From assembly GCA_011090425.1 (NCBI GenBank), contig PHGD01000027.1, positions 1 through 40,690 on the forward strand: a stretch of 40,690 bases of DNA, read 5' to 3'. Under the pieces are notes generated by a model that searched no databases, was not told the origin of the DNA, and saw nothing but the letters and a program-made list of their open reading frames with translations. The first letter of the stretch is position 1. Each line of letters begins with the position of its first letter. Positions 1 through 40,690 of this stretch are shown piece after piece. Origin of the DNA: Nitrospira sp. LK70 (GTDB lineage Bacteria > Nitrospirota > Nitrospiria > Nitrospirales > Nitrospiraceae). The position numbers were made by a program, and so were the translations under genes.

Positions 1-225
1 GACACCGCTCTTGCTCCAGCGCGTGTGGCGCGTATGGATGACTCGAAAATCCCCGAACCGCTCCGGCAAATCCCGCCACGGGATCCCAGCCCGGTACCGA
101 TAGAACACCGCCTCCACAAACAGCCGGTTGTCCTTCGCTGTCACGCCCACCGTCTCTTCCCGGCCCGGCAACAGGCCCTCGATCTTCGCCCACTGGTCAT
201 CGCGCAAACCGTAGCGTCTCGCCAT
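1..225 (-). CDS. IS5-type transposase, N-terminal 75 aa (cut by window edge)
   Basis: The reading frame starts at an ATG whose complement ends at 225 and runs open to base 1, so only the N-terminus is visible. It begins MARRYGLRDDQW and contains LLPG, then VEAVFYRYRAGIPWRDLPERFG, split here only by name as the insertion-element DUF4096 domain found at the N-terminus of IS5/IS427-group transposases. In the family a DDE catalytic domain follows; it would lie outside the window. Whether the element is intact cannot be judged. The gene points out of the window, so the element's 5' terminus should lie within the next few tens of bases to the right of 225. Family assignment is firm, element name unknown. 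Confidence 0.88.
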   Translation of the reverse strand, partial: MARRYGLRDDQWAKIEGLLPGREETVGVTAKDNRLFVEAVFYRYRAGIPWRDLPERFGDFRVIHTRHTRWSKSGV

Positions 226-561
226 TCGCAGGCCCCTCCGTTGGCCTACGAATAGTGAATCATATCCTTGCGGCTCTGTGAATCCTGAAAATTAATTGAT
301 GACACGCCCTAGAATTCCTCGAATACCTACGCAAATCTGAGAAAAGGCCTTCTCAAGCCTTATTGCAGGTCAGGTACCCATTATCAGAGGGCAATCCAGC
401 AATGTTCTGGGAAACCAAACCCACAGCTTCGCGGAAGCTGCTTGTGAGCTTATTTTGGTGTGTCCTTCCTTCGCCCGCCAGCCTGGGCCATGTTCTTCGT
501 AAACATCGTGCCGCTCCATAGGCCTTGTATTAGGCGCTAAAATAGCACTAGCATCCTCAGC
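226..561. other. Non-coding stretch right of the IS5 fragment
   Basis: No convincing gene is visible on either strand; the short open frames here have no ribosome-binding site and no recognisable protein. The first tens of bases should contain the terminal inverted repeat of the IS5-type element, but with only one end in view it cannot be delimited. The sequence is more AT-rich than the core of the window, which fits an accessory region. Confidence 0.5.
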
Positions 562-623
562 TTGACAGCCTATTACGGGCAACAATAGACTTGCTTCAGC
601 TTAATCAAGAGAAAGGCACGTAT

Positions 624-923
624 ATGGAGTATTTTTACGGTTTCCGGCCTGTTGGTTATCTGGTTGTGGCAGCTAGCTGCTTCCTCACAGCATGTAGTTG
701 GTCAGGTATCTCTGAGAAAGAGGTATTTACTCTTTATCGCAATACTCCATCAGCTCCCGACTTTCGGGCTCATGTCGCAACCTTCGATGCTGACCACTTT
801 GACGCAGAAATGAGCGAGGTCGTTAATTCAAACAATTGTTCACAGACAGTAGCTCTGCTTCAAGAATCTAAAAAGTGGGAGGGGGTAAAGTTTTGGTGCG
901 AGATGGGTCGTTTCAAGAAGTGA
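624..923 (+). CDS. Small putative lipoprotein, unknown function
   Basis: The 99-aa product has an N-terminal hydrophobic segment and a lipobox, Leu-Thr-Ala-Cys with Cys24 as the lipidation site, so it is probably a membrane-anchored lipoprotein after signal peptidase II cleavage. The ATG at 624 is preferred over an ATG 33 bases upstream because a purine-rich Shine-Dalgarno stretch (AGAGAAAGG) lies just before it and it puts the signal peptide at the N-terminus. A perfect TTGACA at 562-567 with a weak -10 about 17 bases later could be its promoter. The mature part (about 75 aa) has two further Cys residues and no family I recognise. The surrounding DNA is AT-richer than the core, consistent with acquired DNA. 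Confidence 0.6.
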   Translation: MEYFYGFRPVGYLVVAASCFLTACSWSGISEKEVFTLYRNTPSAPDFRAHVATFDADHFDAEMSEVVNSNNCSQTVALLQESKKWEGVKFWCEMGRFKK

Positions 924-1141
924 ACAGTTATTCATATGGTTTCTAAACTTCGATAAAACTGCGATACTTCTTCTCCTTGGGGCTTCTCATTGGTGCCTAA
1001 TGCCAGTGTCTTTCAGCGTGACTTCAGCTTAGATAGTCTGAGTCAGAATGAGGAAAAGCACTACTCCAGTAGCCTTGATAAGTTATCCCCCGATCATTTA
1101 CAGTTACACCCACTCAAAAGGCCGTTACGCACTCTCAAGGC

Positions 1142-1175
1142 TTAAACACGGGTTCGAATCCCGTTGGGACCACCA
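1142..1175 (+). pseudogene. tRNA 3'-end fragment with CCA (direct repeat copy 1)
   Basis: The sequence contains a complete T-arm (stem ACGGG/CCCGT around loop TTCGAAT, 1148-1164), a seven-base acceptor 3' strand TGGGACC, discriminator A and encoded CCA ending at 1175. A full tRNA would need a matching 5' GGTCCCA about 70 bases upstream; none is present, and the preceding bases do not form an anticodon stem. It is therefore the 3' end of a tRNA, possibly tRNA-Glu-like by acceptor sequence, detached from its gene. The first 27 bases (1142-1168) are repeated exactly at 1896-1922. Such fragments are typical attachment-site remnants of tRNA-targeting integrative elements. Confidence 0.7.
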
Positions 1176-1266
1176 CCCTTCCCTTTTCCTGGAGGCCGAT
1201 TAACCGTGAACTCGTAGGTTCCTGAAGGTTCCAAATCCAGCTAGCCTTAGTAACGGGGGTTGAATT

Positions 1267-1827
1267 ATGAACCTCGTGACCTTTCGCTTCCGCCAGTCCC
1301 CGACCGTAGACTTTTATTGGAACCTCGAGTTGGCTAAGCGGGGATCCCTACGCGAATTCAAGGTACATCCCAACATCATCATTTATGAGTCGGCTTTCGA
1401 CCTCCTCAACCCGATTCAAGTAGGACACGCCTTGTCCCTAGCAAAGGCCTTGGTGCTCGACAAGCGAGCCGAGGTTTTTTCGGGAAATACGTCGTTGACC
1501 ATGGTGACCGTCCGTGATGTGTTGCAGTGCTATCAGCAATCGATGCAGGTCGACGACCATCATGCGCATTGTTGGTTCAAGATCCGGCTCACATTTGACC
1601 TGGCCGTGACACGATTCGAGGTGGAGTCCGACGACGTGACGAAGTCGTTCGTGTTCCCGTGTCGACGTGCGGCCACACATGCCTATGGCATTCACTATGA
1701 ACACCCAGGGACGATCTACGACCAACTGGACTCGGCCTTGTGGCGCGCCGGCACACGTTGGTGCCCCCGGCTCGCGGATCTCTCAGAAATAAGATTAGTC
1801 AACGTGGAGTTGCAGACAAAAAGCTGA
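1267..1827 (+). CDS. Hypothetical protein between two tRNA-end repeats
   Basis: A 186-aa soluble protein with no signal peptide or membrane segment, starting at an ATG preceded by a G-rich ribosome-binding-like run (GGGGGTTGAATT). I recognise no domain. Composition is that of a real globular protein: balanced charge, alternating hydrophobics, many His and Arg in the second half (for example DDHHAHCWFKIR around residues 97-108). It is the only credible gene inside the 727-bp segment bounded by the two tRNA 3'-end repeats, so it may be residual cargo of a lost integrative element. There is no neighbour that suggests a function. Confidence 0.6.
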   Translation: MNLVTFRFRQSPTVDFYWNLELAKRGSLREFKVHPNIIIYESAFDLLNPIQVGHALSLAKALVLDKRAEVFSGNTSLTMVTVRDVLQCYQQSMQVDDHHAHCWFKIRLTFDLAVTRFEVESDDVTKSFVFPCRRAATHAYGIHYEHPGTIYDQLDSALWRAGTRWCPRLADLSEIRLVNVELQTKS

Positions 1828-1895
1828 AGAACTGGCCCGACTTGGGAAACAATTGACGAAACCAGCGATAATAAATGGCGAAGTCGTCGTCGAAT

Positions 1896-1922
1896 TTAAA
1901 CACGGGTTCGAATCCCGTTGGG
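1896..1922 (+). repeat. Direct repeat copy 2 of tRNA 3' end
   Basis: Exact 27-bp copy of 1142-1168, covering the T-arm and the first acceptor bases (TTAAACACGGG, then TTCGAAT, then CCCGTTGGG). After it the sequence diverges to GCTGA, so the CCA end is lacking. The two copies stand 754 bp apart and in the same orientation, as expected of attL/attR-like sites or of repeated insertion at one tRNA gene. Confidence 0.75.
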
Positions 1923-2423
1923 GCTGAACCAAGCTCGCTTGTGCCGGCGGCTCATCGAGCGAAGCTCCTCTTCGTTGTCGCCGCCGGATAAACCCCTCCA
2001 GTGTTTCCGTTCTCGATACTGCACTTTGTATGGGTCGGTCGCTCTTTTTAAGGGTTATCGTGACTCACGCGACCGGGCGGAGCCTTCAATCCAGGGACTT
2101 CATACTCCACACCAAGCTCGGGCGCGTCCTATCCCTTATGATATGGTCACGGTTCCCCCTTTCGTCAAAGTTACAAATTGTGATTCCTAAGCAGGTGTGA
2201 GGAGAGCTGTGGCTGAAGCCTCGACAACGGTATCAAGTCATCGAAAAAGTCGGGATTATCAGGCTGGTTCAGGAAGTGCCTGATTCCGAGAGCAGAAGCG
2301 CGATGAAAGGAATGTCTACGAGGCACTTGTGGGAAAAGCATGACCGGTGGTGTAGGTTGGGTTAAGGCCCGTTTCACTGAAGAGGAAGAATTGAGCACTC
2401 GTTCGGAGGCATGTGGGCCTATC
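1923..2423. other. Non-coding / decayed stretch
   Basis: No confident gene. An open frame at 2207-2365 (+) contains LKPRQRYQVIEKV, faintly like the N-terminal helix-turn-helix of IS3/IS481 transposases, but what follows does not continue that similarity, so it is at best a remnant. The remainder shows no RNA gene, clear repeat or hairpin that I can support. Confidence 0.4.
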
Positions 2424-2552
2424 ATGGTGCAAAAGGATGAGATTGCGAAGATGTACGAGCAAACCATTTTAGAGAAACTTCGGCGGTTATCGCCGAAACG
2501 ACTCACCGAAGGCGAAGATTTTATCGATTTGCTGTTCTACCGTCAGGAATAG
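2424..2552 (+). CDS. Possible 42-aa protein, DUF2281/antitoxin-like
   Basis: The short frame begins at an ATG giving MVQKDEIAKMYEQ and ends LTEGEDFIDLLFYRQE. The pattern of a helix followed by L-x-x-L-(S/P) and an acidic EDFIDLL motif is like small DUF2281-type antitoxins. The nearest purine-rich Shine-Dalgarno (GGAGG) is about 15 bases upstream, too far to be convincing, and an upstream in-frame ATG at 2340 gives a 70-aa version. No toxin gene is next to it. After the TAG stop the same frame continues for about 33 codons with a CPVC motif. This may be a remnant rather than a working gene. Confidence 0.25.
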   Translation: MVQKDEIAKMYEQTILEKLRRLSPKRLTEGEDFIDLLFYRQE

Positions 2553-2833
2553 GAGGGGCGTCCAACCCATCAAATAGAGACGTGTCCGGTGTGTGACTTG
2601 TGGGGGGTGTTTGAGGAACGCTCGGCGGGTCAGCCACTGGATGACATCTCACATTAAGCAATGCCAATAGCCATGCGGGTCTCCGCTCCTCATGCGGTCG
2701 GAAGCAATCTCGGTCTATACCGGTCTCGTGCTTAGCGGGAGAATAGGGGCCTTCTTGTAGTCGTGCAATCACGTGCGCTACGATGTCATGGTGGAAGCAG
2801 GCAGTTCAACGGTACGTGGATAAGGAGGATGTC

Positions 2834-3274
2834 ATGAGGAAAAAATACGTATTGACAGCCTTGGCGATTTTCGCAGTAACCGGAGTAGTCAACCCTTCCC
2901 AGAGCCTTGCCGGGGCCTGGTGGGTGGACATCAGCGACCGGCATGTAGTCGACCGAGGCGGGTTAGAGTGGAACCCGTTGATCCACACTGTGCAGGACAC
3001 AAGTGCCCCCCGCCTTGATAACCCTGAATACCAGACAATGGGGCAGCCCCGGCAGGGACCCAACCCCTTATCAGAAGATCCATCCCGCCGTACAAGGGAA
3101 TCTGGTTCATCTGGTTCATCCAGCAACGAAAGTGGATATGGCCCCAACCCCTCTGACAACTACCTTAAGAAAGAATCGTCTGCAGCCCCGACTGGGCCTT
3201 TCGGTGAAACCATTTATGGACAGCCTCCGACGACGCCGAGTGCTGATCCTTTGGTCAGGGAATTGAGCCGTTGA
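2834..3274 (+). CDS. Exported Pro/Ser/Asn-rich protein, unknown function
   Basis: The 146-aa product begins MRKKYVLTALAIFAVTG with a classical Sec signal peptide (Lys/Arg n-region, hydrophobic core, cleavage near SLAGA, residue 26-28). The mature part is low in hydrophobics and rich in Pro, Ser, Gly and Asn, so it is probably extended or disordered. The ATG at 2834 is chosen because AAGGAGG lies at 2822-2828, correctly spaced; an upstream ATG at 2783 would bury the signal peptide. No domain is recognised. It is flanked by non-coding DNA on both sides, so likely a monocistronic gene. Confidence 0.65.
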   Translation: MRKKYVLTALAIFAVTGVVNPSQSLAGAWWVDISDRHVVDRGGLEWNPLIHTVQDTSAPRLDNPEYQTMGQPRQGPNPLSEDPSRRTRESGSSGSSSNESGYGPNPSDNYLKKESSAAPTGPFGETIYGQPPTTPSADPLVRELSR

Positions 3275-3680
3275 CCCATCAATAAGGTAGAGGCACACAG
3301 TTACGGGGTCGGGTCGCTTTGTTTCTACCGGACACAGACCCGATACCGCGTGCTGTGACAACAGGCTTGCACCGCACAGAGTGGCTAGTCCCAAGCCGCC
3401 TGCCGCTACTTACGAACTGGCAGAGGCTGTCAAAATCAAGCGAAGCCACCTCTCTCACTTGTTAATACTCGGCCCAAGTCCCCTGATTTCGCTTCATGTT
3501 GTAGTCGCACCCGTTTTTGACAACAAGTAAGTCATCGAAGCTTGCAAAAATAAATGACGAGGTCGCAGTCAAAACTCGCTGCCGATCCACTGCTTGCGGC
3601 TGCGTTACGATCACCGCGCGAGAGTCCTCGCATGCAGCTCTTGCGAGCCGGTGACTTTGTCCGAACGTGGGAACCTTTCA
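3275..3680. other. Non-coding stretch before the polyamine cluster
   Basis: No gene, RNA or strong repeat seen. This is the border between the accessory left end and the conserved metabolic genes; codon-like structure and GC rise after about 3740. Confidence 0.5.
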
Positions 3681-3710
3681 TTGACGCCTCTGTTCTCGGT
3701 TGTGTATAAC
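3681..3710 (+). promoter_or_regulatory. Sigma70-like promoter for the DHS-like gene
   Basis: TTGACG at 3681-3686 and TATAAC at 3705-3710, each five of six to consensus, with an 18-base spacer. The start codon at 3744 would follow a leader of roughly 27 bases that includes the AGAGGA ribosome-binding site. Confidence 0.5.
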
Positions 3711-3743
3711 CAAATGCACACTTAGAATTTCTCAGAGGATCGT

Positions 3744-4850
3744 ATGTATCCACGCGAATTTCGTGACGGTGCAAAAGACGGATTGGAAGCGCTCGAACCG
3801 CTCGATCCTGACAAGATCACCTCCTTCAGCGGTTTGCTTGAGGCGATGGGCAAGACAGCGTTCGGGGGACGGCATGTCGGCAAGGCGTTCGATGTGCTCT
3901 GGGCGATGATCGAGGACCCTGACTGCCAGGTTGTGCTGACCCTGTCCGGTGCGATGACGATCGCCAAGATGGGCAAGATCATTACGAGGATGATCGATGA
4001 AGGAATGGTGCAATGCATCGTTTCTACCGGGGCGTTGATGGCCCATGGCCTGAGTGAGTCGGTCGGCAAGACACATTATCGACACGATCCTTCGATGAGC
4101 GACGAAGAGCTGTTCAAGAAAGGATACAACCGCGTCTACGATACACTCGAGATGGAAGCGAATTTGAATTATGTGGAGCACGTTGTCGCCCACACCTTGA
4201 AGCGCCTCGATCATGACCGGCCGCTTTCGTCACAAGTCCTCACGAGGGAGCTGGGAAAAACGTTGGCGGAGGAAATAGACGGCGACGGAATTCTCAAGAG
4301 CGCCTACTTGAAGAAGGTACCGGTCTATATCCCCGCTTTCACTGATTCGGAAGTGGGACTGGATATGGGAACGTGGGCGATGGCTCGTGAGGTCGATCGA
4401 GCCCGATCTCAGGCAGGGCAGGGGAGAGACCTGGACATTTTACGAACCATCCATCAATCGTGCCCATCATTCAATCCGTACCTCGATCTCAACAGCTATG
4501 CCGACCATGTCCTCTCCGCTAAACGACTTGGAATTTTCACGATCGGAGGAGGTGTTCCACGGAACTGGGCGCAACAGGTCGGTCCCTATATTGAAATCGG
4601 TAATCTTCGGTTGGGTCTGAACGTAAAGCCGCCTCGGTTTTACTATGGAGTCAGAATTTGTCCCGAACCGGACTACTGGGGGGGGCTCAGCGGTTGTACC
4701 TATCAAGAAGGACTTTCTTGGGGTAAATTTGTGACACCGAAGGATGGTGGGCGATTCGCCGAGGTGTTGAGCGATGCGACGGTCGTCTGGCCCTTGTTGA
4801 TGATGGGGCTTCTCGAAAAGAAGCGAGCTGGTGTGGGTCGCCGTTCATGA
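3744..4850 (+). CDS. Deoxyhypusine synthase-like enzyme (candidate homospermidine/polyamine synthase)
   Basis: The 368-aa protein belongs to the deoxyhypusine synthase family, NAD-dependent enzymes that transfer a 4-aminobutyl group from spermidine. Visible family features are the SGAM segment near residue 68, VSTGA near 93, the glycine-rich GGGVPRNW (268-275), and the active-site strip ending SWGK (325-328), in which Lys328 corresponds to the lysine that forms the enamine/imine intermediate in eukaryotic DHS. Bacteria lack eIF5A, and bacterial DHS homologues have been reported to make homospermidine; here the nearby arginine decarboxylase and agmatinase genes would supply putrescine. The exact acceptor is inference. 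It starts 8-10 bases after AGAGGA, and its stop overlaps the next start (ATGA), indicating translational coupling to the thiol protein downstream. Confidence 0.88.
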   Translation: MYPREFRDGAKDGLEALEPLDPDKITSFSGLLEAMGKTAFGGRHVGKAFDVLWAMIEDPDCQVVLTLSGAMTIAKMGKIITRMIDEGMVQCIVSTGALMAHGLSESVGKTHYRHDPSMSDEELFKKGYNRVYDTLEMEANLNYVEHVVAHTLKRLDHDRPLSSQVLTRELGKTLAEEIDGDGILKSAYLKKVPVYIPAFTDSEVGLDMGTWAMAREVDRARSQAGQGRDLDILRTIHQSCPSFNPYLDLNSYADHVLSAKRLGIFTIGGGVPRNWAQQVGPYIEIGNLRLGLNVKPPRFYYGVRICPEPDYWGGLSGCTYQEGLSWGKFVTPKDGGRFAEVLSDATVVWPLLMMGLLEKKRAGVGRRS

Positions 4851-5488
4851 ACTGGACGACTGGACAACGGTTGGTTCAGCTGATGGTTTGCGGCGGTCTC
4901 CTATGGTCGTCCTCGGTCTTCGGCGGGAATGCATCCGAAGCCGATGTGCGAATGCGAGGACAGGCCAATGCACCTCTGACCTTGATCGAATACTCCGATT
5001 TCACCTGCGGCTATTGTTTGAAATTTTTCAAACGGACCTGGCCACGGATTCAGGCTCAGTACGTGGATACAGGGAAAGTGCGATTTGTTTACCGGGATTT
5101 TCCACGTGGCGACCAAGGGGCTGGGCTGGATGCGGCGACGGCGGCGCGATGTGCCGGTGCCCAAGGTCAGTATTGGGCGATGCATGATCGGTTGTTTTCC
5201 GAAGGGGGACAGCTGGACAAGCAGGTGTATCTACGACATGCCGCGGCATTGAACTTAGATCGATCTGCATTTGAACGGTGTATGAACGACGGGCGGTATA
5301 CGAAGCTGATTTTCGAAGATCGCCAGGAAGCCAATCAGTGGGGGTTTCACGGAACCCCCGGGTTCATCCTTGTGCGGACGGCCGCCGAGCCGACGGAAAA
5401 GGAACCGGCGGTTGCGATCCCTGGAGCATTTCCATTCGAGATGTTCGCAGAAGAAATCGATCGACTCCTGGCAAGCGAAAAAAAATAG
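4847..5488 (+). CDS. DsbA-family periplasmic thiol-disulfide oxidoreductase
   Basis: A 213-aa thioredoxin-fold protein with an N-terminal signal peptide (about residues 1-27) and the mature sequence opening with APLTLIEYSDFTCGYC, the standard start of DsbA/BdbD-like proteins. The redox motif is Cys-Gly-Tyr-Cys; the cis-proline loop is GTPGF, and the inserted helical region contains additional Cys (ARCAGA, FERCMND). It should form, isomerise or reduce disulfides in periplasmic proteins. It overlaps the DHS-like gene by four bases (ATGA), so the two are made from one transcript, though no functional link is obvious. Family membership is clear; redox direction is not determinable from sequence. 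Confidence 0.85.
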   Translation: MNWTTGQRLVQLMVCGGLLWSSSVFGGNASEADVRMRGQANAPLTLIEYSDFTCGYCLKFFKRTWPRIQAQYVDTGKVRFVYRDFPRGDQGAGLDAATAARCAGAQGQYWAMHDRLFSEGGQLDKQVYLRHAAALNLDRSAFERCMNDGRYTKLIFEDRQEANQWGFHGTPGFILVRTAAEPTEKEPAVAIPGAFPFEMFAEEIDRLLASEKK

Positions 5489-5527
5489 TAAAATTGCGCC
5501 GGAGGGAGTGCGTCTTCGCGCTTCATG

Positions 5528-5556
5528 TTGACATCGGCACGTAGGTACGATAGTTT
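5528..5556 (+). promoter_or_regulatory. Possible sigma70-like promoter
   Basis: A perfect TTGACA at 5528-5533, 17-base spacer, then TAGTTT at 5551-5556 (three of six). It sits about 30 bases before the start of the small zinc-ribbon gene and could drive it with the aldehyde dehydrogenase. The -10 is weak. Confidence 0.35.
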
Positions 5557-5587
5557 TTTTTGATCTAATCTAAGGTAAGGTGTCCAT

Positions 5588-5860
5588 ATGACTTCGATCC
5601 AATCCTTCTGGCCTGTCTCCCATCGCGATGACGACTTCTGGGTCTGTATGTCGTGCCTCACGGAAGTCTTCTACAGAAAAGTTCCGATGCCGGACTGTCC
5701 GTCTTGTCACGGTGTGTCGACCTACGAGGGATTTACCTTGGAGGCGATCCGCGATTGGGGCACGGAAGAATTGATTGCCAAAGCCGTTGCCGCACAAGAA
5801 GCAGCCACGATTGCTCAACCTGCCGCCGAGGCCGCCGCGTCGGTCGAAGCGGCGGACTAA
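5588..5860 (+). CDS. Small zinc-ribbon protein
   Basis: The 90-aa protein carries two Cys-x-x-Cys pairs, CMSC (about residues 20-23) and CPSC (37-40), spaced like a rubredoxin-type zinc ribbon, followed by a short helix and an Ala/Glu-rich tail with no structure. The Ala-rich end (EAAT, AEAAAS) looks like a flexible linker. No enzymatic motif is present, so it is probably a metal-binding accessory or nucleic-acid-binding protein. An AAGG-rich ribosome-binding region lies just upstream of the ATG. It lies 35 bases before the aldehyde dehydrogenase start in the same direction, suggesting co-transcription. Confidence 0.65.
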   Translation: MTSIQSFWPVSHRDDDFWVCMSCLTEVFYRKVPMPDCPSCHGVSTYEGFTLEAIRDWGTEELIAKAVAAQEAATIAQPAAEAAASVEAAD

Positions 5861-5895
5861 TACCAACCTCATCAGAGACTCCAGCGAGCCTTCCA

Positions 5896-7350
5896 GTGCA
5901 GGCATCCCGTCCGTTCCTCGTTCATGGCCAATGGAAATCAGGTGAGCTCTCGGCCTCGGTCGTAGATCCGTTCACCGGGAAGCTCGTGGCTCAGGTTGCG
6001 CAAGCGACCGAGTCCGATGTCGAGCAGGCCATCGCGTCCGCTTTCAGTGCGGCTGCAACCATGGGGCAGCTTCCGGGACATGCTCGATACGACATGCTCC
6101 AACAGATCGCCGCGTTGCTCTATCGACGTCGCGAGGAGTTCGCACAGAGCATCACCGCCGAGGCCGGTAAGCCGATCACCGATGCGAAGCGAGAAGTCAG
6201 TCGGGCCATCCAAACCTTCACGGTGGCCGCCGAAGAGGCACGGCGGATTCCGGGCGAAGTGGTCCCGCTCGATTGGACCCCCGGCTCTGATACGCACCTT
6301 GGCCTGCTTCGACGTTTTCCGATCGGTCCGATTCTCGGCATCACACCGTTCAACTTTCCGCTCAATCTCGTGGCGCACAAAGTGGCGCCGGCGCTCGCGT
6401 CCGGCAACCCGATTCTCATCAAACCGGCCCCACAAACGCCCTTGACCGCGCTGCTCCTTGGAGAGATCGCCCTAGAGGCGGGCGTTCCTCCGGGCGGGCT
6501 CAATGTGGTGCCGTGTGATAACTTTCTTGCCGAGCGGATGGTGGTCGATCCACGATTCAAATTGCTCAGTTTCACCGGAAGCGCGTCGGTGGGATGGACG
6601 TTGAAGGCCAAGTGTGGAAAGAAAAAAGTCACGCTCGAACTTGGGGGGAACGCCGGTGTGGTCATTGAGCCCGATGCCGATCTTGAACTGGTAGCACAGC
6701 GTTGCGCGGTAGGTGGATTCGGGTATGCCGGTCAGACCTGCATTTCGGTGCAGCGGGTGTTCGTTCATCATGCGGTCGCCGATGTGTTTACGACTAAGTT
6801 GTTGAGGCATGTCGCTCGGCTGAAAATGGGAGATCCTGCCGATGAGACGACGAGCATCGGTCCCCTCATCGATCAGGCAGCCGCTCAGCGGGTGGAGAGC
6901 TGGATCGGCGAAGCCGTCGCGGACGGAGCACGTGTGCTCTTGGGCGGGAAGCGGATGGGATCGCTTGTTGAGGCCACGGTGCTGGCGAATGTGAAGCCCG
7001 ACATGAAGGTTTCCTGCAAGGAGGTGTTCGGGCCGGTTGTGACCGTCACGTCTTATCGGCAGCTCAGCGAGGCAGTGGCGCTGCTCAATCAATCGGACTA
7101 CGGATTGCAGGCCGGCATCTTCACGCAGGACATCAATAAGATCTTTTACGCTTTTCGCCACGTGGAGGTCGGAGCCCTGTTGGCAAATGAGATTCCGACG
7201 TTCCGGGCCGACCATATGCCGTACGGCGGCGTGAAAGATTCAGGGTTAGGACGGGAGGGCGTTCGTGCCGCGATGGAGGATATGACGGAGCCGCGGATGC
7301 TCATCATGAATCTGAGAGACCCGCACCACGTCCCCGAAAAAAGTGTCTAG
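5896..7350 (+). CDS. NAD(P)-dependent aldehyde dehydrogenase (lactaldehyde/semialdehyde type)
   Basis: A 484-aa member of the aldehyde dehydrogenase superfamily, oxidising an aldehyde to the acid. Key residues are present: Asn153 in PFNFP, Lys176 in ILIKPAP, general base Glu248 in LELGG and nucleophile Cys282 in GQTCIS, with EVFGPV and [14 protein letters not shown] near the C-terminus. The style of the [10 protein letters not shown] and KPAPQTP segments fits the F21/lactaldehyde-like branch rather than classical betaine aldehyde dehydrogenase. The frame is open upstream into the zinc-ribbon gene; the GTG at 5896 is chosen because the protein similarity starts there and it avoids overlap. Position next to polyamine genes suggests, without proof, an aminoaldehyde or semialdehyde substrate. 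Confidence 0.85.
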
Positions 7351-7505
7351 AAGATATTGCGAAGCCGGTCCAATCTTGCTACAACAGGCGCCCGATACGG
7401 TCATTGATTTTGTCCGATGTTTTGTGCAGCCGGCCGCCTTGGAACACGTCGCCGAATAACCTCCGAACAACCGGGCAGGCTGATTACCTGACGAAAGGGG
7501 AAATA

Positions 7506-8075
7506 ATGGTACCTACGCATATGTTTTTAACGCGAGGTGTGGGGGTCCACAAAGAAAAGTTGGCCTCCTTCGAAGAGGCGTTGCGCAGCGCCGGTGTGGC
7601 CTACTGCAATCTCGTCAGCGTATCGTCCATCCTTCCTCCCCATTGTAAAATCATCCCGCGGAAGCGCGGAGAGAAGCTGCTGAAGCCTGGTGAAATCACG
7701 TTTTGCGTCATGGCGCGTTCGGAAACGAATGAACGGAACCGGCTCATCTCGGCGTCGGTCGGCCTTGCGAAGCCCACAGACCGGGGCACATACGGCTATC
7801 TCTCGGAACACCATGCACACGGAGAAACGGATGAGGAGACCGGAGAGTATACGGAAGATCTCGCAGCGCAGATGCTTGCGACGACCTTGGGTGTCGAATT
7901 CGATCCGAACGTGGCCTGGAAAGAGCGCGAGCAGGTCTTCAAAATGGGTGGAAAGATCGTGAGAACCTTGAACATCACCCAATCAGCCGTCGGGAAAAAG
8001 GGTAAGTGGACGACGGTCATCGCGCTGGCGGTCTTCATCCCGCCGGAAAATGTGCCCACCCGTTCTCGCAAGTAG
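7506..8075 (+). CDS. Pyruvoyl-dependent arginine decarboxylase
   Basis: This 189-aa protein matches the PvlArgDC family, which decarboxylates arginine to agmatine with a covalently bound pyruvoyl group instead of PLP. The proenzyme self-cleaves between two serines; here [10 protein letters not shown] contains the Ser40-Ser41 pair, so the alpha chain would start with a pyruvoyl from Ser41. Other family features are [17 protein letters not shown] and the YGYLSEHHA segment. The ATG at 7506 follows AAAGGGG at good spacing; an upstream in-frame start at 7404 would add 34 residues unlike the family. The agmatinase gene begins 66 bases later, so substrate and product enzymes are coupled: arginine to agmatine to putrescine. 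Confidence 0.93.
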
Positions 8076-8141
8076 AGGCTTATCGGTCTTGGCCGTATTC
8101 AGATCGTCTCAGCCGTTGGTCCAGTCGAGGGAAGATCGTCC

Positions 8142-9074
8142 ATGACGCTTCCCGTCGGTTGGGAAGGGCCGAATCACAATTTTTTAGGGATCGACGAGCC
8201 CTGGTGTCACCCGGACCAGGCGGGTGTCTATGTGTTGCCTGTTCCCTACGAACACACGTCCAGTTATATCCGTGGGTCGGACCGTGGCCCATCAGCCATC
8301 CTTGAAGCTTCCGCCCAGGTTGAATTCTACGACGAACAACTCGCGTGCGAACCATTTCGAGAATGGGGCGGAATCGCGACGGCTTCACCGTTAGATCTCA
8401 ACGGGAAGGTCGATCGCGCGGCGGTCGACGCGATCGAAGCCTTCGTCTCACCGCACGTAGGAACAGGACGGTTTGTGATTACGCTGACGGGCGAACACAC
8501 TGGTGCGTTGGGAGCGATTCGAGCCCATGCGAAACGATACCAGCGGATGACCGTTGTGCAGATCGATGCCCACGGAGATCTCCGAGATGCCTATCAAGGG
8601 AATCCGTTCAGCCATGCCAGCGTCATGGCGCGGGTGGTGGAGGACGGCTTACCCTTGGTACAGGTGGGTATTCGGTCGATCAGCCAGGAAGAGGTGGCTC
8701 GCATCGAAGCCACGGCCAGCATCAAGACGTTTTTTGCCGCCGCCATTCTCGATCCAGCCGGCCCGTACGAAGGCAAAGCGTCGAACTGGATACCTGACGT
8801 GGTTGCAGCCTGCCGAACGCCCGTGTACCTGACCTTCGACTGCGATGGGCTGGATGCGGCGATCGTTCCCGCCTTGGGCACTCCCGAGCCTGGTGGGCTC
8901 GGGTGGTATGATACCCTCAATCTCATCACGGCCCTGGCCAACGGACCCGGTATCGTCGGCATGGATGTCAGCGAGATCGCCCCCATCGAAGGATTCGTGG
9001 CGCCGCAGTTTTCCATCGCGCGGTTGATCTATCGTATACTGGGTCGTATCAAGGCCGGCCGGCGCGGCTATTAA
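8142..9074 (+). CDS. speB: Agmatinase / arginase-family ureohydrolase
   Basis: A 310-aa ureohydrolase expected to split agmatine into putrescine and urea with a binuclear manganese centre. Metal ligands can be read: His119 in TGEHT (usually GGDHS), Asp142, His144 and Asp146 in DAHGDLRD, Asp233 and Asp235 in TFDCDGLD, followed by GTPEPGG. The first ligand motif is a conservative variant. A GAGGGAAG ribosome-binding site precedes the ATG. Following directly after arginine decarboxylase makes agmatinase more likely than arginase or guanidinobutyrase; a role on aminopropylagmatine, as reported for some agmatinase homologues, cannot be excluded. The downstream gene rluF follows by 36 bases. Confidence 0.88.
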   Translation: MTLPVGWEGPNHNFLGIDEPWCHPDQAGVYVLPVPYEHTSSYIRGSDRGPSAILEASAQVEFYDEQLACEPFREWGGIATASPLDLNGKVDRAAVDAIEAFVSPHVGTGRFVITLTGEHTGALGAIRAHAKRYQRMTVVQIDAHGDLRDAYQGNPFSHASVMARVVEDGLPLVQVGIRSISQEEVARIEATASIKTFFAAAILDPAGPYEGKASNWIPDVVAACRTPVYLTFDCDGLDAAIVPALGTPEPGGLGWYDTLNLITALANGPGIVGMDVSEIAPIEGFVAPQFSIARLIYRILGRIKAGRRGY

Positions 9075-9110
9075 CGGTCGGCATCACAGGTCCATCGCTC
9101 CCTTCCTGAC

Positions 9111-9824
9111 GTGGTGCAAACCATTCGCATCAACAAGTTCTTTACAGACCATGGGATCTGTTCCCGGCGCGAGGCGGACCGTTTAATTGAGTCGGGCGTG
9201 ATCACGATCAACGGTCGGCCGGCGAAACTCGGCGACCAGGTATCGTCTAATGACGTCATCGCGCGGGAAGGCTCTGTGATTTCCAGGGAGAAAGCGAATC
9301 TCTACATCAAGTATCATAAGCCGGTCGGCGTCACGACAACGAGCGAATCGCATATCCCTCGGAATATCATCGCTGAGATAGGGCACCCGCGGCGGATTTT
9401 CCCGATCGGGCGGCTCGACAAGGATTCGTCCGGTCTGATCCTGCTGACGAACGACGGCGACATCGTGAATGAAATTCTCCGTGCCGAATTCGGACACGAA
9501 CGAGAGTACCTGGTGCAGGTCGATCGCCCGTTCGACCAATCCTTTTTGCATCATCTGTCGCGGGGCGTGGTGATCCTTGGAAGCCTAACGAAGCCCTGTC
9601 GGACGATACGAGTCGGGCGCGATCAGTTTCGCATTATCCTGACGGAAGGACGGAACCGGCAGATCAGGCGTATGTGCCAGGCGCTTGGCTATCGAGTGAC
9701 CAAGCTGCATCGGACGAGGATCATGCACATTACCGCCGAAGGGCTGCGCGTCGGCCAATGGAAAGAACTCACGAGTCAGGAACGTGAACGACTCCTGCAA
9801 TCCGTGGGACGGGATCGCTCATGA
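9111..9824 (+). CDS. rluF: 23S rRNA pseudouridine synthase RluF-like
   Basis: The 237-aa protein has an N-terminal S4 RNA-binding domain (RINKFFTDHGICSRREADRLI, about residues 5-50, opening quoted as RINKFFTDHG) and a RsuA/RluB-type pseudouridine synthase domain. The catalytic Asp lies in GRLDKDSSG, and the C-terminal GRNRQIRRMC and LHRTRIM motifs are those of RluF, which isomerises U2604 in E. coli 23S rRNA. Similarity to RluF is higher than to RluB or RsuA in the segments I can recall. Two adjacent GTG codons (9111 and 9114) are possible starts; no ATG is available. It converges with nhaR, the gap being only 29 bases. Confidence 0.85.
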   Translation: MVQTIRINKFFTDHGICSRREADRLIESGVITINGRPAKLGDQVSSNDVIAREGSVISREKANLYIKYHKPVGVTTTSESHIPRNIIAEIGHPRRIFPIGRLDKDSSGLILLTNDGDIVNEILRAEFGHEREYLVQVDRPFDQSFLHHLSRGVVILGSLTKPCRTIRVGRDQFRIILTEGRNRQIRRMCQALGYRVTKLHRTRIMHITAEGLRVGQWKELTSQERERLLQSVGRDRS

Positions 9825-9853
9825 TGGATCTCATCGTGAAGTCGGGACTTGCG

Positions 9854-10753
9854 TCAGCCGAGCAGTTCTTGCCGGGCCGTCCGGACGAGAGCGAGGACAG
9901 CCGGATGCTTCAGCCTTCGCTCCACGGTGATCGCGTAGAAATGCTGTTTGAGCGCTTCCAGCTCTCCGACCACCTGCACCCGATATTGGCGGCAGATCTC
10001 CTTCTCGATCACCGACCCGCCGGGGAAAATCCCATATCCGTCCTGGCCGAATGCCTTTAAGGTCGCACTGTCGTCGAACTCCCCGACGATGTTCGGATGC
10101 AGCCTCTGGTCGACCAGCCATTCATCGAGCAGTCGACGAAGCGCGGCATTGGAAGTCGGGAGAAGCATGGGTGCTCCGCTTAACGACTGTGGAAACCCTC
10201 GACGATATTGTGCCGCCAGCTTGGCCGTCGCAAACAGCATCACACCCGATTCTCCCAAGGGATGACTGTAGGTGAGCTCCTGGATGCTCGATGGGGCCGG
10301 CGTGTCGGCCATCACCAGATCCAATCGATGGGCCGTCAGATCGGCCAAGAGTTGGTGAAGTTTGTCTTCCTGACAGATCAAGCGGGTCGGTCGAGACTGT
10401 TTCAGCGCTGACTTGAGCAGTCTGGTCGCCAGCGGTTTTGGGACGGCGTCCGCGATGCCGACGACCAGCCGGGCAGGATGTCCATTCGTCTGCCCCTTGA
10501 CCGAGTTCATCAGCTCTTGACCGGTCGCGAAGATGTCCTCCGCGTACTTGAACACGAGCTGGCCCATTTCCGTCAGCGCCAGGCGGCGGCCCGTTCGTAT
10601 AAAGAGCTTTTCTCCCAACGTACATTCCAAGAGGTGGATCTGTCCGCTGATCGTGGGTTGCGCCAGGCGGAGTTCTTCGCAGGCTTTCGTCACGGTCCCG
10701 TGCTTGGCGACGGACCAGAAATACAAGAGATGATGATAGTTCAACCAATCCAT
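9854..10753 (-). CDS. nhaR: LysR-family regulator, NhaR type
   Basis: A 299-aa LysR-type regulator with an N-terminal winged helix-turn-helix (about residues 5-64, containing NYHHLLYFWSVAK and AQPTISGQI) and a co-inducer-binding domain. Its closest recognisable relative is NhaR, the sodium-responsive activator of nhaA: shared patterns include YHHLLYFW, GEFDD and the C-terminal RRLKHPAV. No sodium/proton antiporter gene is in the window. It is transcribed divergently from three tandem TolC-like genes across a 164-bp gap that contains dyads, so its likely local target is its own promoter and the export locus. Ion sensing is inferred from family only. Confidence 0.85.
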   Translation of the reverse strand: MDWLNYHHLLYFWSVAKHGTVTKACEELRLAQPTISGQIHLLECTLGEKLFIRTGRRLALTEMGQLVFKYAEDIFATGQELMNSVKGQTNGHPARLVVGIADAVPKPLATRLLKSALKQSRPTRLICQEDKLHQLLADLTAHRLDLVMADTPAPSSIQELTYSHPLGESGVMLFATAKLAAQYRRGFPQSLSGAPMLLPTSNAALRRLLDEWLVDQRLHPNIVGEFDDSATLKAFGQDGYGIFPGGSVIEKEICRQYRVQVVGELEALKQHFYAITVERRLKHPAVLALVRTARQELLG

Positions 10754-10801
10754 ATGGTACTAGGCCTCAGATTAGGTGACATACCAGTCGAGGAATCATA
10801 C

Positions 10802-10868
10802 ATCGGATTAGCCGATAACTCCAATCCGTTTTATCTATTTTGAAAAATAAGCACGAGATTGTTACTGT
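10802..10868. promoter_or_regulatory. Divergent nhaR-tolC control region with dyads
   Basis: Within the divergent gap two overlapping dyads are seen: ATCGG/CCGAT around a 5-base centre (10802-10816) and CGGATT/AATCCG around a 13-base centre (10804-10828). LysR regulators usually bind such imperfect palindromes in divergent promoters. A candidate -35 TTGAAA (10840-10845) and a weak TACTGT 17 bases later could serve the tolC genes. Assignment is inference from spacing and symmetry. Confidence 0.35.
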
Positions 10869-10917
10869 GAGCGCCGTCCGCCACCCGATGTGACCCGATG
10901 TGAAAGGGGCACCCCTC

Positions 10918-12471
10918 ATGATCGCTCTAGTATTGGCCATTGTGACTCTCCTGCCAATGACCGCACTGGCGGAACCGGTCATCGACTCGCGTGCCGTGCA
11001 GATCCAGTCGACTCGAACCGCTCCACTGACCATCGATGAAGTGCTGGCTCGTATCGAGTTGACGCATCCGCTGCTTCGGGCGATGGGAGCCGAGCGAACA
11101 AAGGCCCGAGCGAAGATCCTGAAGGCACTCGGAGCTTGGGAACCGACATTTAAGAGCTATTCACAGGTTGAACGTTATACGACGTGGAATCTCACGACGG
11201 CGTTCGACATTCCGAGCCAACATACGGGAGGATATAACGACACCACGGTCCAGGTGGGGCATCCCTGGGGGTTCCGGGTCGAAAGCGGGCTCCGTAGCGG
11301 CTTTGGAGATGCCGGCAATGACAACCGCATCGCTTTTCCCTCTGAGGTCCTAGCCACTTATCACACGCAGCATTTCTACTACGGCGGGTCGTTCCACGTG
11401 CTGCGAGGCCTCATGGTCAACGAGGAGAACGCCCAGTTTCAACAGGCCGAACTCGCGGGGCCACAGGCGGAGATCAAGGTGGCGCAGAAACGGCAGGACC
11501 TCTATCTCGCCGGTGCCGTGCAGTACTGGGATTGGCAGGTTGCCGTCAAGCAGGCCGAGATTGTGAAGCGCGCCTTAGCCGTGGCCGAAGAGCGGTTCAC
11601 GCAGATCGAGGGACAGGCCAAGCGTGGGCTGGTCTCGCCGCTCGATGTGATCGAAGCCAATCAAGAAGTCCAGCGACGCCGAGAGGTAGCGATCGCCGCC
11701 CAACGAAAGGTCGAATATGAGCAGTACAAGCTGTCTCTCTTTCTCTGGGAGAACGGTGAGCCGGTGGCGCCGCGAGCGGAATGGGCACCGGAGTTCCAGG
11801 GCGAAACGCCGGTCCCGACCAATGATGAGGTCGCGGACTACAAAGTGGAGGCGAAAGAAGTTCGACCGGAAGTGCGGGATCTCTACATCGAAGCCAAGAT
11901 GAACAATATCGATATCAAGCTCGCCAAGAACCAACTGCTCCCTAAGTTGGATATTGAAGGAGGGCCACAACCTAACTTTGCGGACTGGATGGTGGGATAC
12001 CAGTATCGGGTCGGCCTGCACGCTGAGCTGCCGCTGTTCCAGCGGGAAGCGCGTGGGAAGGTCATGGCCGCGGAAGTGAGCCAGCAGCAATGGGCGTTGA
12101 AGCAGCGCTATACCGAGCAACAAGTCACCTTCGACGTGGACAACTGGCTCTCGGCCCAAGTGCGGTCCAGAGACCGAGTGACAGCGGCGACGGAAGCCCT
12201 GCGGTTGGCCAAGACCTTGGAGGAAGGTGAACGGACCCGATTCAATATGGGTTCGAGCAGCGTCCTCTTTGTGAACATCCGTGAGCGCAACGTGGTGCAA
12301 ATGGCTTACCAGCTGTATCGGGCGCAGGCCGACTACGCCGTGGCTCGTGGAGGGATGTTGTGGGCGAGAGGACTCTTGTCGAAGCCCTGGCCGACAGAGT
12401 CCTTGGCGAAGTATGGAAATCCGCTAACGGCGGCGGGGATGAACGGGTACAAACGGCCGGGGCGCGATTAA
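10918..12471 (+). CDS. TolC-like outer-membrane efflux protein, copy 1
   Basis: A 517-aa TolC/OEP-family protein with an N-terminal signal peptide (MIALVLAIVTLLPMTALA) and mature start AEPVIDS. Two repeats of long amphipathic helices follow, with family-like patterns such as KRQDLYLAGAVQYWDWQVAV (first half), ALAVAEERF and EVQRRRE (coil) and a second half ending RAQADYAVARGGMLWARG. Three such chains would form the trimeric channel linking an inner-membrane pump and adaptor to the outside. The ATG at 10918 is chosen over GTG 10900 because AAAGGGG lies between them and the signal peptide then starts cleanly, as in the two paralogues. The next copy begins 23 bases downstream. Probably activated from the divergent nhaR control region. 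Confidence 0.87.
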   Translation: MIALVLAIVTLLPMTALAEPVIDSRAVQIQSTRTAPLTIDEVLARIELTHPLLRAMGAERTKARAKILKALGAWEPTFKSYSQVERYTTWNLTTAFDIPSQHTGGYNDTTVQVGHPWGFRVESGLRSGFGDAGNDNRIAFPSEVLATYHTQHFYYGGSFHVLRGLMVNEENAQFQQAELAGPQAEIKVAQKRQDLYLAGAVQYWDWQVAVKQAEIVKRALAVAEERFTQIEGQAKRGLVSPLDVIEANQEVQRRREVAIAAQRKVEYEQYKLSLFLWENGEPVAPRAEWAPEFQGETPVPTNDEVADYKVEAKEVRPEVRDLYIEAKMNNIDIKLAKNQLLPKLDIEGGPQPNFADWMVGYQYRVGLHAELPLFQREARGKVMAAEVSQQQWALKQRYTEQQVTFDVDNWLSAQVRSRDRVTAATEALRLAKTLEEGERTRFNMGSSSVLFVNIRERNVVQMAYQLYRAQADYAVARGGMLWARGLLSKPWPTESLAKYGNPLTAAGMNGYKRPGRD

Positions 12472-12494
12472 TCCGGCACAAGGAGCCTCCGTCA

Positions 12495-14039
12495 ATGGCT
12501 GCTTTATTACTCCTGATTCTGATCTTGCTTCCCGTGACGACACTGGCGGAACCGGTGCACGATTCAAGCGCGTTGAAGGCGCAGTCCGGCCGCACCGAGC
12601 CTCTGACCATCAGCGAAGTGCTCGCCCGTATTGAATTGACGCATCCGCTACTTCGGGCGACCGGGGTAGAACGGATAGAGGCCCGGGCGAAGATCCTGAA
12701 GGCGCTCGGGGCCTGGGAACCGACCTTCAAGAACGAGACAGAGGCGGGTCGCTATCAGGTTTGGAATTTCCTGGCCCTCAGGCAGGAGCAAACCGGAGGA
12801 TTTAACGATACCACCCTTGCGGTAGGGCATCCCTGGGGCTTCCGGATCGAAGGCGGGATCCGCAACGGCTTTGGGGATCGCTTCACACAAAGCGCTACTA
12901 CTTATATCGCGGATGTACAACTCTTCTACCATACACAACAAGCGCTCTTCGCGGGGGAGGCTCACCTGCTGCGCGGCTTCATGATCAACGAAGAGTACGC
13001 AGAGTTTCAAAAGGCCGAACTCGCGGGGCCGCAGGCGGAGATCACGGTGGCGCAGAAACGGCAAGATCTCTATCTCGCCGGCGCCGTGCAGTACTGGGAT
13101 TGGCAGGTCGCGGTCAAACAGAGCGAGGTGCAGCAGCGGGCCCTGGCCGTGGCCGAAGAACGGTTCACGCAGATTGAAGGGCAGGCTAAGCGTGGCCTGG
13201 CCTCGCCGCTCGACGTCATTGAGGCCAGGCAGGAAGTGCAGCGACGCCGAGAGATAGCGATCGCCGCCCAGCGGAAGGTGGAGTATGAGCAGTACCACCT
13301 GTCCCTCTATCTCTGGGAGAACGGCGAGCCGGTGACGCCACGACCGGAATGGGCACCGGAGTTCCAGGGCGAAACACCCCTCCCGACCAAGGATGAGATC
13401 GCGGCCTATAAAGTGGAGGCGAAAGAAGATCGGCCGGAAGTGCGGGAGATCTACATCGAAGCCAAGATGAACAATATCGACATCAAGCTCGCCAAGAACC
13501 ACCTGCTCCCAAAGTTGGATTTTAAGGGAGGACAAATGCCGTACGCCTTGGACTGGGTTGTGGGAATCGGGTATCGGTTCGAAGCGAACTTTGAGATGCC
13601 GCTGTTCCAGCGGAAAGGGCGTGGGGAGGTCATGTATGCGGAAGCGGACCAGCAACAATTGGTCATGAAACAGCTGTACACCGAGCAACAAGTCAGCGTC
13701 GACGTGGATAACTGGCTCTCAGCCATCGTGAGGGCTCGTGATCGGGTGAAGGCTGCGACGGAAGCGCTGCGGTTGGCCAAGACGCTGGAGGAGGGCGAAC
13801 GGACCCGATTCAATATGGGCGCGAGCACCGTCCTCTTTGTGAACGTCCGTGAGCGCAACGTGGTGACACAAGCCTACCAGCTGTATCGGGCGCAAGCCGA
13901 CTACGCCGTGGCCCGTGGAGGGATGCTGTGGGCGAGAGGACTATTGTCGAAGCCATGGCCCCAAAGCGAATTGGTCAAGTACGGGAACCCGGTGACGGCG
14001 GCGGGTATGAACGGTTACAAACGACCGGGACGCGATTAA
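12495..14039 (+). CDS. TolC-like outer-membrane efflux protein, copy 2
   Basis: A 514-aa paralogue of copies 1 and 3, with its own signal peptide (MAALLLLILILLPVTTLA). Long stretches such as AQKRQDLYLAGAVQYWDWQV and the C-terminal YALARG-like region (ADYAVARGGMLWARGLLSK) are identical or nearly so to copy 1, whereas residues about 70-150, following GAWEPTFK, differ sharply. In TolC proteins such a mosaic suggests conserved coiled-coil/adaptor contacts with a variable barrel or loop part. AAGGAG precedes the ATG at 12495; the frame is open further upstream into copy 1, but that part has no counterpart in the paralogues. Same role as copy 1. Confidence 0.87.
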   Translation: MAALLLLILILLPVTTLAEPVHDSSALKAQSGRTEPLTISEVLARIELTHPLLRATGVERIEARAKILKALGAWEPTFKNETEAGRYQVWNFLALRQEQTGGFNDTTLAVGHPWGFRIEGGIRNGFGDRFTQSATTYIADVQLFYHTQQALFAGEAHLLRGFMINEEYAEFQKAELAGPQAEITVAQKRQDLYLAGAVQYWDWQVAVKQSEVQQRALAVAEERFTQIEGQAKRGLASPLDVIEARQEVQRRREIAIAAQRKVEYEQYHLSLYLWENGEPVTPRPEWAPEFQGETPLPTKDEIAAYKVEAKEDRPEVREIYIEAKMNNIDIKLAKNHLLPKLDFKGGQMPYALDWVVGIGYRFEANFEMPLFQRKGRGEVMYAEADQQQLVMKQLYTEQQVSVDVDNWLSAIVRARDRVKAATEALRLAKTLEEGERTRFNMGASTVLFVNVRERNVVTQAYQLYRAQADYAVARGGMLWARGLLSKPWPQSELVKYGNPVTAAGMNGYKRPGRD

Positions 14040-14064
14040 CTCGGCAACAAAGGAGCATCCTGCC

Positions 14065-15663
14065 TTGATCCTTCTCTTGCTGCTCTCGTTGATGAGTGTG
14101 CCGGCGACCGTATCGGCGGAACCGGTGATCGACTCGAGCGCCGTGCAGGCTCAGTCGACTCGCACCGCTCCTCTGACCATTGCTGAGGTGTTCGCCAGGA
14201 TTGAGTTGACCCATCCGCTGCTCCGGGTCACCGGACTGGAGCGGACGCAGGCTCGGGCGAAAATCCTGAAAGCGTTGGGTGCGTGGGAGCCGAAGCTTCG
14301 GAACGAACTCGAGTTCGACCGGTATGAATCGTATAATCTGACGAACGTTCAAGGCGCTCCGAATAAGTTGAGTGTTGCCTATAATGATACCTATCTCAAG
14401 ATCGGGCACCCCTGGGGGTGGGAGATCTTCGGCGGTATCCGTAACGGCTTTGGGGATAGAGCCACCATCACCGGTAGTGGCAACACCCTAAATCCGCCTC
14501 ATACCCCACTGAGTCCCGCTGTGGCGATCCCTCAAGACATGCAACTGTTCTATCCGCAGCAATCGGTCATCGTCGGCGGAGCGCTTAATCTCCTGCGGGG
14601 ATTCATGGTTAACGAAGAGTATGCCGGATTGCAACAGGCGGAGATCGCCGGGCCGCAAGCCGAGGTGAAGGTGGCCCAGAAACGGCAAGATCTCTATCTT
14701 GCCGGGGCCATTCAATACTGGGATTGGCAGGTCGCCGTCAAACAAGCCGATGTGGTGAGGCGTGCGCTGGCCGTCGCGGAAGAGCGCTATCGCATGGTTG
14801 AGGGGAAAGCCAAAGCCGGCGCGGTCGCTCCCATCGACGTGGTCGAAGCCCGAGAAGAAGTTCAGCGCCGTCGAGAGGCTGCCATTGCCGCGCAACGGAA
14901 GGTGGAGTATGAGCAATACAAGCTGGCGTTGTTTCTCTGGGAAAACGACGGACCGGTGACGCCGAGACCCGAATGGGCCCCGGAATTTGAGGGAGAAACG
15001 CCGGTGCCGAGTGAAGAGGAGGTAGCGGCCTTCAAAGTAGAAGCGACGGAGGATCGGCCGGAAGTACGCGATCTCTACATTGAATTCAAATTGAACAATG
15101 TCGAATTAAAACTGGCGAAGAATAGTCTGCTTCCAAAGCTAACGCTTGAGGGAGGGCCGCAGACGGGTGCTATCTATGTCTTCGGAGGGTTCGCTTACAA
15201 AGTTGGTCTTTTCTTCAGTATGCCGTTGTTCAATCGAGGTGCCCGAGGGAAGGTGCTTCATGCGGAGGCTGAGCAGGAACGATTGGTCTATAAGCAAGCC
15301 TTCATGGAGCGACAGGTCCAGATCGAGGTTGATAACTGGCTTTCAGCGATTGTGCGGGCCCGAGACCGAGTGAAGGCCTCGACAGAGGCTCTGCGCTTGG
15401 CCAAGGCCTTAGAAGAAGGCGAACGGGCTCGGTTTAACATGGGAGCAACGAGCGTGCTCTTCGTCAACCTGCGCGAGCGTGCGGTGGTCGAAGCGGCCTA
15501 TGAGGTCTACCGAGCCCAGGCCGATTATGCAGTTGCTCGTGGAGGGATGTTGTGGGCCAGAGGGGCCTTGTCGAAGTCGGTACCTGATAGTGTGCTTGCC
15601 AAGTATGGGGATCCGATCATCTCGGCCGGCTCGTCGGGGCCGAAAAAACCAGGACGGGACTGA
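14065..15663 (+). CDS. TolC-like outer-membrane efflux protein, copy 3
   Basis: The third tandem paralogue, 532 aa, starting with TTG at 14065 after a strong AAAGGAG; the signal peptide is LILLLLLSLMSVPATVSA. It shares the AEPVIDSSAVQ mature start and the KRQDLYLAGAIQYWDWQVAV core with copies 1 and 2 but is the most divergent of the three and carries a Pro/Thr-rich insertion (NTLNPPHTPLSPAV, about residues 140-153) absent from the others. Such an insertion would suit a surface loop. It ends 138 bases before the ABC gene, with which it probably forms one export locus. Confidence 0.86.
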   Translation: MILLLLLSLMSVPATVSAEPVIDSSAVQAQSTRTAPLTIAEVFARIELTHPLLRVTGLERTQARAKILKALGAWEPKLRNELEFDRYESYNLTNVQGAPNKLSVAYNDTYLKIGHPWGWEIFGGIRNGFGDRATITGSGNTLNPPHTPLSPAVAIPQDMQLFYPQQSVIVGGALNLLRGFMVNEEYAGLQQAEIAGPQAEVKVAQKRQDLYLAGAIQYWDWQVAVKQADVVRRALAVAEERYRMVEGKAKAGAVAPIDVVEAREEVQRRREAAIAAQRKVEYEQYKLALFLWENDGPVTPRPEWAPEFEGETPVPSEEEVAAFKVEATEDRPEVRDLYIEFKLNNVELKLAKNSLLPKLTLEGGPQTGAIYVFGGFAYKVGLFFSMPLFNRGARGKVLHAEAEQERLVYKQAFMERQVQIEVDNWLSAIVRARDRVKASTEALRLAKALEEGERARFNMGATSVLFVNLRERAVVEAAYEVYRAQADYAVARGGMLWARGALSKSVPDSVLAKYGDPIISAGSSGPKKPGRD

Positions 15664-15801
15664 GGGGTAGGAAGAGGGGTACTACCATATAGTTCATTTG
15701 ATGGGCTTGGCAGTAGGTTTTCAAACGTGATTAAGTGCATCCGTGGTTAAATTCAGCAAGGGGCGTATGATCCACATTCTGACTTATTACTGGGGGTACT
15801 C

Positions 15802-17478
15802 ATGAAAGAACCTCAGGGCGAAAGTTATCAAGGCCTGTTCGAAGCGCTGATGAAGCAGCTGTCCGTGGCTATGCGGGCTGAGAAAAAAATCATGAGTCTG
15901 ATTTTTTCTTATGCCCTAGCCGTTGGGTTCTTTTCTCTTATCATCCCGTTGACGGTGCAGGAATTGGTCAGCACCTTTTCCTACGCGGTTCAGCCCGTCA
16001 TGATTTGGACTTTGACCGGCATTATGCTGGCAGTGCTGTTGTTTGTCGGCCTGTTCAAGACCTTCCATTTCTACGCGGTGGACGTCTTGCAACGCCGGCT
16101 CTTTGCAAGAGTCGCGGTCGCGATGGTTGAGCAACTTCCTCGGAATCGGTTTAAAGGGTCGCAGCGTGAACTTTCGAACTACTTTATCGAAACGGTCTTT
16201 ATGCAACGGGCCTTGTCCACCCTGCTCATCGACCTGATGAACGTCGTGGTGGGTGGCTCGGTCGGTATGGTCGTGCTGATCGTCTACCATCCCTATTTTC
16301 TCGTGTACAACCTTCTGCTCATGGCCGGGTTCGGAGTCACGTTTTTCGTGCTCTCTCGTGGTGCACTGAAGACGACTCTCGCCATGTCTCATGCGAAGTA
16401 CGATGTCTTCAATTGGATTCAAGATATTTCGCGGAATTCCTTGCAGTTGAAGGCTACCGACAGCCGCCCATTTCTCATCCAGAAGACGAATGACCTTGTC
16501 ACCCACTATGTCGAAACTCGAAAAGCCCGATTTGTTGTCCTCGTGCGGCAATATATTGGTTCGGTGACGGGGCAAGCAGTTGCACAATCTGGTGCTCTCG
16601 CCCTCTCAGCTTGGCTTATGGCATCGGGGCAGATGACTCTGGGACAATTGGTCGCTGTTCAGGCGGTCGTCGGCGCACTCATCCTCAATTTTGATTCCCT
16701 CATCAAAAACATGGGATATGTGTACTATTTCTTCACGTCGCTGAGACACCTCGATGAGGTCTTTAGCCAAGATCAAGATTATGTCGCACCCGAATCCGCC
16801 GTAGCACTTCCCAAGCATTTGACTCAAGGGATCCGCATCACCTGCAAAGGCGTGAGTTTGATTCGCGGGGGAGTGTCCGTATTCGATGGATTCAACCTGG
16901 AAGTAGCACCGGGCGAAAAGCTCGGTATCTACGCGCGAACCACGGGAGCTAAAACTGCTTTGGCTAGAGTGTTGGGCGGCCTTGAACCTCCGACCAATGG
17001 TGTCGTTCAGTACAATGGCGTTGATCTTCGGTATATCGAGCCTAATGCCATCAACCAAACCCGCAGTGTCATGATCGACTCTCAGTTGTCGCTGATCAAG
17101 GGAACGATAGAAGAAAATATCGTCATGGGACGATCCTATGTCACCTATGATGACCTCAACTGGGCTCTCCGATTCACCGAGCTCGAGGAAGATGTCGAAA
17201 GCTTGCCGCGCGGCGTGAAGTCCGAGATCTCCTCGCTGGGAGAATCACTTTCTCCGACCCACATTGTTCAGATTCTCCTGGCCAGGGCGATTCTAGGGCA
17301 TCCGCAAGTTCTCATATTTGACGGCTTGATTCACTCGCTCGAGCCATCGTTGCGCGAGCGTGTACTGCGTCGGCTCTGCTCTAAAGATGAAACATGGTCT
17401 GTGATCTTTGTGTCGACGGATCCCAATCTTACGGATCATGCCGATCGCCGCATTATGCTGCATCATGCCCATGCGTAA
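15802..17478 (+). CDS. ABC exporter half-transporter with degenerate nucleotide-binding domain
   Basis: The 558-aa protein has a six-helix exporter-type membrane domain (about residues 28-310) and a C-terminal nucleotide-binding domain (about 343-555) of the HlyB/MsbA fold. Catalytic motifs are eroded: Walker A reads ARTTGAKT (378-385) instead of GxxGxGKT, the signature is LSPTH (483-487) instead of LSGGQ, Walker B ends Asp507-Gly508 where the catalytic Glu should be, the switch His is Thr539, and the Q-loop lacks its Gln in register. The fold is otherwise kept (GTIEENI, LPRGV, ARAIL), and the frame is intact over 558 codons, so it is not a decaying pseudogene. It probably acts as a membrane scaffold, a partner in a heterodimer, or uses another energy source. 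Between TolC and HlyD genes, it is likely the inner-membrane part of an export system. Confidence 0.85.
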   Translation: MKEPQGESYQGLFEALMKQLSVAMRAEKKIMSLIFSYALAVGFFSLIIPLTVQELVSTFSYAVQPVMIWTLTGIMLAVLLFVGLFKTFHFYAVDVLQRRLFARVAVAMVEQLPRNRFKGSQRELSNYFIETVFMQRALSTLLIDLMNVVVGGSVGMVVLIVYHPYFLVYNLLLMAGFGVTFFVLSRGALKTTLAMSHAKYDVFNWIQDISRNSLQLKATDSRPFLIQKTNDLVTHYVETRKARFVVLVRQYIGSVTGQAVAQSGALALSAWLMASGQMTLGQLVAVQAVVGALILNFDSLIKNMGYVYYFFTSLRHLDEVFSQDQDYVAPESAVALPKHLTQGIRITCKGVSLIRGGVSVFDGFNLEVAPGEKLGIYARTTGAKTALARVLGGLEPPTNGVVQYNGVDLRYIEPNAINQTRSVMIDSQLSLIKGTIEENIVMGRSYVTYDDLNWALRFTELEEDVESLPRGVKSEISSLGESLSPTHIVQILLARAILGHPQVLIFDGLIHSLEPSLRERVLRRLCSKDETWSVIFVSTDPNLTDHADRRIMLHHAHA

Positions 17479-17523
17479 ACGGGTGGAATGGTATAACAAC
17501 ACCGGTAAATGAATGGAGGCTCC

Positions 17524-18969
17524 ATGGCTAGCCTAGGTGGCGGTGTCGAAGGCAGCGGGGAACGTGCGCTGGTCAAGCGAGGGGTGGGCTTGGCAGCGAT
17601 CACCATCGAACAAGGGCCCACATTGGCCAAGTTGCCATGCTGGGAAGCGGTACAGATTCCAGGAGGAATGTTCACGGCATCTCGTGCCATCCTGACAACC
17701 CTCCTGCTCTTTCTGATCGTTCTGGAGTTCGTCCCATGGACACAGACGATATCTGCGAATGGGAAGGTTTCTGCCTATACTCCCTACGACCGACCGCAGA
17801 AGATTGAGTCCCGGATTACGGGCCGTGTCAAGGCATGGCATATTTTTGAAGGAGTTAAGGTTAAGAAAGGCGAGCTCATCGGCGAACTCGAGGACTATGA
17901 CCCGACCTTTATGGCTCCTGAGATCCTCCCTCTCTTCGAACAGCGTAAGGTAGCCCAGGAACAAACGCGCCAAGCGGCCTTGGCGAGGGCGGACCAGCTC
18001 AACAAGAGAATTGCCGAGATGAAGAAACTGGTCCAAGCCGCCGTTCCCTCGGCCGAGGCCAGAGTGGTGGAAGCTGACAATAAAGTGCGGGAAGCGCAAC
18101 AGAAGGTCGAACAGCTAAAGATCGACGTGGTCACCGCACAACTCAATGTCGACCGGCATCGGCAACTTGTCAGGGACGGGCTCGTTTCCCAACGGGAACT
18201 CGAGCTAACGATTCAGACGGAAATCAGCACAAAGGCTGGATTGCAAGCAGCACAGGCGGGCCTGTTGGCGGCCGAGCAGGGTCGGTCCGCCTTGAGCTTT
18301 GGACGTGATCAAATCACCGCGGATGTGCAGCAACGGCTGATGGAGGCCATCGCACAACGCGATAATGCGGTCGCGGAAGCTGCCAAGGCGACGGAGGCGT
18401 TGGCGGATATTCAGTACCGGCAACAGGGGGTCCAACAACGGATCGAGGCCGCCCGTCTCATCGCTCCGATGGACGGAACGGTGGTCAAAATGGCTAGGGT
18501 CGGTGTCAACGAGACCGTCAGACAGGGAGATAATTTGGTCACTATTTCCCCTCTGGCCACCGATCCAGCCATCGAAATGGTGGCCGAAGGGTTGGATTCT
18601 CCGCTTTTGAAACCTGGCCGGAAGGTTCGAATCTTGTTTTTTGGAGTGCCGGCTATCCCGTTGCCCGCCTGGCCTTCATTGATGGCGGGGACTCGTGGGG
18701 GGGTCATCAAGGTGGTCGACCAGATCGACGATGGAAAAGGAAATTATCGGTTCTGGGTCGTTCCTGACCCGGATGATCCTCAACCATGGCCTGAGCAGGC
18801 TCAGGTGAGGCAGGGCACAAAAGTATTGGGTTGGGTGGTCATGAATCGTGTCCCTCTTTGGTATGAACTGTGGCGGCGCTTTAACTTCTTCCCGCCTGAT
18901 TATATTGAACGGTCGCCGAGTGTGTTTGAGATGTTTGCGCCCAAGGTGGCGGCCCCGGGCGGTAAGTAG
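17524..18969 (+). CDS. HlyD/membrane-fusion adaptor protein
   Basis: A 481-aa periplasmic adaptor with one membrane anchor (ILTTLLLFLIVLEFV, about residues 55-70). After the anchor come the first lipoyl half-motif (GRVKAWHIFEGVKVKKGELI), a long alpha-helical hairpin rich in Ala, Gln and Glu (about 135-310), the second lipoyl half (APMDGTVVKMARVGVNETV) and a beta-barrel domain. Such proteins bridge an inner-membrane pump to a TolC channel. The ATG at 17524 has GGAGG four bases upstream; the ATG at 17509 would add five residues with no ribosome-binding site. It lies 45 bases after the degenerate ABC gene, consistent with one operon. Confidence 0.87.
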   Translation: MASLGGGVEGSGERALVKRGVGLAAITIEQGPTLAKLPCWEAVQIPGGMFTASRAILTTLLLFLIVLEFVPWTQTISANGKVSAYTPYDRPQKIESRITGRVKAWHIFEGVKVKKGELIGELEDYDPTFMAPEILPLFEQRKVAQEQTRQAALARADQLNKRIAEMKKLVQAAVPSAEARVVEADNKVREAQQKVEQLKIDVVTAQLNVDRHRQLVRDGLVSQRELELTIQTEISTKAGLQAAQAGLLAAEQGRSALSFGRDQITADVQQRLMEAIAQRDNAVAEAAKATEALADIQYRQQGVQQRIEAARLIAPMDGTVVKMARVGVNETVRQGDNLVTISPLATDPAIEMVAEGLDSPLLKPGRKVRILFFGVPAIPLPAWPSLMAGTRGGVIKVVDQIDDGKGNYRFWVVPDPDDPQPWPEQAQVRQGTKVLGWVVMNRVPLWYELWRRFNFFPPDYIERSPSVFEMFAPKVAAPGGK

Positions 18970-19013
18970 TTGATTGTGCCGTACAATCGCTACGTCACAT
19001 AGTCCTTCTTCTT

Positions 19014-19047
19014 GAAGATGGCTCAGGACATCTCCTGAGCCATCTTC
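19014..19047 (+). terminator. Perfect 15-bp hairpin after the export operon
   Basis: GAAGATGGCTCAGGA (19014-19028) and its exact complement (19033-19047) surround a CATC tetraloop, 45 bases after the HlyD stop. There is no U-run on either side, so it may act as a rho-independent-like terminator of weak kind, an mRNA-stabilising end or a protein-binding site. The remaining 270 bases to purE hold no gene I can support; a TTGACC at 19243 with a poor -10 may serve purE. Confidence 0.5.
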
Positions 19048-19317
19048 GCGTTTGGCATAGCTGTAACCGCTTTATTCCCGTCAATTTTCCGCTGTGACTT
19101 CCGACGCCCACCAATCCAAACCAGGCGTAAAACGGCGGTCTTATTGCAAACCAGCGAATTGCTACTGAGGCTTTCCTCTCTCTGGTCAGTACAGGGAGGG
19201 CCGTTGAGCAAGTAGAAGGTGATTGCCACGATGTCAATCTCCTTGACCTGGTCAGAGGGACTCGCTAAGGTGCCCCTACGTAGTCTATTGAGAGGGGAAA
19301 TGATGGAGAGGTAGTGG

Positions 19318-19869
19318 ATGATCAAAATACAGCGGGGGACGAACCGGTCACGGCAGAGGGCAAGTAGAGAGGTTGCGAGCCGTAGGCCACTTGTGGGGAT
19401 CTTGGGGGGCAGTAAATCCGACTTTCCCGTCCTGGAAAAATCAGGGGTAATCTTGGACGAACTTGATATTCCCTATGAACTCCTCGTCGTTTCTGCTCAT
19501 CGCACGCCGGACCGCCTCTTCGAGTACGCCACAAGTGCTCATAATCGAGGAATCGAAGTTATCATAGCGGGAGCTGGAGGAGCGGCTCACCTTCCCGGCA
19601 TGTTGGCGTCCAAGACCCATCTCCCCGTGATCGGCGTGCCGATTCCCACAGAACACCTTCGCGGCCTCGATTCCCTTTTGTCAATCGTTCAGATGCCAAG
19701 GGGCATTCCAGTTGCCACCGTGGCGATTGGTGGCGGTGAGAATGCAGGGCTGCTCGCTGGGCAAATTCTAGCAGGACGTCATCCCGAGATTGCCGAGCGC
19801 ATCAAAAGGTATCGGATGGCACAAACGGAGAGCGTTCTCAATTCTCCCGAGGCCAAGGGCACGAGATGA
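19318..19869 (+). CDS. purE: N5-carboxyaminoimidazole ribonucleotide mutase PurE
   Basis: The 183-aa protein has the PurE class I signature: [13 protein letters not shown] (phosphate-binding), the [15 protein letters not shown] helix and [14 protein letters not shown]. PurE converts N5-CAIR to CAIR in purine synthesis and acts as an octamer in the cytoplasm. The residue after GSKSD is Phe where Trp is usual, a mild change. It has an extra basic N-terminal tail of about 22 residues from the ATG at 19318, which follows GGAGAGG; a shorter start near 19393 (GTG) would match the usual length better. purK starts 11 bases after the stop. Confidence 0.95.
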
Positions 19870-19879
19870 GTCAGCGGCT

Positions 19880-21043
19880 GTGACCGAGCGAATCCTTGAG
19901 CCTGGCGCCACTCTCGGAGTATTGGGCGGTGGACAATTGGGGGCTATGTTCGCCGCGACCGCTCATCGCATGGGTTATCGAGTAGCTGTTTGGGATCCAG
20001 ATGCCGACGCGCCCGCCCATCGAATTGCCAACTACTCATTTCCGACACGATTCACGGATCATGGCGTCCGCGACCAATTCGCCGGCATCGCAGATGCAGT
20101 TACTCTCGAATGGGAAAATGTGCCGGCGGAGCTCTGCGAATGGCTGGAAGGACGTTGTTCCATGCGACCTTCCGGTGCTGTTCTCCGGATCCTGCAGGAC
20201 CGGATTGAACAGAAACAATACTTGTCGTCACGACACCTCCCTGTTCCCACTTTCGCCGTCGTCGAATCTGCACCTCAACTGAGCTCAGCAGTCGATCGTC
20301 TCGGGCTACCAGCTGTCTGTAAAACAGCGAAAAGTGGCTACGATGGAAAAGGTCAGTGGGTACTCCGAGACACTTCTGATATAAGAGAAATGGAACAAAT
20401 ATTGGAAACAACCAAGCCCGGTCACCGGTGGATTCTTGAACAGTTCATAGACTATGTCACCGAACTCTCCGTTCTCGTGGTGCGAAACGAGAGCGGATCC
20501 TGCCGGGTGTACCCAGTGGCCGAGAATCGGCATGAGCAGGGTATCTTACGGGAAACCTGCGTGCCTGCTTCCGTTCCTCCTGACGTCGCTGAAAAAGCGA
20601 CGGAACTTTCGAAACAAACCGTGGCGGCGTTACAGGGTGTCGGAGTTTTCTGCGTGGAACTGTTTCACGTCAAAGATGCTATCCTTCTTATTAACGAAAT
20701 TGCACCTCGACCTCACAACTCGGGCCACTATACACTGGATGTCTGCACGGTATCCCAATTCGAGCAGCAGGTACGAGTGACTTGTGGACTCCCGTTGGGA
20801 GAAACCAGGCTCTTAAGCCCTGCGGTCATGGTGAATCTCATCGGAGAAGATGTGCAATCTGTTGCGTCCAGCCAAGGGGCCTACGCACTCCATTCGACGG
20901 CAGGGGCCGTGCTTCATCTGTACGGTAAGCGGATGATTCGTCCTGGTCGAAAAATGGGGCATATAACATTTACCGCTCCCCAAGCTCCGGTAGCAGTAGA
21001 ATCGGCTCACAGATTCATCAAGGGCGTTCTAAAGACTGCCTAA
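19880..21043 (+). CDS. purK: N5-carboxyaminoimidazole ribonucleotide synthase PurK
   Basis: A 387-aa ATP-grasp enzyme that carboxylates AIR with bicarbonate and ATP to N5-CAIR, which PurE then rearranges. Visible features: the N-terminal GVLGGGQLGAMFA fold, KTAKSGYDGKGQW (ATP-binding loop), EQFIDYVTELSVLV, and EIAPRPHNSGHYT with the catalytic Glu and the His-Asn pair. The GTG at 19880 is chosen because the frame upstream of it lies over the end of purE and lacks similarity. Spacing to purE (11 bases) indicates a bicistronic operon. It converges with the rhomboid gene; no terminator is visible in the 80-base gap. Confidence 0.95.
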   Translation: MTERILEPGATLGVLGGGQLGAMFAATAHRMGYRVAVWDPDADAPAHRIANYSFPTRFTDHGVRDQFAGIADAVTLEWENVPAELCEWLEGRCSMRPSGAVLRILQDRIEQKQYLSSRHLPVPTFAVVESAPQLSSAVDRLGLPAVCKTAKSGYDGKGQWVLRDTSDIREMEQILETTKPGHRWILEQFIDYVTELSVLVVRNESGSCRVYPVAENRHEQGILRETCVPASVPPDVAEKATELSKQTVAALQGVGVFCVELFHVKDAILLINEIAPRPHNSGHYTLDVCTVSQFEQQVRVTCGLPLGETRLLSPAVMVNLIGEDVQSVASSQGAYALHSTAGAVLHLYGKRMIRPGRKMGHITFTAPQAPVAVESAHRFIKGVLKTA

Positions 21044-21123
21044 GGTCACTCAATCCTCGCTGTATACGTGGTGAAAAGGCTCATTGGCAGTAGGCACTGC
21101 GGCTCGGTCCCCAAGGTACATCC

Positions 21124-21825
21124 TCATGAACTCCACGTCGAACGGCCCGGCGAAAAAAAACGCACGTCTTTCCGTTTGAAGAGTCCGATCAGCGCCATGC
21201 CCGCGATGAATCCACCGATATGAGCGAAAAAGGCGACCCCACCTCCAGTGGCTCCTACGCTCATCCCTCCGCTGATCAGCTGCGTGATGAACCACATGCC
21301 GAGGACGATGCCCGCCGCCACCCGGATCATTCCGATCACCGGCAACAAGACCAGCACGTGAGCGTGTGGGAATAGCAGTATATAAGCGCCGAGCACAGCC
21401 GAGATGGCCCCGCTGGCCCCAACCATCGGGATTTGGGAGGAAGGGTCGGTTAAGGCATGGCTCAGGGCGGCAAGGATACCGGATAGGATATAGAAGACGA
21501 CGAATTTCGTGTGGCCCATCACATCTTCTATATTATTCCCGAATATCCAAAGGTAGAGCATGTTTCCGAGGAGATGCATCCAGCTTCCGTGAAGAAACAT
21601 GCTGGTCACCAGGGTGAGGGCCGCCGGAATCGTCACCGCTTCCTCAGGAAGCGAAGCCTGGCTGAAGACAATGGCCGGGATGGCACCGTATTGAAATGCG
21701 AAAAGCTCGGCTGCTTCCGGAGGAAGATTTGCTTGGTGGAGAAACACGGCGATACAGATGCCGATGAAGATCATCGTGACGATGGGGGTTTGTTGGGTAG
21801 GATTATCGTCGTAGAGTGGAATCAC
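21124..21825 (-). CDS. Rhomboid-family intramembrane serine protease
   Basis: The 233-aa protein has six or seven hydrophobic segments and the rhomboid catalytic pair: Ser138 in GASG and His202 in AHIGGF, with the conserved HLLGNM (Asn88) and WxxIFG-like (WIFGNN) motifs. It would cleave single-pass membrane proteins near the membrane surface. The ATG at 21825 gives the usual GlpG/YqgP-like length without extra N-terminal domain. It faces purK tail to tail and lies 12 bases downstream of the DHH phosphoesterase gene on the same strand, so the two could share a transcript. Confidence 0.9.
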   Translation of the reverse strand: MIPLYDDNPTQQTPIVTMIFIGICIAVFLHQANLPPEAAELFAFQYGAIPAIVFSQASLPEEAVTIPAALTLVTSMFLHGSWMHLLGNMLYLWIFGNNIEDVMGHTKFVVFYILSGILAALSHALTDPSSQIPMVGASGAISAVLGAYILLFPHAHVLVLLPVIGMIRVAAGIVLGMWFITQLISGGMSVGATGGGVAFFAHIGGFIAGMALIGLFKRKDVRFFSPGRSTWSS

Positions 21826-21837
21826 GATGGTCCGAAA

Positions 21838-22731
21838 TCATGGAGTTCGACGGCGACTTGTGACCGCGCAAGGCAGCTTGGGATCACACGGAGGTGTTCC
21901 GTCGATCTCGAGTGGAACGGAAAATCCGGCAGCATGAGTATGACCTCCGCCTCCAAATGAGGCGGCGATCCTCCCGACATCCGTACCGTCGGAGCGGGAA
22001 CGCATGCTGAAATAGCGACGACCGTCGCGGTCATGCCAGATCAGGCAGAAGGGATGATGGGGCGACAGACGCTCGCCGATCTGGCTGGTCAAGATTGAGC
22101 TTTGCACGGCAGGAACGACGATACCCTGGAATTCCATCATCGAAGCCTGGGCTGCGAGCTTTCCAACGAGCTCATGCTCATACCGCAAGATAGCTCGACC
22201 GTCTTGCTCGAGCGCCGACTGAGTAAAGTTATCCCATACCTTGAAGTCGAACGGGTAGGAGGCCAAAGCTGCATTGATCTCGCGACTACCAGGCAAAGCC
22301 CATGTCCATAAGTCCTTGTCCTGAATATACTGAAGTAGCCATGGAGCCGCCGTGCCGTGAGCCCATTCCCAGCTCAGGACAGCACCGGACTTTGTTTGAT
22401 CGAAGTATGCGTTTGAGAAGCCGTCCAAGGTTCGCTCCGCGGTGATATGGTGATCCAGAACGAGGAGTTCCTTGGTCTCGTAGGCCATGGCTTCCAGGAT
22501 CGGCCGGGCATAGCTGAAGTCGACGATCACGACACGGAGATCCTTGAGATCAGGAGGGGGCGGATGGCCGTGCTTGACGGGCAAAAAACGCGCACTCGGA
22601 AACTTTTTCCAGAGAGCCCAGGCCGCCCCAAACCCATCAGAACATTCAGCATGGTACAGAACGATGTCCGGAAAGCCTTGAAATGGACGGGTGGAAGATA
22701 CGGTACCCATAGAGTGGTGAGAGGATAACAT
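21838..22731 (-). CDS. DHH/DHHA1-family phosphoesterase
   Basis: A 297-aa protein with a DHH domain N-terminally and a DHHA1 domain C-terminally. Recognisable motifs are HAECSDGFGAAW (motif I-like), VDFSY, LVLDHHITA (the DHH motif) and FGGGGHTHAAGF (the DHHA1 glycine-rich loop). Family members are manganese-dependent phosphoesterases that cut oligonucleotides, pAp or cyclic dinucleotides; the length fits the NrnA/NrnB group. Which substrate is used cannot be read. Two starts are possible, at 22731 and 22710; neither has a good ribosome-binding site. The rhomboid gene follows 12 bases downstream. Confidence 0.85.
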   Translation of the reverse strand: MLSSHHSMGTVSSTRPFQGFPDIVLYHAECSDGFGAAWALWKKFPSARFLPVKHGHPPPPDLKDLRVVIVDFSYARPILEAMAYETKELLVLDHHITAERTLDGFSNAYFDQTKSGAVLSWEWAHGTAAPWLLQYIQDKDLWTWALPGSREINAALASYPFDFKVWDNFTQSALEQDGRAILRYEHELVGKLAAQASMMEFQGIVVPAVQSSILTSQIGERLSPHHPFCLIWHDRDGRRYFSMRSRSDGTDVGRIAASFGGGGHTHAAGFSVPLEIDGTPPCDPKLPCAVTSRRRTP

Positions 22732-22787
22732 GGTCAGGTCAAGACTAAAAGGCGTCTGTCGTGCCCCTGCCCACTATTAATGACGAC

Positions 22788-23843
22788 TTACAACTCGTTC
22801 AGGTGACCGATCAGGTGGCGAAGCCGCCCGGCACTGCGTCGATTAAAATCGAACACGAGTCTCGGCAAGTCACGCAAGGCTGGCTCATCGATCTCTTCTT
22901 CGAGAGCACCACGCAGTTCGAACGTGCCGTTGGAGAGGAGATCGGCGAATCGTTGCCGAATCTCCTCAAGTTGCTCAAGGGAGATCGGCTGCTTGAGACG
23001 CATCGTCAGCTGTCGTCCCACAAACCGTATGGAATGGTAGCGACGGTAAAATCTGAGGATCTGGCCCACAGCTGCTTCTGTGGAATCGACGATTGCAAAG
23101 AGATTCATATCTTCTTCATTGATGAGTTTTCGCTTCAGCAGTTGCCTCGTCACGAACGCCGACCAATCGTCCCAGTAGTCGCAGCCAGGGGCTTGAAGGC
23201 AGATGATCGGCTGAGGATCACTCTTGCCGGTCTGGGCCAGCGTGAGGATTTCAAAAGCCTCGTCGTGTGTGCCGAACCCGCCAGGGAAGAGGGCGATGGC
23301 GTGTGCTTCTTTTTGAAACATCAACTTGCGGGTGAAAAAGTACTTGAACGTAATAAGTTTCGGGTCGTCGGCGATCGTGGAGTTAGGCCCCTGTTCGAAC
23401 GGCAGCATGATATTGACGCCGAAGCTGTTTTCACGACCGGCACCCTCTTGAGCAGCCCGCATGATCCCATCTGCTCCCCCGGTGATGACCATGAACCCTT
23501 CCCGAACGATGGCTTGGGAGAACCTGTAGGCGAGTTGATAATTGGGATCATCGGAAAGAGTTCGTGCCGAGCCGAAGATGCTGACTTTCTGGCGGTCGCG
23601 ATATCCGCGGAAGACGCTGAATGCATGCCGAAGTTCTTTGACGGCACGGTTGACGATTTTCACGTCCAGGAGGTCTAGGCGCGCGTCGTGGAGTTTCAGC
23701 AGCCCCGTCAGAAGTTCCGACATGAGGGTGGTATGCAGGTCGCCCTCGCGGCTGTCGAGCAGGGCACTGATTTGATGGAGGATCTCATCTCGTGACAAGG
23801 TGGGACGTGGCCGAATCTGTGGGGGTCTGCCGGTTGAATTCAT
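22788..23843 (-). CDS. LOG-family Rossmann-fold protein
   Basis: The 351-aa protein belongs to the LOG (Lonely Guy) nucleotide-binding family, with TGGADGIM (121-128) and the diagnostic PGGFGTHDE (187-195). Most LOG proteins are about 180-230 aa phosphoribohydrolases acting on cytokinin nucleotides or purine nucleoside monophosphates; this one carries extra N-terminal (about 70 aa) and C-terminal (about 100 aa) parts as in the longer TIGR00730-related bacterial group. The start at 23843 follows AAGAGGA, better than an upstream start at 23885. Enzyme activity is inferred. It is alone in its orientation around a gap on each side. Confidence 0.85.
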   Translation of the reverse strand: MNSTGRPPQIRPRPTLSRDEILHQISALLDSREGDLHTTLMSELLTGLLKLHDARLDLLDVKIVNRAVKELRHAFSVFRGYRDRQKVSIFGSARTLSDDPNYQLAYRFSQAIVREGFMVITGGADGIMRAAQEGAGRENSFGVNIMLPFEQGPNSTIADDPKLITFKYFFTRKLMFQKEAHAIALFPGGFGTHDEAFEILTLAQTGKSDPQPIICLQAPGCDYWDDWSAFVTRQLLKRKLINEEDMNLFAIVDSTEAAVGQILRFYRRYHSIRFVGRQLTMRLKQPISLEQLEEIRQRFADLLSNGTFELRGALEEEIDEPALRDLPRLVFDFNRRSAGRLRHLIGHLNEL

Positions 23844-23966
23844 AGTAGTCCTCTTAAGGGTAAGTGAGACGGAAAATTGTACCAATGGATCGTAGATCGG
23901 TCAAAGATTGCCGCGATCCGGTGCGGCTCATCCAGCGGGAGGCCCCTGCCTGAGAAGGAGGGGAAT

Positions 23967-24743
23967 CTATGAGGGATCGAAAGACCTAGGGAGGTTGCTC
24001 AGCACCCAGGCCTTGATCCTGGACTGGTCTGCAGGAGAGAGATCGATGAATTGTATCTCTAGTCCCCGATGTGAGGTCATGAGGGAACCGGTTGTGCCAG
24101 ACAGCGGCTCAACTCTCGCGTTATCCAAGACGGTTCCTCGAATGGTCAAGGGACTCATCATCTCAGAGAGGCAAAAGCTCAATATGATTCTGGTCTCCGG
24201 CCGCAACGGCGCGGGAGATTCCACTGAAGCGCCGGCATGGCTGAGTTGTGAGATGGAGACCTGATGCTCATCTCCTGTGCCCTCTCCCTCGATGACACTG
24301 ATGGTGGCCGAGATGTTTGTGACGCATCGCTTTGGAGAAAGGAGCAGGTCTCTGGCGGTGAGGACGCCGACCGGCTGATTTTCTTTCGTGACGATGAGGA
24401 TCGGTGTTCCAGTGGCCATCATGAGCGCCGAGGCTTCGTCCATCGCTCGATCGTACTCGATAAATTGGACCGACCTTGTCATGATGGTCCGGACTTCGAT
24501 GTCATCCGGTTCGAGGCCCTGTGCGACGACCTTCTTGACAATGTCGGTCGGCGTCATGAGTCCGAACCGAGACTCTGAATCTTTGACCAGCAGGCAGGAC
24601 ATTCGCTCGCGTTCCATGAGCGAGGCCGCTTCGGTGACTGATACATCTCCTGGAATCTGGACTACGCCGGGTGTCATCATGTGTGCAACCAGAATGGTCG
24701 GGTGATCCGCGGCGTTAGGCTGTTGATCGTGCTTGTCCACCAT
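23967..24743 (-). CDS. CBS-pair protein fused to a PilZ-like domain
   Basis: The 258-aa cytoplasmic protein has two CBS motifs (about 16-75 and 80-140; signs include MTPGVVQIPGDVSVTEA and IMTRSVQFIEYDRAM) followed by a C-terminal module (about 145-250) that resembles PilZ, with VSISQLSHAGASVE and GLEIQFIDLSPADQSRI. CBS pairs bind adenosine nucleotides; PilZ domains bind cyclic di-GMP through an RxxxR motif and a D/NxSxxG motif. Here the second motif appears as QLSHAG and a clear RxxxR is not seen, so c-di-GMP binding is doubtful. A role as nucleotide-sensing regulator is inference. It is divergent from the DUF692 operon. Confidence 0.78.
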   Translation of the reverse strand: MVDKHDQQPNAADHPTILVAHMMTPGVVQIPGDVSVTEAASLMERERMSCLLVKDSESRFGLMTPTDIVKKVVAQGLEPDDIEVRTIMTRSVQFIEYDRAMDEASALMMATGTPILIVTKENQPVGVLTARDLLLSPKRCVTNISATISVIEGEGTGDEHQVSISQLSHAGASVESPAPLRPETRIILSFCLSEMMSPLTIRGTVLDNARVEPLSGTTGSLMTSHRGLEIQFIDLSPADQSRIKAWVLSNLPRSFDPS

Positions 24744-24908
24744 GTCTCAGCGAGGTCCTCTTCCCGCACGAATTTGCCTCCCTCCTGGCCGCAACGTATG
24801 CCAAGTATAGCAGAAGGTCCCTAGGGGCTCTGAGGGGTTCAAAACCTTGTCCTTCAATGGTTTGACGACATACACTAGGAACGAATATTGATCGTCGGCA
24901 AGAGAGAA

Positions 24909-26399
24909 ATGATGGCGTCGAGTGGGCCTTACCATGGGGAGTTCCTTCGTCGGATCGAGACAATTCCCACGCATGGGCTAGGGCTCTCCGTCGATATTTA
25001 CGATCCGGACATCGCAAGCTTGCGGCGAAGTCTACAAGAACGTCAAGTGTCGCCTGCCTTTCTGGAGGTGTTCCGGACGACACCCATGGCCTTGGCCTCC
25101 GCCAGAAAAGAGGTCGGCAACGGACTACTGACATATCATGGCGAAGGGTTATGGCTCACTCAGCCCGAGATGGTCGATTCCACGACGTTTAAACAGGAAA
25201 TCGCTGCGACTGCAGAACAACTGATGATCGTGCAAAGTGCTTGGGTGAATCATGAATGTGCGACAAAATATCTCGCCGGCTATTATTTCGGGACCTATCT
25301 TCCCCCTCTCTACACGCCGTTAAGCGCGCAAGTGGTCGCTGATAATACACGATTGATCCAACATCTGCTCGATCAACAGTGCCGGTTGGCCAATGGAAGC
25401 ACACCGTTGGTGTTGCTTGAAATGCCGCCACTTACGTACTTTGTCGCGGGGACGATGTCCATCCCACGCTTTTTTCAGCTCGTCAGCGAACAGGCTCCCT
25501 GTGGGTTGGTCTTGGATGTGGGCCATCTCTGGACGGTGTTTCGATATTCCGGAGCGTATCGAGCCATGTCGCTTACACGATTTGTCGAGGAATTTCTCAA
25601 CGAGTTTCCCATGGATCGTGTGGTTGAGATTCACGTCGCGGGTCTGGCCGTTCATGCATCACACCGAATCCTCGATTCACGACTGAAGGGTGGTAGAGGC
25701 GAGGACACGCTTCCTGCCTGGATCGATGCCCATGCTGCCCCCATTCCACCCGTCTTGTTCGAGATGCTCGATCAGATACTATGTCATCCTCAGCTTACCA
25801 GCCTGAAGGGCCTTGCTTTGGAAGTGGATACGAAACCGATTGAATTGATCGTGAATGAATTCGCCCAATTCTCCCGGCGTTATGAGGCGCTGTTCTCCCC
25901 GCAGGGCAACGGTGCTCAGACCGTCCCGGAGTTCGAGCCGTGTTCATTGTCGGAAGAGCCGAGGTCGATATCTGACATGCAAACGCTTGGAGTGGCCTAC
26001 GACCGATATGCACAGGTACTGGCTGGGAAAACCGAGCCAGTAGGGCCAGAATGGAGCCAAGACCAGGCCAGTATTCAAAATTTGGACTACTATCGCTCCG
26101 TCTATCTTCCTTATGAGATTCTTCACTGGGGAGGAAAGGTGGAGGACATGTTTGTAGAATCCTGTCGCCGGCTCAGCGCACGCGACCTGTCGCTTGACGG
26201 ATTTGTCACGTTTTGGTTCAGTGAGCCCAGGCCGTTTCCCGGAACCTACGATTTCTTCTTGCTGAAAGTCGAACGGTTCGTGGAGTTTGTCCATCAAGTG
26301 GCGCCGGAGTTGCGAGGCATTGCCGAGAGAGAGGCGGAGGAGCTGCGGTGCGCCTACCGTTTTGCAAACGAACCAAACGTTCTCCTATACGAGGGCTGA
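24909..26399 (+). CDS. DUF692 (multinuclear non-heme iron oxidase-like) protein with long C-terminal extension
   Basis: The 496-aa protein has an N-terminal DUF692/MNIO TIM-barrel (about 20-325) with the expected series of ligands: Glu53, His77 (TYHGEG), His115 (NHEC), Glu171 (LLEMPP), Asp203/His206 (VLDVGHL), Glu240/His242 (EIHVAG), Asp273/His275 (DAHA) and Glu305 (ALEVD). MNIO enzymes use two or three irons to oxidise Cys or other residues of peptides. Usual members are about 280 aa; the extra 170-aa C-terminus here is unfamiliar. No precursor peptide or partner (DUF2063-like) is adjacent. The ATG at 24909 is taken; a TTG at 24888 after an AGGAA is an alternative. The dus gene starts two bases after its stop. 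Confidence 0.8.
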   Translation: MMASSGPYHGEFLRRIETIPTHGLGLSVDIYDPDIASLRRSLQERQVSPAFLEVFRTTPMALASARKEVGNGLLTYHGEGLWLTQPEMVDSTTFKQEIAATAEQLMIVQSAWVNHECATKYLAGYYFGTYLPPLYTPLSAQVVADNTRLIQHLLDQQCRLANGSTPLVLLEMPPLTYFVAGTMSIPRFFQLVSEQAPCGLVLDVGHLWTVFRYSGAYRAMSLTRFVEEFLNEFPMDRVVEIHVAGLAVHASHRILDSRLKGGRGEDTLPAWIDAHAAPIPPVLFEMLDQILCHPQLTSLKGLALEVDTKPIELIVNEFAQFSRRYEALFSPQGNGAQTVPEFEPCSLSEEPRSISDMQTLGVAYDRYAQVLAGKTEPVGPEWSQDQASIQNLDYYRSVYLPYEILHWGGKVEDMFVESCRRLSARDLSLDGFVTFWFSEPRPFPGTYDFFLLKVERFVEFVHQVAPELRGIAEREAEELRCAYRFANEPNVLLYEG

Positions 26400-26400
26400 G

Positions 26401-27576
26401 ATGAACTTTTGGCTGAGCCTTCCACGCCCGCTTATAGGGTTGTCCCCAATGGATGGTGTGACCGATGCTTGCTTTCGATCTGTGATCGCCCAGCAGGGGA
26501 AGCCGGATGTCAGTTTTACAGAATTTACGCACGTCCATGACGTCTGTCACGGACCGGAGATTCACTTGGAGACGCTTCTGTACAGCGAGAAGGAGCGTCC
26601 GATTGTGGCGCAGCTTTATGGGAAAGACCCGGATCTCTTTTATTTGGCGGCACTGGCGGTATGTGAGCTGGGCTTCGACGGGCTGGATATCAATATGGGT
26701 TGTCCGTCGAAGAGCGTGGCGTCGTCCGGATCAGGCGCCGGATTGATCCGCACTCCGGAACTGGCTCGCACGATTATACAAGCTGCCAAACGTGGAATCG
26801 ACGATTGGGCCGAGGGACGGACCCTTGAAGAAGCGGGCTTTACGTCGGCGCGAGCAGCCATGTTTGAACGTCTGAATCGTCAGCGCGGCAAAACCGGCTC
26901 AACCCATCGGCGTCAAGTACCCCTTTCCGTGAAGACGAGACTTGGGTATGACTCAGTGACGGTTGAGGGATGGATCGAGGAGCTTTTGATGGAACAACCG
27001 GCCGTGATCTCGCTTCATGGACGAACGCTCAGGCAAATGTATCGAGGCACGGCGGACTGGTCTGCCATTGGGCGCGCTGCCGCCTTGGTGAAGGGGACCG
27101 GAACGTTGTTATTGGGGAATGGGGACATTCAGAGCCTTGACGATATCGCGGTACGAGTGGGTGAAACCGGCGTCGATGGCGTGTTGGTTGGGCGGGGTGT
27201 GCTTGGAGCTCCGTGGTTCTTTCGTTCAAAAGAGCAGGCTCGCATGCGAGCCCGTGGCATGAAGGATATCGACGTCGGACGAGATCCCGGTGAGGTGTCA
27301 CTGGACGAGCGTTTCGCCGTGCTGGTCGACCACGCGCAACAGTTCCAATCACTGGTCGGGGAAAAGCAATTCTATCGTATGCGTAAACATCTAGGCTGGT
27401 ATTGTAAAGGCTTCCCACATGCCGCCTCCCTTCGTGCACAGATGGTGCGTGTCTCTTCCGTCGAAGCACTCCATGCCCTCCTCGCAGATTTCCACGATCG
27501 GCCGGCAGCCATCACGGCCCTACCCGAGTGTGCATCAGCCGATGAGTCGAGTCTGCTGGTCTCGCGATGCAGCTAG
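26401..27576 (+). CDS. tRNA-dihydrouridine synthase (Dus family)
   Basis: A 391-aa FMN-dependent reductase that converts uridine to dihydrouridine in tRNA. Family signs: GLSPMDGVTDACFR near the N-terminus, PIVAQLYGKDP, DINMGCPSKSV with the catalytic Cys, SVKTRLGY, ISLHGRTLRQMY and GNGDIQSL plus GVLVGRGVLGAPWFF. It is somewhat longer than DusB (about 320 aa), with an insertion after the Cys loop (EGRTLEEAGF and following, residues about 140-175). Start ATG 26401 is nearly at the stop of the DUF692 gene, and the Maf gene overlaps its end by ten bases, so the three form a translationally coupled operon. Confidence 0.93.
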   Translation: MNFWLSLPRPLIGLSPMDGVTDACFRSVIAQQGKPDVSFTEFTHVHDVCHGPEIHLETLLYSEKERPIVAQLYGKDPDLFYLAALAVCELGFDGLDINMGCPSKSVASSGSGAGLIRTPELARTIIQAAKRGIDDWAEGRTLEEAGFTSARAAMFERLNRQRGKTGSTHRRQVPLSVKTRLGYDSVTVEGWIEELLMEQPAVISLHGRTLRQMYRGTADWSAIGRAAALVKGTGTLLLGNGDIQSLDDIAVRVGETGVDGVLVGRGVLGAPWFFRSKEQARMRARGMKDIDVGRDPGEVSLDERFAVLVDHAQQFQSLVGEKQFYRMRKHLGWYCKGFPHAASLRAQMVRVSSVEALHALLADFHDRPAAITALPECASADESSLLVSRCS

Positions 27577-28199
27577 TGCTGGCGTCGAGTTCGCCACGCC
27601 GCCGGGAACTCCTCGCACTGTTGGGCCTTTCCTTCGAGGTGTGCCCATCGGAGTTTCACGAGCAACCCGAGGTCGGGTTGTCGCCTGTCGAGCAGGTCAG
27701 GCGCTTCGCGCGTGAAAAGGCGAGATCCGTGGCACTGGTGAGGCCACGAGCTCTCGTGCTCGGCTGCGATACCGTGATCGATCTCGATGGACAACTACTC
27801 GGGAAGCCGGTGGATCTTGTAGACGCACGCGCCATGCTGGCGCGTCTGGCCGACCGTTCCCATCATGTCCATACTGCCGTCGCCTTATGCGACCGAACGC
27901 GACATATTGAATCAGTGGAGGTTGCCACGACGGAAGTCCAGATGAAAGCGGACCTCGATCATGCCTATGAACGATATGTTGCATCGGAGGAATCATTCGG
28001 CAAAGCCGGAGCCTATGCGATCCAAGGACTCGGTGGAGATCTCGTGGAACGGATCATCGGCGACTATACGACCGTAGTGGGATTACCGCTGAAGCTTGTG
28101 ACGCAATTGCTTCGGTCGGTCGATTATCCTCTTTCCGTGAATGTCGAAGCCCTCTATCGGCGCAAGCCGTATGCGAACTGGAATCGGTTCGCGGTCTAA
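27567..28199 (+). CDS. maf: Maf-family nucleoside triphosphate pyrophosphatase
   Basis: The 210-aa protein matches Maf/YhdE, which hydrolyses dTTP, UTP or modified NTPs to monophosphates and so cleans the nucleotide pool. Motifs: LASSSPRRRELL at the N-terminus, LGCDTVIDLDG with the conserved Asp, and FGKAGAYAIQG, then GDYTTVVGLPL. The GKAGAYAIQG form is typical of the YhdE (dTTP/UTP) group. The start overlaps the end of dus by ten bases, which fixes it. A promoter-like element lies right after the stop, for the next gene. Confidence 0.93.
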   Translation: MQLVLASSSPRRRELLALLGLSFEVCPSEFHEQPEVGLSPVEQVRRFAREKARSVALVRPRALVLGCDTVIDLDGQLLGKPVDLVDARAMLARLADRSHHVHTAVALCDRTRHIESVEVATTEVQMKADLDHAYERYVASEESFGKAGAYAIQGLGGDLVERIIGDYTTVVGLPLKLVTQLLRSVDYPLSVNVEALYRRKPYANWNRFAV

Positions 28200-28228
28200 T
28201 TGCAAAGGCATGACGGTTCACCTACAAT
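28200..28228 (+). promoter_or_regulatory. Sigma70-like promoter for the exported protein
   Basis: TTGCAA (28200-28205, four of six), 17-base spacer, TACAAT (28223-28228, five of six), about 65 bases before the ATG at 28294. It begins immediately after the maf stop codon. Confidence 0.4.
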
Positions 28229-28293
28229 GCATCACGTTCATCTGATTTGCCCGGTCCTTGAGACCTCTCCAGGTCGCGCTATTAAAGGGAAGC

Positions 28294-28941
28294 ATGACTG
28301 TTCGTAAACAGATTGCATCACTGGTGGGCCTGATCGGAGTCTTTGCGGCAGGGAACAGCGACCTGTGGGCGATTGAGGTCAAACTGTCCTCAGACGAGGC
28401 GCACAAAGCGCTGGAGATTGGGCGAATGCCGATGGAAAAGGCCAATTCCCCCGAAGACGTGAAGAAAGTTCTTCAGCAAGCGTCCTTAACGACTCGCGTG
28501 GGTGCCGACCCGGAGAAGGAACCCTGCGGCGCGAGCGCTGTACTTCGCACCAAGCGGTATCGATTGGAAGCCTTTGGTCGCCAAGAAGCGGCAGAATCAA
28601 AGAAGCGGAAGACGGACGTGCGCATGCCCGAGGAATTCATCCAGAAAGTGATGGACATGCCGAATATGGAAATGGAAGTGCAGCTGTGCGGCGATGACGA
28701 GTATTTCGCCGAGGGTGCTTTGATCGAATTGCAGCAAGGATCGAAGCGGGTCAAGCCTATCGACATCGGCAAGGCCGAACGGGGGCGAAAGAACGAAAGC
28801 AGTGGCCCAGCCTTCCGGTCACGGTTCACCGCCCTTTTCGCCTATGAACAGTTTGATCCCACCGCATCGTCCATCTTCGTCGTCAATCTGCAAGACGGAA
28901 CAGAGATCAGAATTCCCGCCGACTTCTCAAAAGTGAAATAA
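28294..28941 (+). CDS. Exported protein of unknown function
   Basis: The 215-aa product has a signal peptide (about residues 1-26, ending DLWA before IEVKLSS) and a charged, mostly soluble mature part with only one or two Cys, no membrane helix and no domain I recognise. The ATG at 28294 follows AAAGGGAAG; an upstream in-frame start would put residues before the signal peptide. Mixed beta patterns near the C-terminus (SIFVVNLQDGTEIRIP) suggest a periplasmic beta-rich protein. It probably has its own promoter and stands alone downstream of maf. Confidence 0.65.
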   Translation: MTVRKQIASLVGLIGVFAAGNSDLWAIEVKLSSDEAHKALEIGRMPMEKANSPEDVKKVLQQASLTTRVGADPEKEPCGASAVLRTKRYRLEAFGRQEAAESKKRKTDVRMPEEFIQKVMDMPNMEMEVQLCGDDEYFAEGALIELQQGSKRVKPIDIGKAERGRKNESSGPAFRSRFTALFAYEQFDPTASSIFVVNLQDGTEIRIPADFSKVK

Positions 28942-29072
28942 CCGGCATAAGTTCCCGACTGTTGTGCCAAAGATTGGAACGCCCCTGTACTACTATGACT
29001 GGTGGTGCGGATGCTGTCCCGGCAGAGCGAATGTCCGGCCTTATGAGCCGCACAGTTCAGAAAAGCTAAATA

Positions 29073-29999
29073 AGGGTCAGATCTTGTATTGTGCCTCCCG
29101 ATGAGTTATCCTACGCCCCATGGCTCGCCCCCTGCGCATCGAATTTCCTGGCGCGCTCTACCACGTCACTGCCCGGGGCAACGCCCGGCAGGACATCTTC
29201 CTGGATGACGAGGACCGACAGAGGTTCCTCGCGGTGCTGGCACAGGTCGTCTCCCGCTTTCATCTTCGGCTGCACGCCTATTGCCTGATGGATAACCATT
29301 TTCATCTGGTGGTGGAGACACCAGATGCCAATCTGTCGAAAGCCATTCGCCACCTCAATGCGGTCTACACCCAAGCCTTCAACCGGCGTCACGGTCGGGT
29401 CGGCCACGTGCTGCAAGGTCGTTTCAAGGCAATCGTAGTTGAGCGGGACAGCTATCTGTTGGAGCTCTGCCGATATGTCGTGCTGAATCCGGTGCGCGCC
29501 AAGACCACCCGCAAGCCCGATACCTATCCCTGGTCAAGTTACCGGGCGACGGCAGGATTTGTCGCGGTGGCGCCGTTTCTGACGGTGGACTGGGTGCTGT
29601 CCCAGTTCGGACATCAGCGGTCGGCCGCTCAGCGGAAGTACCGGAAATTTGTCGCCGAGGGTATTGCGCACGGCTCACCCTGGGAGCAGGTTCAGGGGCA
29701 GGTGTTGCTCGGGAGGGAGCGGTTCGTCGAACACCTGATGCCCGGACTACGGGACAAACGGCCCGTAAAAGAGATTCCAAGGCGGCAGCGCTTTGTGGGC
29801 CGACCGACGCTGAGCCAGCTCTTCGGCAGACGTGCGCGGACCAACCGGGCGCGACGCAACGAGGTCATTCGCCGGGCGCACCTGAAGTGCGGCTATAGCC
29901 TATCTGAAATCGGCCATGCCGTGAGCTTGCATTATTCGACCATCAGCCGCATCGTGAATGTCCCAGCCTCGATGGACACAGATACCAAGGTCTGACCCT
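29073..29999 (+). mobile_element. RAYT element bounded by 14-bp inverted repeats
   Basis: AGGGTCAGATCTTG at 29073-29086 and CAAGGTCTGACCCT at 29986-29999 are inverted with one mismatch. The left copy is 34 bases before the ATG; the right copy contains the TGA stop of the transposase gene. No target duplication is visible, as expected for Y1 elements. The unit is 927 bp. Confidence 0.65.
29120..29995 (+). CDS. REP-associated tyrosine transposase (Y1/HUH, RAYT-like)
   Basis: A 291-aa Y1 transposase of the RAYT/TnpA_REP type. The N-terminus (MARPLRIEFPGALYHVTARG) and the HUH motif, His60-Phe-His62 in MDNHFHLV, are standard; the catalytic Tyr is Tyr119 in LCRYVVLNPVRA. The C-terminal part (RRNEVIRRAHL, GYSLSEIGHAV, HYSTISRI) is a DnaA-like helix-turn-helix often present in longer RAYTs. 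These enzymes nick single-stranded hairpins and are linked to dispersed REP sequences. Near-perfect inverted repeats flank the gene, one overlapping the stop. The surrounding genes are not disrupted. Confidence 0.92.
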   Translation: MARPLRIEFPGALYHVTARGNARQDIFLDDEDRQRFLAVLAQVVSRFHLRLHAYCLMDNHFHLVVETPDANLSKAIRHLNAVYTQAFNRRHGRVGHVLQGRFKAIVVERDSYLLELCRYVVLNPVRAKTTRKPDTYPWSSYRATAGFVAVAPFLTVDWVLSQFGHQRSAAQRKYRKFVAEGIAHGSPWEQVQGQVLLGRERFVEHLMPGLRDKRPVKEIPRRQRFVGRPTLSQLFGRRARTNRARRNEVIRRAHLKCGYSLSEIGHAVSLHYSTISRIVNVPASMDTDTKV

Positions 30000-30176
30000 G
30001 AGTCCACTCTTCCGGGCTGGCACACCACACGACGGCGCTCCTCTCTGAACCGCTTGATCACCGATGTATCCGCTTTGCCGCGATGGTAGAGGATATCCGG
30101 AGTGCTTCCTGCTCAAGCGAAAATCTGGTCCCGTTTATCACTTCTTTTTCGGGGCGGATGCCTCGCGATCCCACGC

Positions 30177-31763
30177 TCACGTCGGGTTCCATTCAGAGGC
30201 AATGAACCGAAGCTTTCCACGGATACCAGGGGTTGTGTTGCTTTCAAAACCGATCGGCAATTCCAGTTTCCCTCCCTTCAACAGGCGCGATGCGACAGGC
30301 TTGGTGGCTGCTCCCAGCTTGTCGCTTTGCCAATCATATTTGACGATCCAGTCGGCGTCCTCCGTCTGAGGCGGCACCATTTCGATGACGGCGGAGTCCC
30401 TGAAGAGATAGCCTCCCTCGTAATGCTGATTCAGCCACAACTTCCTTTCGATCTCGTAGTCCGGAACGCGGACGGCCAATGTCAGGCTGTAGGCCAGGGA
30501 GGATCGAGCTTTGTTCACACGCGCCCGGTTGGCTAGGTAAATCGTTGAGAGATACAGAGGCGCGCTTTTATTCTTCTTCGCCGAGGCGGTCCAGTCTTGG
30601 TGGCTCAGGCAGGCGACCGAATCCTCTTCCGCGACCCGCCGCGTGAGATACCAGAGTTTGCCGCGGGGTGAGGCCAGGACCTCGAACTGATACAGTGCGT
30701 TCACCTCCTTGCCTTCAGCCTCGGCGTTCCGAACCTCTTCCGGCAGTCGAATCTCTTCCACGTCCACCCAGATATCGACTCGGACGTCGCCGAACAGAAA
30801 GCGCACGAGATTTTGGTAGGACTCCTCGCTGTTGACTATGCCGAAAGAGCCCGAGTGTGATCGGTAGACGAACGCCTTGGCGCTCGGATCGGACGGTTGA
30901 CCATTGGCCTTGACGCCATAGACACAGGCGTTTTCAATTCGTACTAGCCCGTCGCTGCCGTGGCCGACGAACGTTCGCGAAAGCCCTTGTGCAGCTTCAT
31001 AGTCGTTCCGATTCGTTCCGATGAGACAGAAGACCTTTTCCGACGGAAACGCGGTCTCAGGCAACCAATCCACACGTTTGGTCTTCTTGTAGAGAGCCTC
31101 TAGACTCAAGTACTTGGCCATGCGGTCTCGATTGAAGTTGTTCATGTCGTCGAGACTCAGCCATCGTGGAACGTTGAGACCGACCACATCGATTCCATTG
31201 TGTGGTGTTGCGTAGGTGAAGAATTTATCGACATATTGCCGCGCCTTCGGCTTATCAAGCGCGGGATTCTGCAAGAAGGCCCGGCACACCAAGCCTCCCA
31301 TCGAGTGGGCGATCAAGTAACATCGAAACTGCTCGGGCGCGACGTTGTTCTTTGGCTCTTTGCACACCAGATCGCGGACGCGCAGTATGAGATTGCTCAA
31401 GCCCTTGGCGAATTCTTCGATCGGCGGTGTCTTCCCGGTTCCAAGCAGGGTCGACGCAGGATCATAGTAACGATACACGATGATCGACTGCCTGCTGATG
31501 CCTCCGATCCAGCCGTCGTCTACGACATCCATCCCGTCGGTGAACACATCTGTATAACCGAAATCCGATCCCAATCGGACCACGGGCGATTCAAAGATGA
31601 ACTTTCGGGGCGGTCGCTCCTTATCCGGGGTCGCGCGAAAGACCGTGGACCCGAGATTGAAACCGCAGAATGGATCAGCGGTAGTTTCGTCGATCTCTCC
31701 TTCTGTCATGGCATAGCCGCGAACATAAATGATGGGATGCAACGCTGCGTCCTCCGAAGGCAT
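30177..31763 (-). CDS. Alpha/beta-hydrolase (lipase/esterase-like), 528 aa
   Basis: The product has an N-terminal alpha/beta-hydrolase with the strand-turn HPIIYVRGYAM, then the nucleophile elbow AHSMGG with Ser154 (GxSxG-type), and a conserved YATPHNGIDVVG segment as in lipases and PGAP1-like esterases. The catalytic Asp and His are likely in the DGLVRIENA and RSHSG stretches (about 300-325). The rest, about 200 aa, is an unfamiliar beta-rich C-terminal part. No signal peptide, so cytoplasmic unless otherwise exported. Start at 31763 is decided by GGAGGTGATT directly upstream, a near-perfect Shine-Dalgarno; an open frame extends 17 codons further. Substrate unknown. Confidence 0.78.
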   Translation of the reverse strand: MPSEDAALHPIIYVRGYAMTEGEIDETTADPFCGFNLGSTVFRATPDKERPPRKFIFESPVVRLGSDFGYTDVFTDGMDVVDDGWIGGISRQSIIVYRYYDPASTLLGTGKTPPIEEFAKGLSNLILRVRDLVCKEPKNNVAPEQFRCYLIAHSMGGLVCRAFLQNPALDKPKARQYVDKFFTYATPHNGIDVVGLNVPRWLSLDDMNNFNRDRMAKYLSLEALYKKTKRVDWLPETAFPSEKVFCLIGTNRNDYEAAQGLSRTFVGHGSDGLVRIENACVYGVKANGQPSDPSAKAFVYRSHSGSFGIVNSEESYQNLVRFLFGDVRVDIWVDVEEIRLPEEVRNAEAEGKEVNALYQFEVLASPRGKLWYLTRRVAEEDSVACLSHQDWTASAKKNKSAPLYLSTIYLANRARVNKARSSLAYSLTLAVRVPDYEIERKLWLNQHYEGGYLFRDSAVIEMVPPQTEDADWIVKYDWQSDKLGAATKPVASRLLKGGKLELPIGFESNTTPGIRGKLRFIASEWNPT

Positions 31764-31975
31764 AATCACCTCCTCCATACGTGATGAATGCAAACGATTC
31801 CTGACACAGCACAAGATTTTGACATGATGTCAGAAATCCTTTACGCACCAGACCACCCTGTTTCTGTCACCGACCCGGCCTATGCGGGACCAGGAGATCG
31901 CGCCGAGGCACATGGGGCAAGACGGAGTACTGGTGGATAGATGTCAATATAGATTGATAACCCTTCGTGCAATTC

Positions 31976-32251
31976 TCACTTACGGGGTCTCCGTACGACG
32001 TCCCGTAGGCGAGCCGCCGAGGTTTCCGCTGCCTTGACCACCTCCATCCTCGACAAGCCGGTGAACTGTCCGTTGGCCTTGAGGGTCTGACCGTCGACAA
32101 AGATGTATGAAACGTTGGACGGTTGCGCGTTAAAATGACATCCGTCGCGTCTGTCACTGTTGCATCGGCCGCAGAAAGTCCCTCTATTGTTGATCGGTTC
32201 CGCGTGGTAGACGATACCCAGGTCGGCATCCTCCAGCGTGAACCAACTCGG
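31976..32251 (-). pseudogene. Amidohydrolase C-terminus-like remnant
   Basis: A frame open between stop codons, without a start or ribosome-binding site, ends with IFVDGQTLKANGQFTGLSRM followed by EVVKAAETSAARLRDVV. This is how many TatD/cytosine-deaminase-like amidohydrolases end (product release strand, then a final helix), but the catalytic barrel is absent. The upstream part includes ADLGIVYHAEP, a little like the end of phosphoserine phosphatase. It probably is debris from one or two lost genes between the hydrolase and CYTH-CHAD genes. Confidence 0.4.
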
Positions 32252-32259
32252 CTACTGCT

Positions 32260-33747
32260 TCATCCCCAGGCCTTCTTCCCCCGTTTCAGCAACGTTTTGA
32301 ACAGCGGTTTTATGTCCTTGCGGATGGTGTCTCGTCGGTGGCGTTGCCGCTCGGCCATGCGTCCTGCGAGAAATCCAGCACGGACGCTGGTTGAGTACTT
32401 CAGAAACTGTCGAATGTGACATTCTGCTTGGATCGCATCCTGATGGATGCCCAGGAGATCCTGGACTGTGCGCGTCGACCTGACAAACCGGCTGACTGGT
32501 TTGTCCAACGAGCTGCACGCGAGTTCCGTCGCATAGCGAGCGCGTTTAGCCTTGATACGGATCTTATGAAGTCGGGTGTCTGACGGCGAGGGACCTAGCC
32601 GGCAGATCGCATTGCGCAGTTTCTTGAATTCTCGCTTGGCGAGCTGGCGGACGGTTAGGGAAGACTTCAGGATCGAGGAGGAGGCCTGCGCCGCTTGTTG
32701 CAGCCGCCGGATGAGTTCGAAGTATCGAGCGCTTGTGAGTTCGCTGAGGACCATCTGCTGAACGGCCGCTCGTTGTGCGCGCAGCTGGGAGATAAATTGT
32801 GCCAACAACTTGCGATCTCTCTCCCCCAAATCGGCAGATTCCTCCGTGAAATAAGCGATCTGGACGTCGAGATCGCGGGCTGGTCCCAACAACTCGCTCA
32901 ACCACTTGAGCTCCTGTTGCAGTGACGTCATCCATGCAGGGAGGAGGAGCGGTCGAGCTGTGCGGAGCACCGCGCGTAGGCGTCTTGTTGCAACACGCAT
33001 TTGATGCAAGCTCTCAGGCTCAGTCCCAAGCCTTGTGCCGGGATCATGAGCGAGGAGCCATCCGACGTGTTGAGAGAGTGCCCACTTTATGTATTCGACC
33101 ACCGGCGCCTCAGCCTGAGGCTGCATAGGTGAGGTACGGGGCGGGAGGGAGAGGGCACGAAATAACTTGGGCCTTCCGTCGTGATCGAACGCACCAGCTT
33201 CTCGCAGCTGCCGTTCGAGGGAACGGAGGGAGGCCTCGCCGCCCTGCCGTTGTTCGATTTCGAGTTCGTGAAAGCACTGGGTGGTGCGGCCGTTCTTGTC
33301 GACTGACACCGTGTCTAGCGCGATTTCCGCGACGGGTACTCGGCCATGACGCACCAGGAAGCCCCTTCTCCACACGCGGATCGTCACCACCGGCATCAGC
33401 TTCCGATGTCCGAGATGGAGAATCAGTAAGTTGCGGAGCGAGGCCGGTGGAACGGCCTCGCTGTCGATCACGTCGATCTCCTGCCGATCATCGCCCAACG
33501 GAATTTGCAGCTGCCAAGACTTCTTCCCCTGTTCGATGCGGTGGCGAAGAGTAATCGACGTATGGGCCAAGTCGTAGGCGGCCGTGTCGTAATAGGTGGA
33601 TATCAACTGCCGCCGAGGGAGCGGCGTACCGGGAAGCCGAGGCATGCGAAAGCCGGGAGCAACGGCCAGCTTGAGTTCATGCTCGGTCTGCGACGAAATC
33701 GAACGTGAGCGATTAAGAGGCGCGAGCTGGGTGTCCGACCGAGGCAT
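32260..33747 (-). CDS. CYTH-CHAD domain protein (inorganic-polyphosphate-linked)
   Basis: A 495-aa protein with an N-terminal CYTH triphosphatase domain (about 20-205), in which the ExExK signature is present as Glu22-His-Glu24-Leu-Lys26, and a C-terminal CHAD helical domain (about 220-490) rich in conserved His and Arg, for example LHQMRVATRRLRAVLR and LHKIRIKAKRARY. CYTH enzymes hydrolyse triphosphate compounds; CHAD domains bind polyphosphate. Together they suggest a role at polyphosphate granules. The start is supported by GAGGA seven bases before ATG. The stop lies near the amidohydrolase remnant. Function by family only. Confidence 0.9.
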   Translation of the reverse strand: MPRSDTQLAPLNRSRSISSQTEHELKLAVAPGFRMPRLPGTPLPRRQLISTYYDTAAYDLAHTSITLRHRIEQGKKSWQLQIPLGDDRQEIDVIDSEAVPPASLRNLLILHLGHRKLMPVVTIRVWRRGFLVRHGRVPVAEIALDTVSVDKNGRTTQCFHELEIEQRQGGEASLRSLERQLREAGAFDHDGRPKLFRALSLPPRTSPMQPQAEAPVVEYIKWALSQHVGWLLAHDPGTRLGTEPESLHQMRVATRRLRAVLRTARPLLLPAWMTSLQQELKWLSELLGPARDLDVQIAYFTEESADLGERDRKLLAQFISQLRAQRAAVQQMVLSELTSARYFELIRRLQQAAQASSSILKSSLTVRQLAKREFKKLRNAICRLGPSPSDTRLHKIRIKAKRARYATELACSSLDKPVSRFVRSTRTVQDLLGIHQDAIQAECHIRQFLKYSTSVRAGFLAGRMAERQRHRRDTIRKDIKPLFKTLLKRGKKAWG

Positions 33748-33883
33748 CGTGGAGTCCTCATGGAAGAGCCGATCTACCCTTTAAGTGTCAACGCAGCGGA
33801 GAGGGAAATGCAAGTCAGGAGGTGGTCAGGGAATAGGAGGGCCGTTCGCCCATACAACTGGCGACATGGAGGCGAAGGTAAGG

Positions 33884-33903
33884 GCGCCTAGCTTCGTAGG
33901 CGC
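33884..33903 (-). terminator. GC-rich hairpin downstream of the CBS gene
   Basis: GCGCCTA (33884-33890) and TAGGCGC (33897-33903) form a 7-bp stem with a six-base loop, 21 bases after the stop of the CBS-pair gene on the minus strand. No U-run follows. It may end that transcript or separate it from the CYTH-CHAD gene. Confidence 0.35.
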
Positions 33904-33924
33904 GGTTCAGGCAAGGTACGGTTG

Positions 33925-34308
33925 TTAGAAGTCGTCGAGGGACACCGGTCGGAGAAAGTCCCGAACCGACAGCAGGCCGATGAGTGTCCCTTCTTTAGTC
34001 ACGCCGAGGTGGAGCGTGCGATGCTTATCCATAAGGTCGGCGGCTTCCGTCAGCGGCCGCCGCTCCTCGATGCCGAGCACAGGACTGCTCATGATATCCT
34101 CGACCGGCACGAAGTAGGATGCTTTCTCAGCCCCCACGAACTTTTTGACGACGTCCGATTCCGTTACGATGCCGATGATCTGCGCTTGGCGGCTTACCAA
34201 CACACTTTCGACGTTGCAGGCTTTCATTAATTTCGCCGCTTCGACGACCGACGTGCCTGCATCCACTGTCACCGGTTCATTCTGCATCAAATTTCCGACT
34301 CTGACCAT
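33925..34308 (-). CDS. CBS-pair protein
   Basis: The 127-aa protein consists of almost nothing but two CBS motifs: VGNLMQNEPVTVDAGTSVVEA with VSRQAQIIGIVTESDVV, and VEDIMSSPVLGIEERRPLTEA with LIGLLSVRDFLR. Such stand-alone pairs bind AMP, ATP or SAM and regulate enzymes or channels. GGAGGAT precedes the ATG at good distance. There is a 146-bp gap to the upstream exported-protein gene and a hairpin after the stop. Target not evident. Confidence 0.9.
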   Translation of the reverse strand: MVRVGNLMQNEPVTVDAGTSVVEAAKLMKACNVESVLVSRQAQIIGIVTESDVVKKFVGAEKASYFVPVEDIMSSPVLGIEERRPLTEAADLMDKHRTLHLGVTKEGTLIGLLSVRDFLRPVSLDDF

Positions 34309-34454
34309 ACTGATCCTCCAGTGTGTGATGTGTGATTTGCCATCAAGCCTATCGCGAATATATTACGTCGGGGTTAGGAGAGGGTTACAAACCGGTAAAA
34401 TCCGAATTGAGAACGACTATCTTACCCAGCTTTGGGGAGCAAACATGGTTGCGA

Positions 34455-35105
34455 TCACTCGAATTCTTCCCATCCACTCAAGTGACTGCCCAGGACCAGC
34501 GTTCGTTTCGTGGTCGAGACAAGTATGAGCCCATTCTCGTTCTCCACGCCCACGATGCGCTCATGCACGTCCAACGACTTTGTGGCGAAGCCGCCGAGTA
34601 GCGGAGTGAATCCGATCATTCGCTCATTGGTGATAAAGACTGCCCCATAGTCGTTGCTGTGGAAGCGATTCACTTTTTCCCGCACACCGAGCGTTTCTTC
34701 GAGCCACAGACCGTTGACGCCGCGAAAACCGTACAAATGCCGATCCGTCCTGATGAGGCTGAAGGTTGGGAGGATCTTCCGTTCGAGGACTGTTTCATTC
34801 AGGTCCAGTTCTATTTTGGTCCATGTGAGAGCACGGCTTGAAAACCCTAGGAGCCGGCGAGATGTCACCACCATGCCGTTGATACCATTCGTGCCCGAAC
34901 TGTTCACGATTTCCTGGGCATCCAACGGGATTTCCCTCCGCCCGCTCAGTTGGCTGGTCGCCACGGCCATACCAGATTCGAACCATAACGCGACCTCGGA
35001 TTGAGAGTCTGCCGTAGTGGCGGCCGGTGAAAACGTCAATGTCAGAAAAAGACCGGCTATGCAGAAGAACTGGACCACAGGGGAAAGGAGGTCAGCCGTC
35101 TTCAT
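34455..35105 (-). CDS. Exported protein with four internal repeats, unknown
   Basis: The 216-aa product has a signal peptide (about 1-32) and a mature part built from repeats of roughly 39 residues, each with a beta-strand pattern ending in Gly-Phe or a like pair: VVTSRRLLGF (79-88), LIRTDRHLYGF (117-127), VFITNERMIGF (156-166) and LILVSTTKRTLVLG (193-206). Between them stand LDLNE, LGVREK and LDVHERI. This looks like a small beta-propeller or similar beta-repeat fold in the periplasm. No enzyme motif. It lies between the RMD1-like and CBS genes on the same strand. Confidence 0.65.
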   Translation of the reverse strand: MKTADLLSPVVQFFCIAGLFLTLTFSPAATTADSQSEVALWFESGMAVATSQLSGRREIPLDAQEIVNSSGTNGINGMVVTSRRLLGFSSRALTWTKIELDLNETVLERKILPTFSLIRTDRHLYGFRGVNGLWLEETLGVREKVNRFHSNDYGAVFITNERMIGFTPLLGGFATKSLDVHERIVGVENENGLILVSTTKRTLVLGSHLSGWEEFE

Positions 35106-35179
35106 GTTCCAGGGACATCGATGTGTATCGGTTTCTCAATTGTCTACAAGATGCCGCGTGATGGCAGGACACGGAACGT

Positions 35180-36283
35180 TCAGTGGCCGACCCCTATCGG
35201 GAGAAACGGAAGGGCGATGGAAAGCGTGATCAAAATGATGATAATCCACTCAAGCACCTCCATCCGTCTGGTGCCGGCTCGGTCCGACATCTTGCCGTAA
35301 ATGCTTTCCAAGGTCTGAAGTTTGCGCAGGATGCTCGCGTCCCAGGCCTCCAAGTGAAAGCGCTGTGAGACCAGCCGATAGACCCGGGCAAGATACTGGT
35401 CGCCCAGCAGCTTCAAGGTGTTCGTGACGCGTTCAAAAATCAAGGCGCTGTCGACCTGAAGCTGCGCAATGTGGGTCATGTCCTTTTCATGGGAGCCGGG
35501 TAATGATAAGAGGCGAGGCTTCCGCGATAATGCCTCGTAGCCTTGGTCCAGTGCACGATCAAGCTGCTCGTCGAGTATTCGCATCTCCAGCAACTCGACG
35601 TTGGCGAATTCCAGCACCGCCCGGACGTCGTCCATCTCCTTGCCGAACAATACCGCTGAATGCCAGTCGATGATCGCGGCATCCTCTTGACCGAACGAGA
35701 TGCGGCAAGAAACTGCGTCCGTCACCTCTTGTTCGGAAAACGGAACTCGCTCTGCGCGCAGAATATGAGCCAAGTCGGTTTCATTGCTCGTCCATAACGA
35801 CGGCGTTGCCGGCATATGAGACTCAATCGAGAAAATAATGTAATCTTCCACCTCCTGCGCAATGGACGGCCGCTCGACCGCGGGGCTCAACACTTGGAGC
35901 AGCTGTTCCACGCGGGTGCGTGAATCGACCAAAAGTTGTTCATGCTCGTAGAGCGACTCGCTCAGATCCAGTAACCGATCGAACGGTCCGTCGATCGGGA
36001 AGCGATAGGTGATGGTCACAGCTCCGAAGTCGTACACCATCGCTTCGACCGTCGGACTGCTCTGATACTGACTGACATCGAACACACTTCCTTCCTGAAC
36101 GAGTCGCAAGGGAGCCGGTCGATACTCGAAGTACTGAGGGGCCCTGGTCTTATGGCGCAGACGCCCTCGCTCCGTTCCCGCAATAATCCGCCGCTCCGCA
36201 TCAGTCAGGTTGATGGAGAGGCCGACATCGTATGCGAAAAGGGCGAAACAGGTCCCTTTGGTGATAATGACATGTTCCGGCAT
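35180..36283 (-). CDS. RMD1/DUF155-family membrane protein
   Basis: The 367-aa protein resembles the RMD1/YLR-type DUF155 family: a long soluble N-terminal domain, a helical region (VRAVLEFANVELLEMRILDE, about 225-245), then near the C-terminus LERVYRLVSQRFHL-like (YLARVYRLVSQRFHLE) and a final hydrophobic segment (LEWIIIILITLSIALPFLPI, about 340-360) that anchors it in the membrane. Bacterial members have no settled function; yeast relatives are mitochondrial. The ATG at 36283 is chosen; a GTG at 36298 would add five residues. No strong ribosome-binding site is visible. Confidence 0.8.
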   Translation of the reverse strand: MPEHVIITKGTCFALFAYDVGLSINLTDAERRIIAGTERGRLRHKTRAPQYFEYRPAPLRLVQEGSVFDVSQYQSSPTVEAMVYDFGAVTITYRFPIDGPFDRLLDLSESLYEHEQLLVDSRTRVEQLLQVLSPAVERPSIAQEVEDYIIFSIESHMPATPSLWTSNETDLAHILRAERVPFSEQEVTDAVSCRISFGQEDAAIIDWHSAVLFGKEMDDVRAVLEFANVELLEMRILDEQLDRALDQGYEALSRKPRLLSLPGSHEKDMTHIAQLQVDSALIFERVTNTLKLLGDQYLARVYRLVSQRFHLEAWDASILRKLQTLESIYGKMSDRAGTRRMEVLEWIIIILITLSIALPFLPIGVGH

Positions 36284-36597
36284 GGCGATTCCGGGCACGC
36301 CATCATTTTAACAGCTTCACGGCAGAGGAGATTGTCCGGAGAACGCTGGGGGGCACAACGCTACTTGTGCCGTCCAGCATGTCGCTACCGATGTTGTGAA
36401 TCACTGCCTGACCTCTGAAAGGGCGTAGAATTTACATTCGCATGATAGGGACTGCGGTATGATCACGGGATGCGGTTGCGCATGACATGCTCGGACCGAC
36501 CTGAATTCCATCGTTGCCAAGGACAATCCCTTCGACCGGGTTGATCATCTTGGTATGTCTGATGCGACGGATAGGTCCCGGCTCAAACGGGCACGGT
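36284..36597. other. Divergent gap between RMD1-like and porin genes
   Basis: No gene supported. The gap should hold promoters for both directions; near-consensus TATGAT at about 36458 is seen but no well-placed -35. An in-frame extension of the porin reading frame upstream to 36514 is regarded as non-coding. Confidence 0.4.
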
Positions 36598-37911
36598 ATG
36601 CACGATACAATTCCTGACTCGGCTGTCTATTTTCGGTTGTCTATTTTACGTCGCTGTCCAGCTATCATGCTCATCACCCTGCTCCTCATGTGGGGGATTG
36701 CGCTTCGTGAGGCGCGAGCCGATACAGCGGAGAGCAAGGGGGACGAAACGCTGGAACACGTCGTCCTCCGGCACAAGGGCACGTCGAAAAATGTAATGAA
36801 GCGCCTGCTCTCGGAGGACTGGGGATTGCACTTGTATGGATTTATCGAAGGCTCTTACACGCAGAATTTCAATAATCCGTCCAATAACATCAATGAGCTT
36901 CGTATCTTCGACGTGAATTCAAACCAGTTTCGGCCGAACCTCGCTCAGTTCGTGTTGGAGAGGGAAGCCAAAGCCGATGGAAATTGGAAAGATCGCGCTG
37001 GGTTTCGCGTGAAGTTCAATGCCGGCCGTGATTCTGATTTCATCGGTGGCGTCGGGCTCAGCACCTGGGCCGACTTCCAGGAATTCTATGTGCAGTATGT
37101 CGCGCCGGTTGGGAATGGACTCACGATCCAACTCGGTCAGTTCAATACCTTGATCGGCTATGAGGCCGTGGAAAGCCCGCATAATCCCAATTATTCGAGA
37201 TCGTGGCTGTTCGGTCTCGGCCAGCCGTTTACGACGCGAGGAGGGCGGGTGTCATATGACATCACGGAACGGATCTCGCTGTCGGTCGGGGTGATCGGCT
37301 ACATCAACTCGGCGCGAGGAAACAGCCAACATGACTCATTGGTGGAATCAGCCCTGACCATCACTCCGTCTGAACGGGTCAAACTGACATTGTACGGTTT
37401 GGCCGGGCCGCGGCCCGGAGCGAGCGGGACGACCGGTGGGGATATGCTGTTGGTCGGTGGGTTTGCCAGCTTCCAGGCGACAGACCAGACGTCGCTCGTC
37501 ATTGAGTCGTACTATGCCAATCAGGCGAACAGCAGCAGGATCAGCGAGGCAGGCAATGCGCGGTGGAACGGAGTGGCGGGCTATGTGATCCATGATTTCA
37601 CCCGGCAATGGGGAGTGCGGCTTCGCGCGGAACTGTTTGAGGATGCCGGAGGGTTTGTAACCTGCGAAGGAACGACGGCTTACCAACCGAGAGCCAACGT
37701 CTGCTTCGGAGCCACCTCGACGTCACAAGCGCCGCCCGTCGCTCAAACCCTATGGGAAGTTACCTCGACGTTACAATACAGGCCGTTCAAATCCTTCATC
37801 ACCCGGCTGGAATATCGGTACGACAAGTCCAACCAGAACGTGTTTCAAGTCGGCTCACGCGCGACCAGCTATCAATCGACGCTGTCATTGGAGGCCATCT
37901 ATCTGTTCTGA
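36598..37911 (+). CDS. BBP2-type outer-membrane beta-barrel porin
   Basis: The 437-aa protein has a signal segment (hydrophobic run about 24-36, ending near AREARADT) and then a barrel of alternating strands. The opening LYGFIEGSYTQNFNNP, ELRIFDVNSNQF and the later RVGFRV-like (RAGFRVKFN) belong to the BBP2 (putative beta-barrel porin-2) family. The C-terminus ends in an aromatic Phe (EAIYLF), the usual outer-membrane insertion signal. It probably is a general diffusion or ion porin. Start is uncertain: ATG 36598 or ATG 36667, both without a strong ribosome-binding site; the first is kept since it gives an Arg-containing n-region. Confidence 0.82.
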   Translation: MHDTIPDSAVYFRLSILRRCPAIMLITLLLMWGIALREARADTAESKGDETLEHVVLRHKGTSKNVMKRLLSEDWGLHLYGFIEGSYTQNFNNPSNNINELRIFDVNSNQFRPNLAQFVLEREAKADGNWKDRAGFRVKFNAGRDSDFIGGVGLSTWADFQEFYVQYVAPVGNGLTIQLGQFNTLIGYEAVESPHNPNYSRSWLFGLGQPFTTRGGRVSYDITERISLSVGVIGYINSARGNSQHDSLVESALTITPSERVKLTLYGLAGPRPGASGTTGGDMLLVGGFASFQATDQTSLVIESYYANQANSSRISEAGNARWNGVAGYVIHDFTRQWGVRLRAELFEDAGGFVTCEGTTAYQPRANVCFGATSTSQAPPVAQTLWEVTSTLQYRPFKSFITRLEYRYDKSNQNVFQVGSRATSYQSTLSLEAIYLF

Positions 37912-38312
37912 GCAGACCGATATCGCTGAAGATTCTCCTCCGGCGTCGTCGCATCGGCCGGAGTCACAGGAGTCAGCGAAGGGAAGCCGATCTTTGCCAG
38001 GAGCATCAACCAGGTGATGAACAAGAATGATCATTTCCATGCCTTCCAGGATAGAATGGGTTTGGTTCTTCATGCCTGACGCCCGAAAGCCGGATGAACC
38101 TCAATGGCGGACACCGGCAAGGCACCGTAGGCCGGCAGGCTGAGACTGTGCGTGCCAAAGTCGATTGCCAGCCGACGTGGTTATGTTGCCATAGAAATCA
38201 ACCCTACTGACTATGCAGCAGTTGTTCACCCCGATCAAATCCCCAATGTGCACAGGCCTTGTAGCAGTTCCTATGCTAACCCGCTGCCTGATTTAGGTTT
38301 GAAATAATTGAG
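37912..38312. other. Non-coding gap after the porin
   Basis: No gene is supported in these 401 bases, between two converging genes. A CTCCGGC/GCCGGAG dyad (37938-37944 and 37957-37963) has a 12-base loop and no T-run, so it is only a weak terminator candidate. Confidence 0.45.
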
Positions 38313-40043
38313 TCAAATGGCCAGCTCATTCAAACGGATGGTATAGAGATAGTGGTACAGCCCGTTGCGGGCCATCAATTGGGTGTGGGTGCCTTCTTCC
38401 ACCAACTTCCCCTTGTCTAAGACCAGAATTCGGTCGGCACCTTGGATGGTCGACAGTCGGTGCGCGACGACGAAGGTCGTGCGACCCTCCATGAGGCGTT
38501 GAAGGGCTTCCTGAACCAGCCGTTCCGATTCGGTGTCCAGCGATGAGGTCGCTTCGTCCAGTAACAAAATGCGAGGATTCTTCAAGATCGCCCGAGCGAT
38601 CGCAATCCGCTGACGCTGTCCGCCTGAGAGGTTGACCCCCTTCTCGCCGACCAGAGTTTGATACCCGTCCGGCAAGCCCGTGATGAAGTCATGTGCATGA
38701 GCAGCTTGGCTTGCTTCCAATACCGCGGCTTCATTCGCCGCCATATTGCCGTAGCGAATGTTGGTGAGGATGGTACCCCCAAAAAGGATCGTTTCTTGTG
38801 GGACGAGCGCAATCTGTCGGTACCAACTCTCAACGGCCACCTGGCGTAAGTCTTTGCCGTCGATCGTGATGCGACCTTCCGTCGGATCGTAGAAGCGGTG
38901 AAGCAGGTTGATCACGGTGGTCTTGCCGGCGCCGGTCGGTCCGACTAACGCGACTAGTTCGCCCGACTTGGCTTCGAACGACAGGTTCGAGAGCACCGGA
39001 TGACGAGTATCGTAGCTGAAGCTGACGTTTTCCACCCGCACATGACCATCGACGGTTTCCAGCGTCTGGGCATCGGGTCGATCACAAATGTCCGGCTGAG
39101 CATCCAGAATTTCGAAGACCCGCTGCGTCGCTCCTTGTGCCTCCTTGATCTGCGCAAAGACGCGGGCTGCCGAACTGAAGGGGCCGATCAAGATGCCGGC
39201 GAACAAGACGAAGGCGAAGAGATCCCCGGGCGTGACGACCCCGTCGATGACCTGTCTGCCTCCGTACCACAACACCGCCGTTGCCGATGAGAAGGTCAGG
39301 AGGCTGATCACAGGAATGAAGACGGCCATGATGGCGGCACGACGGAGTATGAGATGAAGCGTGTGATCGACCTGATCCGCGAAGCGGTCCTTTTCCCTTT
39401 GCGCCTGGACGAAGGACTTGACGATGCGAATGCCGGAAATCACTTCTTCGACGAGGATGCTGAGTACGGCTGTCTGGTCTTGAATCGAGGTAGAAAGGGA
39501 TTTCAACCGGCGACCGAATACCTTGGCGACCAGAACCAGTAATGGGAGCAGGATGAGGATCAGGAGGCAGAGCCGCCAATTCATCATGAGCAGGAACGTG
39601 ATGCCCCCGACGAACGTCACAAGTTGTTTGACCCCGTCGATAGGGGCTTCCGTCACGATGGATTGGATCACCGTCACGTCGGTCATCAATCGGGAGAGCA
39701 GTTCTCCCGTACGGCGCCGAGCAAAGAAGCTGACCGTCAACGTCTGCAGGTGGCCGAAGAGATGCTTGCGGAAGTCGGCGACGACTTCCTGAGAGACCCA
39801 TGCCGTCAGGTAACTATGACCCATCGAGCAGAACCCCTGTAGGATCACCAGGACCAGGAACAAGCCGATCGACTGCGTCATCCTATCGGCATCGTGCTGA
39901 ACTGTGATGATATCCCAGAGGGTGCCGGCCAACCGAACCAAAGCGAGATTGATGAGTGCAACCCCGCTCACCAAGAGCCCGGCCAGCATCAAACGCGCTA
40001 AATAAGGACGCACGAACGGGAGAAATCTTTTGAAGATCGACAT
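38313..40043 (-). CDS. MsbA-type ABC exporter half-transporter (intact)
   Basis: The 576-aa protein has a six-helix exporter domain (about 1-310) and a complete nucleotide-binding domain: Walker A GPTGAGKTT, Q-loop VPQETILF, signature LSGGQRQRIAIARA, Walker B ILLLDEATSSLD and switch His in VVAHRLSTI. It would act as a homodimer flipping lipid-linked or drug substrates across the inner membrane; the family includes MsbA and multidrug exporters. All catalytic residues are present, in contrast to the ABC protein at 15.8 kb. It lies downstream of the two small genes at 40.1-40.5 kb and could be co-transcribed. Confidence 0.93.
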   Translation of the reverse strand: MSIFKRFLPFVRPYLARLMLAGLLVSGVALINLALVRLAGTLWDIITVQHDADRMTQSIGLFLVLVILQGFCSMGHSYLTAWVSQEVVADFRKHLFGHLQTLTVSFFARRRTGELLSRLMTDVTVIQSIVTEAPIDGVKQLVTFVGGITFLLMMNWRLCLLILILLPLLVLVAKVFGRRLKSLSTSIQDQTAVLSILVEEVISGIRIVKSFVQAQREKDRFADQVDHTLHLILRRAAIMAVFIPVISLLTFSSATAVLWYGGRQVIDGVVTPGDLFAFVLFAGILIGPFSSAARVFAQIKEAQGATQRVFEILDAQPDICDRPDAQTLETVDGHVRVENVSFSYDTRHPVLSNLSFEAKSGELVALVGPTGAGKTTVINLLHRFYDPTEGRITIDGKDLRQVAVESWYRQIALVPQETILFGGTILTNIRYGNMAANEAAVLEASQAAHAHDFITGLPDGYQTLVGEKGVNLSGGQRQRIAIARAILKNPRILLLDEATSSLDTESERLVQEALQRLMEGRTTFVVAHRLSTIQGADRILVLDKGKLVEEGTHTQLMARNGLYHYLYTIRLNELAI

Positions 40044-40132
40044 CGTGCTCAGGCGCTGTGATCGGACACGAGATCGTGTTCCGTTCTACGGCTACGGTGA
40101 AACAATAGGCTGACGTGGATGAGATGAAGCGA

Positions 40133-40351
40133 CTAGAGTTGAGCGATCGACTCGATCAGATTCTTATTGACCGCCACGAAGTCCGACCGGTCCTTATCGT
40201 TGATCACGACGTCTGTCAGACTGATGAAGAGACGTGCTTCCTCGTTGATCGCATCGGAGACACGATTCCGCATCGGAGGCACCAGGAAGTCTCCCACATA
40301 GGTACAATTGACCGTCCGTACGCGGATGCGGACTTTCTTCCCCTCGGCCAC
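40133..40351 (-). CDS. Small conserved protein (DUF6812-like)
   Basis: A 72-aa protein starting at GTG (40351), right after GGAGGAGGG, a strong Shine-Dalgarno. The pattern VRVRTVNCTYVGDFLVPP, RVSDAINEEARLFISLTDV, ending VAVNKNLIESI is that of a small beta-rich family found in Nitrospirota and deltaproteobacteria (my recollection is DUF6812). It has no signal peptide or catalytic motif. It is 30 bases after the 31-aa gene and 89 bases before the ABC gene, on the same strand. Confidence 0.75.
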   Translation of the reverse strand: MAEGKKVRIRVRTVNCTYVGDFLVPPMRNRVSDAINEEARLFISLTDVVINDKDRSDFVAVNKNLIESIAQL

Positions 40352-40381
40352 GGTTCCCTCCTCCCGCCACGCCGGCTGAGC

Positions 40382-40477
40382 TTAGCTTTTGCGGCGAAGA
40401 AATTTCTGACGCTGGCGCAACTTCTTGTACTTATGCTTCCGCATCTTCTTTCGTCGTTTTTTCAGGACGCTTGACAT
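40382..40477 (-). CDS. 31-aa AURKAIP1/COX24-like basic protein
   Basis: The frame encodes only 31 residues, MSSVLKKRRKKMRKHKYKKL then RQRQKFLRRKS, over half of them Lys or Arg. This is the AURKAIP1/COX24 (DUF1713) domain, with the KKRRKKMRKHKYKKLRKR-type core. Relatives are a mitochondrial small-ribosomal-subunit protein and small bacterial ribosome-associated proteins, so a ribosome-bound function is expected. AGGAG lies nine bases before ATG. It is too short for usual gene callers. It starts a likely unit with the 72-aa protein gene and the ABC exporter. Confidence 0.88.
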   Translation of the reverse strand: MSSVLKKRRKKMRKHKYKKLRQRQKFLRRKS

Positions 40478-40553
40478 GTGCTGTATCTCCTAAAGAGGGC
40501 CGAGTCTAAGTGCTTTCCGCCGAAAATGCAAGCTCATGGCGTTCTCTTGTCAA

Positions 40554-40596
40554 CCCAATTTAGAAATGTCCTCTTCTTCCCAAAGTAGAAATGTCC
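40554..40596. repeat. Two 18-bp subterminal repeats of an insertion sequence
   Basis: CCCAATTTAGAAATGTCC (40554-40571) and CCCAAAGTAGAAATGTCC (40579-40596) are direct repeats with two mismatches and a 25-base period. They sit between the transposase stop (40600) and a probable element end near TGTCAA (40548-40553). Such repeats are usual transposase-binding sites at IS ends. Confidence 0.7.
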
Positions 40597-40599
40597 GGT

Positions 40600-40690
40600 T
40601 TATGGTCCGGCTGCTGCCGCGTGTACGTCCCGTTTCTGCAGCAGCCGCTTCCTCCACGGATGGTCCGGCTTCGGCACGATCGGGCGCCGA
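40600..40690 (-). CDS. Transposase C-terminus (element cut by window edge)
   Basis: Thirty codons, open to the window edge, end VPKPDHPWRKRLLQKRDV and a short Ala-rich tail before TAA. The PDHPWR motif near the C-terminus is seen in transposases of the ISNCY and related groups with TAGAAATGTCC terminal repeats; the family is tentative. The rest of the gene lies to the right of the window. The element therefore ends just inside the window near 40548. Confidence 0.65.
   Translation of the reverse strand, partial: RRPIVPKPDHPWRKRLLQKRDVHAAAAGP

Follow-up and report, generated by a model that had tools for sequence, protein, structure and literature searches.

The gene at 15802–17478 on the forward strand of the window, which is the whole 40,690-nucleotide stretch of Nitrospira sp. 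LK70 DNA analysed here, probably codes for a subunit with a retired ATPase that sits in the inner membrane as part of a HlyD/TolC-type tripartite exporter. Judged from sequence comparisons and genomic context, this reading has a probability of about two in three, and the subunit would act either as an ion-coupled transporter or as a passive gate or scaffold. A sequence-only reading of the same DNA had proposed a retained exporter with a non-hydrolysing ATPase domain, and the conservation and dN/dS values of the orthologous genes agree with that proposal. The features of the window on which the argument draws are as follows.

9854..10753, reverse strand: NhaR-type LysR regulator, divergent from the operon (NF008284, 243 bits against a cut-off of 219)
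10900..12471, forward strand: TolC-type outer-membrane channel OEP1; start codon uncertain
12498..14039, forward strand: TolC-type outer-membrane channel OEP2; start codon uncertain
14065..15663, forward strand: TolC-type outer-membrane channel OEP3
15802..17478, forward strand: putative pseudo-ATPase ABC-exporter half, with a six-helix membrane domain at about residues 12-321 and a degenerate ATPase domain (NBD) at about residues 340-558
16231..16233, forward strand: Asp144 in TM3, an acidic residue conserved in the family's membrane domain and invariant in Nitrospira
16660..16662, forward strand: position 287 in TM6, Glu in 48/54 family members, Gln in the window protein and in 33/37 Nitrospira orthologues
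16933..16956, forward strand: degenerate Walker A ARTTGAKT, residues 378-385, with three glycines replaced and Lys384 and Thr385 kept
17077..17085, forward strand: Q-loop DSQ, residues 426-428, invariant in 37 Nitrospira orthologues, with a one-residue insertion relative to canonical exporters
17248..17262, forward strand: degenerate signature LSPTH, residues 483-487
17308..17325, forward strand: Walker B VLIFDG, residues 503-508, with Asp507 kept and an invariant Gly508 in place of the catalytic Glu
17416..17418, forward strand: switch-His position, Thr539 within an invariant STDP (residues 538-541)
17509..18969, forward strand: HlyD-type periplasmic adaptor of 486 aa, directly downstream; conserved partner

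The open reading frame is intact, as had been stated, running from the ATG at 15802 through 558 codons to a stop that ends at 17478. Motifs were assigned after aligning the protein with intact exporters from this genome and elsewhere; the alignment also gives HSLEP, rather than a normal motif, as the D-loop. When compared with what defines a functional ATP site, namely a Walker A of the form GxxGxGK[ST], an LSGGQ signature, the Asp-Glu of Walker B and the switch His, the window protein falls short, and its surviving ATP-site residues are Lys384, Thr385, Gln428 and Asp507. The initial statement that the motifs are all altered was therefore slightly too strong: the P-loop glycines, the signature, the Glu and the His are lost, but Gln428 of the Q-loop is retained, displaced by the one-residue insertion. 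As a control, five further ABC exporters encoded in this genome (L002–L006, which include the MsbA-like gene of the window) retain the Walker A Lys, the Walker B Asp-Glu and the switch His. Profile searches recognise the window protein only weakly as an ABC exporter, with a best NCBIfam score of 119.5 bits against a cut-off of 853; the Pfam profile PF00005 matches it with an E of 6e-9. The opinion that the loss of nearly all motifs is unusual was right, and the family context proves stranger still.

The AlphaFold model of the window protein (mean pLDDT 79) is that of a complete ABC-exporter half, in which six long TM helices are followed by an NBD, the arrangement of the ABC exporter (type IV fold) superfamily. 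Its closest solved chain is HlyB (8dck_A), with a Z of 28.9 and an rmsd of 2.7 Å over 532 residues. The description of the membrane domain as normal thus holds for the predicted fold but not for the sequence, which is too divergent for the Pfam profile ABC_membrane: a Pfam profile search gave no match of ABC_membrane to the window protein, yet this profile does match the relatives from Bacteroidota and Pseudomonadota.

The placement of the gene between TolC-like and HlyD genes was also correctly read, with OEP3 upstream and the HlyD-type adaptor directly downstream, so that an ABC protein, a HlyD-type adaptor and a TolC-type channel occur together as in a tripartite system. By sequence alone, what is missing from this set is an ATP-energised inner-membrane transporter, the catalytic residues being absent. 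Three tandem TolC-type genes (10900–15663 of the window; mutual identity 65–74%) precede the single ABC-HlyD pair, and the genes downstream with the HlyD adaptor are taken to be purE and purK. No RTX-type substrate gene was noticed adjoining the window gene. An NhaR-like LysR gene also adjoins a Pseudomonadota member of the family (L183), whereas for a member from Bacteroidota (L163) the upstream gene is a TetR gene. Farther off in the window, at 3744–4850 on the forward strand, lies a deoxyhypusine synthase family gene (PF01916, E 1e-73), here in a bacterium.

Across three phyla, the operons of the family are ordered [OEP]-ABC-HlyD, HlyD-OEP-ABC or ABC-HlyD-OEP, each with a single ABC gene. 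A partner ABC gene next door was looked for and rejected, as no intact ABC gene stands beside a family gene in the loci examined; where a second ABC gene occurs, it is a degenerate tandem copy. In two such loci (L193, 5823–9410, and L194, 5195–8736), tandem ABC genes of the family lie beside OEP, HlyD and purEK, and both copies are degenerate; these pairs possibly form a heterodimer of two dead halves. A SecA-based energiser, as described for loci without an ABC homologue (PMC4452313), was likewise rejected, none having been noticed among the neighbours.

Selection on the operon was estimated from 37 Nitrospira orthologues by pairwise Nei-Gojobori dN/dS, using pairs with 0.1<dS<1.2. The median for the NBD was 0.039 (178 pairs; maximum pairwise 0.095), and that for the membrane domain was higher, at 0.081. 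In the same comparison HlyD gave 0.044, and OEP1 and OEP3, two of the three channels, evolve faster than either the ABC protein or HlyD, with values of 0.155–0.20. Ala378, Thr380, Ala383, Lys384, Asp426-Ser427-Gln428, Asp507-Gly508 and Ser538-Thr539-Asp540-Pro541 are invariant in 37/37 orthologues, and nearly all the codons of these residues, including those of Gly508, Ala378, Ala383 and Thr539, vary synonymously. Together, the invariant residues, their variable codons and the low dN/dS therefore indicate that the dead domain is a maintained pseudo-ATPase with new invariant residues of its own. As far as orthologue comparisons can reveal selection, they show that strong purifying selection holds both the fold of the NBD and its new residue set. 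Two outcomes had been named in advance as speaking against a retained protein, a loss confined to a single strain and a dN/dS near 1; instead, conservation of the altered residues extends through the genus and the family, and the ratio for the NBD lies far below 1. Furthermore, because the NBD is more conserved than the membrane domain, it evidently does something in Nitrospira, and relatives that lack an NBD may hence work differently.

The family to which the window protein belongs is widespread. Matches at E<=1e-40 occur in 39 of 59 relatives, and matches at E<=1e-25 in 78 of 295 sampled Nitrospirota, all of them in the same taxonomic family or in one sister family of the same order; Nitrospirota genomes with the family often hold two to four paralogues. 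The matches in Bacteroidota come from 62 of 247 genomes, and among 299 Pseudomonadota genomes there are five clear degenerate members. SARO_RS19820, from the cultured Novosphingobium aromaticivorans DSM 12444, is a family member with its motifs erased, and is followed by HlyD and TolC genes. In a membrane-domain tree, built under one model and with a small outgroup, the whole family forms one clade against 16 canonical exporters (UFBoot 95). The NBD tree gives the family weak support (59), which is expected since the NBD sequence has decayed.

Within this clade, the decay of the ATP site is graded. The Walker A Lys, the Walker B Asp and Glu and the switch His are present in 16/16 canonical exporters. 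Bacteroidota group A (n=8) keeps Lys in 8, Glu in 7 and His in 6, with an altered signature, and group B (n=16) keeps Lys in 15, Glu in 2 and His in none. In Nitrospirota family f1 (n=18), 16 members have Lys, none has Glu, the residue always being Gly, and none has His; Nitrospirota family f3 (n=3) has lost Lys, Glu and His throughout, and the Pseudomonadota members (n=5) lack all four residues, Walker B Asp included. Position 508 is Gly in 21/21 aligned NBD-bearing Nitrospirota representatives, and in sister Nitrospirota lineages (L103, L105, L107) even the Walker A Lys has gone, with the operon kept. The Bacteroidota group A proteins (L126–L143, L185–L191) carry an N-terminal extension, and their ATPase motifs are almost intact except for the signature and the Q-loop; this group is likely the least-decayed stage. 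One exporter of the same genome as the window gene (L004, G000:C147) combines a long N-terminal region with intact Walker motifs, and the membrane-domain tree puts it next to the family. It was treated as canonical because its Walker motifs are kept and its branch is long, and it is a candidate relative or partner of the degenerate family.

Elsewhere in the family, the ATPase domain is missing altogether. In one Bacteroidota order a membrane-domain-only form of 333–371 codons is found in 46 of 72 family-bearing genomes (47 places) and the full-length form in 26 genomes, and in Nitrospirota family f3 the membrane-domain-only form occurs in three genomes (G056, G1019, G054). The Bacteroidota genes have HlyD directly downstream, and the open frame of HlyD starts 11–104 nt before their stop codon (11–68 nt in the 30 cases read in detail), so that no NBD lies between the two. 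The same overlap rules out a frameshift or truncation artefact for these genes, which have a dN/dS of 0.028 (30 sequences, 19 usable pairs). For the Nitrospirota forms (L111/L112), tblastn gave no convincing NBD remnant in the stretch of downstream DNA covered. As the membrane-domain-only groups fall apart in the tree, with L111/L112 lying within Nitrospirota family f3 (UFBoot 99) and L160/L161 within Bacteroidota group B (100), the gene comparisons show loss of the whole NBD in at least two lineages. In coupling helix 2, the NBD-bearing members compared keep Lys217, which the membrane-domain-only forms have lost; as this residue is retained with the NBD and lost without it, pseudo-NBD and membrane domain would seem to interact still.

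Because the unit of membrane domain, HlyD and channel persists with its ATPase dead or absent, hydrolysis by the family protein is apparently not needed by this unit. The window protein would form a homodimer, or a dimer of two dead halves where tandem copies occur, and its membrane domain would dock HlyD and pass or gate substrate into the HlyD-OEP conduit without ATP hydrolysis. The dead NBDs could keep the two halves joined or regulate the dimer; perhaps they bind a nucleotide statically, or act as a sensor that binds nucleotide or another ligand. Residual ATP binding is conceivable because Lys384, Thr385, Gln428 and Asp507 remain, and even slow hydrolysis may occur. If transport is uphill, an ion gradient would be its most likely source of energy, by the precedent of SbmA and of LmrA and MsbA without their NBDs; otherwise, the protein would be a gated passive conduit. 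Ion-coupled transport, which is proposed by analogy with these systems, can be put forward only tentatively, and a passive gate or scaffold is nearly as likely. The Glu at position 287 of TM6 speaks for ion coupling in that it is family-specific and not typical of the 16 canonical exporters compared, but the Gln found there in 33/37 Nitrospira orthologues speaks against it in the clade of the window protein. All four membrane-domain-only representatives that were compared have Glu at this position. The NhaR regulator, and the Na+/H+ exchanger that adjoins some paralogues, are in keeping with an ion theme but are no proof of it. A bolder version of this reading is rather unlikely: that a new ABC-fold lineage in three phyla has turned ATP-independent with visible intermediates and independently of SbmA, its export operons encoding an ion-driven tripartite pump, and its paralogues either a receptor that signals through a sensor kinase or a protein that works with a Na+/H+ exchanger.

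An export role cannot be assumed for the whole family, since some Nitrospirota paralogues are found without HlyD or OEP. In eight Nitrospirota loci (L102, L104, L169, L170, L253, L254, L255, L256), a PAS-HisKA-HATPase sensor kinase gene comes immediately after the degenerate ABC gene, and an NtrC-type response regulator comes next in 7/8 (absent from L254); HlyD and OEP are absent from these loci, whose ABC protein is possibly an ABC-fold receptor of a two-component system. Other degenerate paralogues adjoin a Na_H_Exchanger gene (PF00999; L108, L109, L250, L252, and as a fragment in L257), and one has an MFS gene as its neighbour (L251). A family-2 glycosyltransferase lies downstream of the degenerate paralogue in L245–L250, L109 and L110, with a PMT/ArnT-like or LAB_N protein further on where checked (L245, L109); these paralogues could possibly be ATP-independent lipid-sugar flippases. 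Taken together, the paralogue neighbourhoods suggest receptor or lipid-flipping roles.

These paralogues bear on a different interpretation of the window protein itself, namely that it is a receptor or regulatory ABC protein like SUR1, and not a conduit, which senses a ligand or ion state and controls HlyD and OEP, a sensor kinase or a Na+/H+ exchanger. The eight sensor-kinase loci, seven with an NtrC-type regulator, the exchanger genes beside L108, L109, L250 and L252, the divergent NhaR-type regulator of the window operon, and new invariant NBD motifs (DSQ, xDG, DP) that resemble a selected site are all consistent with such a role. However, the window gene and its close relatives sit with HlyD and OEP, which are standard export partners, and the membrane-domain-only members found with the same partners suggest that the membrane domain is the essential part, so that a SUR1-like function is improbable here. 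At the other extreme, a recent or ongoing pseudogene is scarcely credible. Almost all catalytic residues are lost, and in a few members elsewhere in the family the frame is split or interrupted by a stop (L104, L168), but the frames of nearly all matches are intact, and pseudogene status is ruled out by the dN/dS of the NBD, at most 0.095 in any pair, and by the conservation of the substituted residues.

The remaining interpretations retain ATP as the energy source. A competent ABC half from elsewhere might hydrolyse it in a heterodimer, and the MsbA-like exporter at 38316–40085 on the reverse strand had been put forward in the sequence-only reading as such a half. In known heterodimers such as TM287/288 and TmrAB, the lesions are split so that one consensus site survives. 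In the window protein, the Walker motifs and the signature are lost on the same half, and from the architecture of the site a consensus composite site should be impossible with any partner. Exporters with one degenerate site are nevertheless common (PMC7756269), the genome encodes at least five further exporters whose Walker and Glu motifs are intact, and the window clade retains the Walker A Lys and the Walker B Asp. Against these points, no second, intact ABC gene was found beside the gene in the loci examined, the tandem pairs (L193, L194) are degenerate in both copies, and the membrane-domain-only relatives cannot join an NBD dimer. A heterodimer with any competent half is therefore quite improbable, and the particular pairing proposed earlier is unlikely, as the MsbA-like gene lies 21 kb away on the opposite strand, both sides of the site are lost, and relatives without an NBD exist. 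Alternatively, export could still be driven by ATP at a non-canonical but working site, in which other residues replace the Glu and the His. The window clade still has Lys384, Asp507 and Gln428, and Bacteroidota group A keeps Walker A, the Asp-Glu and mostly the switch His, yet three P-loop glycines, the signature, the Glu and the His are all gone from the window protein, the Lys is lost in L103, L105 and L107 although the operon stays, and the domain has been discarded in two lineages, which makes a working site very improbable.

The family of the window protein is of interest because ATP hydrolysis defines ABC transporters, and function of the membrane domain alone has rested on LmrA-MD, MsbA-MD and the importer SbmA. 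The family amounts to a natural experiment, in which nearly intact, half-broken, dead and absent ATPase domains are found on one membrane domain in the same type of HlyD/TolC operon. Its graded members make ATP-free function directly testable and model how a primary transporter becomes something else. They also call for caution, since annotations as "ABC transporter ATP-binding protein" in these three phyla may cover proteins that do not use ATP. Pseudo-ATPase halves and NBD-less ABC-like importers are already known; a three-phylum, HlyD/TolC-linked family with graded, repeated ATPase loss was not found described in the open-access literature searched.

Among known systems, HlyB/HlyD/TolC type 1 secretion (8dck) offers the best structural match and the same ABC-HlyD-OEP partnership, but HlyB actively hydrolyses ATP and carries a C39-like N-terminal domain, whereas the window protein lacks both the catalytic residues and an N-terminal domain. 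Heterodimeric exporters such as TM287/288 and TmrAB (PMC7756269) similarly combine degenerate NBD residues with an otherwise complete exporter, but they have one consensus site per dimer, whereas the window half has lost both the Walker and the signature sides and has no partner gene; neither a partner half alongside nor one complete consensus site per dimer was found. The SecA_DEAD T1SS-like loci (PMC4452313) are also HlyD/OEP-type export loci without an active ABC ATPase, but they contain a SecA-type ATPase together with a Peptidase_M50-like protein and do not retain the ABC fold. The natural precedent for an ABC-exporter membrane domain that works without an NBD and without ATP is SbmA/BacA, the SLiPTs, which are proton-coupled peptide transporters (PMC13316013). 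Unlike the window family, SLiPTs are importers derived from YddA-like ABC proteins; they have two additional helices and a glutamate ladder, and they lack coupling helices (PMC13316013). The window family differs from them in its partial match to Pfam ABC_membrane, its HlyD/OEP partners and the NBD-decay intermediates still present. The window protein itself has an NBD and a conserved Lys217 in coupling helix 2, in contrast to the absence of both NBD and coupling helices in SbmA/BacA; the acidic candidates to set beside the SbmA glutamate ladder are Asp144 and, in most members, Glu287, which is Gln287 in the window clade. Finally, ion-coupled transport has been reported for the exporter membrane domains LmrA-MD (PMC6155054) and MsbA-MD (PMC4979069) without their NBDs; these are laboratory truncations, whereas in the window family the NBD has been cut away by evolution, at least twice and in separate lineages.
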